A stretch of 64,000 nt of DNA from Acetobacter pasteurianus subsp. pasteurianus LMG 1262 = NBRC 106471 (GCF_000285275.1 NZ_CADO01000005.1:1-64000), one strand, 5' to 3'. Positions 1 through 64,000 are shown, counted from the stretch's first letter. Made by a program: numbers and translations. The notes: generated by a model not told the origin, from the letters alone.

Positions 1-21
1 TGAAACAGGTCGACGAAATCC

Positions 22-2109
22 TTGATTACGCCAATGACGTCTCACAACCTGACACTTATTCCTACCATTGCGGTGCCCGTTGTGCTGCTGGGTACGTTCG
101 GGCTACTGAATCTTTTGGGTTATTCCATCAACACTCTTACCATGCTGGCCATGGTGCTGGCTGTTGGCCTGCTGGTGGATGATGCCATTGTGGTGGTGGA
201 AAACGTTGAACGTGTGATGACGGAAAAGCAGCTTTCCCCGCGTGAGGCTGCCCGTGTTTCCATGGATGAAATTTCTGGCGCACTCGTGGGTATCGTGCTG
301 GTTCTGTCCGCTGTGTTTTTGCCTATGGCAGCATTTTCTGGGTCTGTTGGGGTTATTTACCGGCAGTTCTCTATCACCATTGTTTCGGCCATGTGGCTTT
401 CTGTGCTGGTGGCTATGGTGCTTACGCCCGCTTTGTGCGCTACAATGCTCAAACCGGGGCAGCATGAAAAAACCAAAGGTCTGGCTGGGTGGTTTAATCG
501 TAACTTTACAAAGCTAACCAACGGGTACCTTGGCGGTGTAAACTATCTTCTGCGGCATTTCGTGCTGGCAATGGGGGCCTTTGTTCTTATTACAGCCGTT
601 GTGGTTGTTTTGTTCCTGCGGGTTCCGGGTGGCTTTTTGCCAGATGAAGATCAGGGGCTGATTTTTGGGCAGATCACCATGCCGCCCAATGCCCCAATGG
701 AAAAGACAGCCGAGATTAACCACGCTGTTGCAGACTATATTCTCAAGACAGAAGCTGATTCTGTTGAATCCGTTTATTCTGTAAATGGGTTTAACTTTGC
801 AGGGCAGGGCCAAAACTCTGGCGCATTCTTTATCCGTTTGAAGGATTGGTCTGTCCGCCCCAAAGCGTCACAATCTTCTGCTGCCATTGCCATGCGGATT
901 ATGATGCATTTCTGGGGGAGCCCAAAAGCACAGATTTTGGCCTTTAACCCGCCAGCCGTTCTGGAACTGGGTAACGCAACGGGCTTTGACCTTGAGTTGG
1001 AAGACCGTGCGCATCTGGGGCATGAAAAACTTCTGGAAGCCCGCAACATGGTGCTGGGTATGGCGGCACAAGACCCAAGCCTGCTGGCTGTGCGCCCGAA
1101 CGGTATGGAAGATGCTGGGCAGTACCATCTGGATATTGACCGGGAAAAAGCAAACGCCCTTGGTGTCACAATTGATGATATTAATACCACCATTGAAGGG
1201 GCTCTGGGGTCTATTTACGTCAACCAGTTTACGCGTAATGACCGTGTGAAGCAGGTATATATCCAAGGTGTTGCCAGTTCCCGCATGCAACCGCAGGATC
1301 TGGATAAATGGTATATCCGGAACTTTACGAATACATTGGTGCCGCTGAATACCTTTGTGAGCGCCCACTGGATTTCTGGCCCGCAGAAGGTTGAAAACTA
1401 TAACAGCTTCAACGCCTTTGAAATTCTGGGGCAACCGGCGGAGGGCTATAGTTCCGGGCAGGCATTGGCGACAATTACCAATATCCTGAAAAAACTACCT
1501 GCTGGTATTGGGTATGAATGGACAGGCCTGTCTTTCGAGCAGAATGCGTCTGGTTCCTCTACTGGGCCGCTTTATGCTTTGGCCATGATTGTTATTTTGC
1601 TGTGTCTGGCAGCGTTGTACGAAAGTTGGGCTATTCCGCTGGCAGTTCTGCTGGTTATTCCGCTGGGGGTTGTTGGTGCAATTATTGCAACGTTGATGCG
1701 TGGCTTGGCGAACGATGTCTATTTCCAGGTCGGGCTGCTTACAACAGTTGGGCTGGCGGTTAAGAACGCCATTCTGATTGTTGAATTTGCCAAAATGGGT
1801 TTTGAACAAGGCAAATCTTTGGAAGAGTCCGTTCTAACAGCCGCGCGTGAACGTCTGCGCCCAATTTTGATGACATCTATTGCCTTTGTGGTGGGGGTAT
1901 TTCCGCTCGCTATTGCATCTGGTGCTGGGTCTGCCGCGCGTGTTGCCATCGGCACGGCTGTGGTGGGTGGTATGGCATCAGCAACGTTGCTGGCTGTCTA
2001 TTTTGTGCCTGTGTTCTTTGTGGTTGTTCTTCGCCTTTTCAAGGTGAAGCGCATAAGCGAACGCACAGACCCGCATGCCCAGATTATGAATTCTGACGGA
2101 CACGAGTAA
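22..2109 (+). CDS. RND (AcrB-type) efflux pump inner-membrane subunit, N-terminus missing
   Basis: C-terminal two thirds of a hydrophobe/amphiphile efflux-1 (AcrB/MexB-like) proton antiporter of the inner membrane, which exports drugs with an adaptor and an outer-membrane channel. Similarity to the family begins at LIPTIAVPVVLLGTFG (near AcrB residue 340). The TM4 proton-relay motif GLLVDDAIVVVENVERVM is intact, as are the C-terminal TM block (VGLAVKNAILIVEFAK) and the porter domain between them. Family members have about 1,040 residues; about 690 remain here. Upstream of nt 52 the frame does not look like an RND protein and an in-frame TGA lies at 1-3, so the 5' part is absent rather than merely cut by the window edge. 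The TTG at 22 and ATG at 34 are only formal starts. The outer-membrane channel gene follows after 4 nt. As it stands the protein should not be a working pump. Confidence 0.85.
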   Translation: MITPMTSHNLTLIPTIAVPVVLLGTFGLLNLLGYSINTLTMLAMVLAVGLLVDDAIVVVENVERVMTEKQLSPREAARVSMDEISGALVGIVLVLSAVFLPMAAFSGSVGVIYRQFSITIVSAMWLSVLVAMVLTPALCATMLKPGQHEKTKGLAGWFNRNFTKLTNGYLGGVNYLLRHFVLAMGAFVLITAVVVVLFLRVPGGFLPDEDQGLIFGQITMPPNAPMEKTAEINHAVADYILKTEADSVESVYSVNGFNFAGQGQNSGAFFIRLKDWSVRPKASQSSAAIAMRIMMHFWGSPKAQILAFNPPAVLELGNATGFDLELEDRAHLGHEKLLEARNMVLGMAAQDPSLLAVRPNGMEDAGQYHLDIDREKANALGVTIDDINTTIEGALGSIYVNQFTRNDRVKQVYIQGVASSRMQPQDLDKWYIRNFTNTLVPLNTFVSAHWISGPQKVENYNSFNAFEILGQPAEGYSSGQALATITNILKKLPAGIGYEWTGLSFEQNASGSSTGPLYALAMIVILLCLAALYESWAIPLAVLLVIPLGVVGAIIATLMRGLANDVYFQVGLLTTVGLAVKNAILIVEFAKMGFEQGKSLEESVLTAARERLRPILMTSIAFVVGVFPLAIASGAGSAARVAIGTAVVGGMASATLLAVYFVPVFFVVVLRLFKVKRISERTDPHAQIMNSDGHE

Positions 2110-2113
2110 AATA

Positions 2114-3598
2114 ATGACGCATTTTTCCGCATCACGTCAGTCGCGCTTGTATCGTCAGGTTGCATGTTTCGCAGTGTCTGTCGGGCTTTTGGGTGGCTGT
2201 ACCATGATACCCAAATACAAGCGGCCACAACCACCACTTGCACAAACATGGGCAGATTATCAGCACACAGATAATGCCATGCTGCAAAAGGCAGCATCCG
2301 ATATCGGTTGGCGGGACTTCTTTATAGATCCGCGTTTGCAGCAGCTGATTACCATTGCCCTGCGTGAAAATAGAGATATCCGGCAAGCTGCGGCCAGCAT
2401 TGTAGAAGCCCAGGGGCGGTATGATATTCAGCATGCGGGTTTGTTCCCCAGTATTGGGGCGACAGGTGGGCCAATGTACCAGGCCCCATCCGATGCTGCG
2501 GGGTTAAGCTTTGCACCGGGTTTGGATAGCGCTCAAACAGGTACGGGTATGGCGCGTAATCCGTTCCGTTTCTATCAGGGTGGGATTGGATTTTCGGCTT
2601 ACGAAATTGATATTTTTGGCCGTATCCGTTCCCTTAGCCGAGAAGCAGCAGAAGAAACACTGGCCCAGCAGGAAAACTTTAGGGGGGTGACCATCAGCAT
2701 TATTGCGCAGGTTGCCAACGCCTATATTGCATGGCTGGGTGATAGGCAGGCTGTTGTGCTTGCGCAGAATACGTTAAGCAGCCAGCAAAGCACTTTGCAG
2801 CTCATCCAAGATAAATATAACCACGGGGAAGCTGATCTGCTAACTGTTCGGCAGGCAGAAACGCAGGTTGCGCAAAGTGCTGGTTTGCTGGCTGATTCTC
2901 AAAGAAGAGTGGAGCAGGATGAAAACCTTATCAGCCTGCTGATAGGCGCACCCATTCCAGCAAACTTGCCGCCTCCTGCTAATCTGGGGCAGCAAACTGT
3001 TCTGGCGGATGTGCCTGCAGGCTTGCCATCGGATCTGCTTAATCGTCGGCCAGATATTGTGCAGGCTGAACATGATCTGTTGTCTGCGCAGGCAGATATT
3101 GGTGCCGCGCGTGCCGCGTTTTTCCCGCGTATTACCCTTACGGCCAGCGATGGTATTTCCAGCTTGCAGTTTCATAAGCTGTTTACATCTGCGGCCACTA
3201 CATGGGGTGTTAACCCGAACATTCAGATCCCTTTGTGGACATGGGGGCAAAATTCAGGAAACCTGAAAGCCTCCAAGGCGCGCCGGGATAGCAAAATCAC
3301 GACTTACGAAAAAACAGTGCAGACAGCATTCCGGGAAGTTGCAGATGCACTGGCGGGCAGAAAGGCGTATCTGGATGAGCAGAAAGAAGTGGATGCTTTG
3401 GTAAACGCTTCTGGAGATGCTTATCGTCTTGCAAAGATGCGTTATGAAGCGGGGATAGATTCCTATCTAACAACATTGGAATCACAGCGTGCCTATTTGC
3501 AGGCACAGCAAAATCAAATTTCGGTAGATGTATCCAGATATCAGAATCTGGTCACGCTTTATCGTTCATTGGGCGGTGGCTGGAAAGAAAAAGGGTAA
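2114..3598 (+). CDS. NodT/OprM-family outer-membrane efflux lipoprotein
   Basis: Outer-membrane channel of a tripartite RND pump, 494 residues, the usual family length. The N-terminus is a lipoprotein signal with lipobox LLGGC near residue 29, followed by the family hallmark of a short linker and two homologous helical/strand halves. Typical landmarks are YEIDIFGRIRSLSREAAEE in the first half and RRPDIVQAEHDL and FFPRITLTAS in the second. It starts 4 nt after the RND pump stop, so the two are co-transcribed and should form one export system. A strong bidirectional terminator closes the operon. The pump upstream is truncated, so this channel may now serve other pumps or be idle. Confidence 0.93.
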   Translation: MTHFSASRQSRLYRQVACFAVSVGLLGGCTMIPKYKRPQPPLAQTWADYQHTDNAMLQKAASDIGWRDFFIDPRLQQLITIALRENRDIRQAAASIVEAQGRYDIQHAGLFPSIGATGGPMYQAPSDAAGLSFAPGLDSAQTGTGMARNPFRFYQGGIGFSAYEIDIFGRIRSLSREAAEETLAQQENFRGVTISIIAQVANAYIAWLGDRQAVVLAQNTLSSQQSTLQLIQDKYNHGEADLLTVRQAETQVAQSAGLLADSQRRVEQDENLISLLIGAPIPANLPPPANLGQQTVLADVPAGLPSDLLNRRPDIVQAEHDLLSAQADIGAARAAFFPRITLTASDGISSLQFHKLFTSAATTWGVNPNIQIPLWTWGQNSGNLKASKARRDSKITTYEKTVQTAFREVADALAGRKAYLDEQKEVDALVNASGDAYRLAKMRYEAGIDSYLTTLESQRAYLQAQQNQISVDVSRYQNLVTLYRSLGGGWKEKG

Positions 3599-3623
3599 GT
3601 GGATATTTGAAAAAACGGCAAAT

Positions 3624-3651
3624 AAAAAGCCGCCCCAAAGGGCGGCTTTTT
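3624..3651. terminator. Bidirectional rho-independent terminator
   Basis: Seven-bp GC stem (GCCGCCC / GGGCGGC) with a CAAA loop, flanked by five A on the left and five T on the right. It can therefore stop transcription from both the efflux operon on the plus strand and the convergent cold-shock gene on the minus strand. Confidence 0.9.
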
Positions 3652-3677
3652 ACAGCATTATATGCAGCTTAAAGCAA

Positions 3678-3884
3678 TTAGATTGCTTTAATGCTTACTG
3701 CAGATGTCTTGCCGTTACGGCCAGCTTCGAGCTCGTAAGAGACCTGCTGACCTTCGGTAAGGGTATGCATACCGGCGCGCTCAAGCTCAGAGATATGAAC
3801 GAACGCGTCCTGTCCCCCATTATCCGGCTGAATGAAACCAAAACCCTTTGTAGGGTTAAACCATTTTACGGTGCCTGTTGCCAT
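3678..3884 (-). CDS. CspA-family cold-shock protein
   Basis: 68-residue single cold-shock (OB-fold) domain that binds single-stranded RNA/DNA and acts as an RNA chaperone. The nucleic-acid binding motifs are present: KWFNPTKGFGFIQ (RNP1, KGFGFI) and DAFVHIS (RNP2, VHIS). It begins MATGTVKWF, like most alphaproteobacterial paralogues, and has a good ribosome-binding site (AAGGAG) 7 nt upstream of the ATG. The gene stands alone with an AT-rich leader of nearly 300 nt before the next gene, the usual arrangement for post-transcriptionally controlled csp genes. Whether this paralogue is cold-inducible cannot be told from sequence. Confidence 0.96.
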   Translation of the reverse strand: MATGTVKWFNPTKGFGFIQPDNGGQDAFVHISELERAGMHTLTEGQQVSYELEAGRNGKTSAVSIKAI

Positions 3885-4177
3885 AACAAGGCTCCTTTTT
3901 TACAACAGCGGTCGTGTACAAAATACACACGAAATCATAACTTTTAAGGAGAAAAACTGACGCAACATGCGCCGATGACTCAGATAAAAGCACCCGCTTG
4001 CGCTATCAATGTGCGCAAAACAAAAGGAATGCAAGGATAAACTGAAGGCTGCCTAAAATTAAATCATTATTTCCAGGCCAACGGGCTGTATAATAACGTT
4101 TTTTAGTATTTTTATTTTTGAATTTATAAATTTAAATAAAGCACCCACATAAAAATTAATCTGATATTATTTATGTG
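3885..4177. other. AT-rich intergenic leader region upstream of csp
   Basis: About 290 nt without a credible gene. It holds the promoter and 5' untranslated region of the leftward cold-shock gene, and on its right the 3' end of the leftward membrane-protein gene. The stretch 4080-4170 is very AT-rich. No clear hairpin terminator was seen for the membrane-protein gene. Confidence 0.5.
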
Positions 4178-5701
4178 TCAGGATGGTGAGTGGGGCAGAC
4201 GGTCATTCCTGATATAGACGGAAGATCCCGCAGGCATTTGCGTATAATCTGTGTGCAGAATATCCACCACGCAAGACATGAACTTTTTTGGGTCATGCAC
4301 ACCCCAGATAACCCAGCTATCAAAATAAATGGCTGGAGGTTTATCTTTGGGTAAATCAACGCATAAATCTCGATCATACCCATGCCACGGGTGGGCTGCG
4401 TAATCGGCTTCCCATGGAAGATAAGCATGATATTTTTTAATGGGTAAACGGTGGGCCAGAAGATACACATCAGGGCTATACGGAACAGCCAAGATCCGTT
4501 CATTCGGTTGTGTATAGGTGCGTATGGTTCTGGCAAAATCGACAGAGTCATCTTCTGTCAGATGCCATCCTGCGGCACGTCTTTGCGCCAGTGTCTGCGC
4601 CCAAGGGGAGGAGAGGGCATGTTGGGAGAACAGAAATACTCCCCCAACGCTACCGAATGCTAAGAGCGCTAAAATATTTGGGAAATTTTTCAAACAGGTT
4701 GTAGCCATCAAGCTTGCCAGCGCAAAAGCGGCCATAAGGAAAGCCCCGTTTTGAAAGCCATCCATGCCCCGTATCTGAAGTGTCATCAGGCCGCAAATAG
4801 CCAGCAGGGCAGAGAGTTTAAAGGTGCTTTTCCAAACAAGAAGAAAACTACCCAACCCGCAGGCGATAACAGCCAGTGTCTCTATAATGCGATCAGGCGT
4901 AAAGGAAAGCGCCATGCCGTGCAGAAAGGCATCTATGCCGAAGGGAATATAATGCGCATACCATTTTTGGTTGGCAATGATATGGAAGGCAATCATGCCA
5001 CCAATATCACCATAGAGAGCCAGCCATAATGTCATAACCAAACAGGCGCAGAAGCACCCCAGCGTAATCTCTTTTATGGTTCCTCTGTAAGTCGCGCGAC
5101 GAAACAACCAAATCAGGCAAGGAATGGCGTAAAAGAAAACAGCGAGTGGACCAAACGCATAGGCCGCGAAAGGTAAAAGCGCTGTGGCAAAACCTCCATA
5201 AAACGCCCGAGGCATAGATACAGGTTTATTAAGGCACATTGGCACTACAAAAGTGGCCAAGCTGATAACCGTTAATGCACCGCCGATGGGCCAATAACTA
5301 TCTAGATTAAGGCCTTGTACAGTCCAGACAGACGCAATACTTTCCAGCCATATGGCAATGGCCAGATAACGCTGCCAATTAAAAGTAAAAAGAGATGTAT
5401 AAAAAATGGCCAGCCCGGCAAGGCTGGCCATAAGGGTAGAAACAAACCGAAAAACCCAGAGGTGTGAAGCACCTGCAATAGGGCCAAGTATCCATGAGAG
5501 CATGAAAACAAGAGGCCCATGCGCATCAATATAGTCCCGATAAAGCCGATCACCATGCTGCATGGCGAGAACACCTAAAAAGTGCCCGGATTCATCGCTG
5601 AAAGGCAGGCCGCCAAAGCCTTCTATATTTCTGAATATGAAAAAACTTGTGCATACGGAAAATAGAACCAGCGGAGTTATCAACCTATTGGTAACGCGCA
5701 T
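4178..5701 (-). CDS. Polytopic membrane protein resembling GT39-type (dolichyl/undecaprenyl-phosphate sugar) glycosyltransferases
   Basis: 507-residue integral membrane protein with roughly ten hydrophobic segments. An early periplasmic loop carries SDESGHFLGVLAMQHGDRLYRDYIDAHGP, split here as an acidic Asp-Glu pair followed by an RDY-x-D-x-HGP motif. That is the pattern of ArnT/PMT-like transferases that use polyprenyl-phosphate sugars, with the first loop holding the catalytic acidic residue. The C-terminal soluble region is rich in aromatic residues. The frame is open further upstream to 5863, but that part overlaps the TonB receptor gene; the ATG at 5701, just after that gene's stop, is the sensible start. 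It lies 43 nt downstream of the receptor and may be co-transcribed. Substrate unknown; the assignment rests on topology and the loop motif only. Confidence 0.65.
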   Translation of the reverse strand: MRVTNRLITPLVLFSVCTSFFIFRNIEGFGGLPFSDESGHFLGVLAMQHGDRLYRDYIDAHGPLVFMLSWILGPIAGASHLWVFRFVSTLMASLAGLAIFYTSLFTFNWQRYLAIAIWLESIASVWTVQGLNLDSYWPIGGALTVISLATFVVPMCLNKPVSMPRAFYGGFATALLPFAAYAFGPLAVFFYAIPCLIWLFRRATYRGTIKEITLGCFCACLVMTLWLALYGDIGGMIAFHIIANQKWYAHYIPFGIDAFLHGMALSFTPDRIIETLAVIACGLGSFLLVWKSTFKLSALLAICGLMTLQIRGMDGFQNGAFLMAAFALASLMATTCLKNFPNILALLAFGSVGGVFLFSQHALSSPWAQTLAQRRAAGWHLTEDDSVDFARTIRTYTQPNERILAVPYSPDVYLLAHRLPIKKYHAYLPWEADYAAHPWHGYDRDLCVDLPKDKPPAIYFDSWVIWGVHDPKKFMSCVVDILHTDYTQMPAGSSVYIRNDRLPHSPS

Positions 5702-5744
5702 GTTGGCTCTATTTTCCGTGCGTTTGATTATGCGGAAAAGAGTA

Positions 5745-8099
5745 TCAGAACTCCGCAGAGAAAGTGAAGTGATAAACACGTGGCAAACCAGCATACAGGC
5801 TGGATGCAGCGCCAGATGTGCCACTTGGTGCGCCTGTGTAAACAGAGGCCCAGTAGCGTTCATTCGTAGCGTTGCTCACCCCAAAACGCACAACCCACGG
5901 AAACTGTGCCACATGGAAGGCATAGCGCGTGCCCAGATCCAGCGTGGTGTAGGACCCGGTATGGAGTGTGTTGGTAACGTTAGCTGCACGGTTGCCCATG
6001 TAATGCACATTGGCATTAAAAGCCCAGCCAGATGCAAAAGACCCCATGGAAGCAGGCAGGCGATAATCCAGCAGCATGTTGGCCTGCAAAGGTGCCGCGC
6101 CAACAATTTCCTTATTGTTGAGGGAAGAAGATGCTGCATGCACCAGTTCTGCATCCAGCCAGGTCATGCCAGCAAGCACGGAAAGGTTAGGCAGCACTTC
6201 GCCTGAAATCTGGGCTTCTACACCGTAGTTGCGCTGCGTGCCGCCATATTGATAGGTCTGGCAATTGGTCATGGCTGCGCAGCCTGCATCCGGGTTCTTT
6301 GCGGCCACATACATTGCGTAAGGTGATGTCATACGGAAACCGGCAACATTAAACTGCATTGTTTTGTAACGCAGTTTATAACCCACTTCGTATTCTTCAG
6401 AATGTGCGATGGGCAGCGCCATGTTTGTATTGGTGTAGCTTGCGCTGTTAGGGGTAACAGGCCCAGCTTCAACAGAGCGACCATAGGTGAAATAGATGGT
6501 CTGGTTATCTGTCGGTTTGTACATCACGCTAGCCGTTGGGCTGAAAGCGGCTGATGTATCAAAGGTTTTTCTGAGTGGGCTTTTGGAGTTAAGCGCACTT
6601 TCCTGATTGATCCAGCTCCAGGCAAGGGTGCCCATAACAGACCAATGCTTGTTGATGCGCATGGTGTCACCCACAATAAAAGACTGGCTGGTGACACTGC
6701 TGGATTTATAACGCCCGTGATAATAAGGCTGTGTGCCGCTGGAAGGGGAGGCACCGGAAAGGTTATATACCCCCAAGTTCTGTGCGCTTGTTACAGCCCC
6801 TGTGGGGTTATAATTGCCCATCATGTAGCCGTTGGTGCCAATTACCAGATCATGCTGCAAGGGGCCGGTGTGAACACGCCCGTTAAAATAGGCCATGTTA
6901 CTACCTACACGGAAATCATTTGCCGTGGTTGTGGCTGTTGCTTTGGAACTAAACCAGCCATCGCTACCAGTTAGGCCGCCACAGGTTTTGCTGCCATCGC
7001 ACAACGTATCAGCTACGCCAAAGGATTGTCTGGCGGCATCCTGATATAGGCCGCCAAGTGTGAAGCTCCAATCTTTGTTGATCTGGTGCTTGATTTTGGC
7101 AAGAAATGTATTGGTTTCCATATTGTAGCCGCTCCATTCAGGAGCGAGCCGCTTGCTCAGATCCGGTGCTTCAGGCAGTTTATCTCCACCTACGCCTGTT
7201 GCCAGAATGCCAAAGCCGGGTGCAGTGCCGCGCTGGTCAAAAGTATAGTGGCTGGCATCAATTTCAATAACCGTCTTGTCATCAAGGTGGATATCAAAAT
7301 CACCGCTAACCATTTCACGGCGGACCATACTGCCTTGCGTATATGCTGTGCCGTTGGCGTGCAGCATGTTCAGGCGGTAACCAAACCAGCCATTACGACC
7401 TACACGCCCAGAAATATCGCCATTAACAGTTGGTGTGCCGATGGAGTCGACACCAACGGAAAGGCGCTCAGTGCGTCGATCTGTCGGGCGTTTGAGGGTA
7501 TATTCAAAAACACCAGCCGGGTTTTCTGGCCCATACATTGCGCCTGCCAAGCCGTTCAGAACCTGCAGGTTGTCTACCCATTCTGCCGCATAAGGCGTGG
7601 TGGCAACAACGTTCAGGCCATCAAGGCGAGAGTTGGAGATCACATCAGCTTCAAACCCGCGGGACTGTGGGCGAGATGTGTTTGGGTCACCACGTACTTC
7701 CAGCTGCACGGAAGGGAGATATTGCGCCATATCATTGAGGTTGCGGATCTGCTGGTTTACCATAACATCGTGCGGAACCCCCATGACGGAATAGGGCGTA
7801 TCCAGAGTATCCCGGTTACCCAATGGGCCCAGGTAAACAATTTTGTTCATATATTTGGCAGCCGTGCCATCGGCTGCATGGTGGCCGTGAACATTCACAG
7901 TTTCACCATTGGAGCCATCGAGTATCCCTGCAATAGGGGCTGCGGTGGCTTGTTTCTTAGGGGCAGATGTTTTGATAGCGGCTGGTTTAGTGCCCGTATG
8001 CGGCTTTGTAGAAACAGGCGTTGCAGCCAGTGCTGAGGTAGTCAGCAAAAGGGCGCCAAACGTTCCGGCGGCGCAAAAAGTATGGAAACGATCGTGCAT
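5745..8099 (-). CDS. TonB-dependent siderophore-type outer-membrane receptor
   Basis: 784-residue outer-membrane receptor that imports a chelate, probably a ferric siderophore, using TonB energy. The ATG at 8099 gives a clean signal peptide (MHDRFHTFCAAGTFGALLLT...ALAA); the longer open frame to 8231 lacks this. An Ala/Lys/Thr-rich spacer precedes the plug domain, seen as SVMGVPHDVMVNQQIRNLND and QSRGFEADVISNSRLDGLNV, typical of the FhuA/FecA/FoxA group. The rest is beta-barrel ending in HFTFSAEF, with the terminal Phe used for Bam recognition. Barrel loops contain paired cysteines (CDGSKTC and CAAMTNC), possibly disulfides. No convincing Fur box was found in the AT-rich upstream region. Substrate cannot be named. 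Confidence 0.92.
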   Translation of the reverse strand: MHDRFHTFCAAGTFGALLLTTSALAATPVSTKPHTGTKPAAIKTSAPKKQATAAPIAGILDGSNGETVNVHGHHAADGTAAKYMNKIVYLGPLGNRDTLDTPYSVMGVPHDVMVNQQIRNLNDMAQYLPSVQLEVRGDPNTSRPQSRGFEADVISNSRLDGLNVVATTPYAAEWVDNLQVLNGLAGAMYGPENPAGVFEYTLKRPTDRRTERLSVGVDSIGTPTVNGDISGRVGRNGWFGYRLNMLHANGTAYTQGSMVRREMVSGDFDIHLDDKTVIEIDASHYTFDQRGTAPGFGILATGVGGDKLPEAPDLSKRLAPEWSGYNMETNTFLAKIKHQINKDWSFTLGGLYQDAARQSFGVADTLCDGSKTCGGLTGSDGWFSSKATATTTANDFRVGSNMAYFNGRVHTGPLQHDLVIGTNGYMMGNYNPTGAVTSAQNLGVYNLSGASPSSGTQPYYHGRYKSSSVTSQSFIVGDTMRINKHWSVMGTLAWSWINQESALNSKSPLRKTFDTSAAFSPTASVMYKPTDNQTIYFTYGRSVEAGPVTPNSASYTNTNMALPIAHSEEYEVGYKLRYKTMQFNVAGFRMTSPYAMYVAAKNPDAGCAAMTNCQTYQYGGTQRNYGVEAQISGEVLPNLSVLAGMTWLDAELVHAASSSLNNKEIVGAAPLQANMLLDYRLPASMGSFASGWAFNANVHYMGNRAANVTNTLHTGSYTTLDLGTRYAFHVAQFPWVVRFGVSNATNERYWASVYTGAPSGTSGAASSLYAGLPRVYHFTFSAEF

Positions 8100-8361
8100 A
8101 GATCTGGCAGGTCCGGGTTTAAAGTAAAGAATAAGGGGTGAGCCTCTTTTGCCGGGCCTGATGTCAGTTTGTCTATATATATTGGTACATAAATCTGTAT
8201 ATGCATAAATATGGATGGAGAATGATGCCAAAATAATACAGTTATGATGAAGGGGCCGCGCAGAGATAAGAGGCGCTGTTGTTTATTGGAGATTTTGCTT
8301 TTGCATGCTGCCTCAGATTTTTTGAGCAGTATGAATGTGCACACGATGGTTATGAAGTAAT

Positions 8362-8395
8362 AAAAAACAGGCTCTACATATTAGAGTAGAGCCTG
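8362..8395 (-). terminator. Rho-independent terminator of the Hint-protein operon
   Basis: Perfect 9-bp inverted repeat CAGGCTCTA / TAGAGCCTG with a 10-nt loop. On the minus strand it is followed by six T, so it would end leftward transcripts coming from the Hint-domain gene that stops at 8424. Confidence 0.85.
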
Positions 8396-8423
8396 CATGA
8401 AAGATAATGATGACTTCAGTTTA

Positions 8424-11400
8424 TCAGGCAGACTGTTTGGCATCAGTCTTGTTCTGATGATTGACCAGAAAAGGCCCTGCTGCGCGAAGAGTTATGGATA
8501 GAATGCCTATGTTAGCGCAGGAGAGATGCTCTTCCAAAGGCAGCAAAGCGTTACCATTGGTCCAGGCGCAATCAGTCCACTCCGTATTATGCCAACCGTC
8601 TGGTTTTTCGGCCTGAAGGTGAGACGTGATCTGATACTGCTGTTTGGCAGAAAGAAGCCGTATATCTCCCACAGCAACACCCATCAGGCGACGGTCATCT
8701 ACAAATGGTCCGATGACGTCTGTTGGACGGTTGGCGCGGGAAATAATGCGCACATATTTGGTGTTGGTTGGCAGCATGAAGCTATAGTGCTGTCCATCCT
8801 GCCGTAAGGGGCGAAGTGTGATCCCGCTTTCTGTGATGAGGTGCAGATCAGGATCATGTATGAGTGCAGCAGATATTGCTTTGCTGGTAGAACAGCTATT
8901 TCGTGCTGCCAGCTTGTGGAACAGGGGTTCAACAAAAGCACGATCTACACACAATGGCGCTCCAGCATCATCTTCCCAATTGTGGCGGGCATTACGTAGC
9001 CGAATAACGGCACCTTCCTGATGGAAAGCGCGGCGGTTGCCTGTATCCAGGTAGCTTTCGGTGAGCATACCATCGGCGGTAATAACGGAATGCCGATCTG
9101 TTTCTACATGATAGTAATCATAGGAAGTGATGGATTTATCGTAAAAAATCGAAATCCCGTTTACCAGCATACGCACGGGTACAAATTTGCCATCAAAGAA
9201 CAGACAGTGCTCAGCGGTAATCAGCATATCCTTGTAAGGCACGCCATCTGCAATGGCATTTTTGCACACACGTACAGGATACCCGGCTTCGGCATCTGGT
9301 AGATATGGGCGAATGTTGCACCGAGCTTTGCCTATCCATACAACTGGCCGTGTGATTTCCTGTTTGGTATGCCAGTCATAGGTAATAACGTCATCACCAG
9401 TAACAAGGTTTTCGACAGCAACATCTCCGTCAGGCGTGCGGATCATACTTCCGCGCAAGAAGCAGACCTCGTAAATCAGGTTGCCATCATCTCCAACAAC
9501 CAAGGCATTACCGTGCTTCGAAACACCATCAATAGTTAAACCTATGGAGTGGCCATTTTTCAGGTTAATCCATACTTTATTAGTATCATTGGCATCATAG
9601 GATACGTCTTGGACATCTCCCTCTTTTATTCCGTCCAGCACAATGCCATCTGAATCTCCACCAGATGTGCCGTTAAAACCAGAAATAACAGTGCTGACAA
9701 TGCCGCCTTCTGTCAGTCCGGAAATAACCAGACCGATATTTGTAGTATCACCATCCATAACAATGGTGCCGCCAGCATCGGAATAAATGGCTACTGTGCC
9801 ACCATCTTGCAAAGTTACGCTACCGCTTAGCTGCCCGCCGCTTTCAATGCTTAATGATGCGCCGTTCTGAATGGTCGCGTTACTTAAAACACCTTGGCTG
9901 TGAATGGTAATTGTTCCGCCGCTTTTAGCGGTCGGATTGATAATTGTTGCACCAGTATTGGCATATTCATTACCACTATCACTTATAATGGCGCTAATAG
10001 AGCTTCCACCCGCAGAAACAGCTTCAAAGGCGTTTGTGCCGCTTACAACAGTGTTGTTTGTTGTGGCGCCATCATAAACAACCAAATTGCCATTTGCGTT
10101 AATTGTCGTGCTTGTTAAAGTTGCATTAGAAGCAAAACCATAACCATTGCTATTAAACGTAACGTTTTGAATTGTGCCACCAGTGGCGCTTAAAGTGCTT
10201 CCATCCTGAAAAGATGCGCCTGTAAGTGTGCCACCAAAAACATTTACACCACCATTACCATCGGAAAGATTGCTTCCGATTCCCGTAATGTCAGTAGCAG
10301 AACCACCATTATAAAGATTAATGAAGCTGCCTGTGTTGATATGCAGGGCAGAAACATTGCCGCCAGAAACATCAAAACCGCCGCCATTATCAGCATTTAT
10401 ATTGGCAACACGTCCACCAGAAACGGTTATGATTCCACTTTGTATGGAGCCATTAACCATTGTCCCATTATCATAAACTGTTGCATAACCACTGATAATT
10501 TTAGCATCGGTGGCAAAACCACCGCTTGATACAATGATATTGGCGTTTGAAGTTAAAATTTGGGCAGAAATACTGCTACCGCCGTTGTCTACATACTCTG
10601 TGCCGCTGCTTGAAACGATATCAGAAGTTGCAGTGCCGCCAGCAGAGATATGCACATATCCTCCGCTTGCTAACATTGCAGAGGTTAAACGGCCACCCTC
10701 ATTAACAATAATGCCACCACTACCATGAGTGGCGTTTACAATAGTGGCACTGCCGCCAGATAGATTGATAATGCCACTTTGAACAGTTGTATTGGTGAGT
10801 GTACCACTTGTATAAACATTTACAGCACCAGCAGAAAGAAGTGTGTCTGATGCGTTGCCACCGGAAATATTAAGTGTGGCATCAGGTTCTTTCAGGGTGG
10901 CAGATATGCTGGTGCCACCACTGTAAACATCCATATTGCCGTTTGAGCCAATAAAGCTTTGTTGCGCTGTGCCACCACCAGAAACTTGAATACTTCCGCC
11001 AGATATGGCGCTGGTAACAGAAACTGTTACACCGCTTTCAATCTGAAGAATCCCGCCATTTGTGGCTGTGGCGCTGGTGACTTGCCCGCCCAGAACATCA
11101 ACGAAAGTACCTGAATCCGTGACTTCAGCGCCAGTTAATGTGGCACCATCATATATGCCGACCCAGCCACCATCTTCATTGGTCCAATTTGTACCGCTTC
11201 CGCCTGAACTTAGATAAGCGTGAGCACCACTTCCTGAAAGGGTAAGATTATTAGCTGTTCCCCAAACAGTTTCCTGCCCATTTACACCAATGATATCATT
11301 ATCACTTATGCCTCCAGAGGAAACGAGGATATTCCCGCCTGCGGTTGCTGATGTAAATGAAATCTCTCCAACAGTTTCAAGTGTACCGCCAGATATTAAT

Positions 11401-11579
11401 GAACTGATGGCAGACCCGTTATCATAAACATGTATGTATCCCCCAGCCTCAGCAGTTACACCGCTGGCTGTGCCGCCTGAGCTCACAAAAAGCCCAACGT
11501 TATTTATAACGGTTCCGCCATTTTGTTCGGTGCTGCTACTGTCACCACCGATGGTGGTATTTTTAGAAATATCCGGCAT
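8424..11579 (-). CDS. Autotransporter-type strand-loop-strand repeat protein with a C-terminal Hint domain
   Basis: 1,051 residues. Residues about 20-640 are degenerate repeats of about 19-20 residues rich in Gly, Ser and Thr (pattern ..VSSGGTA.., ..VYDNGS.., ..ISAGGTATS..), as in AIDA-I/TibA passenger domains, which fold as a beta-helix and are O-glycosylated on repeat serines. Residue 706 begins a Hint (hedgehog/intein) module: Cys706 in CFLRGSMIRTPDGD, a TAEHCLFF segment resembling the intein B-block T-x-x-H, and a late DRHSVITADGMLTE block. About 190 residues of unassigned sequence follow. There is no classical signal peptide and no C-terminal beta-barrel, so this is not an ordinary autotransporter. 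The upstream neighbour, 5 nt away, is the matching O-heptosyltransferase family. Export route and whether Hint self-cleaves are unknown. Confidence 0.85.
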   Translation of the reverse strand: MPDISKNTTIGGDSSSTEQNGGTVINNVGLFVSSGGTASGVTAEAGGYIHVYDNGSAISSLISGGTLETVGEISFTSATAGGNILVSSGGISDNDIIGVNGQETVWGTANNLTLSGSGAHAYLSSGGSGTNWTNEDGGWVGIYDGATLTGAEVTDSGTFVDVLGGQVTSATATNGGILQIESGVTVSVTSAISGGSIQVSGGGTAQQSFIGSNGNMDVYSGGTSISATLKEPDATLNISGGNASDTLLSAGAVNVYTSGTLTNTTVQSGIINLSGGSATIVNATHGSGGIIVNEGGRLTSAMLASGGYVHISAGGTATSDIVSSSGTEYVDNGGSSISAQILTSNANIIVSSGGFATDAKIISGYATVYDNGTMVNGSIQSGIITVSGGRVANINADNGGGFDVSGGNVSALHINTGSFINLYNGGSATDITGIGSNLSDGNGGVNVFGGTLTGASFQDGSTLSATGGTIQNVTFNSNGYGFASNATLTSTTINANGNLVVYDGATTNNTVVSGTNAFEAVSAGGSSISAIISDSGNEYANTGATIINPTAKSGGTITIHSQGVLSNATIQNGASLSIESGGQLSGSVTLQDGGTVAIYSDAGGTIVMDGDTTNIGLVISGLTEGGIVSTVISGFNGTSGGDSDGIVLDGIKEGDVQDVSYDANDTNKVWINLKNGHSIGLTIDGVSKHGNALVVGDDGNLIYEVCFLRGSMIRTPDGDVAVENLVTGDDVITYDWHTKQEITRPVVWIGKARCNIRPYLPDAEAGYPVRVCKNAIADGVPYKDMLITAEHCLFFDGKFVPVRMLVNGISIFYDKSITSYDYYHVETDRHSVITADGMLTESYLDTGNRRAFHQEGAVIRLRNARHNWEDDAGAPLCVDRAFVEPLFHKLAARNSCSTSKAISAALIHDPDLHLITESGITLRPLRQDGQHYSFMLPTNTKYVRIISRANRPTDVIGPFVDDRRLMGVAVGDIRLLSAKQQYQITSHLQAEKPDGWHNTEWTDCAWTNGNALLPLEEHLSCANIGILSITLRAAGPFLVNHQNKTDAKQSA

Positions 11580-11584
11580 ATTCG

Positions 11585-12856
11585 TTATCTTTTATGAACA
11601 AGAGGTTTTATTGTTGCAATGACTTGCTGAGCCGTAATAAGGCGCGTGCATTCAAACTGGCGCGGTGTATTGGCATGCCGTGGGCACCACAGAAAATCAT
11701 GGTGGTCAAACCGTTCTTTCGGATCATTCCAGCAGGAGTTACAGGTATGCCAGTTAATGATACGGAAAGGTGTTTCAAATTCGGTTGTCGGGTGGCTAAA
11801 GCCCGCAATCATCACCACAGGGGTTCCGGTGGACCATGCCAGCCAGGACAGGCCAGAGCCAAGCCCGATGAAAAACGCAGCATGCTTTAACCAGCGTGCT
11901 CGTTCTGTCAGAGGGCGGCTGCCTGTTTGGTCTTCTGCGCCATATGGAATGTGATTCCAGACAATACCAGTGCCATGCACAGTTTTCTGGTCGATACAGA
12001 TTACTCGGTATCCTTGGGCTTTCAGCCATTTAATGACTTCATCCCAGCCTGTTGGATTGTTCCAGTATTTGCACTGGGACGAGGCCTGGGCCGCAATGCA
12101 GACATAAGGCTCCTCAATAGGGCGTCCTTCGTCTGGAAAACTGATTTTTGCAGGTTCTTCCTTTGTGCTGACACCTAAAATATATGCTGCTGTCTTATGC
12201 AATCCTACCAAGCGGAAGTCGGAAGGTTGCCAGTCACAAGCGGCATCATCAAAAAAGAGGCCAAGGTAATAGGTTGCGTAAGCTTGTTCGGTGAGTTTGT
12301 TTGTTCGCACATCATCATGAGTGACAAAATTGATGTGTGGGTAGGCGTTCTGAAATAATGGAATCAGAAGTTCAGACATGGCGCATGTTACCTGTGCTTG
12401 TCGCACTTCTGCAAAACGTGCCGCATAGGGCACCCATGCTAAGGTATCCCCTAATGTTCCGACGGGGAATATAATGAGAACCTGCTTATCTTTTGAATCA
12501 TAAGCATGGGAAAAAACCTGTGTACTGGTAACTTTTCCGTCTTCTGCTGTATGATCCTGCCAGACTGTAATGCCAAAGCGCACGTACCAGCGTTTGGATG
12601 AGCGAACGAGTGCTTGGCTCAGCCCTGCCTGAGCAAACAAGATATTTCCGGTATCCAAATCTGTGAGCTCAATACGCCAGGTCCCTTCAGTTTCTTCCAG
12701 TAAGGGTAGGTGAACCCGGCACCCTTCGTTAAAATCAAACCGAATATTCTTGGGGGCTTGCTGCGTGGGCAGTGCTGCCGCTGTGGGATATGGGGGCGTT
12801 TGTGCTGGCTTGGACTGATTGGCTTGAGTGTTTGTTGCTGTTGTCTGCTCAGTCAT
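11585..12856 (-). CDS. Aah/TibC-family autotransporter O-heptosyltransferase
   Basis: 423-residue cytoplasmic glycosyltransferase of the family that transfers ADP-heptose to serines in strand-loop-strand repeats of AIDA-I/TibA-like passengers. Residues 1-40 are a low-complexity Gln/Thr/Ala/Pro leader. The GT9-like donor half holds FPVGTLGDTLAWVPYAARFA and GLGSGLSWLAWSTGTPVVMI. The family's metal-binding cysteine motif is complete: C372-x2-C375, C391 in DFLWCPRH and C403 in RQFECTRLI. The gene is directly followed (5 nt) by a large repeat protein that fits as its substrate, so the two should be co-transcribed and act as enzyme and target. The donor sugar is inferred from the family; heptose synthesis genes are not in this window. 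Confidence 0.9.
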   Translation of the reverse strand: MTEQTTATNTQANQSKPAQTPPYPTAAALPTQQAPKNIRFDFNEGCRVHLPLLEETEGTWRIELTDLDTGNILFAQAGLSQALVRSSKRWYVRFGITVWQDHTAEDGKVTSTQVFSHAYDSKDKQVLIIFPVGTLGDTLAWVPYAARFAEVRQAQVTCAMSELLIPLFQNAYPHINFVTHDDVRTNKLTEQAYATYYLGLFFDDAACDWQPSDFRLVGLHKTAAYILGVSTKEEPAKISFPDEGRPIEEPYVCIAAQASSQCKYWNNPTGWDEVIKWLKAQGYRVICIDQKTVHGTGIVWNHIPYGAEDQTGSRPLTERARWLKHAAFFIGLGSGLSWLAWSTGTPVVMIAGFSHPTTEFETPFRIINWHTCNSCWNDPKERFDHHDFLWCPRHANTPRQFECTRLITAQQVIATIKPLVHKR

Positions 12857-13300
12857 GCTTTATACCACCACATAGAGAATTTTTGACTATCTTTGGCTTG
12901 GAAATACACGCGCGTTGCCATTTTCTTAACGGATAAATTGCGCAAGGATAAATCTCTGCCTGATGAGTTGTTAACTAATTACAGCAGAGACTTACAACAT
13001 TTAATGATGTTAGTGCAATTGAAACATAAATATTCATAAAAATTTGCGCAATTGAAGCACGCTAACTAGAGAATCCTCATGTATGATTGGTGTCTAGGTT
13101 TATTGGAAATTAGGTTGCCTGTAACGGATTCAACTTTGAATATTTAAGTGCATTTTAGCCATATTGTACAAATTTAAGCAGGCGGTTTCTGATGATACAG
13201 CCTGCTTAGAAACAGATTTTTATATCGTTTTTTTGCATATTTTATCGTTTAGATCGCAGAACTGAGATGACACGACAAATGTGTCATAGTGTATTTTTAT
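12857..13300. other. AT-rich intergenic region, promoter of the heptosyltransferase unit
   Basis: About 440 nt without a plausible gene. It should hold the promoter of the leftward heptosyltransferase gene. Two similar 12-14 nt segments containing GCAATTGAA lie about 36 nt apart (near 13014 and 13051). A hairpin ATGACAC / GTGTCAT (13267-13287) lies just past the stop of the leftward secreted-protein gene and may act as a weak terminator; it has no T run. Confidence 0.5.
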
Positions 13301-13744
13301 TTACTCAGTTCCTCGCACTTGATCATCAAGGATTGTGGTGCGTTTTTGAAAAGAAGTTCCTACTTCTGGGCATACCTTACGCTGCTCTACGCTGCGGATG
13401 GACGAGAGACGTGTTTGTAAAGCATCTAACCCCATCTCCGTGGAATCTTCTCGTAGAGGCTTTCCTGCTGGGGTAAGGATCATACCTTTCGTCACACCTA
13501 TGCCTGGTATTGGGTCAAGTTTTACAAAAAACCCTTTATTTTCTTCTGCTTTTCCAGCCTCTATATCAGAAGATTCTTTTCGCTGTAGAGTTTCGATTTT
13601 ATCAGAAATTTCTACGTCTTCTACAAAAAGATGTCGGCAATCAAGGTTCTCCAGTGGTGTTTTTTCTGCCCATGCAGTGTTTCCAACCACGCTGCAGGCT
13701 AGAATGGCAACAGCACCTACCATGCGTTGCTTTAAGGTTAGCAT
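13301..13744 (-). CDS. Small secreted protein of unknown function, co-oriented with the amide-locus porin
   Basis: 147-residue protein with a Sec signal peptide (MLTLKQRMVGAVAILACSVV...AWA) starting at the ATG preceded by GGGAGA. The mature part has two cysteines (C in LDCRHLF and in RKVCPEV), which could form a disulfide, and a Lys/Glu-rich middle. No known domain was recognised. It starts 53 nt after the porin stop on the same strand and is probably the second gene of the porin transcript, so a periplasmic role linked to amide/urea uptake is possible but unproven. Confidence 0.7.
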   Translation of the reverse strand: MLTLKQRMVGAVAILACSVVGNTAWAEKTPLENLDCRHLFVEDVEISDKIETLQRKESSDIEAGKAEENKGFFVKLDPIPGIGVTKGMILTPAGKPLREDSTEMGLDALQTRLSSIRSVEQRKVCPEVGTSFQKRTTILDDQVRGTE

Positions 13745-13796
13745 CTTCTGTCTCCCAGCGGCCGTTTCTGAGCCGTCTATTACATAGTTGGATTCA

Positions 13797-14999
13797 TCAG
13801 TACTGAAATTGCATACCCAGCAAGAAGGCATTGGCAGCTTTTGTACCCGTTGGTTTGTACCTTACATAATCAAAGGTAAACCGCAGGTTATGGCCGTCCA
13901 ATACATAGTTTGCACCAGCGTCAAACTGGGTGGTTTTAGGGTGCCCAGGGCCATAGAGGTCTTTTTTGTAACGAAACTGCTGGTAACGTACTAAAGGCTG
14001 AAGTCGCCCCCATCCTAGTGTGTAAGGGATCAGATATGCCGTGCTCGCCAAAAAGGCTGTACCGTTGTTAATGCCACCAACATTTCCATAATCTGCTGAA
14101 CGTTGATGATAGCCGGCTGCAATATCTTTTACGCCATCGGTGTAATACTGGTAGTAAGCACCTTCCAAAGTATAAACGCCATAGCGTGCTCCGGGTCCAA
14201 TCCGTTTTTCAAAAAGACCATCAATATTCCAGGCTTTGTAATCACCCTTTTGTTGTGCTGTGCCTACGCCATCTGTTTCGTACTGGCCTGCAAGACCAAT
14301 TGCCAGAATATCTGCTTTTCCATAATAAGTGCTGGCCGTATAATAGGCAGGTGAGGGTTCGGGATCGAGAAAATTGTATTCCAAGCGGCCAGCAAACAAA
14401 GGATGCTCCCCTGTATTGGAAGCCCCCCTCTGCCAGTTATGGCCACGATAGACGCCAGCTACATAGCGGAAATGATCTTTCAGTAGTCTCCCCCAGACAG
14501 CAAGCCCATCATCACGTCCAGACCACGCCCCAGGGTATTGAGCTACAATGGGGAACGCATATGTACTCAGGAAATATGGACCATCAAGGTTTGAGCGATC
14601 ACTTGGGGTCAGCATGCGGCCGCCCCAAACATTAAAAGCTTTCCATGGTTCAATTTGCAAAATGCCATCAAGGACATTCCAGTTTCCATCACGCAAACGT
14701 TCAAGATTCAATGTGGTCTTAACGTATTTATGAAACTGTGCTCCCATATAAATACGCAAATTACTTGCGCTGGCAGCACTTGAGTTACTAGGCGTTGCCG
14801 CTGGATCTTTTGAAAGGTATTGGGCTTTAACCCCAACACCAATTGTAAAAAACTGATCTTTTCCAAAATTCACTGTCACGGCTGCGCGCGCATATTCTGA
14901 AGTTATTGTTCCCAAAATGAAGCAGGTAGAAAGGATGCGGCTATAGCGAGAAAGATGTGTTGTGAGTTTTCCCGAAAATCTTGGACTGACCGGAATCAT
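13797..14999 (-). CDS. Outer-membrane porin associated with amide/urea utilisation
   Basis: 400-residue predicted outer-membrane beta-barrel with alternating amphipathic strands, many Tyr/Trp/Gly residues and a C-terminal strand ending in GMQFQY. The ATG at 14999 has an excellent ribosome-binding site (GGAGGG, 6 nt away), which is why it is preferred over the ATG 27 nt upstream; the N-terminal hydrophobic stretch up to EYARAA is the signal peptide. It is divergent from formamidase amiF, with a shared regulatory region of about 400 nt. A porin next to formamidase and a short-chain amide/urea ABC transporter is also the arrangement known for the fmd genes of Methylophilus methylotrophus (FmdC porin), so a role in letting amides or urea cross the outer membrane is likely. 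Direct homology to FmdC was not tested. Confidence 0.8.
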   Translation of the reverse strand: MIPVSPRFSGKLTTHLSRYSRILSTCFILGTITSEYARAAVTVNFGKDQFFTIGVGVKAQYLSKDPAATPSNSSAASASNLRIYMGAQFHKYVKTTLNLERLRDGNWNVLDGILQIEPWKAFNVWGGRMLTPSDRSNLDGPYFLSTYAFPIVAQYPGAWSGRDDGLAVWGRLLKDHFRYVAGVYRGHNWQRGASNTGEHPLFAGRLEYNFLDPEPSPAYYTASTYYGKADILAIGLAGQYETDGVGTAQQKGDYKAWNIDGLFEKRIGPGARYGVYTLEGAYYQYYTDGVKDIAAGYHQRSADYGNVGGINNGTAFLASTAYLIPYTLGWGRLQPLVRYQQFRYKKDLYGPGHPKTTQFDAGANYVLDGHNLRFTFDYVRYKPTGTKAANAFLLGMQFQY

Positions 15000-15270
15000 A
15001 TGTTCCCTCCTGTATCCGAGGTTCATTGTTGGGTGGCAGTCATAACATTACGATATCGAATCTAAATGTGCGCATGCGTGAAATGACTTATTTCAAGGAA
15101 ATAAAAAGTTGTTTGGATATTCTTCTATATATTGAAACATATATAATAAACAAAAACTCATTTTTTAGACAACAAAAAACAAATTTACATAGTATAATGT
15201 GTGGGGTGGATCGGGATTTTGCATAAAAGTTATATTCTTATTATCTGTAAAGAATAAATGTCATTTTCCG

Positions 15271-15289
15271 TACGTCAAACAACGTATGG
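15271..15289. promoter_or_regulatory. Predicted operator, copy 1 (TACGT-N6-ACGTA) between porin and amiF
   Basis: Nineteen-base element TACGTCAAACAACGTATGG containing the inverted repeat TACGT-N6-ACGTA. It matches the element upstream of urtA at 17 of 19 positions. It lies 115 nt before the amiF start in the divergent porin/amiF region, and is a candidate binding site for the LuxR-type response regulator encoded next to amiF. Confidence 0.65.
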
Positions 15290-15325
15290 GCATTTCACCA
15301 TATTATGTCGGACGATCATGTAGCG

Positions 15326-15352
15326 GGTTTAAGAAATATATATTTCTAAACC
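15326..15352. promoter_or_regulatory. 27-nt imperfect palindrome in the amiF leader
   Basis: GGTTT(A)AGAAATA-TA-TATTTCT-AAACC is self-complementary apart from one extra A. It sits about 50 nt upstream of the amiF ATG and has the AT-rich core of a protein-binding palindrome or an RNA hairpin in the 5' leader. Function unknown. Confidence 0.4.
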
Positions 15353-15404
15353 ACATATTAACGAACCAGAAATAGGTTCTCGACATGAGATATGGGAGAG
15401 ATTC

Positions 15405-16412
15405 ATGGGAAGCACCGGCAGTGTAAGTGCGTGGGAAGAAGCCCTTCTTGTTGCATTGATTCAGTACCCCGTCCCGGTCATTAAAGGGCCTGAAGATATT
15501 CAGACACAGGTTGACCAAATCTGTCGTGCGGTTGATTCTACCAAAGCCGGATATCCGGATCTCGATCTTATTGTTTTTCCGGAATATTCAACGCAAGGTC
15601 TGAATACAGCAATCTGGACTTATGACGAGATGCTATTGACTCTCGAAAGTGAGGAGATTTCGCGTTTTAAGGAGGCTTGCCGCAGGAATGCAGTTTGGGG
15701 TGTGTTTTCTCTAATGGAGAAGAACGAAGATCCCTCATTACCTCCTTTTAACACAGCTATTATTATTAATGCAGATGGCGAAATTGCCTTGCACTATCGG
15801 AAATTACAGCCTTGGGTGCCAATTGAGCCTTGGTCTCCGGGTAATTTGGGTATGCCAGTTTGTGAGGGACCCAAAGGGTCACGTCTGGCTGTGTGTATTT
15901 GTCATGATGGTATGTTCCCGGAACTGGCGCGTGAGGCGGCCTATAAAGGGGCTAATGTTTATATACGGATTTCTGGATATTCAACACAGGTTAATGACCA
16001 GTGGATTTGGACGAACAAGACAAATGCCTGGCAGAATCTAATGTATACAATGTCTGTTAACCTAGCTGGTTATGACAATGTATTTTACTACTTTGGCGAA
16101 GGAACAATCTGCAATTATGATGGAAATGTGATCCAACAGGGCCATCGTAATCCATGGGAAATTGTTACAGCGGAATTGTTCCCTCGTTTGGTTGATAAGG
16201 CACGTGAAAACTGGGCTTTGGAAAACAATATATTTAATCTTGGCTGTCGTGCTTATGTTGGAAAACCTGGTGGCGAAAAAGAAAACTACCTTACATGGGT
16301 AAAAGATCTTGCCGCTGGAGAATATAAGCTCCCTTGGGATAATAAAGTGAGAATTCGAGATGGTTGGAAATATTATCCATATGGCGTAAAACTGGGGCCA
16401 ATGCCAAAGTAA
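15405..16412 (+). CDS. amiF: Formamidase (AmiF type)
   Basis: Hydrolyses formamide to formate and ammonia in the cytoplasm, supplying nitrogen. 335 residues, close to the Helicobacter pylori AmiF length and collinear with it. The nitrilase-superfamily catalytic triad sits at the same positions: Glu60 in [11 protein letters not shown], Lys133 in HYRKLQPW and Cys166 in CICHDGM. The signature [13 protein letters not shown] is also present. The start has a GGGAGA ribosome-binding site 6 nt upstream. It is divergent from the porin, and its 3' end faces the response regulator across a shared terminator. With the UrtABCDE-type transporter 4 kb away this makes an amide/urea nitrogen-scavenging locus. 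No urease genes occur in the window. Confidence 0.96.
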
Positions 16413-16419
16413 TTTTTGC

Positions 16420-16453
16420 AAAAACCATCAATCTTAAATGATTGATGGTTTTT
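16420..16453. terminator. Bidirectional terminator between amiF and the response regulator
   Basis: Thirteen-bp inverted repeat (AAAAACCATCAAT / ATTGATGGTTTTT) with an 8-nt loop and T runs on both strands. It separates the convergent amiF and regulator genes. Confidence 0.9.
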
Positions 16454-16458
16454 TTATT

Positions 16459-17358
16459 TTAAATAAACAAGGCCTGGAGAACACGTGCAGTTGCAGCGGC
16501 ACGGTTTTCAACACCTATTTTTATGTAAGATTGCTCAAGGTGTTTGTTGACCGTTCTATGGCTTATGGAAAGTATTTCAGCAATATCACGATTGGTTTTG
16601 CCTTTTGCAATCCAGAATAAAACCTCTGCTTCCCGTGCTGTGAGATTAAGGCGTTTTTGTAAGGAAATAATTTTATCATCGTCTTTTTCAATGGTCAGAC
16701 GAAGAAGAAATTCTCCAGCATCAGGTTGTCCCATATAGGCCAAATTCACATTAAAATTCTGATTTTCATTCGTGTATTTGTAATATGGTTCAACTGTTAT
16801 GGGTTCTGTTACACAACGCTGATACCAGCGTACAATATCTTCTGGAAGAGATGAACTTCCAACAGCAAGTGTGTAATCAAGCATGCAGGGAACTTGTGGT
16901 GTAAACCACAGAATTTTTCCATGTTCATCCATGGCAAGAAAATGACGTCCTGAAAAATCAATTGCTCTATATACAGCGCGTGTGGTGCGAGCATTCTTAA
17001 GGTGTGTTTGAACACGAGCTAGAAGTTCGGCCGGTTGTATAGGTTTGATGATATAATCAACGCTACCCACGTTAAAAGCTTGCACAATATCTTTTTGTTC
17101 AGAAAGTCCAGTCATGAATATAACTGGGATATCATGATATTTGGGTATTTTCTTCATTTCTCTGCACATTTGAAAGCCATCTATTTCTGGCATAAGTGCA
17201 TCTAGAAGAACTAAATCAACATCTACTTCTAAAAGTATGGAAAGAGCATGCTCAGCTGATTGAGAAAGTAATGTAGTAAACCCACCATTTTCTAATATAT
17301 TCATTACAAGAGAAAGGTTTTCAGGGCTGTCATCTACAACAAGAACGATACCATTCAT
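16459..17358 (-). CDS. LuxR/FixJ-type response regulator of the amide/urea locus
   Basis: 299-residue DNA-binding response regulator. The N-terminal receiver domain has the acidic pair DD (9-10), phospho-acceptor Asp53 in LVLLDALMPEIDG and the conserved Lys in DYIIKP. A central region of about 90 residues (roughly 135-225) has no obvious family but looks PAS-like. The C-terminal LuxR helix-turn-helix reads LTAREAEVLFWIAKGKTNRDIAEILSISHR in two parts, followed by TVNKHLE. Its start overlaps the stop of the hybrid kinase by 4 nt, so the pair is translationally coupled and should form one phosphorelay. The TACGT-N6-ACGTA palindromes upstream of amiF/porin and urtA are its probable targets. Confidence 0.92.
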   Translation of the reverse strand: MNGIVLVVDDSPENLSLVMNILENGGFTTLLSQSAEHALSILLEVDVDLVLLDALMPEIDGFQMCREMKKIPKYHDIPVIFMTGLSEQKDIVQAFNVGSVDYIIKPIQPAELLARVQTHLKNARTTRAVYRAIDFSGRHFLAMDEHGKILWFTPQVPCMLDYTLAVGSSSLPEDIVRWYQRCVTEPITVEPYYKYTNENQNFNVNLAYMGQPDAGEFLLRLTIEKDDDKIISLQKRLNLTAREAEVLFWIAKGKTNRDIAEILSISHRTVNKHLEQSYIKIGVENRAAATARVLQALFI

Positions 17359-20300
17359 GATCTTTCCTCATAACTATCCAGAAAATTTTGTAGTTTGTGT
17401 ATTTGGGATTGGTTCGCCATGTCACGGATAAATTGTATATCTTCTGAATCAGAGTCATCTATTTTATCAAGCAGGCGCACTATACCAGCAACATGTCCAA
17501 TCCTAGATAAACGACGTAATTCAGAAAGATCTTTTCCATGTAAAGTTTTATGTAAAATATGTGATTCTTTAGAAGAATTTTGAGTAAGCGTTAGGTTGTT
17601 AAGTGTTTGACCTATTAGAAGAAGAAGGTCAGGTATGGAAACAGGTTTAGATAGAATGCTATTACATAATCCCTCACGGTTATTTCCTAAAGAGGTTTGT
17701 TCATCAGCAGAAATTACAAGTATAGTGGAATGATGATTTATGCTTTTACGTAGATGACGTGCCAGTTCCCATCCGTTCATACCCGGCATATTGATATCTA
17801 TAAGAAAAATATCGATCTGCATATGTTGTGCAATTTCAAGGCATTCCTGGCCACTTCCTGCAGAATATATAAGGAAGCCAAAAGGTTCTAGAATATCATT
17901 TATCATTCCGCGATGGACACTGTCATCATCAACTACAAATACAGTTGGGCGCCTGCTTCCTTCATGTACAAGAATATTGCATGTAGACGGCGGATTTTCT
18001 TTTGATTCTGTTTGTGAAAGCATAAGACGTACACGACAGGTTGTGCCTTGTCCGACTGTACTTTTGATGGTGAATTCACCCCCCAATATCTGAACAAGAA
18101 GGCGTGTTATTGTCAGACCTAGGCCGGTTCCTTGAATTCGATGGGAGTCTGGGTGTGAACTTCTTTGAAAAGGCTCTTGAATCCGTTCTATATCGGAATC
18201 TGGTATTCCTATTCCTGTATCCCTAATTTCAAAAGTTGCAATTTCCATGTTCCATCGAACAGAAAATGATACGGATCCACTAGGGGTAAATTTTATGGCG
18301 TTTGACAAAAGATTAATGAGAATTTGTCGTAGTCTCCTTTGGTCTGTCATAACGTATTCTGGAAGATTTTCTGGTATATCTTCAATAAAAACAAGTTTTT
18401 TATTATTTACCTGGAACCGTAGCATTCCGGTTAGATGTTTTAAAAATTCTTGAAAATTTATTTTTTCGTGTAGAATATCGAGACGACCAGCTTCTATTTT
18501 AGAAATATCAAATAAACCTTCAATCAGGCCGCTTAAGTGTTCTGCACTTCGTTGAATAACTTTTAAACCTTCATTCTGCTTTTCTGTAGCAAGCATTTTA
18601 TTTTCTAAAAGGTAAGCATATCCCATAATAGAATTAAGAGGTGTACGAATTTCGTGACTAACACCTACCATAAAACGACTTTTTGAGAGATTAGCTGCTT
18701 CTGCACGTTCTTTAGCTTTTTTCAGTTCTTGGTCTGTGCGTTTATGCGCCAGTATTTCTTTCATAAGAAGCCGGGTCTGAAACCTGTTTTCATTTTCTGC
18801 CGCACGATAACTGCGTTGGCTGAGGACTAAAAACCATGCAATTACAGTTAAAGGTGCACTGAGAAGAAAGAATGTTTTCCAGAAAATAATTGAAAGCTGG
18901 TAGGATGAAATATACGGAAAATTTACAATATTCTGGTAAAGAGCATATAAAATAATACCTGTACAAAAAAGAAGTGCAGAAAAAATAAGAAAATAACGGC
19001 CGATAACACCAGATATATGGAAAGCGAGAGATCGCGGTAGAAAGCTGTATGCTACTTTTTTGATTTGTCCTGTTAGCCGTGTTGTTTCCGGTTTGCAGGC
19101 ATCATGGCAACGAGAGTCTAGTGTACAGCATAATGAGCAAATAAAACCTGTATAGACAGGGCAGAAAGCGATATCTTCTTGTTCGAAGGTATTTTGACAG
19201 ACTACGCAAACACAATGTTTTTTTTCGTTTTGAAGGGAAAGTGGAGAGCGAGCTAGATAATAACGTCCTTCAGTAAGCCAGCCGATCAGAGGTACCAGCA
19301 AAAAGGATGTTGTTAAGCCCATAAAAGGTGAAAATGCGGATAATGTGTTACCAAATACCCCTGTGTAACTTGCTGCGGCTATAAGAAGGCCGCCTGTCAT
19401 GCTGCCCATGCCTACGGGGTTAATATCGTAAAGATAGGCGCGGCGAAATTCGATGCCTTTTGGGCTGAACCCAAGCGGTTTATTAATAATCAGATCAGAT
19501 GTAAGCGCTCCTATCCATGAAGCAGCAATTGTTGAGTGTAGAAAAAGCATGTGTACTATCGTGCTATAAACATCCATCTCCATTAAAAGCAAACCGAGCC
19601 CAACATTGAATATAACCCATACAATGCGCCCAGGGTGACTGTGTGTCATGCGGGAGAAAAAATTGGACCATGCAATAGATCCTGCATAAGCATTTGTTAT
19701 ATTGATTTTTAACTGCGACAGCACGATGAAAATGATCGCGAGTGCAAAAGCAAAACCATGAATAGATGTTACCTGCTGGAAGGCGAGGAGATACATGGTT
19801 GTGGGTTGCTGTGCTTCTGTGGGTGGCACACCGTGAATGATGGCTATCCATGCTAAAAACATGCCTGCAAGAATTTTTAACCCACCGGGAAAAATCCAGC
19901 CGGCCCCACATACAAGCAGAACGGCCCACCATGTCCATTTTTGTCGTGGTTGTTGAGGTAACGGAAGAAAGCGAAGAAAATCTGCCTGTTCCCCAATTTG
20001 GGTAATAACAGAAAAGATAATTGAGAGAGCCCCGCCAATTCCAGCTAACTCCAGAACAGGAAGTTCATGATAGCCAGCGTAATGCATCCAGTTGGTTACA
20101 GGGGCAGGGTGTTTCCATGCAATAACCAGAAAAGGAAGTAACTGCAGGATAAGCCATGGTGCAACCGTCCATCTCTGAAAACGGCTTATTAAAGTAAAAC
20201 CTTTGGCAACAATAGGAATGATAACAAGCGCAGAAAATATATAGCCGAGCCAGAGAGGAATACCCAGACACATCTTGAGTATATCGGAAAGAATCGCACC

Positions 20301-20699
20301 TTCTATGGCAAAGAATATGAAGGTGAATGATGCATAGATGAGAGAGGTGAGGGTTGAGCCAATGTAACCAAAGCCAGCACCACGTGTAAGCAGATCCAGA
20401 TCTATACCAAAACGTGAAGAATAATAGCTGATGGGAAGGCTCAACAGAAAGATGAGCACAACACCTAATAGCAACGCCAAGCAGGCATTGGGGAAACCAT
20501 ATTTTAAAAAGACGATGCCGCCAATCATTTCAAGAGCGAGAAAGGACACGCCCCCGAAAGCCGTATTCGCAACGCTGAGGGGAGACCATCGCCGAGCAGC
20601 TGCGGGTGTAAAGCGCAGGGCATAGTCTTCCATTGTTTCATCTGCGACCCACCGATTATAAGTGCGGCGCGATCTGATAATTCGTTGATGTGGGAACAT
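17355..20699 (-). CDS. NCS1-permease-fused hybrid sensor histidine kinase
   Basis: 1,114-residue inner-membrane sensor. Residues about 30-480 form a complete purine/cytosine permease-like (NCS1) transporter with about twelve hydrophobic segments. Residues about 490-535 hold a cysteine-rich knuckle (C-x-C-x2-C, C, C-x2-CC, C, C). Two more TM segments follow (about 565-590 and 605-630). The kinase core has the H-box VSHEIRTPLNS (His near 682), N-box LRQILINLLSNAIKFTP, and G-boxes DTGIGIPDSD and GTGLGLT. A receiver domain near 915-1030 has Asp in DIFLIDINMPGMNGW. A helical tail of about 80 residues lacks a clear Hpt histidine. The ATG at 20699 has GGGGAG 4 nt upstream, better than the GTG at 20711. 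It overlaps the LuxR regulator gene by 4 nt and is divergent from urtA, so it probably senses an amide, urea or related nitrogen compound through the permease domain. Confidence 0.92.
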   Translation of the reverse strand: MFPHQRIIRSRRTYNRWVADETMEDYALRFTPAAARRWSPLSVANTAFGGVSFLALEMIGGIVFLKYGFPNACLALLLGVVLIFLLSLPISYYSSRFGIDLDLLTRGAGFGYIGSTLTSLIYASFTFIFFAIEGAILSDILKMCLGIPLWLGYIFSALVIIPIVAKGFTLISRFQRWTVAPWLILQLLPFLVIAWKHPAPVTNWMHYAGYHELPVLELAGIGGALSIIFSVITQIGEQADFLRFLPLPQQPRQKWTWWAVLLVCGAGWIFPGGLKILAGMFLAWIAIIHGVPPTEAQQPTTMYLLAFQQVTSIHGFAFALAIIFIVLSQLKINITNAYAGSIAWSNFFSRMTHSHPGRIVWVIFNVGLGLLLMEMDVYSTIVHMLFLHSTIAASWIGALTSDLIINKPLGFSPKGIEFRRAYLYDINPVGMGSMTGGLLIAAASYTGVFGNTLSAFSPFMGLTTSFLLVPLIGWLTEGRYYLARSPLSLQNEKKHCVCVVCQNTFEQEDIAFCPVYTGFICSLCCTLDSRCHDACKPETTRLTGQIKKVAYSFLPRSLAFHISGVIGRYFLIFSALLFCTGIILYALYQNIVNFPYISSYQLSIIFWKTFFLLSAPLTVIAWFLVLSQRSYRAAENENRFQTRLLMKEILAHKRTDQELKKAKERAEAANLSKSRFMVGVSHEIRTPLNSIMGYAYLLENKMLATEKQNEGLKVIQRSAEHLSGLIEGLFDISKIEAGRLDILHEKINFQEFLKHLTGMLRFQVNNKKLVFIEDIPENLPEYVMTDQRRLRQILINLLSNAIKFTPSGSVSFSVRWNMEIATFEIRDTGIGIPDSDIERIQEPFQRSSHPDSHRIQGTGLGLTITRLLVQILGGEFTIKSTVGQGTTCRVRLMLSQTESKENPPSTCNILVHEGSRRPTVFVVDDDSVHRGMINDILEPFGFLIYSAGSGQECLEIAQHMQIDIFLIDINMPGMNGWELARHLRKSINHHSTILVISADEQTSLGNNREGLCNSILSKPVSIPDLLLLIGQTLNNLTLTQNSSKESHILHKTLHGKDLSELRRLSRIGHVAGIVRLLDKIDDSDSEDIQFIRDMANQSQIHKLQNFLDSYEERS

Positions 20700-20811
20700 G
20701 CGTCTCCCCACGACACTATGAACGCTTCCAGCTCAGCTTGGACCAGAAATGGGTTGGATGTATAGTAAATAACGATTTCGAAATGAAAAGAGTTTTTTCA
20801 AGACACCATTG

Positions 20812-20830
20812 TACGTCAATCGACGTATGG
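20812..20830. promoter_or_regulatory. Predicted operator, copy 2 (TACGT-N6-ACGTA) upstream of urtA
   Basis: Nineteen-base element TACGTCAATCGACGTATGG, 17 of 19 identical to the element between porin and amiF and with the same inverted repeat spacing. It lies in the divergent region between the hybrid kinase gene and urtA, 80 nt before the preferred urtA start. It is a candidate site for the adjacent LuxR-type regulator. Confidence 0.65.
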
Positions 20831-20909
20831 TGAACACATGCCTACTTTCCGACAGTCACGCTATTGCCATGGAGTGTATCGGCACTCGCAGCCAAAGGTA
20901 GTAGCTCTT

Positions 20910-22175
20910 ATGCCTGACAAAAAAACTCATCTTTTAAAATTGCAAGCTAGCCGTCGTCAGATGCTTACTGGCCTTTCGGCGCTTTCTCTCAGTCCTTTCC
21001 TGTCTCGTGTTGCATATGCAGATGCTCCATCGACCGCTGCGGTCAATACGACGGGACTGGCAGTTACAGATGATACTGTTACCGTTGGAATCCTGCATTC
21101 CATTACAGGCACTATGGCGCTGAGCGAGATCGGATCGGTTGAAGCAGAGAAGTTGGCCATTGCGCAGATTAATGAAAGTGGTGGCGTTCTGGGTCGGAAA
21201 ATCAAGTTTATTCAGGAAGATGGTGCAAGCGACTGGCCAACTTTTGCAGAGAAGGCGCGCAAGCTTCTTGAAAATGACAAATGCGCATCTGTTTTTGGTT
21301 GTTGGACTTCTGCATCTCGCAAAGCTGTTTTGCCCGTATTCGAGCAGTATAATGGATTGCTTTACTACCCGACTTTTTATGAGGGGCTCGAACAGTCACG
21401 TAACGTGATCTACACCGGGCAGGAAGCTACGCAGCAAATTCTTGCTGGTCTTGACTGGATCAGCAAGGAAAAGAACGCAAAAACATATTACCTTTTGGGA
21501 TCTGATTATATCTGGCCTCGAACAGCCAACAAGATCGCTCGGAAACATATTGAGAATCACCTTAAGGGATCCCGTGTTGTAGGTGAAGAATATTTCCCAC
21601 TAGGAGATTCTCAATTCAATTCCGTCATCAATAAAATCAAACTCATGAAGCCCGATGTGATTTATGCGATCATTGTAGGTGGATCGAATGTAGCTTTTTA
21701 CAAGCAGCTCAAGGCCGCTGGGTTGGATTTATCAAAGCACAATCTAATGACCATTTCTGTTACTGAAGACGAAATTCTCGGTATCGGCGGTGAAAATATT
21801 GCGGGAGCCTATGCATGTATGAAGTATTTTCAAAGCATTGATACGCCTGATAACAAAAAATTTGTTGCGGCTTTCAAGAAAATGTGGGGCGAAAAAAGTG
21901 TGATTGGGGATGTCACACAGGCGGCTTATTTAGGGCCATGGTTATGGAAACTTGCTGTTGAAAAAGCGGGAACTTTCGATATCAGCAAGGTTATTGATGC
22001 TTCTCCTGGGGTGGAGTTCAAAAACGCTCCAGAAGGTTACGTACGTATTCATAAAAATCATCATCTATGGAGTAAAACACTGGTTGGGCGTGCACGTACA
22101 GATGGCCAGTTTGATGTGATTTATGAAACGCCAGAGCTGATGGAGCCTAATCCGTTCCCTGTTGGGTATCAGTAA
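20910..22175 (+). CDS. urtA: UrtA-type urea/short-chain amide ABC transporter substrate-binding protein
   Basis: Periplasmic type I binding protein of the UrtA/FmdD/AmiC group, 421 residues from the ATG at 20910. It carries a twin-arginine signal (SRRQMLTGLSALSL then AYADA), so it is exported folded by Tat. The mature part begins VTVGILHSITGTMALSE and includes the characteristic EDGASDWPTFAEKARKLL and FGCWTSASRKAVLPVFE segments that line the ligand pocket in UrtA. An earlier ATG at 20838 is in frame but would overlap the regulatory palindrome region and lengthen the signal. Neither start has a strong ribosome-binding site. First gene of urtABCDE. With formamidase nearby and no urease in the window, short amides are as plausible a substrate as urea. 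Confidence 0.92.
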   Translation: MPDKKTHLLKLQASRRQMLTGLSALSLSPFLSRVAYADAPSTAAVNTTGLAVTDDTVTVGILHSITGTMALSEIGSVEAEKLAIAQINESGGVLGRKIKFIQEDGASDWPTFAEKARKLLENDKCASVFGCWTSASRKAVLPVFEQYNGLLYYPTFYEGLEQSRNVIYTGQEATQQILAGLDWISKEKNAKTYYLLGSDYIWPRTANKIARKHIENHLKGSRVVGEEYFPLGDSQFNSVINKIKLMKPDVIYAIIVGGSNVAFYKQLKAAGLDLSKHNLMTISVTEDEILGIGGENIAGAYACMKYFQSIDTPDNKKFVAAFKKMWGEKSVIGDVTQAAYLGPWLWKLAVEKAGTFDISKVIDASPGVEFKNAPEGYVRIHKNHHLWSKTLVGRARTDGQFDVIYETPELMEPNPFPVGYQ

Positions 22176-22229
22176 GCTGCAGCGGACATTGTTTGTTCAT
22201 TTTCTCCCCTCATCAGGAGATTCTTGATT

Positions 22230-23156
22230 ATGCTTTCGGGATACTCATTTAATGATCTGGCATCTATCTTTGTTATGCAAAGTTTTGCTGGACTCATATT
22301 ATTTTCAGTTTTTCTCCTGATGGCATTGGGTCTGGCCATCGTTTTTGGCCAGATGGGTGTGATCAATATGGCCCATGGGGAGTTTATGATCCTTGGTGCT
22401 TATACCACGTATGTCTGTTCCTATATTTTTGCGCAGTGGATGCCAGCTCTGTTTGGCCTGTATTTTTTTATTGCAGTTATTTTGTCCTTTATCGTTGCAG
22501 GTGCTGTAGGCATGTTTCTGGAATGGTCATTAATACGTTTTCTCTATAAAAGGCCATTGGATACACTTCTTGCAACGTGGGGAGTGAGTTTAATCTTGCA
22601 GCAGATTTTTCGTTCAACTTTTGGGGCACGCGAAGTCGGGGTAACGCTTCCTGATTGGATGATGGGATCATGGAACCTTAGTGAGACTATTCAGATTCCT
22701 ATCAATGGCATGATTGTGATTGCTATTACATTGCTAATTACCATTGTAATTTACGGTCTTCTTTACAAATCTGGATGGGGTAAGCAGGTGCGGGCTGTCA
22801 TGCAGAACCGAACCATGGCTGGTGATGTGGGAATCAATACGGAGCGGGTTGATCGTTTTACATTTGGCTTAGGTTGCGGTGTGGCGGGCGTAGCTGGCGC
22901 GGCTTTCACCATGATTGGTTCCACAAGCCCTACGGCTGGTCAGCAATATATTGTGGATACATTTCTTGTAGTTGCATTTGGTGGCACAGAAAGTCTGGGT
23001 GGCACAATTGCATCTGCATTCAGTATCTCTCAAGCACGCTCTATACTCGAATTTTTCCTAAGTGGCTCCATGGCGCAAGTTCTGGTTTTGCTCACTGTCA
23101 TCGGTATTCTCATGCTGCGCCCACAGGGTTTGTTTGCCCTCAAAGTTCGTCGTTAG
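22230..23156 (+). CDS. urtB: UrtB-type ABC transporter permease
   Basis: 308-residue inner-membrane permease of the branched-chain amino acid/urea (LivH/UrtB) class with about eight TM segments. Recognisable features are FGQMGVINMAHGEFMILGAY near the N-terminus and FVGFGGTESLGG-like VVAFGGTESLGGTIA toward the C-terminus. The ATG at 22230 is 9 nt after AGGAGA and is preferred over the TTG at 22224, which is only 3 nt away. It lies 54 nt after urtA and 11 nt before urtC, as in other urt operons. It pairs with UrtC to form the membrane channel for urea or amides. Confidence 0.94.
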   Translation: MLSGYSFNDLASIFVMQSFAGLILFSVFLLMALGLAIVFGQMGVINMAHGEFMILGAYTTYVCSYIFAQWMPALFGLYFFIAVILSFIVAGAVGMFLEWSLIRFLYKRPLDTLLATWGVSLILQQIFRSTFGAREVGVTLPDWMMGSWNLSETIQIPINGMIVIAITLLITIVIYGLLYKSGWGKQVRAVMQNRTMAGDVGINTERVDRFTFGLGCGVAGVAGAAFTMIGSTSPTAGQQYIVDTFLVVAFGGTESLGGTIASAFSISQARSILEFFLSGSMAQVLVLLTVIGILMLRPQGLFALKVRR

Positions 23157-23167
23157 GAGAAGGAAAC

Positions 23168-24283
23168 ATGCTCTCGCTTCAGAACCGCAAGGATATTCTT
23201 TTTCTTTCAATTCTGGCTGCCATTCTCCTAATTGTATTGCCAATGGGGTTGGATGCGTTCCGCCTTAATCTTATTGGCAAATATCTTACTTATGCTTTTG
23301 TCACGATAGGTTTGGTTGCATGCTGGGGTGATTCAGGAATTCTTAGTCTTGGTCAGGGAATATTCTTTGGGCTTGGTGGGTACTGTATGGCCATGTTCCT
23401 GAAGCTTCAGGCTTCTACGTTGGAGGCTACGAAGAACCAGTCTACACCGGGTATTCCAGACTTTATGGATTGGAACCAGATTACGGCGTTGCCGTGGTTC
23501 TGGAAGCCATTTCATAGTCTATCTTTTTCGCTTATTGCAATGATGGTAATTCCAGCAGTTCTTGCTGTTGTTATTGGCGCAGCAATGTTCAAACGTCGTG
23601 TTGGTGGAACATATTTTGCAATTATTACGCAAGCAATTGCATCTGTTTTGACTATCCTTATTGTTGGGCAGCAAGGATATATTGGCGGTGTAAATGGTAT
23701 TACGGACCTTCGTACGCTTGATGGATGGGATATTCGCACAGACCATGCAAAATATATTCTATACTATGCAGGTGTTGTTTTGCTTTTAGCTTGCCTGCTT
23801 TTGTTACGTTTTGTACGCAAAAGTAAACTTGGCCGTATTCTGCGTGCAATGCGAGATCAGGAGGATCGTGTAAGATTTTCTGGTTATAATGTTGCAAATT
23901 TTAAAATATTTATTTTTGCATTGGCCGCCGCTATGGCTGGGATTGGTGGAGCTCTCTTCACGCTGGAAGTAGGGTTTATGTCCCCAACATTTGTTGGCAT
24001 TGTGCCTTCTATTGAAATGGTTATTTACTGTGCTGTGGGTGGTCGCAATTCATTGGTTGGCGCCGTGTATGGTACGCTTTTAGTAAACTGGGCGCGGACA
24101 AGTTTTTCAGAGTCATTTCCTGAAATATGGACATTTGCAATGGGAGGTTTGTTTATTGCAATTGTTCTTTTTTTGCCTGGCGGGTTAGCTAGCCTTTATC
24201 AGAATTATATTGATCCATATGTCTGCCGTATTCTAAAGGGGAATGGTAGGCAAACCTCTCATACTGTAGATAAAGCAATATAA
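23168..24283 (+). CDS. urtC: UrtC-type ABC transporter permease
   Basis: 371-residue LivM/UrtC-class permease. The start is the ATG with AGGAGAAGGA just upstream; the longer open frame reaching back into urtB is not coding. Hallmarks are GDSGILSLGQGIFFGLGGY near residue 55, GQQGYIGGVNGITDL mid-protein and the cytoplasmic coupling region KLGRILRAMRDQEDRVRFSGY. It is partner of UrtB. The C-terminus ends in a short hydrophilic tail after the last TM segment. Spacing to urtD is 11 nt. Confidence 0.94.
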   Translation: MLSLQNRKDILFLSILAAILLIVLPMGLDAFRLNLIGKYLTYAFVTIGLVACWGDSGILSLGQGIFFGLGGYCMAMFLKLQASTLEATKNQSTPGIPDFMDWNQITALPWFWKPFHSLSFSLIAMMVIPAVLAVVIGAAMFKRRVGGTYFAIITQAIASVLTILIVGQQGYIGGVNGITDLRTLDGWDIRTDHAKYILYYAGVVLLLACLLLLRFVRKSKLGRILRAMRDQEDRVRFSGYNVANFKIFIFALAAAMAGIGGALFTLEVGFMSPTFVGIVPSIEMVIYCAVGGRNSLVGAVYGTLLVNWARTSFSESFPEIWTFAMGGLFIAIVLFLPGGLASLYQNYIDPYVCRILKGNGRQTSHTVDKAI

Positions 24284-24294
24284 GGGGATGTGCG

Positions 24295-25041
24295 ATGACT
24301 ATACAGAATGATCCTCTACTTTCTGTTGAAAACCTCAGTGTATCTTTTGATGGTTTTAAAGCCGTTGATGACCTCTCTTTTCAGCTAGAAAAAGGAGAAA
24401 TTCGGGTCATAATCGGCCCAAATGGTGCAGGAAAGACAACAGTTCTGGATTTGATTTGTGGGCGGACGAAAGCTACATCAGGATCAATCCAGTTCGAAGG
24501 GCGTGAACTCACCAGGTTGAAAGAATACGATATTGTTCGGGCCGGGGTGGGGCGTAAATTTCAAACGCCATCTGTCTATGAAGATCTTACAGTTTTTGAA
24601 AATCTTGAAATATCCTATCCATCAGGGCGAAGTGTTTTTGAGGCACTGTTTTTTAGACGAAATAAGGAAATAATCGATAGAATAAAAGAAATTTCTGAAA
24701 TGATTTTTCTTGATAACCAGTTGGATAGAAAAGCTGCGGATCTGAGTCATGGTCAGAAGCAGTGGCTAGAAATAGGAATGTTATTGATTCAAGATCCTGC
24801 ACTCTTGATGTTGGATGAGCCTGTTGCAGGTATGACCGTAAGCGAACGTGTGCGCACGGCAGAACTTCTTCAGCGTATTATTCAATCGCGGTCAGTTCTT
24901 GTCATTGAACATGATATGGGGTTTGTCGAAAAAATAGCCCATCGTGTTACGGTTCTTCATCAGGGACGTATTATTTCAGATGGCTCCATGGAGCATGTAA
25001 AAAATGACCCAAAAGTTGTGGAGGTGTATCTTGGACACTAA
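24295..25041 (+). CDS. urtD: UrtD-type ABC transporter ATP-binding protein
   Basis: 248-residue cytoplasmic ATPase of the LivG/UrtD type. Walker A is GPNGAGKTT, the signature is DLSHGQKQWLEIGM (the LSHGQKQWLEI variant is typical of UrtD), Walker B is LLMLDEPVAGM and the switch histidine is in VIEHDM. It powers UrtBC together with UrtE. The last 11 nt overlap the start of urtE. Confidence 0.95.
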   Translation: MTIQNDPLLSVENLSVSFDGFKAVDDLSFQLEKGEIRVIIGPNGAGKTTVLDLICGRTKATSGSIQFEGRELTRLKEYDIVRAGVGRKFQTPSVYEDLTVFENLEISYPSGRSVFEALFFRRNKEIIDRIKEISEMIFLDNQLDRKAADLSHGQKQWLEIGMLLIQDPALLMLDEPVAGMTVSERVRTAELLQRIIQSRSVLVIEHDMGFVEKIAHRVTVLHQGRIISDGSMEHVKNDPKVVEVYLGH

Positions 25042-25774
25042 ATCAGACAATGATGTCATGAATATACCAGCGCTAGGTACTCCACTTTTGGATGTACGGG
25101 GTTTACATGTGGCTTATGGGGCCAGTGAAGTTTTACATGGCGTTGATCTAAAGATTGGGCATGGTGAGATTGTGGTTCTTATGGGGCGTAATGGCATGGG
25201 AAAAACAACTCTCATGAAATCGCTTATTGGCAATCTTCCTATTCGTGAAGGTAGTATTTTTCTTGATGGTAAGCAGATTACCTACCTACCTGCTTATAAG
25301 CGTGTTGAAGTCGGCTTGGCCTATGTTCCTCAAGGGCGCATGATATTCCCTACCATGACGGTAAAGGAAAATATTGAAACAGGATTATTTGTTCGTGGGG
25401 AAAAGTCTGTTCCTGAAAATTTGTATGATATTTTCCCAGTTTTGAGAGAAATGGGATCACGAAGAGGGGGTAATCTTTCAGGTGGGCAACAACAGCAACT
25501 TGCAATTGCCCGTGCTTTAGCAACTCGCCCCAAGGTTCTTTTGCTGGATGAACCAACAGAAGGCGTACAACCTTCTATCATTCAGGAGATGGCGCATACT
25601 TTGAAAAAAATTCGTGATAATAGTGGGCTGAGTATTATGGTGTCAGAGCAAGTTCTAAGTTTTGCCCTTGATATTGCAGATCGTATTTTGGTTATTGAAG
25701 GTGGAAATATTGTACATCAGACAACAAAAGCGAATGTTGATGTTGATTTGCTTACTCGGTTTTTGTCTGTTTAG
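25031..25774 (+). CDS. urtE: UrtE-type ABC transporter ATP-binding protein
   Basis: LivF/UrtE-class ATPase with Walker A GRNGMGKTT, signature NLSGGQQQQLAIARAL and Walker B VLLLDEPTEGVQPS (the TEGVQPSIIQ run is characteristic of UrtE). A TTG at 25031 follows GGAGGTG at 25020-25026 and overlaps the urtD stop, giving 247 residues. The ATG at 25058 is an alternative that removes 9 residues and fits the family start better in length. Last gene of the operon; a hairpin with a T-rich tail follows. Confidence 0.93.
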   Translation: MDTKSDNDVMNIPALGTPLLDVRGLHVAYGASEVLHGVDLKIGHGEIVVLMGRNGMGKTTLMKSLIGNLPIREGSIFLDGKQITYLPAYKRVEVGLAYVPQGRMIFPTMTVKENIETGLFVRGEKSVPENLYDIFPVLREMGSRRGGNLSGGQQQQLAIARALATRPKVLLLDEPTEGVQPSIIQEMAHTLKKIRDNSGLSIMVSEQVLSFALDIADRILVIEGGNIVHQTTKANVDVDLLTRFLSV

Positions 25775-25817
25775 AAAATTTTTAATATTTTTCCGTACAG
25801 TAAACCAAGATGAAACG

Positions 25818-25848
25818 TCTGCCTTTATTTAGGCAGAGGTTTGTTTTG
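25818..25848 (+). terminator. Terminator of the urt operon
   Basis: Seven-bp inverted repeat TCTGCCT / AGGCAGA with a TTATTT loop, followed by a T-rich stretch (GGTTTGTTTTGT). It lies 44 nt after the urtE stop. Confidence 0.7.
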
Positions 25849-26057
25849 TATCTTCTTAGTTGTGTCATAGACAAGAACATAATCGGTACCGATGAGGTGT
25901 CTTTTCAGCGTAATGTTGTTTGAGGGAGAAAACTATTGAATATTCTTATTGTTTTTTCCATGATGTGCAGAAATTTATTTTTCTATATTTGAATTTTGAG
26001 GTGTTCCATAATTTTTTCGGTAATTCCATGCTGAATAAGCCGCATCCACGGGTAGAG

Positions 26058-26317
26058 AGAGTCGTCTAGAGTGATTCACCATGCTCTTGCAAGTAAGTGT
26101 CGGCCAGTAAAAGATTTTCTTCTGAGTTGTGAAGGTCATGTCGGTGGAACAGCTGCCGATAACCGTCTGTTTGTGGGAGCGGTTTTGTATCGTTACCATG
26201 CCAGCATTCCTTGGCGTAACCTGCCTGTCCATTTTGGTGACAAGAAAAACGTCCACTGGCGACTGTGTCTCTGGTGCGAAAGTGCCGTAATCGAACGGAT
26301 TTTTCGGCATCTGAGGA
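26058..26317 (+). mobile_element. Fragment of an IS5-family (IS1031-like) transposase inserted in a dead integrase
   Basis: Plus-strand reading from about 26125 gives TAADNRLFVGAVLYRYHASI, PWRNLPVHFGD and ESAVIERIFRHL, the N-terminal domain of IS5-group transposases common in acetic acid bacteria. Only the first about 75 residues remain and no catalytic DDE domain is present. The right boundary is sharp at about 26318, where minus-strand integrase sequence starts. The left boundary near 26058 is estimated. An inactive remnant. Confidence 0.65.
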
Positions 26318-27144
26318 CGAACATGAAAGCAGGGAACTCCTTCTATCACTTCTATGTCCTGATGTCTGAGGTTGCAGATTTCGCCTAACCGCAGGCCCGT
26401 GAACATGCCTATTGTGATAATGTCAGCCCAAGTCCGATGTGAGACCGCAGCACCTGAATACTGTGTGCTTGCAAGTCAAAGCCAATTCTCTGTTAGTCCA
26501 TCCTTTGCGTATGATCTTTTTGGTAACGTTGAAGTCCCAGTCTGTCGATAGGTTCTTATCTACAAGATCACGCTGAACAAGATGGCTTCAAAGTGAGGAC
26601 ATGCGCGAGAAATGGTTCTTCACTGTTTTGCCACTGACAGTTTCCTGCCCCTGCTCTTTGGCCTGAGCAATCACCACACGCAGAGGGAGAACAGTTTTTC
26701 CTTTGCCATGTGTGGCGGGCAGAGATGCCAGAAGGTCAAAAAGCTCGCCGGCCACCGTGCCTGTGATTTGTCGAATGGGTTTATCGCCGAAGGCTTCAAT
26801 GAACAGATCACTGGTTTTACGGGTGGCCTTGAGTGTGTCGGGGTTTTTGGGGATGTCAGCATAGATGAATTTTTTCGCCATCACCGACAGGGGAGGACGG
26901 TTTAACAGGAATAGGCTTTTCTTCTGCGCTCACCTCTTCAAGAGGAGCGGAAGACGATGCCGGAAGGTTTCCGGCCTGCTGGGCCAGTGTCTGATTGCTG
27001 CGAATATCCACAATCATGGCCGCCGACCGGTTTGCCTCTCCTCGAAGCCTCTCTTTATTCTTTTGCACTTACGGCTGAGCCTATTTTGAGGTCCTGGGGG
27101 ATGGTGCGGCGAAAATGGTAGTAAGAGCCAATGAGGCGGAGCAT
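26318..27144 (-). pseudogene. Decayed tyrosine recombinase (integrase) related to the intact one at 31.2-32.6 kb
   Basis: Scattered minus-strand fragments are collinear with the intact integrase. They run from MLRLIGSYYHFRR (start near 27144) through a frameshifted linker, then KNPDTLKATRKTSDLFIEAF and GKTVKNHFSRMSSL (core-binding domain), to GLRLGEICNLRHQDIEV with VPCFHVRP (start of the catalytic domain with its first Arg). Several frameshifts or stops and a deletion separate the pieces. The catalytic His-x-x-Arg, second His and Tyr are gone, the frame being cut by an IS5-type fragment at 26318. The start lies 86 nt from a tRNA-Leu 3'-end copy, the same geometry as the intact integrase. Confidence 0.85.
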
Positions 27145-27229
27145 CTGCGTTTCCCATTCTGGGAAGACAAACGGAAAAATCCTGCAGACCCGGCAAATTC
27201 TAATTTCACTGTTATATTTCAATTGGTTA

Positions 27230-27257
27230 GTGGTGCGAACTGCGGGACTCGAACCCG
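27230..27257. repeat. Attachment-site copy (3' end of tRNA-Leu)
   Basis: Twenty-eight bases starting GTGGTGCGAACTGCGGG are identical to the 3' end of tRNA-Leu(UAA) at 32681-32708. Beyond them the sequence no longer folds as a tRNA. This is the distal attachment site of the element carrying the intact integrase, and the proximal site of the older remnant to its left. Confidence 0.8.
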
Positions 27258-27840
27258 ATCGCTTTGGTCGCAACCAACTAGACAACCCATTGAAAAAGAA
27301 CGATAATTTCAGACGAAATCATCCTTCGTATGGTGACTGCGGGTTCACTCTGCGGGCAAACCCGTGGAGCAGTCAAGGCAGTGGCGCGGAGTTCAATTCA
27401 GCGGACTGGAGTTGCTGAGTAATCTTTCTGAGAGTGAATGGGGTGTGTATGCAGGTTCATGCACCAGAGGCGGTCGAGATTATGGTGACACTTGCTTCAA
27501 CTGGTATGGAAGAGGAAGCATTTGCTGTCTGGTCATGGCAGCATACCATTTGTCATTAAAGTTTTCTCTCCACGTTGGGGCCGCAATATTTAGGAAGCCA
27601 GCCGTGCAAACCAGCGGACACGTTGTGTCGCGAAGGTTTGCAAACTGGTCAGGGGTAAAGCAATGCTTTCCCCCCGTGAATTCACTTTTGATGCCAGTAT
27701 AGGGGGAGTATAAAGTCCGATTTCAAGGAACATAAAAAAAACAGGACATTCATCCGCTTCGTGCATCAACACAGAAACTTATAAAACCATAATCAAAATA
27801 GTTGGAAATCCTGAATGTCAATTGGGCCTAATTTTCAAGG
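27258..27840. other. Element DNA without recognisable genes
   Basis: About 580 nt. Open frames on both strands are short and look nothing like a known protein. No transposase, tRNA or convincing hairpin was seen. Probably the distal arm of the integrative element with decayed cargo. Confidence 0.4.
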
Positions 27841-28569
27841 CTACTGGTTGACTTTGCGTTGGGCCAATATGGAAATAATTGCGGGCTTCGATGCGCCCCC
27901 CATGGAGAAATTAGAATTAGAAGTTCGGACATACATGAATGAACTGGCCTCATGGTTCCAATCGAGAACCTGAACATCGGTCACAGAAAATCCAGTATCT
28001 TTAAACATGTAACTTTCATACTCTTTCTTATTGCCCTCTATGATTTCGGTTTCACTGAGACCGCACGGAATGTGAGCTCTAAAAGCAGTATGAATCCACT
28101 CTACCGATGGTGCGCATAAAGGCACAGCAACCAATTTATCCTCAACATTCTCCCGATATTCTTTTGGTTTTTGATCGGGAGTGAGGTTAGAGGAAGTTCG
28201 CATGTCGTTATCGTCGGGATGGGAACCGATGAACCATCCAACGACGACTTTAGGCTCAAATGTTTGAATTGCGCTGAGTAGCTGAGGCGACGGTTCGAAT
28301 AAGTCAGACTGGAAGACCTCTACATTGGCCTCATAATTTTGTAAACGGGCTTGAGCAAGGCGAATTAGATCAGGATTATTGTCGAAGGCCAAGAGTGGTC
28401 TGGTTCTCGAAAGAGCTAATGTGCCCCAGCCTGTTCCAGATCCTATTTCTAGGGTAGGTAAATCAGGAACTATTTCGCTAAGGCGTTCGTAAATTTTATC
28501 ATTCTGGAATTGGAGTGATTCACGATCCCAAAATTCTGAATACTCTTTGGGGGTCATTCGCTTTAGCAT
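27841..28569 (-). CDS. Class I SAM-dependent methyltransferase on the integrative element
   Basis: 242-residue predicted methyltransferase. The SAM-binding fold is clear: motif I LEIGSGTGWGTLAL near residue 40, acidic motif II ending in LLAFDNNPDLI and a motif IV-like KVVVGWFIGS. Similarity is limited to the fold, and the substrate (DNA, RNA, protein or small molecule) cannot be told; the DPPY/NPPF motifs of DNA amino-methyltransferases are missing. The ATG at 28569 follows GAGAAG and is preferred to the longer frame. It is cargo of the tRNA-Leu element, downstream of a 147-residue gene of unknown function on the same strand with a 67-nt gap. Confidence 0.75.
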   Translation of the reverse strand: MLKRMTPKEYSEFWDRESLQFQNDKIYERLSEIVPDLPTLEIGSGTGWGTLALSRTRPLLAFDNNPDLIRLAQARLQNYEANVEVFQSDLFEPSPQLLSAIQTFEPKVVVGWFIGSHPDDNDMRTSSNLTPDQKPKEYRENVEDKLVAVPLCAPSVEWIHTAFRAHIPCGLSETEIIEGNKKEYESYMFKDTGFSVTDVQVLDWNHEASSFMYVRTSNSNFSMGGASKPAIISILAQRKVNQ

Positions 28570-28636
28570 TACACTTCTCCATCGAAATCCTATACTCAGA
28601 ATCAAGCATAGATGATTAAAATTACGTTTTTTGTTG

Positions 28637-29080
28637 TTATGAATCTTGTTTCTTGAAATAATTTTTCAAAGATTCAAAAGTTTTCAACGAAACAACGAAG
28701 TGACCGATACCATCTTCGTCTTCACTCCAATCGTCAAACGTGAATAAGCAAGCATCGTCATCTCCTGTAATTTTTCTTAGGCGGCGATGAATACCGGATT
28801 GAAAAGATCCGTAGCTAGAAACACCCGTCCCATTCAATTCTCTAGCATCAACAGCAGGACCTTTATGTGCAATCACCTTCAATCCATTACGTGATGATTC
28901 TCCAAGACCAGCTACTAGTCTTTCAATCTGGTGCTCCGTCAGATCATAGACGTTATCCCAGTCATAACTTTCGTAACCTTCAGGCTTCCCTGCACCTTTA
29001 GGAAACAGAAGTTCCTGAATTTCTTGTCGCGCCGTGTCAGAAAGTGCGTTAAGGTCGTTAAGTGTGAGCGTTACTTGCAT
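28637..29080 (-). CDS. Hypothetical protein on the integrative element
   Basis: 147-residue acidic soluble protein, not recognised. It begins MQVTLTLNDLNALSDTARQE with a good ribosome-binding site (GAGGAAC). The N-terminal part is helical and the C-terminal part contains an Asp/Glu-rich loop (DDWSEDEDGIGHFVV). No signal peptide or TM segment. It precedes the methyltransferase gene on the same strand and may be co-transcribed with it. Confidence 0.6.
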   Translation of the reverse strand: MQVTLTLNDLNALSDTARQEIQELLFPKGAGKPEGYESYDWDNVYDLTEHQIERLVAGLGESSRNGLKVIAHKGPAVDARELNGTGVSSYGSFQSGIHRRLRKITGDDDACLFTFDDWSEDEDGIGHFVVSLKTFESLKNYFKKQDS

Positions 29081-29140
29081 AAATAAGTTCCTCAGTTTTC
29101 AGCAGAATAGATTCCAGCTAACCTGCTTTGATTGCATTTG

Positions 29141-29169
29141 CCACTCCTCACCTCTCAAGCGAGGAGTGG
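29141..29169. other. Hairpin, 9-bp perfect stem
   Basis: CCACTCCTC and GAGGAGTGG are separated by 11 nt, about 60 nt upstream of the 147-residue gene. No T run on either side, so a regulatory palindrome or leader hairpin is as likely as a terminator. Confidence 0.4.
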
Positions 29170-29741
29170 ATAGATGCGATCAATCATACCTTAGATATGA
29201 TGTAAAGGTATTTTGATGGATTTTATGGATATCTAGATTTAATCTATCTATCACAGTAGGCAGATCTGACGAATAACAACAGGATAACCAGCTCTTCAAT
29301 GGCTGTTTTACCCGATAAGGTAATACTCATTGAATATCTGATATGAAAGTGAAAGTCGCCCTGTATCTCTGTTTCCTTCGGTGAACAGAACGGGCGTGTC
29401 TGCCGTCGGGTTCGGCTGAGGATATTGCAACACTCATGCTCGCTTGGCAGATGTTCTTTGAAAAATATGGATGTCTGGCATTAGGCGACTACAGCCTGTC
29501 CGCTGCCATTCGTTGAGCAGACAGACTGTTTAGGGGGGGAAGCGGACCGGCATGTTTGGCCATCGTGTCGGTTGCAACAGACTGTGCGATCCCGCTGATA
29601 ACGCTTCTGCTGCCGACCAAACCCTATTGTTCGGAGGCGCGTCTCGAGAATGATCGTTTTCTCCGAAGGCGGTCGCCGGAATAATGTCCATCTACTGGGC
29701 TGCTAAACAGCCTTATCTCGCGGTCTTTCGTTCATTTACAC
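29170..29741. other. Element DNA without recognisable genes
   Basis: About 570 nt with no frame that could be assigned. The stretch 29380-29720 has coding-like base composition but is broken by stops in all frames, which suggests a decayed gene whose identity could not be established. Confidence 0.4.
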
Positions 29742-30164
29742 CTAAGGATCAATGGGCTGCGCGCTGGGTAGAACAGCAGAAACGTCCGAAGCATCAAAGT
29801 AATACAGGAGCGCCTTCACCGTGGGGTCGTTCCGGATGAAAGCTGCGGCGAGGCGGTGATTGCCGTTGTCAATGTGGATTGGTGATTGGTCCATAGCGTC
29901 AACGCCAAGCCGTATCCGGTAATTATCATCCGGAAGCCCGTTCTTCACGAAGAAGGCGATCCGACCGATGTGGAAGTTGCGACTGTCGGGACCGTGAAGA
30001 TCGTCTTTCACGCCGTCCCAGTGCTGCGTTTCGAGATCACCTTGCGTGACAGCGCGTTTTACTTCGTCCTCTTGGATTGTCCCGCATCCCCACAACTCAC
30101 CATTGAGCGGATCAACCTGTGCGCGCAACTCGGGAACAGAGATTTCAAATAGCTCAATTTTCAC
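29742..30164 (-). CDS. Small ParB/Srx-fold-like protein of unknown function
   Basis: 140-residue soluble protein starting at a GTG 7 nt after AGGAG. The C-terminal half contains IHIDNGNHRLAAAFI, resembling the GxHRxxAA motif of ParB/sulfiredoxin-fold domains, which bind nucleotide. The N-terminal half is not recognised. No partner ParA is present. It lies alone among gene-poor stretches of the tRNA-Leu element, so it is likely accessory cargo. Function is not assigned beyond the motif resemblance. Confidence 0.6.
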   Translation of the reverse strand: MKIELFEISVPELRAQVDPLNGELWGCGTIQEDEVKRAVTQGDLETQHWDGVKDDLHGPDSRNFHIGRIAFFVKNGLPDDNYRIRLGVDAMDQSPIHIDNGNHRLAAAFIRNDPTVKALLYYFDASDVSAVLPSAQPIDP

Positions 30165-30628
30165 GCGCTGACTCCTGTGATGACGCTTTTACTTGGTAGA
30201 AACTATTAGTCTCTTGTGTTGGTAATGCCTTCTCGGTCCCCGGATTTATTGCGCACTTCAGCCGCCGACGTCCAGCAGGAACGAGTATATGAGCCATAGC
30301 TGACGACTTCCAAAAAGGTGCCAATACGGCGCGAATGACCGAAATGTAGGCGAAAAGCGCATGGCTGGATGTGTTCGTATCTTTGATTCCAGAGAGCTGA
30401 CAAATGGACAGAGTGTCAGCGTATCTTTAAATAACGACCCATCGTTCACGACGTGCTGAGTCAAGGTTATCCGTATATTCATGACTTATAAAAAATTTAA
30501 ATGCTATGCTATGATTGGTCGTAGCTTGCTGCACTATCGCCTTTCTGATTTTTTTGCGTTCACTCTTGAAGTCGAGAATACTACTCACATGTTTAAAATG
30601 AACCGTTCTCACTTCTATAAAGTAATAG
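30165..30628. other. Element intergenic region
   Basis: About 460 nt between divergent small genes. Short open frames exist but none has a ribosome-binding site and recognisable sequence together. It probably holds the promoters of both neighbours. Confidence 0.4.
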
Positions 30629-30948
30629 ATGAAAAAGGATTTCAAAGTGCCTAAAATCACGAAAGACGATCTAATATACGATGATTACAGTTGGAAAGCC
30701 GTGCCAGGCGACGATCCCACCAAAAAAAAGAAGATGCTAATCGCTTCAGCCGAAATGAGGGATACGAGATAATCACCTTGTTGAATTCCCTCACGGGTAA
30801 AAATCAAGCGGATCTCTCAGTTCGCACTCGACAGATCTGCGAGTGGATGATTCATGAGAAGCTCCCATCTAATATTCAAGGGCGCTCCAACGTAATTATT
30901 TGGATCGCGAACAATTACCCGGATCTTTCTCGTGAATACCCTAATTAA
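30629..30948 (+). CDS. Small hypothetical protein split by a -1 frameshift at an A-AAA-AAG site
   Basis: Two overlapping frames read as one protein. The first starts at ATG 30629 (MKKDFKVPKITKDDLIYDDY...) and stops after 47 codons. The second, in the -1 frame, continues DANRFSRNEGYEIITLLNSL and ends SREYPN at 30948. The joint is a run of eight A (30722-30729) followed by G, which in the first frame is the heptamer A-AAA-AAG. A -1 shift there gives a protein of about 106 residues whose NRNEGYE-like segment reads as a continuous domain. It could be programmed slippage, a real mutation or a homopolymer sequencing error. No function recognised. Confidence 0.55.
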
Positions 30949-31155
30949 CACTATCTTGAGATACACTGCTTAGCATTCGGAACACGACTTTAGCGGCCGA
31001 AAGCGGACAGTCAGTTTTCGGCCCAACCCGGTCGTGAGAGTTCATGCTACTTATGTCCGCTATGGGAACAGCTATTCAAGCTTACGTATGATCGAGATGT
31101 AGGCGTAAACGGTCATTAAATGAAATCTTATTTTTCTGCTTTTTAGGGGGTCAAC

Positions 31156-31204
31156 GGGGGAAGTCTTCCCCCTTGCCAGATGTCGAATGGGTAGCCATTC
31201 GACA
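31156..31204. other. Two adjacent strong hairpins beyond the integrase 3' end
   Basis: GGGGGAAG-T-CTTCCCCC (31156-31172) and TGTCGAATGG-GTAG-CCATTCGACA (31181-31204) lie 15-63 nt past the stop of the leftward integrase. They may terminate integrase transcripts or be protein-binding arms of the element. The T run expected of a standard terminator is missing. Confidence 0.5.
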
Positions 31205-31218
31205 CTGCTGGCTCCCTT

Positions 31219-32592
31219 TTAAATAGTCAGGTTTGCAAAGGCTGTTTCCGGGTAGCTGATTGCCTCTATGGTTTGCTTGAGGTTGGCTGTTGAAATGCCA
31301 GTCAGATAGGTTGTGGTCCCTTGCCTCTTGTGGCTGGCTTCATGTCCCAACAGGCAATCAATCCATATCTCCCGAATATCAGTATGGGCGTTTCTGAGTT
31401 GGGTCGATACCGTGTGCCGAAACGAGTGAAAGGTGATTTCAGCAGGCAGGCCGATACGGGTCTTGAGTAAAGAAAACGCTCGTCCCAGTGCTGCACCCCT
31501 GACACCCTGTTTCGAAGTTTCCAGACCGGGAATGAGGTAAGGGCCATCAGTGGTATCCTTAAGGGCCAGAACTCCTACGTCAATCAGTTTTGAATGGACA
31601 GGCACAATGCGGGTGCCAGCTTCCGTCTTAGGTGCCCAGCCGGTTTCGGTATGTGGTCTGACAAGAAAGCACGGAACTCCGTCAACGGTCTGGAGGTCTT
31701 TTTTCCGCAGGGTACAGATTTCGCCCAGCCTCATACCAGAATAGGCTGCAATAAGGGTGACCAGTCGGAAGGTCTGTTCTGGCACAGATGCGCTGTGCCA
31801 TGTGGCAGCGGCCAGCAAATCCAGTTCTCTGGCAATCCAACTTCTTCTTATGGTTTTCTGTCCATTCTCAAAATTCCAGCCCGTCCACGGGTTGCGTGTG
31901 ACCAGTTCCCGCTGGTGTAACTGGTTCCAAAGCGCAGAGAGGCGCATCATATGGTTTTTGACACTCTTACCGCTCAGGGTTGGTAAACCTTCTTCTCTGG
32001 CTCTCTGAGCCTCTTCCTCAAGGGTAAGAGTGCTCTTGCGTTTGCCTAGTGATGCTGGGAGCGAAAACAGGAGGTCTCGAAACGCTCCGGCCTTTTCGCC
32101 GCCTATGATAGACGCGGGAGCATCGCCAAAGGCCTGTAAAAACAAGCCTACTGCCCGCTGGGTGGCTTTTTTGGTGTCAGCGCTGGCATGGGGATTATTC
32201 AGCACGAAGCGTTTCAGCGCACCGGAAAGCATCATGGGTTGGGCTTTGGGTGTCTTGGCTGGTTTCTTTATTGTCCGGGGTCTTGGCCTTGGTGCTGAAA
32301 CTGGCGCGGACCCCGTTTCCTGAGCAGATGAAGGCAGGTTCACGCTCTGCAAATCCCGCAGTGAACCCCGCAGACCCTCAAGCCTGCTTAAAGCATCCGG
32401 TTCCGCCAGTGCAGAATGGGCCTGCATGAACAGTTCAGTAGTTCTGGCGTGAAGCAGAGAAGCGCGTTTGCGGGCTTCGTTCTGGTAGCCGGTTTTCAGG
32501 GAAACCCAGATTTCCCGCCGATTTAAGGCTGCTCGCAGGGCAGGGGGAACGATACGGCGGAAGTGGTAAGTAGTGCCTCGGACACGGAGCAT
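31219..32592 (-). CDS. Tyrosine recombinase (integrase) of the tRNA-Leu element
   Basis: 457-residue site-specific recombinase. The N-terminus (MLRVRGTTYHFRRIVPPALR) is the short arm domain seen in many proteobacterial island integrases. A SAM-like core-binding domain covers roughly residues 130-230. The catalytic residues are all visible: Arg in SGMRLGEICTL, HSFRHTVS (His-x-x-Arg), His in LLGHEASH and the nucleophile Tyr in TTTYLTG. The ATG at 32592 follows GGGAAGA and matches the start of the decayed homologue, so it is preferred over the longer frame. It reads away from tRNA-Leu, whose 3' end is 90 nt upstream, as expected for integration into that tRNA gene. Confidence 0.93.
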   Translation of the reverse strand: MLRVRGTTYHFRRIVPPALRAALNRREIWVSLKTGYQNEARKRASLLHARTTELFMQAHSALAEPDALSRLEGLRGSLRDLQSVNLPSSAQETGSAPVSAPRPRPRTIKKPAKTPKAQPMMLSGALKRFVLNNPHASADTKKATQRAVGLFLQAFGDAPASIIGGEKAGAFRDLLFSLPASLGKRKSTLTLEEEAQRAREEGLPTLSGKSVKNHMMRLSALWNQLHQRELVTRNPWTGWNFENGQKTIRRSWIARELDLLAAATWHSASVPEQTFRLVTLIAAYSGMRLGEICTLRKKDLQTVDGVPCFLVRPHTETGWAPKTEAGTRIVPVHSKLIDVGVLALKDTTDGPYLIPGLETSKQGVRGAALGRAFSLLKTRIGLPAEITFHSFRHTVSTQLRNAHTDIREIWIDCLLGHEASHKRQGTTTYLTGISTANLKQTIEAISYPETAFANLTI

Positions 32593-32681
32593 AAAATCTT
32601 CCCTCGGTGGGGAAGGACGATGGAGCAAAGACAGCCTTTGCCCCTCATTCAGCCGAAAAATCGTGCTATTTCAGGTGTCTG

Positions 32682-32768
32682 TGGTGCGAACTGCGGGACT
32701 CGAACCCGCACGCCCTTTACGGACTGGAGATTTTAAGTCTCCTGCGTCTACCATTCCGCCAAGTTCGC
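32682..32768 (-). tRNA. tRNA-Leu (anticodon UAA)
   Basis: 87 nt including encoded CCA. The acceptor stem GCGAACT pairs with AGTTCGC; the anticodon arm is GGAGA-CTTAAAA-TCTCC with anticodon TAA; a long variable arm follows, typical of tRNA-Leu, then the GGTTCGAGTCC T-loop. Its 3' end is the attachment site of the neighbouring element and is repeated at 27230-27257. Confidence 0.95.
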
Positions 32769-32839
32769 GCAGATGCCATGGTGCATCTATGGTGGTTGAA
32801 AGCGTTTTAGCATGGTCGGAGATAACTGCAACAGCATGT

Positions 32840-33556
32840 TTATCGAACAGCTTGTAAAACAGGTCCAAAATGTTGCAGCCAGTTTTCTGCTTGCTGTCTG
32901 TGAGGAGTTAATGTGTCGACCATTTTCCAGAATTGGATACTATGGTTCATATGCTGCAGATGGCTTAATTCATGGGCAATCAAATAATGGCGTACAAAAA
33001 ATGGTGCCATTATTAGGCGCCAAGACAACATTATACGCCCCGAAGATGAACAACTGCCCCAGCGGCTGGATGTATCGCGCACATCTAAACGTTTAGGGGT
33101 AAGCCCAACAGTGTGGGCGAGATGGTGCATTTCTTGAGCAAGAACTCTCGCTGCATGTTGTTTGAGAAAGTCTTCTACGCGGCGCGCAAGAAAAGAGGGA
33201 TCTCCACTTACAAAAAGGCACTCATTTTCTAGCCATGCACCTCCTCTGCGGTCTGGTGCATGACAAATTGTATAGTTCTTATCTTGAATAGGGATATTGG
33301 AGCCGATAGCAAAGCGCGGTGTTTGTACTAATTTTTCAAGGCGCGTTGTAATCCATTGCGTCTGTTTTTGCACAAATGCCAAGGCCTGTGTGTAGGGAAA
33401 ACCTTTGGGTAAAGTAACAAGAATAGCCTGTTCTTTTGCAGAAATCCGTATGATGCAGCTTTTGGCTTTGGTTGAAATGCGCCAGATTATTTTGGCAGCA
33501 CCATACCCTTCCAACATAATCGTATCTGGCCAAGAGGGATTTTCTTTACAATTCAA
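32840..33556 (-). CDS. YgjP/SprT-like zinc metallopeptidase (DUF45)
   Basis: About 238 residues (225 if the ATG at 33517 is used; the longer form starts with TTG). The DUF45 core is clear: RWGSCSSSGRIMLSWRL followed by the gluzincin motif HELSHLQHMNHSIQFW, in which the two His and the Glu of HExxH and the downstream His bind zinc and catalyse. No signal peptide, so cytoplasmic. The biological substrate of this family is not established. It lies 27 nt after the YcgN-like gene and is probably the last gene of that transcript, next to tRNA-Leu. Neither start has a strong ribosome-binding site. Confidence 0.85.
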   Translation of the reverse strand: MNCKENPSWPDTIMLEGYGAAKIIWRISTKAKSCIIRISAKEQAILVTLPKGFPYTQALAFVQKQTQWITTRLEKLVQTPRFAIGSNIPIQDKNYTICHAPDRRGGAWLENECLFVSGDPSFLARRVEDFLKQHAARVLAQEMHHLAHTVGLTPKRLDVRDTSSRWGSCSSSGRIMLSWRLIMAPFFVRHYLIAHELSHLQHMNHSIQFWKMVDTLTPHRQQAENWLQHFGPVLQAVR

Positions 33557-33582
33557 GAAAACATCTTTCTGGGCAAAGATTT

Positions 33583-34038
33583 TTAATGAGATTCCTCAGC
33601 AGGAAGGCCAGGCCAACTGACGATGTAATCTTCCAGTGCACCTGCGCGTCTTTCACTTATGCAACGTCCGGCAGCAGATTCACCAGAAGAAATAACAGAT
33701 TCCGCTGTATGCGTTAGCAATGGGTGCCACTGTGGCAGACCGCGCCCTTCTGAAAGGCGGCGATATGCACAGTCTGGTGGCAACCAATCAAGTTCAGGAA
33801 TCATCTTTGGTGTCAGAGTAATGCAATCTTGCACTTTGCGGTGGCGTTGTGCGTAATCTGTGCACTGGCAGGTTTTAACATCCAGCAGACGGCACGCAAC
33901 AGATGTGTAATGTAGTTCTTCTGTGTCATCATCACGCAGTTTGTGCAAACAGCAGCGTCCGCATCCATCGCACAGACTTTCCCATTGCTCTGTAGTCATT
34001 TCTGTAAGTGGGGTTGTTTCCCAAAAAGGTGCTGTCAT
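33583..34038 (-). CDS. YcgN-family (UPF0260) cysteine cluster protein
   Basis: 151-residue cytoplasmic protein. It starts MTAPFWETTPLTEMTTEQWESLCDG, split here, with the invariant CDGCGRCCLHKL cluster, then VACRLLD, CQCTDYAQR and PPDCAYR, the conserved cysteine pattern of UPF0260/YcgN and a likely Fe-S or metal site. Family role unknown. Its start overlaps the stop of the membrane protein upstream by 4 nt, so it is translated with the ABC-like cassette. Confidence 0.92.
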   Translation of the reverse strand: MTAPFWETTPLTEMTTEQWESLCDGCGRCCLHKLRDDDTEELHYTSVACRLLDVKTCQCTDYAQRHRKVQDCITLTPKMIPELDWLPPDCAYRRLSEGRGLPQWHPLLTHTAESVISSGESAAGRCISERRAGALEDYIVSWPGLPAEESH

Positions 34039-34472
34039 TGTGCGATGCCAAAAAAGAGGGAAAGAAAGCAGCTTGCTATTAAAGGTTTTTTAAGAAGGGG
34101 CCAGATAATAAGCTGTAGGCATGTGCTTCTGTTGGCTCCCAATTCACGTGCTGTTGCGCCCCATGCTTCTGGTAGGGTTTCGAGTTTGGCCAGCGGCCAA
34201 AGGGCAAGCAGGGGCAGGCTTAAAGCACCCTGTAAAAAAGGAGTATAAGGTGCGTTAAGAACAACAGGCAGAAAAATACCAAGAACTGTTGTGGGAATAA
34301 ACAACATAAAGAATGAAATATAAAAAATGCGCCCTGCATGTGTGGCAAATGCCAGCATGAGCAGAACAAACATAAGAAACATGCTGGTCATGCTTATGCA
34401 GGTAAATCCCCATATAAAGGAATAGGGTAATGGGATATGCATCAGAGAAGGGATCACTTGCGGAGCGCCCAT
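34035..34472 (-). CDS. Short ABC permease-like membrane protein
   Basis: 145 residues with about four hydrophobic segments. Near residue 105 it carries ATARELGANRSTCLQLIIWPLL, split in reading as an EAA-type coupling loop (ARELGA then a hydrophobic helix), the hallmark of binding-protein-dependent permeases such as PotB/PotC. Normal family members have about 270 residues, so this is roughly the C-terminal half. The start overlaps the preceding solute-binding gene by 19 nt; an in-frame ATG at 34442 just after that stop is an alternative. Neither has a good ribosome-binding site. It may be a remnant or a reduced permease. The partner ATPase has lost its catalytic motifs, so transport activity is doubtful. 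Confidence 0.65.
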   Translation of the reverse strand: MGAPQVIPSLMHIPLPYSFIWGFTCISMTSMFLMFVLLMLAFATHAGRIFYISFFMLFIPTTVLGIFLPVVLNAPYTPFLQGALSLPLLALWPLAKLETLPEAWGATARELGANRSTCLQLIIWPLLKKPLIASCFLSLFFGIAQ

Positions 34473-35566
34473 TGTTCAAAATGTTCTGCAATGATGTTTA
34501 AGTGATTTATCCAGAAGATATCATCAACAACAAGTGGCGCAGCCAGATGGCGTAAATTGTTATCCACCGCCATATCTTTCATGGATGGTAAAGACGGCCA
34601 CGCGTTAGAAAACGCTTGCTGCTGCTGTGCCTGATCAAGCCATGATACAAAACTAAGTGCGGCAGCCGTGGAGGCAGAACTATGCGGCACACCCCATCCG
34701 TAACGTATCTGCAGGCGTTGCTGCCAACAAATGCCAAACCGTTTGGTATCACCCGCGGTTGTGTTCAGCATTTCCCCTGTAGGAGCAAGCCCCATAAGAG
34801 CGCCGCCGCTTTTTAAAATCTGTGCGGCTTCTTCCGGAGTGGACCACCACACAATATAAGGCCGTAACTGGTCCAGTTTGCGGAAGGCGCGCATTAGCCC
34901 GTCTTGGGTGTTGAGGGTACGGTACACCATTTCAGATGGTACGCCATCAGCCAGCAGAGCGATTTCCAGCGTGGTGCGGGGGTCGCGTCGCAGGCTGCGC
35001 CGTCCCGGGTGGCGAGCCACATCCCAAAAATCAGCCCAGTTGGGGGGCGTATCAAAACGCGAGCTATCCCACGCAATGGCGTAATCAATGCTGGTTGAAT
35101 AATTGGGTTGTGCTGCATCTTCAGGCAAAGGGGCAAGCAAGCCTGCGCTGCCACCTAGCGCCAGACTGCTGTTTTCCATCATGACCGCAGCCCAATGTTT
35201 GGGGTTGGTTTTTTCCTGCTGTTGAAGGGCGGTCAGAGAACCGTCCCATCCAGAGGTGATGATGCGGTGATGTGTCTGGCGCGTATATCCGGCAAAAAGG
35301 ATTTTTTTCTGTATCTCACAAATCCTGCCTGAAAATGTCAGCACCCTTAAACCGGTGTCTGTATGTGCAACCGTATGTCTGCGCACAGAGCGCGCCTGAA
35401 CTATTTGAGGGGCAAGAGAGATTACGCCGCCGCCCAACCCAGCCAGAAGGGCTTTCCGTCGGGAGATGGTCCCGGCAGAAGGCTCTTGTTTCCGAGAGTG
35501 GGGTGACGGTGTCCCGCTGGAGCGACCGTGCAGGAAAGAAAAAGAAAACAGGGTAACCTCGCGCAT
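34454..35566 (-). CDS. PotD/polyamine-type ABC substrate-binding protein with Tat signal
   Basis: 370-residue periplasmic binding protein-like protein. A twin-arginine signal (SRRKALLAGLGGGVISLAP) lies about 36 residues in, after an unusually long hydrophilic leader. The body follows the type II binding-protein pattern of the PotD family (LRVLTFSG, TSIDYAIAWDSSRF, NWADFWDVARHPGRRSL), including the WxDxWD-type segment common in polyamine binders. It lies between the degenerate ATPase (35 nt upstream) and the short permease (19-nt overlap), which makes one cassette. Ligand unknown. Confidence 0.8.
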   Translation of the reverse strand: MREVTLFSFSFLHGRSSGTPSPHSRKQEPSAGTISRRKALLAGLGGGVISLAPQIVQARSVRRHTVAHTDTGLRVLTFSGRICEIQKKILFAGYTRQTHHRIITSGWDGSLTALQQQEKTNPKHWAAVMMENSSLALGGSAGLLAPLPEDAAQPNYSTSIDYAIAWDSSRFDTPPNWADFWDVARHPGRRSLRRDPRTTLEIALLADGVPSEMVYRTLNTQDGLMRAFRKLDQLRPYIVWWSTPEEAAQILKSGGALMGLAPTGEMLNTTAGDTKRFGICWQQRLQIRYGWGVPHSSASTAAALSFVSWLDQAQQQQAFSNAWPSLPSMKDMAVDNNLRHLAAPLVVDDIFWINHLNIIAEHFEQWALRK

Positions 35567-35601
35567 AAAGTGCAGCCAGATAAAGGCAGATGAGTTTAGC
35601 C

Positions 35602-36717
35602 TTATTTTGCATCCATCGGAAAGGCGATAGCGTTCTGTGGTTGCCAGGCCAATATGGCCTTGTTGCCGGGGCGGAGTTCACGCGGCAAATGGACTAATGG
35701 CCGATGCGCTATAATTTCTGTTCCATCCAAGGTGCGAAAGCGCATGGCAATAGCGTGGCCAATGTGGTGAGCCGAAACAAGGGTGCAGACAATATCTGTT
35801 TTATCTTCGATTTCCATAACGCCAGAACGAGGAAATAGAACAGAAAGACGGTCAGGTAGGATGCAAATGCTGGCAAGGTCATTTTCTTCCAGATTGTAAT
35901 CGGCCACGGCTTCCACTGTTTCGCCCGATGGTAGACGCAATTCGGCAATGTCATTTTCTATAAGAAGTACCTTGCCGCTGATAACATTGGCATCGCCAAA
36001 CTGTTCCGCCACGCTCAGGCAAGCCGGACGGTTTAGAAGGGTGGCAACATCTCCTATCTGTAACAGGGTGCCGTTTTGCATAACGCCAATCTGGTCTGCC
36101 GCCATCATGCAATCCTGCTTCTGCCGTGAAAGCAGTAGAATACTCAAGCCTATGGCGTGGCGTAACCGGTCCAAAAACGTGATTGCACGCCGGATGGTGG
36201 GCTGATCCATTTTTTCGAAAGGCTGGTTCAGAACCACAACCTCAGGCTGTGTAATCAGGGCACGGGCAAGCTGAGTGCGAAATATCTGTTCCGCATTGAG
36301 TGTGCGTGCCGGTTGGGCACGCAGGGCTTCCAACCCTGTTAGGGCCAGTATTTCAGCCCCGCGATGTGAGACCTCAGCTTTATGGAGTGTGCCACTGGCG
36401 CGGAGGGGCAGGAGAATGTTGTCCAAAACGGAAATATGCGGAAACAAGGGCGCATGCGGGCCTATTGTTGCCAGTTTTTTATGGCCTGATGTGTCGAAGT
36501 TATATGGTGTGCCGTTAATTTCTATCTGCTCAACCGTACAGGGGCGTCTGCCAGCCAATGTTTCTGCCAGACAGGTCAGATCCTCATTGTCCTGCCCGAT
36601 TCCCAGTATGGCTGTGCAGCTTCCCGCCGGTAGAGAAAGCGTGAGCGGTTGTGCGTTATGAAAGAACGCCAGATTGTGAACCGCCAGTGCTGTGGATGAG
36701 CCATGCGTGGTATGCAT
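35602..36717 (-). CDS. Degenerate PotA-like ABC ATPase homologue, catalytic motifs lost
   Basis: 371 residues, collinear with spermidine/putrescine-type ATPases including a C-terminal TOBE-like region. Every nucleotide motif is changed: Walker A reads GIGQDNEDL where GxxGxGKST is expected, the Q-loop Gln is absent (IGPHAPLFPH), the signature is LNAEQ instead of LSGGQ, Walker B is VVLNQPF (Asp and Glu replaced by Asn and Gln), and the switch His is missing in LLLSRQKQD. The frame is nevertheless fully open. It probably cannot hydrolyse ATP. Either it has been kept for another role (regulatory or scaffold) or it is decaying without stops. First gene of the cassette that continues into the binding protein, the short permease, YcgN and YgjP. 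Confidence 0.8.
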   Translation of the reverse strand: MHTTHGSSTALAVHNLAFFHNAQPLTLSLPAGSCTAILGIGQDNEDLTCLAETLAGRRPCTVEQIEINGTPYNFDTSGHKKLATIGPHAPLFPHISVLDNILLPLRASGTLHKAEVSHRGAEILALTGLEALRAQPARTLNAEQIFRTQLARALITQPEVVVLNQPFEKMDQPTIRRAITFLDRLRHAIGLSILLLSRQKQDCMMAADQIGVMQNGTLLQIGDVATLLNRPACLSVAEQFGDANVISGKVLLIENDIAELRLPSGETVEAVADYNLEENDLASICILPDRLSVLFPRSGVMEIEDKTDIVCTLVSAHHIGHAIAMRFRTLDGTEIIAHRPLVHLPRELRPGNKAILAWQPQNAIAFPMDAK

Positions 36718-36790
36718 GCAACTATGTCCCTTTCCGTGGGTTAGAAGTAAAGTGCACTATATTTCAGGCAGGTAAACGGAGGTTTCTTTC

Positions 36791-37093
36791 ATGTCTTCAG
36801 ATAAAATCAAAGAAGTAAAAGCAGCAGGCGAAGCCGCAGCCGACACGGCACGGGACGAATTGGAAGCCGTAAAAGCACATCTTGAACGCCTTGTGACCCA
36901 GCATCTGGTGCCAGCACTGGGCCGTGCAGGGGATAAAGCCGGCACGCTGAAGGAGCAGGCGGTTGCCAATGCGCGCGAACTGGCCGATCATGCACAAAGC
37001 GATCTTGCTAAGCGTAATCGTGGTCAGTCTTCCTGGTTGTCCATTGCCATTTCCGGCGTGGTGGGCTTTATCCTTGGGCGTCTGTCACGCTGA
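36791..37093 (+). CDS. ElaB/YqjD-like DUF883 membrane-anchored protein
   Basis: 100 residues. A long Ala/Glu/Lys-rich amphipathic helix (residues 1-75) leads to a single C-terminal TM helix (WLSIAISGVVGFILGRLSR), the DUF883 layout. Relatives in Escherichia coli (YqjD, ElaB) anchor in the inner membrane and bind stationary-phase ribosomes; whether this one does is inference. It is divergent from the degenerate ABC cassette and 39 nt upstream of another small membrane protein, a common yqjD-yqjE type pairing. Confidence 0.85.
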   Translation: MSSDKIKEVKAAGEAAADTARDELEAVKAHLERLVTQHLVPALGRAGDKAGTLKEQAVANARELADHAQSDLAKRNRGQSSWLSIAISGVVGFILGRLSR

Positions 37094-37132
37094 CGCTTGT
37101 GCGTCATCTGAACAAAGGTAGCCTCGGAGCCC

Positions 37133-37558
37133 ATGCGTATCTTTGATCTTGGTAAATCCGCCCTGAATGCTCAGTCCAACCTGATGCAACAGATGGCCAT
37201 ACGATACGGCAAGCAGGCCGTATTGTTGGCAATGGCGGCAGTATTTGGACTATTTGCCCTGATTACAGGGCATGGGCTCCTTTGGGTGCTTTTGGTTTTT
37301 GTAGGCCATTTTGGCCCAGTGGGTGCGGCCTTTACAGTATTCGGTCTGGATCTCTTTGTAGCTCTGGTTTGCGTACTGTTTGGCCGCCGCTCTTATCTGA
37401 CAGTTCAGGAAGTGGAAGCCCGCATTGCCCGTGACCGCAACATCACCATGATGCGCGACTCCATGACCATGGCAGCTGTAACGGCAACCGTTGCAACAGC
37501 TATGGGCCGCGGCGGATCTCGCAAAGTGTGGGACGTTGTACGGCGGAAAAAGGACTGA
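37133..37558 (+). CDS. YqjE-like (phage holin family) small membrane protein
   Basis: 141 residues with two central TM helices (about residues 28-50 and 55-82) and charged ends, matching the YqjE/DUF1469 'phage holin family' group. The C-terminal tail is Met/Thr/Arg-rich and ends in basic residues. It follows the DUF883 gene by 39 nt and should be co-transcribed, as yqjD-yqjE are elsewhere. It is not phage-derived judging by its neighbours. Function unknown, possibly envelope stress related. Confidence 0.8.
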   Translation: MRIFDLGKSALNAQSNLMQQMAIRYGKQAVLLAMAAVFGLFALITGHGLLWVLLVFVGHFGPVGAAFTVFGLDLFVALVCVLFGRRSYLTVQEVEARIARDRNITMMRDSMTMAAVTATVATAMGRGGSRKVWDVVRRKKD

Positions 37559-37647
37559 AATCGTCCACTCTGGACGAAACCATAGGTTCCATTCCAAATT
37601 TGCATTGGCGCGCAGGATTTTTTCTGTAAATGATGGCGCTGTCTTTC

Positions 37648-37676
37648 GTGAGTGTGCAAATTGTTTGCACGCTCAC
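37648..37676. promoter_or_regulatory. Predicted MarR operator
   Basis: Twenty-nine-base near-perfect palindrome whose core is GTGCAAA-TTG-TTTGCAC and whose arms extend to GTGAG / CTCAC with one mismatch. It ends 16 nt before the marR-type start codon and would allow autoregulation of the efflux operon. Confidence 0.75.
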
Positions 37677-37691
37677 TAGTGTGGGTAGGGA

Positions 37692-38186
37692 ATGGAACCG
37701 AATCATCATCCCGTTATGGCCAATGAGCCCCGCCGTTTCTTTGGATACCGGCTGGCGCGTCTTGCTGCTGTGTGGCGGCGGGAGATTGATGCCGATCTGC
37801 GGGCCTTTGGCCTGACAGACGCCACATGGCGGCCCATTTATTATCTTAACTTCTCCAAAACACCCATGCGCCAGACAGATCTGGCCCGCTCCTTGTCCTT
37901 GGAAGCCCCTTCACTGGTGCGGCTTCTAGATGTGCTGGAAAAGCGCGGCTACGTAGTGCGTGAAACGGATGAAGAAGATCGCCGCTCCAAACTGGTAAGT
38001 ATTACGGAAGAAGGGCGCAGTGTTGCGGCTCTTGTCAGCCGTGTGGCTGATGAAGTGACAGCCCGCCTGACTGAAGATGTTTCCACCGAAGAGCTGGAAG
38101 AATGCTGCGGCGTTCTTGACCGGGTTGAGCAAGCCGCCCAAAACCACCGGGACACCGTTGGTGGTGATAAAAGAGGCATGCGGTAA
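37692..38186 (+). CDS. MarR-family transcriptional regulator
   Basis: 164-residue winged-helix repressor. The DNA-binding part reads TPMRQTDLARSLSLEAPSLV, split from the recognition and wing segment VRETDEEDRRSKLVSITEEG, with the Asp-x-Arg of the wing (DEEDRRSK). Helical dimerisation segments lie at both ends. It heads an operon with DUF1656, HlyD and NodT genes, and its own promoter region has a 29-bp palindrome, so it most likely represses this efflux operon until a phenolic or aromatic acid ligand binds. Ligand inferred from comparable operons only. Confidence 0.92.
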   Translation: MEPNHHPVMANEPRRFFGYRLARLAAVWRREIDADLRAFGLTDATWRPIYYLNFSKTPMRQTDLARSLSLEAPSLVRLLDVLEKRGYVVRETDEEDRRSKLVSITEEGRSVAALVSRVADEVTARLTEDVSTEELEECCGVLDRVEQAAQNHRDTVGGDKRGMR

Positions 38187-38208
38187 TGCCAGTTTCCAGA
38201 ACAGTGCC

Positions 38209-38403
38209 ATGCTAGCTGAATTCAATATTTTTGGTGTTTTTATTGCACCTATTGTCGTGTACGCCCTAGCGGCGCTGCCGATTACAATGTTTGTTCGCTT
38301 CGTGTTGTGGTGGAGCGGCCTTCTGGGCTGGTTCTGGCATATCGCGTTGTTTGAAGTATCGTTATACGTCAGTATCCTTTGCCTGCTGATCCTCTACGTC
38401 TGA
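38209..38403 (+). CDS. AaeX-like DUF1656 small membrane protein
   Basis: 64 residues with two TM helices, matching the DUF1656/AaeX family. The ATG at 38209 starts MLAEFNIFGVFIAPIVVYA, the family pattern; the longer frame upstream overlaps marR and is ignored. AaeX sits between the regulator and the HlyD-like adaptor in aromatic carboxylic acid efflux operons. Here it lies 22 nt after marR and 26 nt before the adaptor gene. Function of the family is unknown. Confidence 0.85.
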   Translation: MLAEFNIFGVFIAPIVVYALAALPITMFVRFVLWWSGLLGWFWHIALFEVSLYVSILCLLILYV

Positions 38404-38429
38404 CCCGAAAAGGCTTTTGAGTCTCCGCA

Positions 38430-39341
38430 ATGCCCCTTCTGCGCACCCTGATACGAGTTGTTCTGACCCTTGCGGTCGTCTCACTGGCCATCGTTCTGGG
38501 GATTACCCTGTGGAACGTGTATATGATTGCACCCTGGACCCGAGATGGCCGTGTGCGTGTGTACGTTGTAGACGTGGCGCCTGAAGTTTCCGGCACCGTG
38601 GTGCAGATTCCCATCGTGGATAACCAGTTCGTGCATAAGGGCGACCCCCTGTTTGTGCTCGATCCGGTGCGTTTCCGTCTTGCTATCCGTGAGGCACAGG
38701 CCCGGCTTGATGGCGCATTGGAAGATTTGAAGCTGAAACGCAACGATGCCCGCCGCCGTATGGGCTTGGGTGGCATTGTGTCGGCCGAAGAACAGGAAGT
38801 CTTTAACTCTAATGTGGCAACGCAGATTGCATCTGTTGATGCCGCACGTGCTGCCTTGGATGTGGCTAAACTGAACCTGCAGCGTTCGGTTCTGTATTCT
38901 CCGGTAAATGGTTACATCACTAACCTGAACTTGCGAGTGGGTGATTACGCGTCTGCCGGGCAGGCCCGTATGGCTGTTATCGATTCCGACTCCTACTGGG
39001 TTTACGGGTATTTCGAAGAAACAAAGATGTGGGGCGTACACGTGGGTGATGAAGCCCGCGTTAAGCTGATGGGCTATAAGCCGATCCTTACAGGCCACGT
39101 TGTCAGCATCGCACGTGGTATTAACGATACCAACGGCACACCGGATAAGCTTGGGCTACAGGATGTAAATCCGATCTTCACCTGGGTACGTCTGGCACAG
39201 CGTATTCCCGTACGTATTCACATTGACCACGTGCCCGATAGTGTCACGCTGGCAGCAGGTATGACGGCAACTGTGAGCGTAGGCCCTGAACCCAGAGGCC
39301 GCCGCGGAAAGTTGACGACCTGGCTTCAAGATCATCTGTAA
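38430..39341 (+). CDS. HlyD/EmrA-AaeA-type periplasmic adaptor of an efflux system
   Basis: 303-residue membrane fusion protein. An N-terminal TM anchor (about 10-32) is followed by PWTRDGRVRVYVVDVAPEVS, the AaeA/EmrA start of the lipoyl half, then a helical hairpin (residues about 85-150) and the second lipoyl half VLYSPVNGYITNLNLRVGDY. The beta-barrel segment contains YWVYGYFEETKMWGV. It links an inner-membrane permease to the NodT channel encoded 9 nt downstream. The permease itself (FUSC/AaeB family in comparable operons) is not encoded here. Confidence 0.93.
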   Translation: MPLLRTLIRVVLTLAVVSLAIVLGITLWNVYMIAPWTRDGRVRVYVVDVAPEVSGTVVQIPIVDNQFVHKGDPLFVLDPVRFRLAIREAQARLDGALEDLKLKRNDARRRMGLGGIVSAEEQEVFNSNVATQIASVDAARAALDVAKLNLQRSVLYSPVNGYITNLNLRVGDYASAGQARMAVIDSDSYWVYGYFEETKMWGVHVGDEARVKLMGYKPILTGHVVSIARGINDTNGTPDKLGLQDVNPIFTWVRLAQRIPVRIHIDHVPDSVTLAAGMTATVSVGPEPRGRRGKLTTWLQDHL

Positions 39342-39350
39342 GCGCAGGAC

Positions 39351-40880
39351 ATGAGACAGAACATGAAGGGTCGTCGTCGCCTTGGGCTGTTTCTGGCAAC
39401 ATCCATGTTGTTGTCAGCCTGTACCGTAGGGCCAAATTATCAGCCAGACCGCATGAAGGTTCCGGCAGCGTTCAAGGAGACGGAGGAAGAAGAGCATCCG
39501 GCTACACCTGAAGAGATCGAACGCACCAATAAGGAAATGACGGAATGGTGGTCTTTGTTCAAAGACCCCATTCTGACCCGGTTGGTAGAGGATGCCATTA
39601 AGGGCAACTACGATCTGCAGATTGCCGGGCAGCGTATTCTGGCCGAACGGGCTATTCGTGATCGGTCTGCCGCGCAGTGGTATCCGCAAATGGATGCCAA
39701 TATGGGCGGTGGTGATGTGCGCTATTCCATCAACATCGATAACTGGCCACTTCGCCCTGGCAATGCAGCTAACAGGCCAGAAGCCTCCATGCTCACCTAT
39801 GGTGTCATGGCATCGTGGGAGCTGGATATGTTCGGGCGTATCCGCCGAGATGTGGAAGCGCATGAACATCAGGTTGAAGCCAATATTGAAGGCCGCCGCG
39901 CACTGCTGATGGGGCTGCTGTCCGAGCTTGCGTCCGACTATATGTTGCTGCGCGTAACACAGCTTCAGATCAAAATTGCCACAGATAACATTCGCGTTGC
40001 CAAGGATGCGCTGGACCTGACCAACAAGCTGTATCTGGAAGGTGTGGGCAACACCTTGCAGATTGCACAGGCTCAGGCAGAAATGGATGCGCAGATTGCT
40101 GCGCGTGAGCCGCTTAAAACACGTGTTTCACAAGTAACGCATGCCATTGCCGTGTTGTTGGGCAAAATGCCGGGTGAGCTGGAAGAGGAGCTGAAGATAC
40201 CGCGGCCTCTGCCAATTGTGCCGGAATTTCCTGCCACACTGCCATCCATTGTTATTGCCAACCGCCCGGATATTCGTATGGCAGAGCGGCAATATGCTGT
40301 AGCCACCGCTCAGATTGGTGTGGCTGTTGCCAACCTGTATCCACACTTTGTGGTGCCGCTCACCTTTAACCCCAATGCATCCGCCATGTATCAGGCGTTT
40401 CAGGCAAATGCCATGAGCTGGCAGTTCCTGCTGATGGCCAGCATGCCATTGATGCACGGCGGCAAGATGACGGCAGAAGTTCGTGCAGCACAGGCTGCGG
40501 CAGAAGCCGCACGTCTGACATATCGCCAGACAGTGCTGCAGGGCTTTAAGGAAGTAGAAGATGCCATGGCTGCATGGCATGATGACATTGAATATGCCGA
40601 ACAACTGCATAAAGCCGCAGAAGATAGTGCAACTGCCAGTGAGCGCGCGCGTAAACTCTATGGTGCTGGTCTGGTAGGATTTTTGGAAGTGCTGACAACC
40701 GAACGCACAACCTTGAACGCGCAAAACATGGAGGCGCTTGCCAAGCTGGAACGTCTGCGTGATGCGGTAAATCTGTACACGGCTCTTGGGGCTGGGTGGA
40801 AAGGTGTCGCCCTTACCAACACCACTTTGCCCGTATCACTTGAAACGCAGAACTTCCTTGCCCGTGCCTTCAAACAGTAA
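39351..40880 (+). CDS. NodT-family outer-membrane efflux lipoprotein
   Basis: 509-residue TolC-like channel with a lipoprotein signal (lipobox LLSACTVG, Cys near residue 25). Both halves of the duplicated fold are present, with ASWELDMFGRIRRDVEAHEH and RPDIRMAERQYAVATAQIG as landmarks. It follows the HlyD gene by 9 nt and completes a tripartite exporter. A second NodT gene exists at 2.1-3.6 kb; the two are clearly different paralogues. An ATG 12 nt inside the frame (39363) is a possible alternative start. Confidence 0.93.
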   Translation: MRQNMKGRRRLGLFLATSMLLSACTVGPNYQPDRMKVPAAFKETEEEEHPATPEEIERTNKEMTEWWSLFKDPILTRLVEDAIKGNYDLQIAGQRILAERAIRDRSAAQWYPQMDANMGGGDVRYSINIDNWPLRPGNAANRPEASMLTYGVMASWELDMFGRIRRDVEAHEHQVEANIEGRRALLMGLLSELASDYMLLRVTQLQIKIATDNIRVAKDALDLTNKLYLEGVGNTLQIAQAQAEMDAQIAAREPLKTRVSQVTHAIAVLLGKMPGELEEELKIPRPLPIVPEFPATLPSIVIANRPDIRMAERQYAVATAQIGVAVANLYPHFVVPLTFNPNASAMYQAFQANAMSWQFLLMASMPLMHGGKMTAEVRAAQAAAEAARLTYRQTVLQGFKEVEDAMAAWHDDIEYAEQLHKAAEDSATASERARKLYGAGLVGFLEVLTTERTTLNAQNMEALAKLERLRDAVNLYTALGAGWKGVALTNTTLPVSLETQNFLARAFKQ

Positions 40881-41187
40881 TCCAAATCAGAAAAGCGCCT
40901 TGGCGTCACCTTACGTCAGGCGCATTCTGCTCATTGCTTTGTTAGTGGGCGGTGGCTTTACGCTGATGTGCTTTACCGGCTGGATGGCGGTAGCATATAG
41001 CCATCCGCAAGATAGCTGGGCCATGCTGGCTTTCCGATGGGTGTTCCCTGTTTCAGGCGCTATCATGGTAGCGGCCGGGTTTGTGTTTCTCAATCGCCCG
41101 GTCCCACAGAATGTCTGGGAAAGTTTTGAAGCGTCCTCCGATGATGAGGACGCAGATGAAATTGTATCCAATATGGACGGACGCTAA
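40864..41187 (+). CDS. Small two-TM membrane protein at the end of the efflux operon
   Basis: About 107 residues if the GTG at 40864, overlapping the end of the nodT gene, is the start; a TTG at 40900 is another option and neither has a clear ribosome-binding site. Two TM helices (residues about 20-42 and 58-78) are followed by an acidic C-terminal tail (SFEASSDDEDADEIV). No known family recognised. It is co-transcribed with the MarR/HlyD/NodT genes and converges with hpnG, 5 nt apart. It is not large enough to replace the missing permease. Confidence 0.65.
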   Translation: MPSNSNPNQKSALASPYVRRILLIALLVGGGFTLMCFTGWMAVAYSHPQDSWAMLAFRWVFPVSGAIMVAAGFVFLNRPVPQNVWESFEASSDDEDADEIVSNMDGR

Positions 41188-41192
41188 GCGAA

Positions 41193-41903
41193 TTAGCTGC
41201 CAGCAAGCCGTTTGAAAGCTGGCATTTGTGCCTGTGCCGTTAGAAACGAGATCATGGCCTTACGTGCCAAAGCGGCATCCTGCCCAAGGCGGATAAGCCC
41301 ACCAATCTGTGTTGGGTGGCGCACGACATCACATATCAATTTGCCGATTTGCAGCCCCCCTTCAGGAGAAAGAACAGATCCTGCAATGGGAGGTAGGGAG
41401 CGGTCTGCCGGATCGCACACAACCCGCAGTACCGCAAAAGGCAGACCAGCCTCTTCTGCTGCCTTGGCGAGGAAACCACTTTCCATATCCAATGCTGGGC
41501 AGTGAGACTGCGCAAAAAGCTGTGCCTTATGGGCCGCATCCATCACAACAGTATCACTATGCAGCAGCGTACCACCCTGTACACCAGCCTGATCTCCTCC
41601 CAGAATATGGCGTAAGGTAGCATCACACACGGTATCTGTGCCCCAGCAGGAAACCTTTTCAGGAATAACAATGGTGCCAGCAGATAACGCTGGGTTTAGC
41701 CCCGCTGCCAAGCCAAAGGAGAGCAGGCAATCAGCCCCGCTGGCTACTAATCTGGCTGCTTCCCGCTTTGCCCCTGCATGTGTGGCACCACTGGCAGCAA
41801 TGGCAGCATGGGGGAAAATAGTGCGGATAAGGCGTGCTTCCGCTTTTAACCCCACCAGAATACCGGGGCGAGATGGGGAAGGCTGGGCGGAAGCTGATGT
41901 CAT
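41193..41903 (-). CDS. hpnG: Hopanoid-associated phosphorylase HpnG
   Basis: 236-residue nucleoside phosphorylase-fold protein. In hopanoid producers HpnG removes adenine from adenosylhopane on the way to C35 bacteriohopanepolyols. The family pattern is visible: GILVGLKAEARLI at the N-terminus, CLLSFGLAAGLNPAL (phosphate/ribose loop), ALDMESGFLAKAAEEAG (the Met-Glu pair that contacts ribose) and LRVVCDPADRSLPP. The ATG at 41903 lies 4 nt after the shc stop and is preferred over the frame extending into shc. Last gene of the hpn cluster. Confidence 0.9.
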   Translation of the reverse strand: MTSASAQPSPSRPGILVGLKAEARLIRTIFPHAAIAASGATHAGAKREAARLVASGADCLLSFGLAAGLNPALSAGTIVIPEKVSCWGTDTVCDATLRHILGGDQAGVQGGTLLHSDTVVMDAAHKAQLFAQSHCPALDMESGFLAKAAEEAGLPFAVLRVVCDPADRSLPPIAGSVLSPEGGLQIGKLICDVVRHPTQIGGLIRLGQDAALARKAMISFLTAQAQMPAFKRLAGS

Positions 41904-41907
41904 TGAT

Positions 41908-43878
41908 TTAGAATCCAAAGGAAACGCGGCGCGTATTGCTGCTTTCAAGGTTGCGATAGCGCGCTAACGCCATAAGCGGGAAGAACTGCTTATAGCCGTG
42001 GTAACGCAGGTAAAACACTTTGGGGAAGCCAACAGCATTATAGGGGTCTTCATGCCATTCCCCGTTCGCATCCTGTTGGTCTGCCAACCATGCAATACCG
42101 CGTGTTACGGCTGGATCATCCCGCCGTCCTGCGGCCATCAGCCCCAGCACAGCCCATGCAGTTTGCGAGGGCAGGCTTTCGCCATATGTGCCGTGCGGGC
42201 CGCCTTCATAAGATTCGCAACCTTCACCCCAGCCACCATCTGCACGCTGGACGGAGCGTAGCCATTCCACAGCTTTCACCACGGCAGGGTCATCGTGGGA
42301 AACGCCAGCAGCATTCAGGGCGCACAGGGCAGACCATGTGCCGTAAATGTAGTTTGTGCCCCAGCGCCCAAACCAGGAGCCATCTTTTTCCTGCTCTTTG
42401 CGCAGATACTCCAGCCCGCGTTGAATAACGGGTTCATCTTCCGGGTTCCGCAATTGGGCCAGAAAGGAGATGCAGCGGGCGGTAACATCGGCAGTAGGTG
42501 GGTCTAGTAAGGCGCCGTGATCGGCAAAGGGAATGTGGTTGAGCACATCCTTGTTGTTGTCGATATCAAAAGCACCCCAGCCACCATCTGTGCTTTGCAT
42601 GCCCACAATCCATGTGCGTGCGCGCTCAATGGCTTCAGCATTTGCGGGGTCGCCTTCACGGTGCAGCAACATGCCTACTACGGCTGTATCATCCACATCC
42701 GGGTAATAGTCGTTTCCGTATTGGAAAGCCCACCCACCGGGAGCCAGATTGGGGTTACGAACAGCCCAATCTCCCTTCACGTTCAGGATCTGCTTGCTGC
42801 GGAGCCATGCAGAGGCTTTTTTCAGCTCAGCAACAGTTTTTTCTGGTGCGATTCCATTGGGGCCGGAGGCTGCCTCAATCATGGCATGGCCAGAAAGTCC
42901 GGTGTCCCAAATGGGGGAAACACAGGGCTGGCAGTAAGCTTCGTCGTCTTTTTCAACGATGAGGGCCTGCACGGCTTCCCATGCCGTTTTTGCACGTGGG
43001 TCTTCATCCGGCACGCCCATGGCCCGATACATCATCACCACATTGGCCATGGCGGGGTAAATAGCCCCCAATCCATCTTTGCCGTTCAGGCGAGGCTCGA
43101 TAAAATCAAGGGCGGCTTGAATAGCCTTTTTATGTGTTTTTTCGGGAACAAACGGCACGACCGGCCGTAAAACGCTATCCAGCCCTTTAAAAACATACCC
43201 CCATGCAGAGCGATAAGGGCCGCGGATCCAGTCCTGTACTTTTTCTGGTGGCGTTACAAACAGCTCGCGTACATGAACTTGCCGCGGATTTGCCGCCACA
43301 GGGCGCAGGGCTGCCAGCACCAGAAGCGGGGCAATAACGGTGCGAGACCAGTAAGACATATTCCACACGGAAAAGAATGCCTTGGCTGGTAGAAGCATTA
43401 ACTCTACCGGCATAACCGGGGTTGCGCGCCACGGCACTTCCCCAAACAGAGCAAGCTGGGAGCGTGTGAATACGTTTGAGCGTTCTGCGCCGCCATGATC
43501 TAGAATGGCTTCTCGCGCACGTTGCATATGGGGGGCGTTAATATCATCCCCCACAGCTTTCAGCGCGAAATAGGCTTTTACAGTGGCTGAAAGGTCAAAC
43601 TTGCCATTGTGGTAAAGAGGCCAGCCGCCGTGTTCTTCGCTTTGGATGCGGCGCAGGTAGATGGCAATTTTCTGCTCCAGCGCATCATCAATCCTGTCCA
43701 TGAAATGTTCGAGCAGGATATATTCAGCAGGAATGGTGGCATCGGCTTCCAGTTCATAAACCCAATGCCCATCATCTTGCTGGGCCTGACTGAGCGCCGT
43801 ATGCGCACTAAGGACCGCACGATCCAGAGCCTCTGAAGAAAGGCGTGATTCGGAAAGAGCACTCCCATCGGCGGCCAT
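41908..43878 (-). CDS. shc: Squalene-hopene cyclase
   Basis: 656-residue membrane-bound class II terpene cyclase converting squalene to hopene/hopanol. The catalytic acid motif D-x-D-D is DVDDTAVVG at residues 394-397. Several QW repeats are present, including QSTDGGWGAFD, EKDGSWFGRWG, RADGGWGEGCESYEGGP and QDANGEWHED. The length fits proteobacterial Shc (HpnF). Start ATG at 43878, 65 nt after hpnE on the same strand. Central enzyme of the cluster. Confidence 0.97.
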   Translation of the reverse strand: MAADGSALSESRLSSEALDRAVLSAHTALSQAQQDDGHWVYELEADATIPAEYILLEHFMDRIDDALEQKIAIYLRRIQSEEHGGWPLYHNGKFDLSATVKAYFALKAVGDDINAPHMQRAREAILDHGGAERSNVFTRSQLALFGEVPWRATPVMPVELMLLPAKAFFSVWNMSYWSRTVIAPLLVLAALRPVAANPRQVHVRELFVTPPEKVQDWIRGPYRSAWGYVFKGLDSVLRPVVPFVPEKTHKKAIQAALDFIEPRLNGKDGLGAIYPAMANVVMMYRAMGVPDEDPRAKTAWEAVQALIVEKDDEAYCQPCVSPIWDTGLSGHAMIEAASGPNGIAPEKTVAELKKASAWLRSKQILNVKGDWAVRNPNLAPGGWAFQYGNDYYPDVDDTAVVGMLLHREGDPANAEAIERARTWIVGMQSTDGGWGAFDIDNNKDVLNHIPFADHGALLDPPTADVTARCISFLAQLRNPEDEPVIQRGLEYLRKEQEKDGSWFGRWGTNYIYGTWSALCALNAAGVSHDDPAVVKAVEWLRSVQRADGGWGEGCESYEGGPHGTYGESLPSQTAWAVLGLMAAGRRDDPAVTRGIAWLADQQDANGEWHEDPYNAVGFPKVFYLRYHGYKQFFPLMALARYRNLESSNTRRVSFGF

Positions 43879-43943
43879 GTCAGAAAATCCTTTCTGCTTG
43901 CAAGCGTAAAGCTGTTTAGAGCGGAGTGTGTTTTAAAGGGTCA

Positions 43944-45245
43944 TTACTGTGGGTGTTTGATGCCCAAAGTATGAACAGCCTGCACGCCAGACCGCATGGC
44001 CCCTTCAAGGGTTGCGGGCAGGCCGGTGTTTGTCCAGTCTCCGGCCAGAGCCAGATTTACCAAAGGTGTGGCTGGGCCGCAGCGCAGGCGGTTTTGTTCT
44101 GGCGTGGCGGCAAAGGTTGCGCGTTTTTCCCACACAACTCGTTGGGCTGCCGGTGCGGGCGGCAGAGGTTGCTCCAGCACGGCATCACAAGCGCGGCAAA
44201 CTTCCTGCCAGATGGTGCGGGCCAGATCATCCTGATTCTGGTCTGCATAGCGGTTGGCAGCGCTTACAGTAACGGACAGGATGTTTTCACGCAGGAAAAC
44301 CCATTCCGTTACACCGCCAATAACGCCCATAAATCCACATTGCGCAAAAGAGCCTTGTGGAATGGGGCGTTCATCCAGCCGGAAATGCAGGTTCAGAATG
44401 CTTTCAAATTCTGTTGGAACGGTTATGCCTGCAATCTTGTTGGCCAGCAGTGTGTGCGCCACAGGGGCGGGCACAGCCATGATGATGGAATCATCAGGCC
44501 CCAAGGCAATGTCTTCTTCGGGCGTATGCAGGGTTGTAATGCGTCCGCGCGCTTCTTCCACACCGGTAATGCGGCTTTGAGTGCGCACTTCTACATTCAT
44601 ATCCTGTAGGTGCTTGAGGGCCGGATCTACCAAGGTTTCGGAAAGACCGTCCTTGGCAAACCACGGAATACAGGCAGTACCACCCAAGGAAAGGGATTCA
44701 CGAATAACAGCGCCCAGCAATGCGGCACTTCCGGTATCGGTAAGTGTATTGAGGGCAGAAATAGCAAACGGTTCTAACAGCCGCCGTGCCAAGGCACCGG
44801 GTAGCAGGCAATCAGCAACGGTTTCGTTTTCGCCAGCATTCATCAGACGGTACAGGCTGCGCAAATCTGGCAGACGCATATCCGGCACACGCCGATGCGG
44901 CTGAAACACCCACCACGGCATACGCCCGCGAGAGAGGTTTAATGTCCAGCGGGCATCTTCGGCTAGATCCACAAAGGGGAAAAGCGGCGCGTGGGGGCCT
45001 GTTAAGGTATCCAGCGCGCCAGTAAGCCCCAGATAACGGAAAACGGTTTTGTTGGCAGAAAGCAGCAGGTGGTTGCCGTTATCAATCCGGCAACCAAGCT
45101 GACGGTCCATATAAGAGCGCGCACGCCCACCGCAGGCGCGGCCAGCTTCGTGCACGATAATACGTGGGCCGGAGCCTGCGGCTTCCACCGCAGCAGCCAA
45201 ACCGGCCATGCCCGCGCCAATAATATGCAGAGTGCCTGTCATCAC
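43944..45245 (-). CDS. hpnE: HpnE, FAD-dependent hydroxysqualene reductase/desaturase-like
   Basis: 433-residue flavoprotein of the phytoene desaturase-like amine oxidase fold. The Rossmann dinucleotide motif is at the extreme N-terminus (HIIGAGMAGLAAAVEAAG), with the FAD-binding GRARSYMDRQLGCRIDNGNH region following, and the C-terminal FAD motif is NLALAGDWTNTGLPATLEGA. In the HpnCDE route it reduces hydroxysqualene to squalene. Eighteen nt separate it from hpnD upstream and 65 nt from shc downstream, so it is in the hpn operon. Confidence 0.94.
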   Translation of the reverse strand: MMTGTLHIIGAGMAGLAAAVEAAGSGPRIIVHEAGRACGGRARSYMDRQLGCRIDNGNHLLLSANKTVFRYLGLTGALDTLTGPHAPLFPFVDLAEDARWTLNLSRGRMPWWVFQPHRRVPDMRLPDLRSLYRLMNAGENETVADCLLPGALARRLLEPFAISALNTLTDTGSAALLGAVIRESLSLGGTACIPWFAKDGLSETLVDPALKHLQDMNVEVRTQSRITGVEEARGRITTLHTPEEDIALGPDDSIIMAVPAPVAHTLLANKIAGITVPTEFESILNLHFRLDERPIPQGSFAQCGFMGVIGGVTEWVFLRENILSVTVSAANRYADQNQDDLARTIWQEVCRACDAVLEQPLPPAPAAQRVVWEKRATFAATPEQNRLRCGPATPLVNLALAGDWTNTGLPATLEGAMRSGVQAVHTLGIKHPQ

Positions 45246-45263
45246 CGTTTCCTTATCGTGCGA

Positions 45264-46163
45264 TCAGGGGAGATAAGAGCAGGCGAGCGCGTAAACCTTG
45301 CCCACGGTGGAGCTTTCAGGCAGCTGACGCAGCACATCAGGGCCCCAGCCACGTTTGCGCAGGTTTTTCAGCACCGTTTCATAGCTGGCGCCCATAATGC
45401 GAGCTGGCAGCATGGTGCGCGGGCGGCAGAGCTTCATGGTGGCAAAAGCCGTGGTGAAGTGATCCTGCGCACGGGCGGCAATGATTTTGGTAACTTCCTG
45501 CAAGCCGGGTGCCGTAAGCGCCTTTACCGGATCATGCGGCACATTAAACCGGTCCAGTAGATCAGAAGGCAGATACAGGCGGCCGCGTGCGGCATCTTCG
45601 GGCAGATCACGCAGGATGTTGGTCAACTGCAGGGCGCGGCCCAGATGATAGGCTACTTTATTGCCTTCATCAGAGCATTCACCAAAGATACGCACAGACA
45701 AACGGCCTACGGCAGCGGCAACGCGGTCACAGTAAAGGTCCAGCGTTTTTTCATCCGGCGCCACAATCGGGCTGGCCGTATCCATCAGCATGCCATCAAT
45801 AATGGCATCAAAATCTGCCTGTTGCAGGGCAAAGAACGGAATGGCAGCCAGTAGAACGCGCTCCAGCGGCTCATGTGGGGTTTCAAGCCGGTCCTGATAC
45901 AGGTGGGCAATCTTTTTGTGCCATTCTTCCAACGCCTGCGTGCGTTCTGCCAGCGGGGCAAGCCCATCGGCAATATCGTCCACCACACGGCAGAAAGCGT
46001 AAATGGCATACATGCCGTAACGGCGCATGGGGGGCAGGATGCGCATGCCAGCGGCAAAGGAAGTTCCTGCCTGTTTGACCGTGCTTTCCACCCAGGCAAG
46101 ATCAGCAGGATCACACCCAAGGGGGGTCGGCTCGTCATGCATCTGGATGTCTGGGGTTGTCAC
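45264..46163 (-). CDS. hpnD: HpnD, presqualene diphosphate synthase
   Basis: 299-residue trans-isoprenyl diphosphate synthase (squalene/phytoene synthase fold) that condenses two farnesyl diphosphates to presqualene diphosphate. The two aspartate-rich motifs are FCRVVDDIADG near residue 60 and LTNILRDLPEDAARGRLYLP near 190. It lies between hpnC and hpnE in the order seen in other hopanoid clusters. Confidence 0.94.
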   Translation of the reverse strand: MTTPDIQMHDEPTPLGCDPADLAWVESTVKQAGTSFAAGMRILPPMRRYGMYAIYAFCRVVDDIADGLAPLAERTQALEEWHKKIAHLYQDRLETPHEPLERVLLAAIPFFALQQADFDAIIDGMLMDTASPIVAPDEKTLDLYCDRVAAAVGRLSVRIFGECSDEGNKVAYHLGRALQLTNILRDLPEDAARGRLYLPSDLLDRFNVPHDPVKALTAPGLQEVTKIIAARAQDHFTTAFATMKLCRPRTMLPARIMGASYETVLKNLRKRGWGPDVLRQLPESSTVGKVYALACSYLP

Positions 46164-46240
46164 GCGCTTCTCACTTGTTGTTCGATTGTCAAAGTTATTT
46201 GGTCAGGCTCTTTTTACAGAAGTTCTGCCATTCGGAAAGG

Positions 46241-47101
46241 TCATGCCCATGCCCGCAGGGCCGCAATGGCTGCATGCATGCCGTCTGCCCGGCGCAAAGC
46301 CACACGTCCTGCCAGAGGGTCTTCACGCCGCAAACGGCGGGTGAGGCAGTGTGCCAAGTCTACAATGGCAGCACATTCCATACGGAACCGGCGGTCACGA
46401 ATATGGGCGGCCAAGGCGGATGCCTGTTGGTTCAGGGCATCCACGCCATCCAGCATGGTGTTGAAAACGCGCCGCATGGCAGGAGAGGTGCTGCCTGCCA
46501 GCAGATCATCTTGCGATGTGCCGCAGCGTTGCATCAGGTCTGCCGGAATATAGCAGCGTTTCAGGCGTTTGAGGTCTCCCGCGCAATCCTGAAGGTGGTT
46601 CAGGATTTGCAGTGATGTGCAAAGTGCATCGGAAGGGGCAAAAGCCGCGGAAGATTCTTCATGCAGGCCGATCAGGTAACGGCCCACGGGGTTGGCGGAA
46701 TATCGGCAGTATTGCAGCAGATCATTCCATGTTTGATAGACATGCCCGCGCGAATCGTCACGGAAAGCGATCAGCAGATCGGTTGCTGTTTCAAACGGCA
46801 CATGTGTTTGCAGCAAAGACTGGCGCAGCGTGGCCGCACTTTGGGCATCGGGCCGGTTGATAGGTTCGCGCTTGCCCAGCAGAACCTCTTCCATTGCATT
46901 CAGGCGTGTAATCTTGTCATCTGGGGCAAGCGTTTCGCTGTCTGCAATGTCATCAATAACACGCGCGTAATCATAATAGGCATGCACGTGCGGGCGCAGC
47001 CTTTTGCTGATTAGCAGGGAACCGACGGGAAAGTTTTCATCCGAAGCTCCCTTGCCGGATGAAACGTCTGCTGTTCCCCATACGCTGGTTGTGTTGGTCA
47101 T
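46241..47101 (-). CDS. hpnC: HpnC, hydroxysqualene synthase
   Basis: 286-residue squalene/phytoene synthase-fold protein which in the HpnCDE pathway turns presqualene diphosphate into hydroxysqualene. Aspartate motifs are DYARVIDDIADS near residue 50 and LNHLQDCAGDLKRLKRCYIP near 170, the second with the NHLQDCAGDL variant typical of HpnC. It begins 114 nt downstream of the hpnB stop and 77 nt before hpnD, so it probably has its own signals within the cluster. Confidence 0.94.
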   Translation of the reverse strand: MTNTTSVWGTADVSSGKGASDENFPVGSLLISKRLRPHVHAYYDYARVIDDIADSETLAPDDKITRLNAMEEVLLGKREPINRPDAQSAATLRQSLLQTHVPFETATDLLIAFRDDSRGHVYQTWNDLLQYCRYSANPVGRYLIGLHEESSAAFAPSDALCTSLQILNHLQDCAGDLKRLKRCYIPADLMQRCGTSQDDLLAGSTSPAMRRVFNTMLDGVDALNQQASALAAHIRDRRFRMECAAIVDLAHCLTRRLRREDPLAGRVALRRADGMHAAIAALRAWA

Positions 47102-47130
47102 GCCTGGCTCAATATGATTGCGCGGTAAGG

Positions 47131-47157
47131 GCAGCCTCGTGATTTACATGAGGCTGC
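47131..47157 (-). other. Hairpin in the hpnB-hpnC gap
   Basis: Eight-bp stem GCAGCCTC / GAGGCTGC with an 11-nt loop in the 113-nt gap upstream of hpnC. There is no T run in either direction, so it is a candidate processing site or attenuator rather than a clear terminator. Confidence 0.4.
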
Positions 47158-47214
47158 TGGGAATGCCTATCCCTTAACTGCGGCCCTGCCCAGAGGGAGG
47201 CCTTAAGATATATT

Positions 47215-48411
47215 TTAGGCGCGCCGGCTTTTTTGCTCTAGTGCGCGCCCATCATTAGGGATGGCTTCGGTGTAGGCGCGGTCTTTCCAGACCACACCTT
47301 TGCCCCGGTGATGGTTAAGGGCAGACCCGATTGTGGCGGCTGTATAAAACAGCGCGATAAACGGCAATGCCAATGCCCATAAGGGCGAAAGGCGAAAGCG
47401 CCGTAACGTGGGGATAAAGGAGCAAAGAGAGGCCACCAATGTGGCCGCTCCTACCCATTGTGCGGGCCCGTGTGCCAGAAAAGCAAGTGCTGCAGGGGCA
47501 AGCCATACGATCATCATGGCTAATACTGTCAGCACCAGTAGCGTAGGGGAAAAGCGCAACTGCACATAAGCTGTACGTGCAATCATACGCCAGATATCAC
47601 CAGCCGTTGGATAGGGACGTACAGATTTTGCCAGGCAGGAATGCCCCAGATACAAGTGGCCGCCTGCCTGTTTAACGCAGCTTGCCAATGTGCAGTCATC
47701 TATCAAGGCGCCACGCAGGGCTTCAATGCCACCAATCTGGCGGAGCATATCACGCCGCAGTAAAATGGTGCCACCTGCGGCCCCGGCTGTTTTATCCTTG
47801 GGGTTGTTCACTTTGGCAAACGGGTAAAGCAGGGCAAAAAAGAACACGAAAGCTGGCACCAAGGCGCGCTCGGCAAGGCTTTCGCACTGGAGTTCCACCA
47901 TTTCGGAAACCATGTGCAGGCGGTCTGTTTGTGCCTTGGCCACCAAGGTAGAAACATGCGCAGGTGCATGAAGAATATCTGCATCTGTAAACAGCATGTA
48001 ACCGCTGCCATCTGCACATTGGCGTTCGGCTTCTGCCACACCTTGGGCAACGGCCCATAGTTTGCCACTCCACCCGGCAGAAGGATCTGCCCCATCTACA
48101 ACTGTCAGCCGGTTATGGGGGTCTGGCAGAGCACGGGCCAATGCGCCGGTATTATCCGTGCTGCGATCATTTACCAAAATAACGGAAAGGCGGCCCACGT
48201 AATCCTGCGCCAGCAGAGAGGAAAGGGCGGGCTGGATGGAATCAGCTTCATCTCGGGCAGGCACAACCACCGTAACATCCGGCGCAATGTCCATATGCGT
48301 TCGGCCTGCCTCTGCAGGGCGCAGAATGGGGCCAGCTTGCCAGAACTTTCCATGAAAAAATATCAGCCCGATCCAGATAATGGCGCATAAAATAGCCAGA
48401 GCCAGTATCAC
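47215..48411 (-). CDS. hpnB: Hopanoid-associated GT2 glycosyltransferase HpnB
   Basis: 398-residue membrane-anchored family 2 glycosyltransferase. An N-terminal TM helix is followed by the GT-A fold: VVVPARDEADSIQPALSSLL (nucleotide-binding), VILVNDRSTDNTG, the D-x-D-like motif MLFTDADILHAP and a later DDCTLASCVKQAGG. Three or four TM segments close the protein. HpnB-type genes sit beside hpnA in many hopanoid clusters, but the exact reaction is not firmly established. It starts 10 nt after hpnA. Confidence 0.9.
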   Translation of the reverse strand: MILALAILCAIIWIGLIFFHGKFWQAGPILRPAEAGRTHMDIAPDVTVVVPARDEADSIQPALSSLLAQDYVGRLSVILVNDRSTDNTGALARALPDPHNRLTVVDGADPSAGWSGKLWAVAQGVAEAERQCADGSGYMLFTDADILHAPAHVSTLVAKAQTDRLHMVSEMVELQCESLAERALVPAFVFFFALLYPFAKVNNPKDKTAGAAGGTILLRRDMLRQIGGIEALRGALIDDCTLASCVKQAGGHLYLGHSCLAKSVRPYPTAGDIWRMIARTAYVQLRFSPTLLVLTVLAMMIVWLAPAALAFLAHGPAQWVGAATLVASLCSFIPTLRRFRLSPLWALALPFIALFYTAATIGSALNHHRGKGVVWKDRAYTEAIPNDGRALEQKSRRA

Positions 48412-48421
48412 CGCTGCGCTC

Positions 48422-49417
48422 CTATTTCAGCATGCCGTTATTGCGGAACCAGGTAATGGCATCTTCTACTGCCTTGCGGGCTGGGCGCGGGTTATACCCC
48501 AGTTCACGCTTGGCTTTATCGGACGAGAAGAACATTTTCTTGCGCGACATGGCCAGCATCTCACGCGTAACGCGTGGGTTGATGCCAAAGGAGCGGGAAA
48601 GCCATTCGGATACAATAGCTACAGGCCAGATCACTTCCTGTGGCAGCCGGATTTTTGGTGGCGGCACGTGGGCAATTTCTGAAACCATGGCGAACAGATC
48701 GCCCAGCAGGTAATTTTCTCCACCCAGAATATATTTTTCGCCAATTGTGCCGCGTTCCAGCGCCAGCGCATGGCCTTCTGCCACGTCATCTACATGCACA
48801 ATGTTCACGCCTGTATCCACATAGGCAGGCATGCGGCCAGCGGCGCAATCCAGAATCATCTGCCCGGTGGGGGTAGGCTTGATGTCTCGCGGGCCAACAG
48901 GGGTGGAGGGGTTAACGATAACAGCCGGTAGCCCTTGATCACGCACCAGTTGCAGCACTTCCTGCTCGGCCCGGTATTTGGAGCGCTTGTAAATGCCAAT
49001 AACGGCATGTTCCTGCACAGGCGTGTTTTCATCGGCAATGGAGCCATCACCAATCAGGCCCAATGCTGCGACAGAGGAACAATACACAATTTTTTCAACA
49101 CCAGCCGCTTTTGCCGCAAGCATAAGCTGGCGCGTGCCCTCTACGTTTGCCGTCATCATGGGGCCGGGGTCTGGCACCCACAGGCGGTAATCAGCCGCAA
49201 CGTGAAACACGTAGCGGCAGCCTTCTACCGCACGGGCAAAGGTTTCGGGGCGAGAAAGGTCACCGTCCACCAGATCGGCAGGAATATCGGCAATATTGCG
49301 TTTGTCGCTGCCATCGCGCACCATTAGCCGCAGGGAATGCCCCCGTTCCAGCAAAGTGCGGGCTACGGCGGAACCAACAAAGCCTGTTGCGCCGGTTACG
49401 AGGGTATGGGCAGTCAT
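48422..49417 (-). CDS. hpnA: Hopanoid-associated sugar epimerase HpnA
   Basis: 331-residue NAD(P)-dependent extended short-chain dehydrogenase/reductase. The cofactor motif is TGATGFVGSAVARTLLE at the N-terminus; the catalytic Tyr-x3-Lys is YKRSKYRAE near residue 145, with the Ser in VYCSSVAALG. First gene of the hpn cluster on the minus strand and divergent from hpnL across a 220-nt promoter region. Precise substrate in hopanoid maturation is not settled. Confidence 0.92.
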   Translation of the reverse strand: MTAHTLVTGATGFVGSAVARTLLERGHSLRLMVRDGSDKRNIADIPADLVDGDLSRPETFARAVEGCRYVFHVAADYRLWVPDPGPMMTANVEGTRQLMLAAKAAGVEKIVYCSSVAALGLIGDGSIADENTPVQEHAVIGIYKRSKYRAEQEVLQLVRDQGLPAVIVNPSTPVGPRDIKPTPTGQMILDCAAGRMPAYVDTGVNIVHVDDVAEGHALALERGTIGEKYILGGENYLLGDLFAMVSEIAHVPPPKIRLPQEVIWPVAIVSEWLSRSFGINPRVTREMLAMSRKKMFFSSDKAKRELGYNPRPARKAVEDAITWFRNNGMLK

Positions 49418-49638
49418 GAGAATATACGCTCCCCCAGAGGTACGATACGTAAATAAAAAGTGGTAAGGACGTTAATCCCGAACGGCAGGTCTGTTTCTTT
49501 ATCCTGCTGTCCGAGGTGGCGCCAGACCCCGTGGTGGTGTAAGGGGACGGACCAATCACACACACACACTGATGCGTTTTTTGCTTTTTACCACATGGCA
49601 AAGGGCCTTGGGTGTGCTGGACAGACAGAGCTGGGGCC

Positions 49639-50703
49639 TTGAAGAAGCTTACGGTTTTTCTTACTTTTCTCGGGCTTGTGGCCGTTACGGCAGCAATGGC
49701 ATGGAGCGGTTTCGATTCCGTTTTGCATGCTGTTATGCGTATAGGTCTGGGCGGCTTTCTTGTAATGGTATGCTGCCAGTTGCTGGTAGATGGCGTTCTG
49801 GGGCTGGCCTGGCATGCGGCTTTTCCCGAACTGGGCTATTTCAGGCTGTTGTCTGCCCGTATGGTGCGTGACGCCGCAGCAACATGTCTGCCTTTTTCTC
49901 AGCTTGGTGGCATTGTTATCGGCATTCGGGCCACGTGCTCATCGCATGGGTTTTATAAAGGCGATAAGCGGGAAGTAGCGTTGCCAGAGGCCGCTTGCGC
50001 CAATCTGGTAGATATCACCACGGAAGTGATGGGGCAGGTGGCGTTTGTGCTGCTGGCTGTTGCTTTTCTGGTGGCGCATCAGCGTTCCAGCCCGTTTGTT
50101 GTGCCCGTGGTGTGTGGCGCGGTGTTCCTGATTGCAGGTACCGCCGGGTTTATCTGGACCCAGCGGCATGGTGGTAATCTGTTCCGTAAATTTGGTGGCA
50201 CATTTACCCGCAGCCTTGCCTCCCAATGGCATGAAAATCTCACGCAAGGCGCGGATGATCTGCAAGAGCAGATGGAAGCTGCATGGAGCCGCCCGTGGCA
50301 TATCTGCCGTTCTGCGCTGTACCATTTTGTGGGATGGCTGGGCAGCGCGGCCATGCTTTGGCTGACGGCACGTTTTTTGGGGGCGCATCTTTCCTTCCCC
50401 AATGCCGTTGCCGTGGAAGGTGTCACCTGCGCCATCATGTCTTTGGGCTTTCTGGTGCCCGGTAGTCTGGGTGTGCAGGAAGGGGCCTATATGGCGCTGG
50501 GCCATGCTTTTGGTATTGATCCTTCTGTCTCGCTGGGGCTTTCCCTGCTGCGCCGCGGGCGTGAGATCATTATTGGCATTCCCGTTCTATTGGCGTGGCA
50601 GTTCATGGAAATGCACGGTTTGCGGGGTAATGATAAAACGGATGAGGACAAGGCTGCTTATCCCCCACCTTCTTCAGTGGTGAAGGATTCCCACCTTGGC
50701 TGA
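49639..50703 (+). CDS. hpnL: HpnL, hopanoid-associated LPG synthase-like membrane protein
   Basis: 354-residue polytopic inner-membrane protein of the flippase-like (lysylphosphatidylglycerol synthase TM region) superfamily, HpnL group. The TTG at 49639 gives a start MKKLTVFLTFLGLVAV that matches the family; the open frame extends to a GTG at 49612. Landmarks are RDAAATCLPFSQLGGIVIG and GFLVPGSLGVQEGAYMALG. It is divergent from hpnA and overlaps tyrA by 8 nt. It is thought to take part in hopanoid placement or transport, but mechanism is unknown. Confidence 0.88.
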   Translation: MKKLTVFLTFLGLVAVTAAMAWSGFDSVLHAVMRIGLGGFLVMVCCQLLVDGVLGLAWHAAFPELGYFRLLSARMVRDAAATCLPFSQLGGIVIGIRATCSSHGFYKGDKREVALPEAACANLVDITTEVMGQVAFVLLAVAFLVAHQRSSPFVVPVVCGAVFLIAGTAGFIWTQRHGGNLFRKFGGTFTRSLASQWHENLTQGADDLQEQMEAAWSRPWHICRSALYHFVGWLGSAAMLWLTARFLGAHLSFPNAVAVEGVTCAIMSLGFLVPGSLGVQEGAYMALGHAFGIDPSVSLGLSLLRRGREIIIGIPVLLAWQFMEMHGLRGNDKTDEDKAAYPPPSSVVKDSHLG

Positions 50704-51592
50704 GAACACTGTGCCTGTTTTTGATACGCTGGCTGTTATTGGGCCGGGGCTTATCGGGTCTTCCGTACTGCGGCGCGCACAGGCGGAGGGAAATCTGGCC
50801 CGCAAGCTTATAGCGGTGGATCAGAGCCCAAATGTATGTGCCCGTGTGGCGGAACTGGGTATTGCGGATGAAGTGACAACAGATGCCGCAGCCGCAGCCG
50901 CACAGGCGGATTGCGTGATGTTATGCGTGCCTGTTGGCGCTATGGGGCCAGTGGCCGCACAAGTTGTTCCGGCCATGAAGCCCGGCGCGATATTGACTGA
51001 TGTTGGCTCTACCAAAGTATCGGTGATTGAGGCTATTAGCCCTTCACTTCGGGCAGATGTGTCTTACGTGCCTACGCACCCCATGGCAGGCACAGAATTT
51101 TCTGGCCCAGATGCCGGGCTGGCAGATTTGTTTGAGAATCGTTGGTGCCTGATTACGCCGTTAGACTGCACCACCGCAGAGGCGCTGCAAAAAGTACGCA
51201 CCTTGTGGGAGCGTTGCGGTGCCCGTTTGCGTGAAATGACACCCGCACATCATGATCGTGTTTGCGCCATTGTAAGCCATCTGCCGCATTTGCTGGCTTT
51301 CACCATTTGTGGCACAGCAGATGATCTGGCGAGCGAAACGCGCTCCGAAGTGTTGGATTTTGCTGCATCCGGGTTTCGGGATTTTACGCGTATTGCAGCA
51401 TCAGATCCCATCATGTGGCGGGATATCTTCCTGTCTAATCGCGAAGCACTGCTGGAAATGCTGGGCCGGTTTATGGAAGATGCGCAGGCCATGGCGCGCG
51501 CCATCCGGTGGGAAGATTCTGATTATATTGTGGATCGGATTGAGCGGGGCCGTAAAATTCGCAAAAGCCTGATAGAGAACAAGCAGGCCTAA
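50696..51592 (+). CDS. tyrA: Prephenate/arogenate dehydrogenase (TyrA)
   Basis: 298-residue NAD(P)-dependent enzyme of tyrosine synthesis, oxidatively decarboxylating prephenate or arogenate. The Rossmann motif is VIGPGLIGSSVLRRA, the conserved Asp-Val-Gly-Ser is in ILTDVGSTKVSV, and THPMAGTEFSGP is the signature substrate loop with its His. The start is the TTG at 50696 behind AAGGA, overlapping hpnL by 8 nt. No chorismate mutase domain is fused. Substrate preference cannot be decided from the sequence. Confidence 0.94.
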   Translation: MAENTVPVFDTLAVIGPGLIGSSVLRRAQAEGNLARKLIAVDQSPNVCARVAELGIADEVTTDAAAAAAQADCVMLCVPVGAMGPVAAQVVPAMKPGAILTDVGSTKVSVIEAISPSLRADVSYVPTHPMAGTEFSGPDAGLADLFENRWCLITPLDCTTAEALQKVRTLWERCGARLREMTPAHHDRVCAIVSHLPHLLAFTICGTADDLASETRSEVLDFAASGFRDFTRIAASDPIMWRDIFLSNREALLEMLGRFMEDAQAMARAIRWEDSDYIVDRIERGRKIRKSLIENKQA

Positions 51593-51607
51593 AGGCCCGA
51601 TTCCCTA

Positions 51608-52255
51608 TCAGGTAGGTTGCCCGTAGGCTTTGATGTGCAGTGCATCCAGCCGCTTGTGGTTGCGGTCTGTCATGGGGCTGAGTTCCAGCACCTTCTGCCA
51701 TGCTTTCAGGGCAGCTTTGCCATCGTTGCGATGTTCTTCAACACTGGCCAGAAGGCTCCAGCTTTCCACATCCAGCGGATCACGCTGCAAAGCCTCACCA
51801 ATGTCGGTGATGGCTCCTTTTAGGTCTCCAGCCACAAGGCGCATTTGGGCGCGTGTGCGCCATAGAATGGCTTGGTCGGGTTGCAGGGCTAGGGCATCGC
51901 CTATGTCTTCTACCGCATCATCTGGCTTATCAGTTGTCAGGTCTTTTTCAGCCCGACGGACCAAAAGCTGTGTGGTGGGGGAGAGTTTGGCGGAGCGGAG
52001 GGCTTCCAGCTTTTCTTGCAGACCATGAGCTTCTTCTGGCGTTTTGGCATGAGCCAATGCCGTAGAGAGCTGTTTTATCTGCTCAGCAACGCTGCTGGGA
52101 TGTTGCGTAGCCGTATTTGCCTGTAAAGGCGCGGAGGGGGCTGTCGGCGCATTGGCTTGTGCCCACACCGTGGCAGGAAGGCCAGCATATATTGCGCAGA
52201 GGCCGACAAACAAAAACCCGTTTCTCCGGCAAGCGGAAAAACGGGTTTTACGCAT
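51608..52255 (-). CDS. Secreted TPR-repeat protein
   Basis: 215 residues from the ATG at 52255, which gives a signal peptide ending ATVWAQA; an ATG at 52297 would add 14 residues. After a Pro/Ala/Gln-rich linker and a helical segment come about three tetratricopeptide repeats (AVEDIGDALALQPDQAILWR, AITDIGEALQRDPLDVESW, AALKAWQKVLELSP). A periplasmic protein-interaction role is likely; partners unknown. It is downstream of rpmJ on the same strand and converges with tyrA. Confidence 0.85.
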   Translation of the reverse strand: MRKTRFSACRRNGFLFVGLCAIYAGLPATVWAQANAPTAPSAPLQANTATQHPSSVAEQIKQLSTALAHAKTPEEAHGLQEKLEALRSAKLSPTTQLLVRRAEKDLTTDKPDDAVEDIGDALALQPDQAILWRTRAQMRLVAGDLKGAITDIGEALQRDPLDVESWSLLASVEEHRNDGKAALKAWQKVLELSPMTDRNHKRLDALHIKAYGQPT

Positions 52256-52301
52256 GGCATGCGTGTTCAGCCAGCCAAAGAGGGCCGGATGAGGCATGAA
52301 A

Positions 52302-52427
52302 TTAGCCCTGACGAGCTTTCATGCGAGGGTTCTTCTTGTTGATAACATAAACCCGGCCGCGACGACGCACTACACGGCAGTCTTTATCGCGCACTTTGGC
52401 CGACTTCAGGCTGTTTCTGATTTTCAT
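52302..52427 (-). CDS. rpmJ: 50S ribosomal protein L36
   Basis: 41-residue basic ribosomal protein, reading [20 protein letters not shown] then [20 protein letters not shown]. This is the zinc-free, Cys-poor type of L36 (the C-x2-C...C...H ligands are absent), usual in alphaproteobacteria. GGAG lies a few bases upstream of the ATG. It stands alone here, not in the ribosomal protein operon, between oxyR and the TPR gene, as in many alphaproteobacteria. Confidence 0.95.
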
Positions 52428-52535
52428 GGCCCGTTTTCTCCGCCGATGCTGATGGACGTACAAAATAAGTTGGCTCGGCACATACCGGGTGCGTGCGTTA
52501 GAGTCAATATTTCTCGCAGTTTCGGGCGCATTTTC

Positions 52536-53534
52536 TTATAATTTAACGGCTTTATTTGTTTTGCGAGAGGTGGATACAGGTGGGGCCAGAGCCGAAAAGG
52601 TTGTGGCAAGTGTCTGAAAATCGGCTGCGCGGGGAGATCTCGGCCGCCATGCCAACCCAATGGTGCGCCGCGCCAGATCACTGGTGAGGGGGCGGGCAAT
52701 AAGGTTGCGCCCATGCAGAATGCCCGCATGGATGGCCAGTTCCGGCATGATAGCAATGCCCAACCCTAGTTCCACCATTTCGGCCATGGAGTGAAGAGAC
52801 ATGGCGGTAAAGGTGGAGTCGCTTTCGCCTTCAGATCCGCTGCGGCTTGGGCTTTGGCGGCAGATGGCCAGAGTTTGATCGCGCAGGCAGTGGCCATCTT
52901 CCATCATGATCATGCTGTGTTCGGATAACTGAGAAGCCGGCACGGCAGGTAAGGCAGAAAATGGATGGTCGGGCGGCATAATCACCCGGAAGGGGTCTTG
53001 CCATAATGGGTGCGTTTCAGTGCCATCACACAGGCAGGGCATGGCCAGCACCAGTATATCCAATTGGCCGAGTGAGAGCTTTTCAAGCAGATGTTCGGTG
53101 GTGTCTTCCGTAATGGAGAGCAAAAGGCGCGGGAAATGTTCACGCAGATTACGCACAAGCTGCGGAATCAGAAATGGCCCGATGGTTGGAATAATGCCGA
53201 CTCGTAATGGCCCTGTCAGTGGTGTGCGGGCTGCGGCTGCCAGTTGTGGCACGGCTTCCAGCGCGGCTAGTGCCTGCCGGGCCTTGAGCGCAATTTCGTG
53301 CCCCAAAGGGGTGAACACCACTTTTTTGCTCACGGTGCGGTCCAGCAAAGGGGCATCAAGCTGGCGTTCCAGCGCCATAATGCCAGCGGAAAGGGTGGAT
53401 TGCGTTACAGCGCAAGCGGCGGCGGCCCGCCCGAAATGGCGCAGTTCTGAAAGGGTGATCAGATAGCGTAATTGCTGGGCAGAAGGCAGCGGCAGCACGG
53501 CGTGATTTCCTGATGCAATGTATCTGAGAGGCAA
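52536..53534 (-). CDS. oxyR: OxyR-type LysR regulator of peroxide response
   Basis: 332-residue LysR family activator. The N-terminal winged HTH is LRYLITLSELRHFGRAAAACAVTQSTLS, split at the recognition helix. The effector domain contains the peroxide-sensing cysteine motif DGHCLRDQTLAIC, equivalent to Cys199 and Cys208 of Escherichia coli OxyR. It is divergent from ahpC, which it probably activates after oxidation by hydrogen peroxide. The start gives a slightly long N-terminus; an internal start is possible. Confidence 0.93.
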   Translation of the reverse strand: MPLRYIASGNHAVLPLPSAQQLRYLITLSELRHFGRAAAACAVTQSTLSAGIMALERQLDAPLLDRTVSKKVVFTPLGHEIALKARQALAALEAVPQLAAAARTPLTGPLRVGIIPTIGPFLIPQLVRNLREHFPRLLLSITEDTTEHLLEKLSLGQLDILVLAMPCLCDGTETHPLWQDPFRVIMPPDHPFSALPAVPASQLSEHSMIMMEDGHCLRDQTLAICRQSPSRSGSEGESDSTFTAMSLHSMAEMVELGLGIAIMPELAIHAGILHGRNLIARPLTSDLARRTIGLAWRPRSPRAADFQTLATTFSALAPPVSTSRKTNKAVKL

Positions 53535-53559
53535 ATGTTCGGCATTTCATCGAATACTT

Positions 53560-53587
53560 CAATGATTTTGATATAAAATATTCATTG
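53560..53587. promoter_or_regulatory. Predicted OxyR-controlled palindrome, oxyR/ahpC region
   Basis: CAATGA and TCATTG lie at the ends of a 28-nt AT-rich segment between oxyR and ahpC. The symmetry and position suit a LysR-type site, but the classical OxyR consensus was not matched base by base. Confidence 0.4.
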
Positions 53588-53678
53588 GCTTAAATGAAAA
53601 AGCCGCGCCATACAGGACAACACAGCCGGTGGCATGTTGGTGCTGCATGGCGTGTGCCAAGCTATAAGGAGCAAGATT

Positions 53679-54221
53679 ATGCTGACAGTTGGCGATAAAT
53701 TTCCAAGCTTTGATCTGACCGCCGTTCCTGGTGGCCCGGAAGGCCTGAAGGGCGACTTCGTTCAGATTTCTGACAAGAGCGATGCCGGTAAGTGGAAGAT
53801 CGTATTCTTCTGGCCGATGGACTTCACGTTCGTCTGCCCGACAGAAATCGTTGCTTTCGGTAAGCTGGCCAAAGACTTCGCTGATCGTGATGCCGTTGTG
53901 TACGGTGTGTCCATCGACAGCCAGTTCGTGCACCTTAACTGGCGCCTGCATCATGATGACCTGAAGGATCTGCCGATCCCGATGCTGGCTGACATCAAGC
54001 GTGAGCTGACAGAAGGCACAGGCGTTCTGGCTAAAGAAGCCGGCGTTGCCCTGCGCGCTACCTTTGTTGTGGACCCGCATGGCGTGATTCGCCACGTGTC
54101 CGTCAACGATCTGTCCGTTGGTCGTAACCCACAGGAAATCCTGCGTATTCTGGATGGCCTGCAGAGCGACGAACTGTGCCCATGTAACTGGAAGAAGGGT
54201 GACGACTTTATTAAAGTCTGA
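53679..54221 (+). CDS. ahpC: Peroxiredoxin AhpC
   Basis: 180-residue 2-Cys peroxiredoxin that reduces hydrogen and organic peroxides. Peroxidatic Cys is in DFTFVCPTEIVAF and the second Cys pair is LCPCNWKKGDDFIK at the C-terminus. The ATG at 53679 has AGGAGC 6 nt upstream; the frame continuing to 53634 is upstream leader. It is divergent from oxyR, with ahpD 204 nt downstream, the AhpC-AhpD arrangement in which AhpD replaces AhpF as reductant. Confidence 0.95.
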   Translation: MLTVGDKFPSFDLTAVPGGPEGLKGDFVQISDKSDAGKWKIVFFWPMDFTFVCPTEIVAFGKLAKDFADRDAVVYGVSIDSQFVHLNWRLHHDDLKDLPIPMLADIKRELTEGTGVLAKEAGVALRATFVVDPHGVIRHVSVNDLSVGRNPQEILRILDGLQSDELCPCNWKKGDDFIKV

Positions 54222-54264
54222 GCCTGAAAATTTCATCCGGCCTGCGGGGCGGATGAGGCGGTGC

Positions 54265-54282
54265 GGGTGGCATATGCCACCC
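54265..54282. other. 18-bp perfect palindrome between ahpC and ahpD
   Basis: GGGTGGCATATGCCACCC is a perfect inverted repeat in the 204-nt gap. It could form a processing hairpin that changes the ratio of the two mRNA parts. No T run follows it. Confidence 0.45.
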
Positions 54283-54425
54283 GTTGCCTTCTTCCATGAA
54301 GGGGGAGGCGGTGGCCCTGATGTGGTTACCAACTGCGCCAGATAATGGTGCAGCTTACGCGGCAAAAACCGTGCTGGCGCTATGCGTCTGATTTTTCCCG
54401 AATAACCTGAAAACTGGAAAACGCT

Positions 54426-54953
54426 ATGTCCATTGATGCAATCAAGGATCGTATTCCCGATTATGCCAAGGATCTGCGGCTTAATCTCAGCTCCTTGGCC
54501 AATGATGTTACGCTGACACCGCAGCAGCTTGCAGGCACATTTGTGGCATCTGCATTGGCAGCCCGGAATGATGAAGTAACATCAGCCATTGTGGCGCAGT
54601 TTGCTTCAACACTGTCACCGGAAGCACTGACGGCAGCTAAATCAGCCAACGCCATTATGGCCATGAACAATATTTACTATCGCTTTGTGCACATGGCAGG
54701 TGGTGAATATTCCAAAATGCCTGCACAGCTGCGCATGAGCGTGATTGCGAAGCCCGGCGTAGAAAAAGCTGATTTTGAACTGTGGTGTCTGGCTGTTTCT
54801 GTGATCAACGGGTGTGATCTGTGCGTGACCAGCCATGAAAAGATCGTGCGTGAAGCATTGGGGGCATCTGCCGTGCAAACAGCTGCGCGTATTGCTGCCA
54901 CAGTGCATGCCGTTGCAGTTATTCTGCAGGGTGCCAGCGCTTTAGGTGATTGA
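54426..54953 (+). CDS. ahpD: AhpD-like alkylhydroperoxidase
   Basis: 175-residue carboxymuconolactone decarboxylase/AhpD-fold protein. The catalytic motif is [10 protein letters not shown] near residue 131, with both thiols and the His of the proton relay, as in mycobacterial AhpD. It regenerates AhpC using lipoamide-type thiols. Start ATG follows an upstream AAAACTGGAAAACGCT leader. An 8-bp hairpin (CCGGCTGC / GCAGCCGG, 54972-54990) follows the gene. Confidence 0.93.
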
Positions 54954-55051
54954 AGCTGAAAAGCCTTACTTCCGGCTGCTTAGCAGCCGGACAAAAGCAG
55001 GCCGCACCACTTTTGTGTTCCTAAAGAAAATAAATTTTTAAGGAAATAAAG

Positions 55052-55128
<77 letters not shown>

Positions 55129-55277
55129 AGTTTCAACGCGCTTTCGTGCGTTGGTATGTCGCGCTTTATAGCGATGTTTTCGCGTTTGGCAACAGGGTTT
55201 TCATAAAAAAATTCATTTCAGGAAAATTTTCTCTCGCTACACCCAGAAAAACGGCAATTTCTTTTGAATGGAATGGC

Positions 55278-55886
55278 TTATTTTGCCTTTTCAAACGCAC
55301 CAGCAATGGAAAGCTCCACTTTGTCTGCCACCATAGGCACATAGGTTTTTATGCCATAGGCACTGCGTTTGAGCTCCCCCGTGGCCTGAAAGCCCACAGT
55401 ATAGGTTTTGTTCATGGGGTTTTGCCCCGCACCTATAAAGCGTGCATGCAGGATGAGTGGCTGTGTAATGCCATGTAGCGTGAATTGCCCTTCAATATCG
55501 GCGGTGTCTGTGCCGGTTTGTGTGATTTTGGAGGAAACAAATTCAGCCTTGGGGTAGTGGGCCACATCAAACCACTCAGATGTTTTCAGCTCTTCGGTCA
55601 GCTTGGTGCTGGGTGTCAGAATGCTGCCAACAGGGATGGAAACGCTCAGCCGGGATTCTGCTGGCTGGGCAGGATCAAGTGCAAGCGTGCCCGATGCGTT
55701 TGAGAAAAAGCCGGTATAATTGGTAAAGCCCAGATGGAGCACAGAAAACACCACCTGTGTGTGGTTGGGATCTACGGCGTAATTTCCCTGTTCAACAGCG
55801 GAAAAGGCTGGAGCAGCTTGAGCTGTTGAGAGAACAAAGGTTAATCCCACAAGTGTCAGGAAAGGGCGCGGGAAAAGAGTGCTCAT
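55278..55886 (-). CDS. YceI-family periplasmic protein
   Basis: 202-residue lipocalin-like YceI protein. A Sec signal peptide (MSTLFPRPFLTLVGLTFVLS...AQA) begins at the ATG at 55886, which has AAGGAAC upstream; 5 extra codons in frame are not needed. The mature domain opens YAVDPNHTQVVFSVLHLGF and ends SAYGIKTYVPMVADKVELSI. YceI folds bind polyisoprenoid or amphiphilic ligands; in this hopanoid-making bacterium an isoprenoid ligand is possible but unproven. Confidence 0.92.
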   Translation of the reverse strand: MSTLFPRPFLTLVGLTFVLSTAQAAPAFSAVEQGNYAVDPNHTQVVFSVLHLGFTNYTGFFSNASGTLALDPAQPAESRLSVSIPVGSILTPSTKLTEELKTSEWFDVAHYPKAEFVSSKITQTGTDTADIEGQFTLHGITQPLILHARFIGAGQNPMNKTYTVGFQATGELKRSAYGIKTYVPMVADKVELSIAGAFEKAK

Positions 55887-55967
55887 AAGCTGTTCCTTCA
55901 AAAACGAGAGCTTTGAGAGGGATAGCTCCTGAGCAAACAGAAAGTTTCCGGTAAGTTTTTTCCGCCT

Positions 55968-56786
55968 CTAACCGAAGCGGAATCCAGATAGCGCTTTACC
56001 TAAAACTGTATCGCTATACGTGCGTATGCCTTCATCCTGCCCAGCGGCACCTGCGGCCACCATAAGTGGCAGTAAATGTTCCTCGCGCGGGTGGCAGACA
56101 CGTGCGCCGGGTGCAGAGGCCCAGTGTAAAAGCTGGATATTGCGCTCAACTGGTGGGGCAGTCACCGCTTTTGCCAACCATGTATCAAATTCTTGTGCAG
56201 CCTGATTGGTCGCGGGGGAGCCGTTCATAAAGTGGCGTAGGTTATGATAGGTCATGCCCGTGCCAACAATTAGCACATTCTGGGCGCGCAGAGGCTCCAG
56301 AGCAGCCCCAAGGGCAATATGGGCTGCGGGCTCCATGCTTTTCAGCAGGGATAGCTCTACAATCGGAATATCGGCGTTTTCAAACGCCAGCATGAAAGGG
56401 ATGAAAACGCCGTGGTCGAACCCGCGCTCTTCGTCTGTGGCACATGGCATGCCAGCTTCATGCAAAAGGTTACAAACAGTGCTCGCCAGCGCCGGGCTGC
56501 CCGGTGCCGGGTATTGTAGCTGATAGGTATGTGGCGGAAAGCCATAGTAATCATAAATGAGCGGTGGATTGGGGGCAGCCGTAACGGTGGGGATGTCTTC
56601 CTCCCAATGGCCGGAAACCACCAGAATGGCATCAGGTTTGCGGGGCAGGGTGCTTTGTGTGCTGCGGAGATATTCCGCCATCCGGTCCCACGTATCGGGC
56701 CAGTCCATAAAAAAGCAGGGGCCACCCCCATGAGGGAGAAAGAGAACGGGCTGGCGTGAGGGAAGGGGAGACCCCGGAATGGGCAT
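55968..56786 (-). CDS. LigB/DODA-family extradiol dioxygenase-like protein
   Basis: 272-residue non-haem iron class III extradiol ring-cleavage dioxygenase fold. Probable metal ligands are His in FLPHGGGPCF near residue 20, His in VSGHWEED near 62 and Glu/His of RGFDHGVFIPF and HPREEHLLPL. The ATG at 56786 has GGAG upstream and is preferred over the TTG at 56801. It is encoded alone between yceI and ppa. Substrates of such enzymes in bacteria are catechols or DOPA-like phenols, so the exact reaction is open. Confidence 0.88.
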   Translation of the reverse strand: MPIPGSPLPSRQPVLFLPHGGGPCFFMDWPDTWDRMAEYLRSTQSTLPRKPDAILVVSGHWEEDIPTVTAAPNPPLIYDYYGFPPHTYQLQYPAPGSPALASTVCNLLHEAGMPCATDEERGFDHGVFIPFMLAFENADIPIVELSLLKSMEPAAHIALGAALEPLRAQNVLIVGTGMTYHNLRHFMNGSPATNQAAQEFDTWLAKAVTAPPVERNIQLLHWASAPGARVCHPREEHLLPLMVAAGAAGQDEGIRTYSDTVLGKALSGFRFG

Positions 56787-56888
56787 GCTGGTTTTCTCCA
56801 ATATCCGCGTGCTTCATATTGGAGGGCAAGGGCGCGCTTGATAAGTCGTTTTCTGGGAGAACTCTTTTTGCGCAGGGTATGAGGCAAG

Positions 56889-56924
56889 AAAAAAGCTGCG
56901 GAGCAGAAGCTGCCGCAGCTTTTT
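56889..56924 (-). terminator. Terminator of ppa
   Basis: Seven-bp stem GCTGCGG / CCGCAGC with an 11-nt loop; T runs lie on both sides, so it can act in either direction. It is 23 nt past the leftward ppa stop. Confidence 0.85.
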
Positions 56925-56946
56925 GTAAGCAGAGTGCAAAGGCGGC

Positions 56947-57474
56947 TTATTTGCCTTTTGCAGCTTCCAGAGCTTTTACAATGAACTCGCCTGCTTCTTC
57001 CTTCGTGCCCCAACCGGTCACTTTCACCCATTTGCCTTTTTCGAGGTCTTTATAGCGGGTGAAGAAGTGCTCGATGGCCTGCACGGTAATTTCCGGCAGA
57101 TCGCTCACGCTTTCCACTTTGGTGAACTGCGGGTGCACTTTGTCGTGCGGTACGCAGATGATTTTTTCGTCCTGACCGGATTCGTCTTCCATCTTCAGAA
57201 CGCCAATCGGGCGGGCGCGAATCACGCAGCCGGGCACAACATTGTGCGGGGTCAGCACCAGGGCGTCCGTCGGGTCACCGTCAGCGGCCAGCGTGTTGGG
57301 GATAAAGCCGTAAGCGGTGGGGTAAGCCATGGGCGTAAACAGGAAACGGTCCACAACAAGGGCGCCGCTTTCTTTGTCGATTTCGTATTTGACAGAAGAA
57401 CCCTGCGGAATTTCGATCACGACGTTAATATCAAACGGCACATCTTTGCCGGGGGAAAGTTTTGAAACGTCCAT
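56947..57474 (-). CDS. ppa: Inorganic pyrophosphatase
   Basis: 175-residue family I soluble pyrophosphatase that hydrolyses pyrophosphate and drives biosynthetic reactions. The metal-binding signature D-x-D-P-x-D is DGDPTDALVL near residue 66, with EID and YGFIPNT before it and the Lys/Tyr pocket residues at ARPIGVLKMEDE. Length fits bacterial ppa. Single gene with its own terminator. Confidence 0.96.
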   Translation of the reverse strand: MDVSKLSPGKDVPFDINVVIEIPQGSSVKYEIDKESGALVVDRFLFTPMAYPTAYGFIPNTLAADGDPTDALVLTPHNVVPGCVIRARPIGVLKMEDESGQDEKIICVPHDKVHPQFTKVESVSDLPEITVQAIEHFFTRYKDLEKGKWVKVTGWGTKEEAGEFIVKALEAAKGK

Positions 57475-57630
57475 TGAAGACTGCTCCAGAGCTGAAAAAT
57501 TAAAGGCGGCAAACCCTATCTGGCAGATGCCCGCTTGCCAAGAGTAATGCGTTTTTCATGCCAGGTGGCAGTTTTCAGCACAGAAACCCTTGCCAAATCG
57601 CTCAGGTTGCGTAATCAGGAACCCGCCTGC

Positions 57631-57704
57631 GCGCCCGTAGCTCAATTGGTTAGAGCGGGCCGCTCATAACGGCTTGGTTGCGGGTTCAAGTCCTGCCGGG
57701 CGCA
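57631..57704 (+). tRNA. tRNA with CAU anticodon, probably tRNA-Ile2
   Basis: 74 nt, CCA not encoded. Acceptor GCGCCCG pairs with CGGGCGC; the anticodon arm GGCCG-CTCATAA-CGGCT contains CAT. The anticodon-loop and variable-arm sequence (CTCATAACGGCTTGGTTG) resembles tRNA-Ile with a lysidine-modified CAU more than elongator tRNA-Met. The charge identity was not proven. Confidence 0.85.
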
Positions 57705-57783
57705 GGCGATAACAGCTTGCTGCGCCGATGTGGTCGCACCCGCCCTTTTATCTTACCCATCCGCATTACGGGAGTTCATTATC

Positions 57784-59463
57784 ATGGCATCCTATCAATA
57801 CGTTTATGTCATGAAGGATCTGACAAAGTCCTATCCCGGCGGGCGTGAAGTGTTCAAAGGCATCACGCTGTCCTTCATGCCGGGTGCCAAAATCGGCATT
57901 CTGGGTGTGAACGGTGCTGGTAAGTCTACCCTGCTGAAAATCATGGCCGGCATCGATAAGGAATTCGGTGGTGAGGCATGGGCCGCAGAAGGTGTGCGTG
58001 TTGGCTATCTGGAGCAGGAACCGCAGCTAGACCCCAAGCTGACCGTGGGCGAAAACGTGGCTCTGGGCTTTGGTGATCTCAAAAAGGCCGTAGATCGGTT
58101 TAACGAGATTTCCGCCCGCTTTGCCGAGCCCATGGAAGATGAAGAAATGAACGCCCTGCTGGCCGAACAGGCCGAATTGCAGGAAAAGATTGATGCCGGT
58201 GATGGCTGGGAGCTGGACCGCAAGCTGGATATTGCGCTGGATGCCCTGCGCTGCCCGCCCGCAGATAGCCCGGTAGATAAACTTTCTGGTGGTGAGCGCC
58301 GCCGCGTGGCCCTGTGCCGCCTGTTGCTGGAAAAGCCCGACCTGCTGCTGCTGGACGAACCAACCAACCATTTGGATGCTGAAAGCGTTGCGTGGCTTGA
58401 ACGCACACTGAAGGATTACGATGGCACTGTGATGGTCATTACCCATGACCGTTACTTCCTGGACAACGTGACCAACTGGATTCTGGAAATCGAGCGTGGC
58501 CGCGGCATTCCGTTTGAAGGCAACTATTCCTCCTGGCTGGAACAGAAGCGCAAGCGCCTGGCACAGGAAGAAAAGGAAGAAAGTTCCCGCCAGCGTGCAT
58601 TGGCTGCGGAACAGGAATGGATTAACGCCAGCCCCAAAGCTCGGCAGACCAAAAGCAAGGCTCGTATTACCAAATATGAGGAAATGCTGGCTGCCAGTGC
58701 TGAAAAAGTTAGCGGCGTTGCAGACATTGTTATTCCGCCCGGCCCCCGCCTTGGCGGCACTGTTATTGAAGCCGAAAACCTGACCAAGGGTTTTGGTGAA
58801 CGTCTGCTGATTGATAACCTCAATTTCAAGCTGCCACCGGGTGGTATTGTGGGGGTTATCGGCCCGAACGGTGCTGGTAAATCCACCCTGTTCAAAATGA
58901 TTATCGGGCAGGAAAAGCCAGATGCGGGTGATCTGAAGATCGGTGAAACCGTAAAGCTTGGCTACGTTGATCAGTCTCGTGATGATCTCGATGCAGACAA
59001 AACCGTGTGGGAAGAAATTTCCGGCGGCACGGATGTCATCTATCTGGGTAAGCGGGCTGTGCCTTCACGCGCCTATGTTGGGGCCTTTAACTTTAAAGGG
59101 TCTGACCAGCAGAAGAAGGTAGGCGTGCTTTCTGGTGGTGAGCGCAACCGCGTGCATCTGGCCAAGATGCTGCGGCAGGAAAGCAACGTGATCCTGTTGG
59201 ACGAACCGACCAACGATTTGGATGTGGATACCCTGCGTGCGTTGGAAGATGCGCTGGCAGAATTCCCCGGTTGCGCTGTGGTGATCTCGCATGATCGCTG
59301 GTTCCTGGACCGTCTGGCAACGCATATTCTGGCCTTTGAAGGCGATTCCCATGTGGAATGGTTTGAAGGGAACTTCCAGGCATATGAAGAAGACAAGCGC
59401 CGCCGTTTGGGGCCAGAGGCTACAGAACCTGGCCGCATCCAGTACAAACCTCTTGCTCGTTAA
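57784..59463 (+). CDS. ettA: EttA, energy-dependent translational throttle ABC-F ATPase
   Basis: 559-residue ABC-F protein with two ABC domains joined by an arm and linker. First Walker [10 protein letters not shown] and signature [11 protein letters not shown] with Walker [12 protein letters not shown]; second Walker [10 protein letters not shown], signature [11 protein letters not shown] and Walker [12 protein letters not shown]. EttA binds the ribosomal E site and gates elongation in response to the ATP/ADP ratio. The ATG at 57784 fits the EttA start ([17 protein letters not shown]); the upstream extension is leader. Two GC-rich inverted segments follow the stop (59473-59501). Confidence 0.96.
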
Positions 59464-59472
59464 GTAAGGTTC

Positions 59473-59501
59473 ATAGGAGCCCATGTTTATTGGGCTCCTA
59501 T
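59473..59501. other. Hairpin after ettA
   Basis: Ten-bp perfect stem ATAGGAGCCC / GGGCTCCTAT with a 9-nt loop, 10 nt past the ettA stop. The T-rich tail is weak, so this is a probable but non-classical terminator. Confidence 0.5.
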
Positions 59502-59585
59502 CTTGATGAAGACACCATGTATTACCGGCAGCAAGTGCAATTAAAGGAAGGGTATCTGCCTTTTCTTTGCTGCAAGGCGTGAATT

Positions 59586-60089
59586 GTGGATTCGCGTTCG
59601 GTCAGAACTCCGCGCCTGCTGCTTAAGCCCGTAACCTGGCGGGATATGGAAGATATGGTGCGCCTGAAAGCCGATGGCGGTGCCTTTGGCCGTATGCTTG
59701 GTGGTGTGCGCAGCCGCCAGCAGGCGGAACTGGAAATGGCGGATGATATCGCTTTCTGGGCCTGCCACCGGGTAGGTATTTTTACCATTCATGAACAAGG
59801 CCGTTTTGTAGGCATGACCGGTATTCATGACCGGCCAGATGGGCGTGGCTTTGCCTTGCGCTTTGCGCTTTTTCCGTGGGCTAGTGGCCGCGGTATTGCA
59901 CGAGAGGCTGCAAGCGCAGCCCTTAACTTTGCGCATGATGCCGGGATTAATAAAGTGATAGCCGTTGCGGCAGAAAGCAATGTGGCATCCCGCACTATTC
60001 TGGGCGGTATTGGGATGCGGGTGGAAGAAACGTTTGAGAGAGATGGCCAGACAATGCTGGTTTATGAAAGCGTTTGGCCCAAGCCATAA
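59586..60089 (+). CDS. GNAT-family N-acetyltransferase
   Basis: 167-residue GCN5-related acetyltransferase of the RimJ/RimL subgroup. The acetyl-CoA binding motif A is ALFPWASGRGIAREAASAAL near residue 100 and motif B is KVIAVAAESNVASRTILGGIG. The N-terminus (TPRLLLKPVTWRDMEDMVRL) is typical. The GTG start follows AAGG. Acceptor unknown (protein N-terminus, amine or antibiotic). Terminated by a strong hairpin. Confidence 0.88.
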   Translation: MDSRSVRTPRLLLKPVTWRDMEDMVRLKADGGAFGRMLGGVRSRQQAELEMADDIAFWACHRVGIFTIHEQGRFVGMTGIHDRPDGRGFALRFALFPWASGRGIAREAASAALNFAHDAGINKVIAVAAESNVASRTILGGIGMRVEETFERDGQTMLVYESVWPKP

Positions 60090-60124
60090 AAAAGGGGGTG
60101 TTCCATATGGAACACCCCCTTTTT
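60088..60124. terminator. Bidirectional terminator between the GNAT gene and mlaC
   Basis: Eleven-bp stem GGGGGTGTTCC / GGAACACCCCC with an ATAT loop, flanked by A and T runs. It serves both convergent genes. Confidence 0.93.
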
Positions 60125-60143
60125 AAATTGGAATATGTTTGCG

Positions 60144-60770
60144 TTAGTTAGCCGGTGCGTTGTGGTGGCTCAACTGGCGCTGCAAGGCATCTAGCAGGGC
60201 ACCTACGTTACCGCCATTGCGTGCGATGTAGGAGGAATAGTCATTCCGCTGTGTCAGGCGCAGACTGGCACCTTCACCAATAACATCCACCACTTTTGGG
60301 CTGCCAGAGGCTTCGCTTACAATCCACTGCATGGCAGCAGCAGGCTGCTGTGGGCGCACCAGCGTGCTATCCACGGCGTATTCATCTGCGCCAGTGCTGG
60401 TGACATTACCCAGCGTAAAGTTTACGCCACGGTATTCACCCAGCTTGTCCGTAATGGCGTTAACCAGAACCTGATGAAACAGGCCCAGATAACGCTGCTG
60501 CTGGTCTGGAGAAGCAGTTTTCCAGTAACGCCCCAGGCAGTAACGGCCGATTCCATCAATATCGACGTTTTTCTGCACCAAAGGCAGAACTTTTTCTTTC
60601 TTTTCAGCCAACGGAATTGGGCTGTTGACGATGGCAACAAGCTGGTTGCCAAACACCTGAATAAACTGTTTTGCGTTTTCCGCAGCGCGCGCAGGAGCGG
60701 AAAAAAGGCCACCAGCGCAAAGCAGGGCAAAGGCACCCAGAACAACACGGCGGCTTGAAAGAAATTTCAT
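60144..60770 (-). CDS. mlaC: MlaC-like phospholipid-binding periplasmic protein
   Basis: 208-residue periplasmic protein of the MlaC/Ttg2D family (lipid shuttle of the Mla system maintaining outer-membrane asymmetry). Signal peptide MKFLSSRRVVLGAFALLCAG...ARA, then the family segments KKEKVLPLVQKNVDIDGIGRYCLG and VNFTLGNVTSTGADEYAV. It is 28 nt downstream of mlaA on the same strand. Inner-membrane mlaFED genes are not in the window. Confidence 0.9.
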   Translation of the reverse strand: MKFLSSRRVVLGAFALLCAGGLFSAPARAAENAKQFIQVFGNQLVAIVNSPIPLAEKKEKVLPLVQKNVDIDGIGRYCLGRYWKTASPDQQQRYLGLFHQVLVNAITDKLGEYRGVNFTLGNVTSTGADEYAVDSTLVRPQQPAAAMQWIVSEASGSPKVVDVIGEGASLRLTQRNDYSSYIARNGGNVGALLDALQRQLSHHNAPAN

Positions 60771-60797
60771 GTCTGTGTACCCTTTTGGCTGTTTTTC

Positions 60798-61646
60798 TTA
60801 ATGGTACCAGTCTGGCACGGTCGCACGGTTATCATTCTTGATGGCTTCGGCCTGCGCCCGGCGCTGTTGCTGATAGGCACTGCGGATGGTGGCATAGGGA
60901 TCCAGCGCATCACGTTCCAGCGCATCAAGCTCATCCAGATGCTCAGAACGGGCATGAACCACCCCAAACAGGTTATACGCCCAGTTGAAGCTGACCAACC
61001 CGTATCCGCGGGGGACATAGTCCCATGGAGAAAGGCCTTGGTCAATGGCGTAGCCAATACCATCACGGATAGAAGATGGACCCATGGGCAGGAACAGATA
61101 AGGCCCTGCGGGAATACCCCAGTTGGCCAATGTCATGCCTGCATCGTTATCGTGGTGTGGGAATCCAGCCATTTTGGCCACGTCAATCAAGCCGCCCAAG
61201 CCTACCGTCATGTTCACGCACCAGCGCACAAACATATCGCCTGCGCGGCGTGGTTTGCCGGCCCCTACATCGTTAAAGAACACGGACGGTTCGTTCATGG
61301 TTCTGACAAGGTTACCCAGAGAATTACGCACCGGGCGCGGTACGGCCCATACGTAAGCCTTAGCCATGGGGCGAAGGGCCCATTTATCGAACTTCATGGT
61401 CATGTTGAACATCTTGCGGTTCAACGGTTCGTAGGGATCGTTCGCGGCCTTGTATTCAGCCAGAGCATCCGGGTCTTTGGGCACGGGGGCCTTAATGGCG
61501 CTGCATCCTGCCGTGCTCAGCAAAGTGGCGGCCAGGCAGAATGTGCCCAGACGAAAACGGCGCTGTGCCGAGGAACCTTCCCGCGTCTGACTTTTTTTTG
61601 CCTGCGCGCGAGGGCGGAGCCTTGAGCCGTTCCGTCCTGAAATCAT
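60798..61646 (-). CDS. mlaA: MlaA/VacJ outer-membrane lipoprotein
   Basis: 282-residue lipoprotein that removes phospholipids from the outer leaflet with MlaC. The ATG at 61646 follows AAGGTGG; a further start at 61703 is not needed. Lipobox LLSTAGCS; after it comes the family opening NDPYEPLNRKMFNM and the landmark GDMFVRWCVNMTVGLGGLID. In hopanoid-producing bacteria it may help keep the outer membrane balanced. Paired with mlaC. Confidence 0.92.
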   Translation of the reverse strand: MISGRNGSRLRPRAQAKKSQTREGSSAQRRFRLGTFCLAATLLSTAGCSAIKAPVPKDPDALAEYKAANDPYEPLNRKMFNMTMKFDKWALRPMAKAYVWAVPRPVRNSLGNLVRTMNEPSVFFNDVGAGKPRRAGDMFVRWCVNMTVGLGGLIDVAKMAGFPHHDNDAGMTLANWGIPAGPYLFLPMGPSSIRDGIGYAIDQGLSPWDYVPRGYGLVSFNWAYNLFGVVHARSEHLDELDALERDALDPYATIRSAYQQQRRAQAEAIKNDNRATVPDWYH

Positions 61647-61890
61647 TGCCACCTTTACCTTTGCTCTGTGACGACCGTCTGGCCCATGCTGTATGCAGGC
61701 CAATTGCTGTCGCTTTCTCTACCACGAGAAACCAGCGGCGCAATGGCAGGGCTTACTTGCATAACAAACAGGGGCGTAAAATAGACCTGTGGGCGCGATC
61801 TTTGACAGCAGTGTGAAAGATTTTTGTACAACCTGTTGCCAGAAAGTCGCACTTCCTATCTTGCTTCAAAAAGAAAAGAGAATCCTGAAG

Positions 61891-62718
61891 TTAAAGACCA
61901 CGATCCCGCTTGATGATATCCCATGCAGCATTAATGCGTGAAATCTTGACGGATGCGGCTTCAATTTCAACGGCGCTGGCATTTCGGGCCAGAAGGATAT
62001 CCGGGTGATATTGCCGCACCAGCTTTTTCCATAGGGCACGCAGTTCTTCATTTGAAAGATCTGGCGAGGCGCCCATAACAGCATAGGCATCATCTTCAGC
62101 CATCGCTGGGGTGGATCGCCCATGGGCTGCACGTTCCCAAGCGCCACGGCTCAGGCCAAACAAGGCATGCACGCGTTTAAGAAAGCGCTCTTCCTCTGGG
62201 GCTAGCGGCTCATCCGCTGCCAGATCAGCCCGCGCAATCGTAAATAGAATCCCCATCAGGTCTTCCAATGGGCGTTTGTCTGTTGCGTAAACCTGCCCCA
62301 GTTCGCGCGCAAAAGCTTCGTAGTCATCCGTGCGCTGGCGCGCCATATCAAACAGACGGCCAACTTCACGCATGTTTTCATCAGGCACGCGAAAACGAGA
62401 TTTAAAGGCGTTGATTTCACGCCGGTTAACCGGCGCATCGCACTTGGCCAGTTTGGCGCTCAGAATAACGCAGGAGAGCCCATAAAGCTGTTCCTTCTTG
62501 CCAAGGGCGGCAGCCAGCTTGGCGGCCACAAAGGTAGCTGCTCCATTAGGATCTGGCCTTGCGCGCGCAGCCCATTTATCGCTCCAACCGCCTGTTGGGG
62601 GCTGAAGAATCGCACCTGTATCTGCTGCGTGGCCCAGTGCTGTGCCAACCGCTGCGCCAACCGGGCCGCCTACGGCAAAACCGGCTACGCCACCAAAAAT
62701 TTTACCCCAGATCGCCAT
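61891..62718 (-). CDS. DjlA-like protein with TerB-type and J domains
   Basis: 275 residues. An N-terminal Gly/Ala-rich segment (FGGVAGFAVGGPVGAAVGTALG) resembles the TM helix of DjlA, a TerB-like domain follows (ILSAKLAKCDAPVNRREIN and the rest), and the last 70 residues are a J domain with the HPD tripeptide in RQYHPDIL. It should recruit and stimulate DnaK at the membrane. Single gene on the minus strand. Confidence 0.9.
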   Translation of the reverse strand: MAIWGKIFGGVAGFAVGGPVGAAVGTALGHAADTGAILQPPTGGWSDKWAARARPDPNGAATFVAAKLAAALGKKEQLYGLSCVILSAKLAKCDAPVNRREINAFKSRFRVPDENMREVGRLFDMARQRTDDYEAFARELGQVYATDKRPLEDLMGILFTIARADLAADEPLAPEEERFLKRVHALFGLSRGAWERAAHGRSTPAMAEDDAYAVMGASPDLSNEELRALWKKLVRQYHPDILLARNASAVEIEAASVKISRINAAWDIIKRDRGL

Positions 62719-62796
62719 AAAAGCAGTTTATCACGTTCTGGCAGCCTGCCCAAACAACCTGATGCTTTAAGCTGGCACAGCAGTTCTGCGTTGTTC

Positions 62797-63042
62797 TCAG
62801 GTGCAGGGAGTCGCGCTGGTGGAAAGCTGTTGTTTCAGCCATTCCAGCGCATAAACTCGCAAAGCAGAGGCCAGTGATTGCTCGGGGGAACGTGCGGCAT
62901 CCACTTTTGTAACCAGTTGCGGCAGCGTTTGCTTTTGCTGGTTTGCTATATCTTCCAGCGCGTTCCAGAAGGCCGATTCTAGCGCTACGCTGGTATCATG
63001 GCCTGCCAGAATCAGGCTGCGTTTGCGTAAATGGCGGCTCAA
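62797..63042 (-). CDS. Ribbon-helix-helix domain protein
   Basis: 81-residue small protein starting at a TTG that overlaps the queG stop as TTGA, with GGGAG upstream. [21 protein letters not shown] near the N-terminus is the RHH_4 pattern: a beta strand followed by helices, as in small proteobacterial DNA-binding proteins. Short charged C-terminus. It is translationally coupled to queG. A regulatory role is inferred from the fold only. Confidence 0.8.
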
Positions 63043-64000
63043 GCTGCGTCTCCCGTCAGGCACTGCATGGCCCAATCTGCCGCTTCCGCCACCATAGAAT
63101 CCGGGTCTTGCCGCAAGGCATGTGCGTAAGGCAGCAGCTCCGGGTGGCCAGAGTTGCCAATAGCTATCAGCACATTGCGTATAAACCGGTTGCGCCCAAT
63201 GCGTTTGATGGGAGAGCCAGAAAACATGGTGCGGAAAGCGGCATCGTCTAATTGGCTGAGTGCTGCCAGTTCTGGCGCTATCAAATCTGGTCGCGGTTGT
63301 AGCTTGATGTGGCGGGATGTTTGGGCAAAGCGGTTCCACGGACATACAGCCAGACAATCATCGCAACCATAAATATGTGTGCCAATGGCTTTACGCAGTG
63401 GGTGCGGAATAGGCCCTGCATGTTCAATAGTCAGGTAAGAAATGCACTTGCGTGCATCCATTTGATAAGGTGCAGGAAAAGCCTGCGTGGGGCATGCGTT
63501 CAGGCAGCGGGTACAGCTGCCGCAACTGCCTCCAGACACGGCAGATGCTGGCAGCTCCAGCGTGGTGTAGATTTCACCCAGAAAGAGCCAGCTTCCATGT
63601 TGGCGGGAAACCAGATTGGTGTGTTTACCTTGCCAGCCTAACCCGGCCTGCGCGGCCAAAGGCTTTTCTGCCACGGGAGCTGTATCAACAAATACTTTTA
63701 CATCAGGCGCTGTGGCCAGCATCATACGGGCTTCACGCACGACAAACTGGGCTAGATGCTTGAGCATGCCCTTAACAACATCGTGATAATCACGGTGGCG
63801 CGCATAAACGGAAATATTGCCGCATGTGCGATTCTGGAGTGTGCTTAACGGATTCTCTGCCGGTGCGTAGTTCAGGCCCAACGCAATAACACTGCGGGCT
63901 TCTGGCCATAGGGCAGTAGGCTGGCTGCGTTGTTCGGTGCGGTCTGCCAACCAGCCCATTTCACCATGATACCCTTCAGCCAGAAAATCTTTCAGCCGCG
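63039..64000 (-). CDS. queG: Epoxyqueuosine reductase QueG, 5' end outside window
   Basis: Converts epoxyqueuosine to queuosine in tRNA. About 320 C-terminal residues are visible; the frame continues to the window edge (residues before [10 protein letters not shown] read [12 protein letters not shown], as in other QueG). Two [4Fe-4S] motifs are complete: [16 protein letters not shown] and [15 protein letters not shown]. Cobalamin-binding elements lie N-terminal to them. The 3' end overlaps the ribbon-helix-helix gene. Confidence 0.95.

What the first reader, a model, noticed from the sequence alone, without database searches (positions are those of the whole stretch)
8424..12856. O-heptosyltransferase coupled to a repeat protein ending in a Hint domain
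An Aah/TibC-type enzyme with its full cysteine motif lies 5 nt upstream of a 1,051-residue AIDA-like repeat protein. Instead of the usual beta-barrel translocator the protein carries a Hint (hedgehog/intein) module at residue 706. Glycosylation of a repeat fibre together with self-processing by Hint would be a surface-modification scheme different from classical AIDA-I/TibA.
Basis: partly seen in the sequence, partly recalled or inferred. Interest (0 to 1): 0.7.

Follow-up and report, generated by a model that had tools for sequence, protein, structure and literature searches.

The report
Sugar-coated repeat protein with self-cleaving module
An acetic-acid bacterium pairs an enzyme that puts heptose sugars on adhesin-like repeats with a repeat protein that has swapped the usual outer-membrane barrel for a hedgehog/intein-type self-cleaving domain; the pairing recurs across the family Acetobacteraceae, but its cleavage, glycosylation and export have never been tested.

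Summary
On the minus strand, a TibC/Aah-type heptosyltransferase (11585-12856; TIGR04414, 624 bits; all four iron-finger cysteines and the catalytic residues kept) ends 5 nt before a 1,051-aa protein (8424-11579). That protein has ~19-residue AIDA/TibA-like repeats, no signal peptide and no barrel. Cys706 starts an intact Hint_2 domain (114 bits; predicted fold matches bacterial intein-like domains, Z 14). The protein does not end in Hint: a conserved ~200-aa domain follows. The pairing recurs across Acetobacteraceae, in about 16 of the 70 family genomes that carry the enzyme, plus further named species. Strand-loop-strand repeats occur in 23/25 enzyme-adjacent Hint proteins against 3/15 non-adjacent paralogues; none of the 25 has a barrel. 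Cys706 and His791 are invariant, the intein C-terminal His-Asn is absent, and dN/dS in Hint is about 0.11.

Most likely: cytosolic serine heptosylation, then export without a type V barrel (perhaps by a conserved substrate-less type I system), then Hint cleavage at Val705-Cys706. Cleavage, glycosylation and export are inferred. I file it as a new variant of a known kind: a BAHT-substrate pair outside the autotransporter class. Hedgehog-like transfer onto a surface acceptor is not excluded.

The parts
11585..12856 (-). BAHT-type O-heptosyltransferase (Aah/TibC family), 423 aa
   Evidence: TIGR04414 624 bits; PF21129 TibC_1st and PF01075; TibC 4RAP E=1e-125; dN/dS 0.05 against a syntenic relative
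11648..11743 (-). iron-finger cysteines C372, C375, C391, C403
   Evidence: aligned to TibC C339/342/358/370; invariant in 12 paired enzymes
12446..12448 (-). catalytic base Asp137 (TibC Asp110)
   Evidence: alignment; role from PMC4358343
11580..11584 (-). 5-nt spacer between the two genes, implying one transcript
   Evidence: the same 5-nt spacing in a syntenic relative, L288
8424..11579 (-). AIDA-like repeat protein with Hint domain, 1,051 aa (107.5 kDa; predicted products 68.7 and 38.8 kDa)
9660..11579 (-). strand-loop-strand (~19-residue) repeat region, residues 1-640, 91 Ser, 76 Thr, no Cys
   Evidence: TibA/Ag43/AIDA-I matches; period 19
9036..9464 (-). Hint_2 domain, residues 706-848
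   Evidence: PF13403 114 bits; AlphaFold2 pLDDT 84.9; Z 14.1 to 2LWY, 11.7 to hedgehog 1AT0
9462..9464 (-). Cys706, predicted nucleophile; predicted cleavage at Val705-Cys706
   Evidence: position; invariant in 25 paired proteins; structurally at intein residue 1
9207..9209 (-). His791 of the block B TxxH motif (TAEH)
   Evidence: invariant in 25 paired proteins
9054..9059 (-). Glu841-Ser842, at or near the place of the intein terminal His-Asn: no Asn for cyclisation
   Evidence: structural alignments end at model residue 148 = S842; E841 invariant
8427..9035 (-). conserved C-terminal beta-rich domain, residues 849-1051, function unknown
   Evidence: alignment; model pLDDT 73.4; no confident fold match
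8367..8396 (-). terminator-like hairpin after the operon
   Evidence: 11-bp stem followed by T run

Best explanation
A two-gene operon for a glycosylated, self-processed surface or secreted fibre. (1) The BAHT enzyme transfers heptose from ADP-heptose to serines in the loops of the AIDA/TibA-like beta-helix while the protein is still in the cytosol. (2) The protein leaves without a Sec signal or type V barrel, most plausibly through the conserved type I secretion apparatus of this family. (3) The Hint domain performs an N-S acyl shift at Cys706 and cleaves at Val705-Cys706, freeing a ~69-kDa acidic glycosylated fibre from a ~39-kDa Hint plus C-terminal fragment. It is not expected to splice, because the terminal His-Asn is missing. 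Shown by sequence: the two genes, their conservation, intact catalytic residues, absent barrel and signal peptide. Inferred: heptosylation, cleavage, export route, surface location.
For: GT family, iron finger and catalytic residues kept; TibC T226 is Ser259 in all 12 aligned. Donor pathway present: HldE adenylyltransferase domain 197.8 bits and HldD 361.8 bits, both over cut-off. The enzyme travels with the repeats: TIGR04415 in 23/25 adjacent against 3/15 non-adjacent Hint proteins. BAHT genes are commonly followed by their substrate (PMC4358343). Hint residues invariant in 25, the Cys present in 68 proteins, dN/dS 0.11 in two relatives, fold confirmed by model; one paralogue that lost Cys and His shows what a dead copy looks like (L044). 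Export: no signal peptide evident, at most one weak barrel hit in the genome, a complete substrate-less ABC-HlyD operon, a five-gene block kept in 18 of 21 genomes viewed, co-occurring with Hint_2 (166/22/23/38, p=3.6e-14; at one genome per genus 68/12/10/11, p=8e-4) and found in 69 of 70 genomes with the enzyme.
Against: No biochemical data exist. Co-occurrence with type I secretion is only partly corrected for ancestry; 22 genomes have Hint_2 without that HlyD, and the operon is not next to the pair. No RTX repeats were reported in 25 paired proteins. The GmhA model found nothing in this genome. The locus is frameshifted or partly deleted in three close relatives, so it is not essential. A Hint domain can be structurally intact without cleaving.
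Confidence: 0.5

Rival explanations
1. The repeat is heptosylated and exported, but Hint is only a structural or export module; the protein stays full length and Cys706 does not react.
For: Hint_2 is a very common C-terminal module here, whatever the N-terminal part (15-18 copies in this genome); no cleavage has been shown for this family in the papers found.
Against: Cys706 and His791 invariant among proteins 26-44% identical to this one; one paralogue lost both together; purifying selection.
Confidence: 0.22
2. Hedgehog-like transfer: the Hint thioester is resolved by a nucleophile on a surface lipid or glycan recruited by the C-terminal domain, which covalently anchors the glycosylated fibre in place of a barrel.
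For: No barrel anchor; no Asn for splicing; a conserved extra domain follows Hint, as in Hog proteins; in four lineages a glycosyltransferase follows Hint instead.
Against: Residue -1 is never Gly; some paired proteins have only a ~55-residue tail after Hint, so the extra domain is dispensable; it has no confident fold match.
Confidence: 0.17
3. A classical AIDA-type autotransporter that lost its barrel and is decaying; the pair is a relic.
For: Frameshift or deletion in three close relatives; an enzyme remnant beside an intact Hint protein on contig C62 of this genome.
Against: The barrel-less, Hint-bearing form recurs throughout Acetobacteraceae, including 1,000-2,000-aa intact proteins; both window genes are intact and show purifying selection.
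Confidence: 0.08
4. The neighbouring enzyme modifies something else (a polyketide, or other repeat proteins elsewhere) and its position is incidental.
For: Related enzymes sit in PKS clusters (PMC8776678); many enzyme genes have no repeat gene beside them.
Against: Recurrent tight linkage with repeat proteins, 23/25 carrying the target-repeat signature; enzymes from PKS clusters lie on other branches of the tree.
Confidence: 0.03

Closest known systems
TibC-TibA and Aah-AIDA-I (BAHT heptosyltransferase plus classical autotransporter; PMC4358343, PMC8151025)
   Same: Enzyme family, iron finger, catalytic residues, strand-loop-strand repeats, enzyme gene just upstream of its substrate
   Different: No signal peptide and no beta-barrel; a Hint domain plus a ~200-aa domain instead; Gly333 where TibC has Pro300, the residue that sets its donor stereoselectivity
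Type B bacterial intein-like (BIL) domains (PMC4031507)
   Same: Hint fold (Z 14.1 to the BIL 2LWY), Cys1, TxxH, no terminal His-Asn; expected cleavage without splicing
   Different: Sits in a repeat protein paired with a heptosyltransferase; belongs to Pfam Hint_2; cleavage not shown
Hedgehog Hint-SRR (Hog) autoprocessing (PMC7906309)
   Same: N-terminal cargo, Hint, then an extra C-terminal domain; no splicing residues; Z 11.7 to 1AT0
   Different: Residue -1 is Val, not Gly; the C-terminal domain is not recognisably an SRR; no adduct known
Beta-group PKS clusters of Acetobacteraceae with O-heptosyltransferase and hint-domain genes (PMC8776678)
   Same: Same two gene families noted near one another in the same bacterial family
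   Different: There the enzymes, often tandem, flank PKS and acyl-ligase genes and lie on separate tree branches; the passage read proposes no glycosylated repeat substrate
Type I secreted proteins with intein-like domains in Ruegeria pomeroyi (PMC2953401)
   Same: Signal-peptide-less exoprotein of an alphaproteobacterium with a Hint-superfamily domain
   Different: RTX repeats and an internal intein-like domain with terminal His-Asn; no heptosyltransferase mentioned in the passages read

Membership tests
BAHT heptosyltransferases (Aah/TibC) | Family model above curated cut-off | tested here: met
   TIGR04414 624 bits against 200
BAHT heptosyltransferases (Aah/TibC) | Four iron-finger cysteines and catalytic/donor residues (TibC D110, T226, K230, R286, W305) | tested here: met
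   C372/375/391/403, D137, K263, R319, W338 kept; T226 is Ser259
BAHT heptosyltransferases (Aah/TibC) | ADP-heptose supply in the same genome | tested here: met
   HldE domain II and HldD over cut-off; no match to the GmhA model
BAHT heptosyltransferases (Aah/TibC) | Serine heptosylation by a dodecameric enzyme | not testable with these tools
   Needs biochemistry
Classical (type Va) AIDA-type autotransporter | C-terminal beta-barrel (PF03797) | tested here: not met
   None in the window protein or 25 paired proteins; the model does find it in Paraburkholderia L189
Classical (type Va) AIDA-type autotransporter | N-terminal signal peptide | tested here: not met
   Hydrophilic N-terminus MPDISKNTTIGGDSSS, no h-region; hydropathy scan only, not a trained predictor
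Classical (type Va) AIDA-type autotransporter | Strand-loop-strand repeats | tested here: met
   TibA 4Q1Q E=1.7e-13, TIGR04415 at cut-off, period 19
Hint superfamily, Pfam Hint_2 | Model score, Hint fold, Cys1 and TxxH | tested here: met
   114 bits; Z up to 14.1; C706 and H791
Intein or type A BIL (splicing) | C-terminal His-Asn | tested here: not met
   Glu841-Ser842 at that place; Glu841 invariant
Type B BIL | Hint without block G residues, cleavage without splicing | tested here: inconclusive
   Sequence part met; cleavage not testable here
Hedgehog Hog domain | Gly-Cys junction | tested here: not met
   Val-Cys; V, P, K, A, T, I, N or S in 68 relatives
Hedgehog Hog domain | Adduct-recognition region after Hint | tested here: inconclusive
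   A conserved C-terminal domain is present; its model had no confident structural match
Type I secretion substrate | RTX calcium-binding repeats | tested here: not met
   No RTX family among matches of 25 paired proteins
Type I secretion substrate | Type I apparatus in the genome | tested here: met
   HlyD TIGR01843 317 bits; ABC-HlyD operon
Type I secretion substrate | Export depends on that apparatus | not testable with these tools
   Needs deletion mutants

The most novel reading that the evidence does not exclude
A bacterial counterpart of hedgehog processing: the heptosylated beta-helical fibre is transferred by Hint from Cys706 to a lipid or glycan on the cell surface, chosen by the C-terminal domain, so that self-catalysed covalent anchoring replaces the autotransporter barrel.
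Probability: 0.15. Interest if true: 0.85.

Novelty: new variant of a known kind. Interest (0 to 1): 0.55.

Why it matters
In the papers found, BAHT enzymes are described as modifiers of type V autotransporters. Here the same enzyme family is matched to a large set of barrel-less, signal-less repeat proteins with a self-processing module, so heptosylation would not be tied to the autotransporter pathway. It gives tractable, non-pathogenic bacteria in which to ask how a cytosolically glycosylated beta-helix is exported, and what the widespread but functionally uncharacterised Hint_2 domain does. If Hint transfers the fibre to a surface molecule, it would be a bacterial protein-anchoring chemistry of hedgehog type.

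Tried and rejected
(1) Hint gene beside a C39-peptidase ABC/HlyD pair on contig C131 as exporter evidence: a Hint gene lay within 1.5 kb at only 5 of the ~24 orthologous HlyD loci, and an active C39 type would expect a double-glycine leader; rejected. (2) The segment before Cys706 as the natural C-terminus of Hint-less relatives: the profile matched such proteins internally, not at their ends. (3) Hint-paired enzymes as one clade: the label needs 21 changes on the tree, not clearly fewer than shuffled labels (mean 24.2; 41 of 500 as low); partner type is exchanged often. (4) Fold of the C-terminal domain: Foldseek had no match under E 0.037, VIA best Z 6.0, both uninformative. (5) Literature: among the held papers, none describing heptosylated Hint proteins was found; searches on Hint_2/PF13403 returned mostly the unrelated HINT2 protein.

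Full report
WHAT IS THERE. On the minus strand two genes lie 5 nt apart: 11585-12856 (423 aa) and 8424-11579 (1,051 aa). A strong hairpin with a T tail follows the second gene (8396-8367), so the two look like one transcription unit. The first protein scores 624 bits against TIGR04414, the Aah/TibC O-heptosyltransferase model (cut-off 200), and aligns over its length with the TibC crystal structures (E~1e-125). TibC coordinates iron with Cys339/342/358/370, all needed for activity, and uses Asp110, Thr226, Lys230, Arg286 and Trp305 (PMC4358343). From the alignment these are C372/375/391/403, D137, S259, K263, R319 and W338 here; all are invariant in 12 enzymes adjacent to Hint genes, with Ser in place of Thr226. 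The residue that makes TibC choosy for ADP-D,D-heptose (Pro300) is Gly333 here; Aah, with Ser there, accepts both isomers. The genome encodes HldE (adenylyltransferase domain) and HldD above their cut-offs; the GmhA model found nothing.

THE SECOND PROTEIN. Residues ~1-640 resemble TibA (4Q1Q, E=1.7e-13) and Ag43, reach the cut-off of the heptosylation-target repeat model TIGR04415, and show a glycine period of 19 residues beyond all 500 shuffles. Residues 705-846 are Hint_2 (114 bits), with Cys706 in first place and TAEH (His791) as block B. A model of residues 695-1051 (pLDDT 84.9, pTM 0.79) matches bacterial intein-like domains (Z 14.1), inteins and hedgehog Hint (Z 11.7), with Cys706 at intein residue 1 or hedgehog Cys258, and many alignments ending at Ser842, where inteins have the terminal Asn. 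Glu841-Ser842 therefore stands at or near the place of His-Asn: splicing by Asn cyclisation is not expected, N-terminal cleavage is. Residue -1 is Val, and never Gly in 68 relatives. About 200 further residues follow, well conserved, predicted as a beta-rich domain without a confident structural match. No barrel and no signal peptide are evident.

CONSERVATION. In 249 genomes of the family, 70 carry the enzyme above cut-off and 188 carry Hint_2; 69 of the 70 have both. The window and about 16 further loci from that sample have a Hint protein directly after the enzyme gene, and named species add more: Acetobacter farinalis, A. orleanensis, A. malorum, Gluconacetobacter asukensis, G. dulcium, Gluconobacter sphaericus, Acidisphaera. 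Some loci carry the Hint gene upstream instead (e.g. A. pomorum). Classical barrel-ended partners were seen in Burkholderiaceae: Paraburkholderia acidicola has PF03797 at E=3e-42; three others end in an aromatic residue but PF03797 did not call them. A control separates cause from background: of 25 enzyme-adjacent Hint proteins 23 carry TIGR04415 repeats and none a barrel, whereas only 3 of 15 non-adjacent Hint paralogues of this genome carry them. So the enzyme follows the repeats, and Hint is the family's common C-terminal module. On an enzyme tree the Hint pairing is scattered (21 changes): partners are exchanged often. The close relatives show a fluid locus: one has a syntenic copy with the same 5-nt spacing but a frameshift in the repeats, one keeps the enzyme without most of the repeat gene, one keeps only the Hint part. 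Even so, dN/dS is 0.05 (enzyme), 0.15 (repeats), 0.11 (Hint) and 0.20-0.37 (C-terminal domain); these include broken copies, so they describe the past rather than the present.

HOW IT MOST LIKELY WORKS. Shown: gene pair, intact active sites, conservation, missing barrel. Inferred in order: (a) heptosylation of serines in the beta-helix loops in the cytosol, as for TibA and AIDA-I (very likely); (b) export without type V machinery; (c) cleavage at Val705-Cys706 by N-S acyl shift, giving 68.7- and 38.8-kDa products. For (b), this genome has at most one weak barrel hit but a complete ABC-HlyD operon followed by Sel1-repeat, double glycosyltransferase and ChW-domain genes, without a substrate gene beside it. 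The same five genes stand together in 18 of the 21 genomes viewed. Its HlyD co-occurs with Hint_2 (166 both, 22 and 23 alone, 38 neither; with one genome per genus 68/12/10/11, p=8e-4). This is association, not proof, and ancestry is only partly removed. In Ruegeria a signal-less type I exoprotein bears an intein-like domain (PMC2953401), which suggests that the combination is feasible.

WHAT IS KNOWN. BAHTs are described as autotransporter modifiers (PMC4358343, PMC8151025). Type B BILs cleave without splicing (PMC4031507). O-heptosyltransferase and hint-domain genes were noted in Acetobacteraceae PKS clusters (PMC8776678) without a link to glycosylated repeat proteins. A Hint protein of unknown function was among the mutated genes of a cellulose-producing strain (PMC11999647). 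I found no paper that tests or proposes heptosylation of Hint proteins, within an open-access library only.

VERDICT. Real, conserved and intact; a new variant of the BAHT-substrate pair, filed outside the autotransporter class because two defining features were tested and not met. Hint activity and its chemistry (hydrolysis or transfer) are the open and directly testable questions.

Noticed in passing
L045:4687-9126 (own contig C108); L113:2053-5508; L163:6669-11456; L199:1843-9762: Hint proteins with a ~700-aa tail; in L045 the tail holds a group-1 glycosyltransferase, so repeat region, Hint and glycosyltransferase are one protein; the tails are 45-57% identical between lineages.
   Followed up: partly
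L082, L087, L088, L118, L121-L129: Tandem TibC-type enzymes beside AMP-ligase genes, in L082 with a PKS, in other Acetobacteraceae; some have two ~750-aa Hint proteins divergently nearby.
   Followed up: partly
L044:5866-6966 (own contig C108): A Hint_2 paralogue that has lost both the catalytic Cys and the block B His: an apparently inactive copy.
   Followed up: no
L254:1043-10961 (own contig C130): Conserved five-gene block ABC-HlyD-Sel1-glycosyltransferase-ChW protein in Acetobacteraceae with no substrate gene beside it.
   Followed up: partly
L052:5460-10952 (own contig C131): A Hint gene divergent from an HlyD and a C39-peptidase ABC transporter; adjacency seen only in a few close relatives.
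   Followed up: yes
L053:58-2778 (own contig C62): A short remnant of a TibC-type gene beside an intact 803-aa Hint protein: a third, decayed pair in this genome.
   Followed up: no
L050:1-3986 (own contig C121): A second pair in this genome, genes overlapping by 4 nt, Hint protein cut by the contig end.
   Followed up: no
L288, L289, L290: Syntenic copies in close relatives: one frameshifted in the repeats, one with the enzyme but most of the repeat gene missing, one with only the Hint part.
   Followed up: partly
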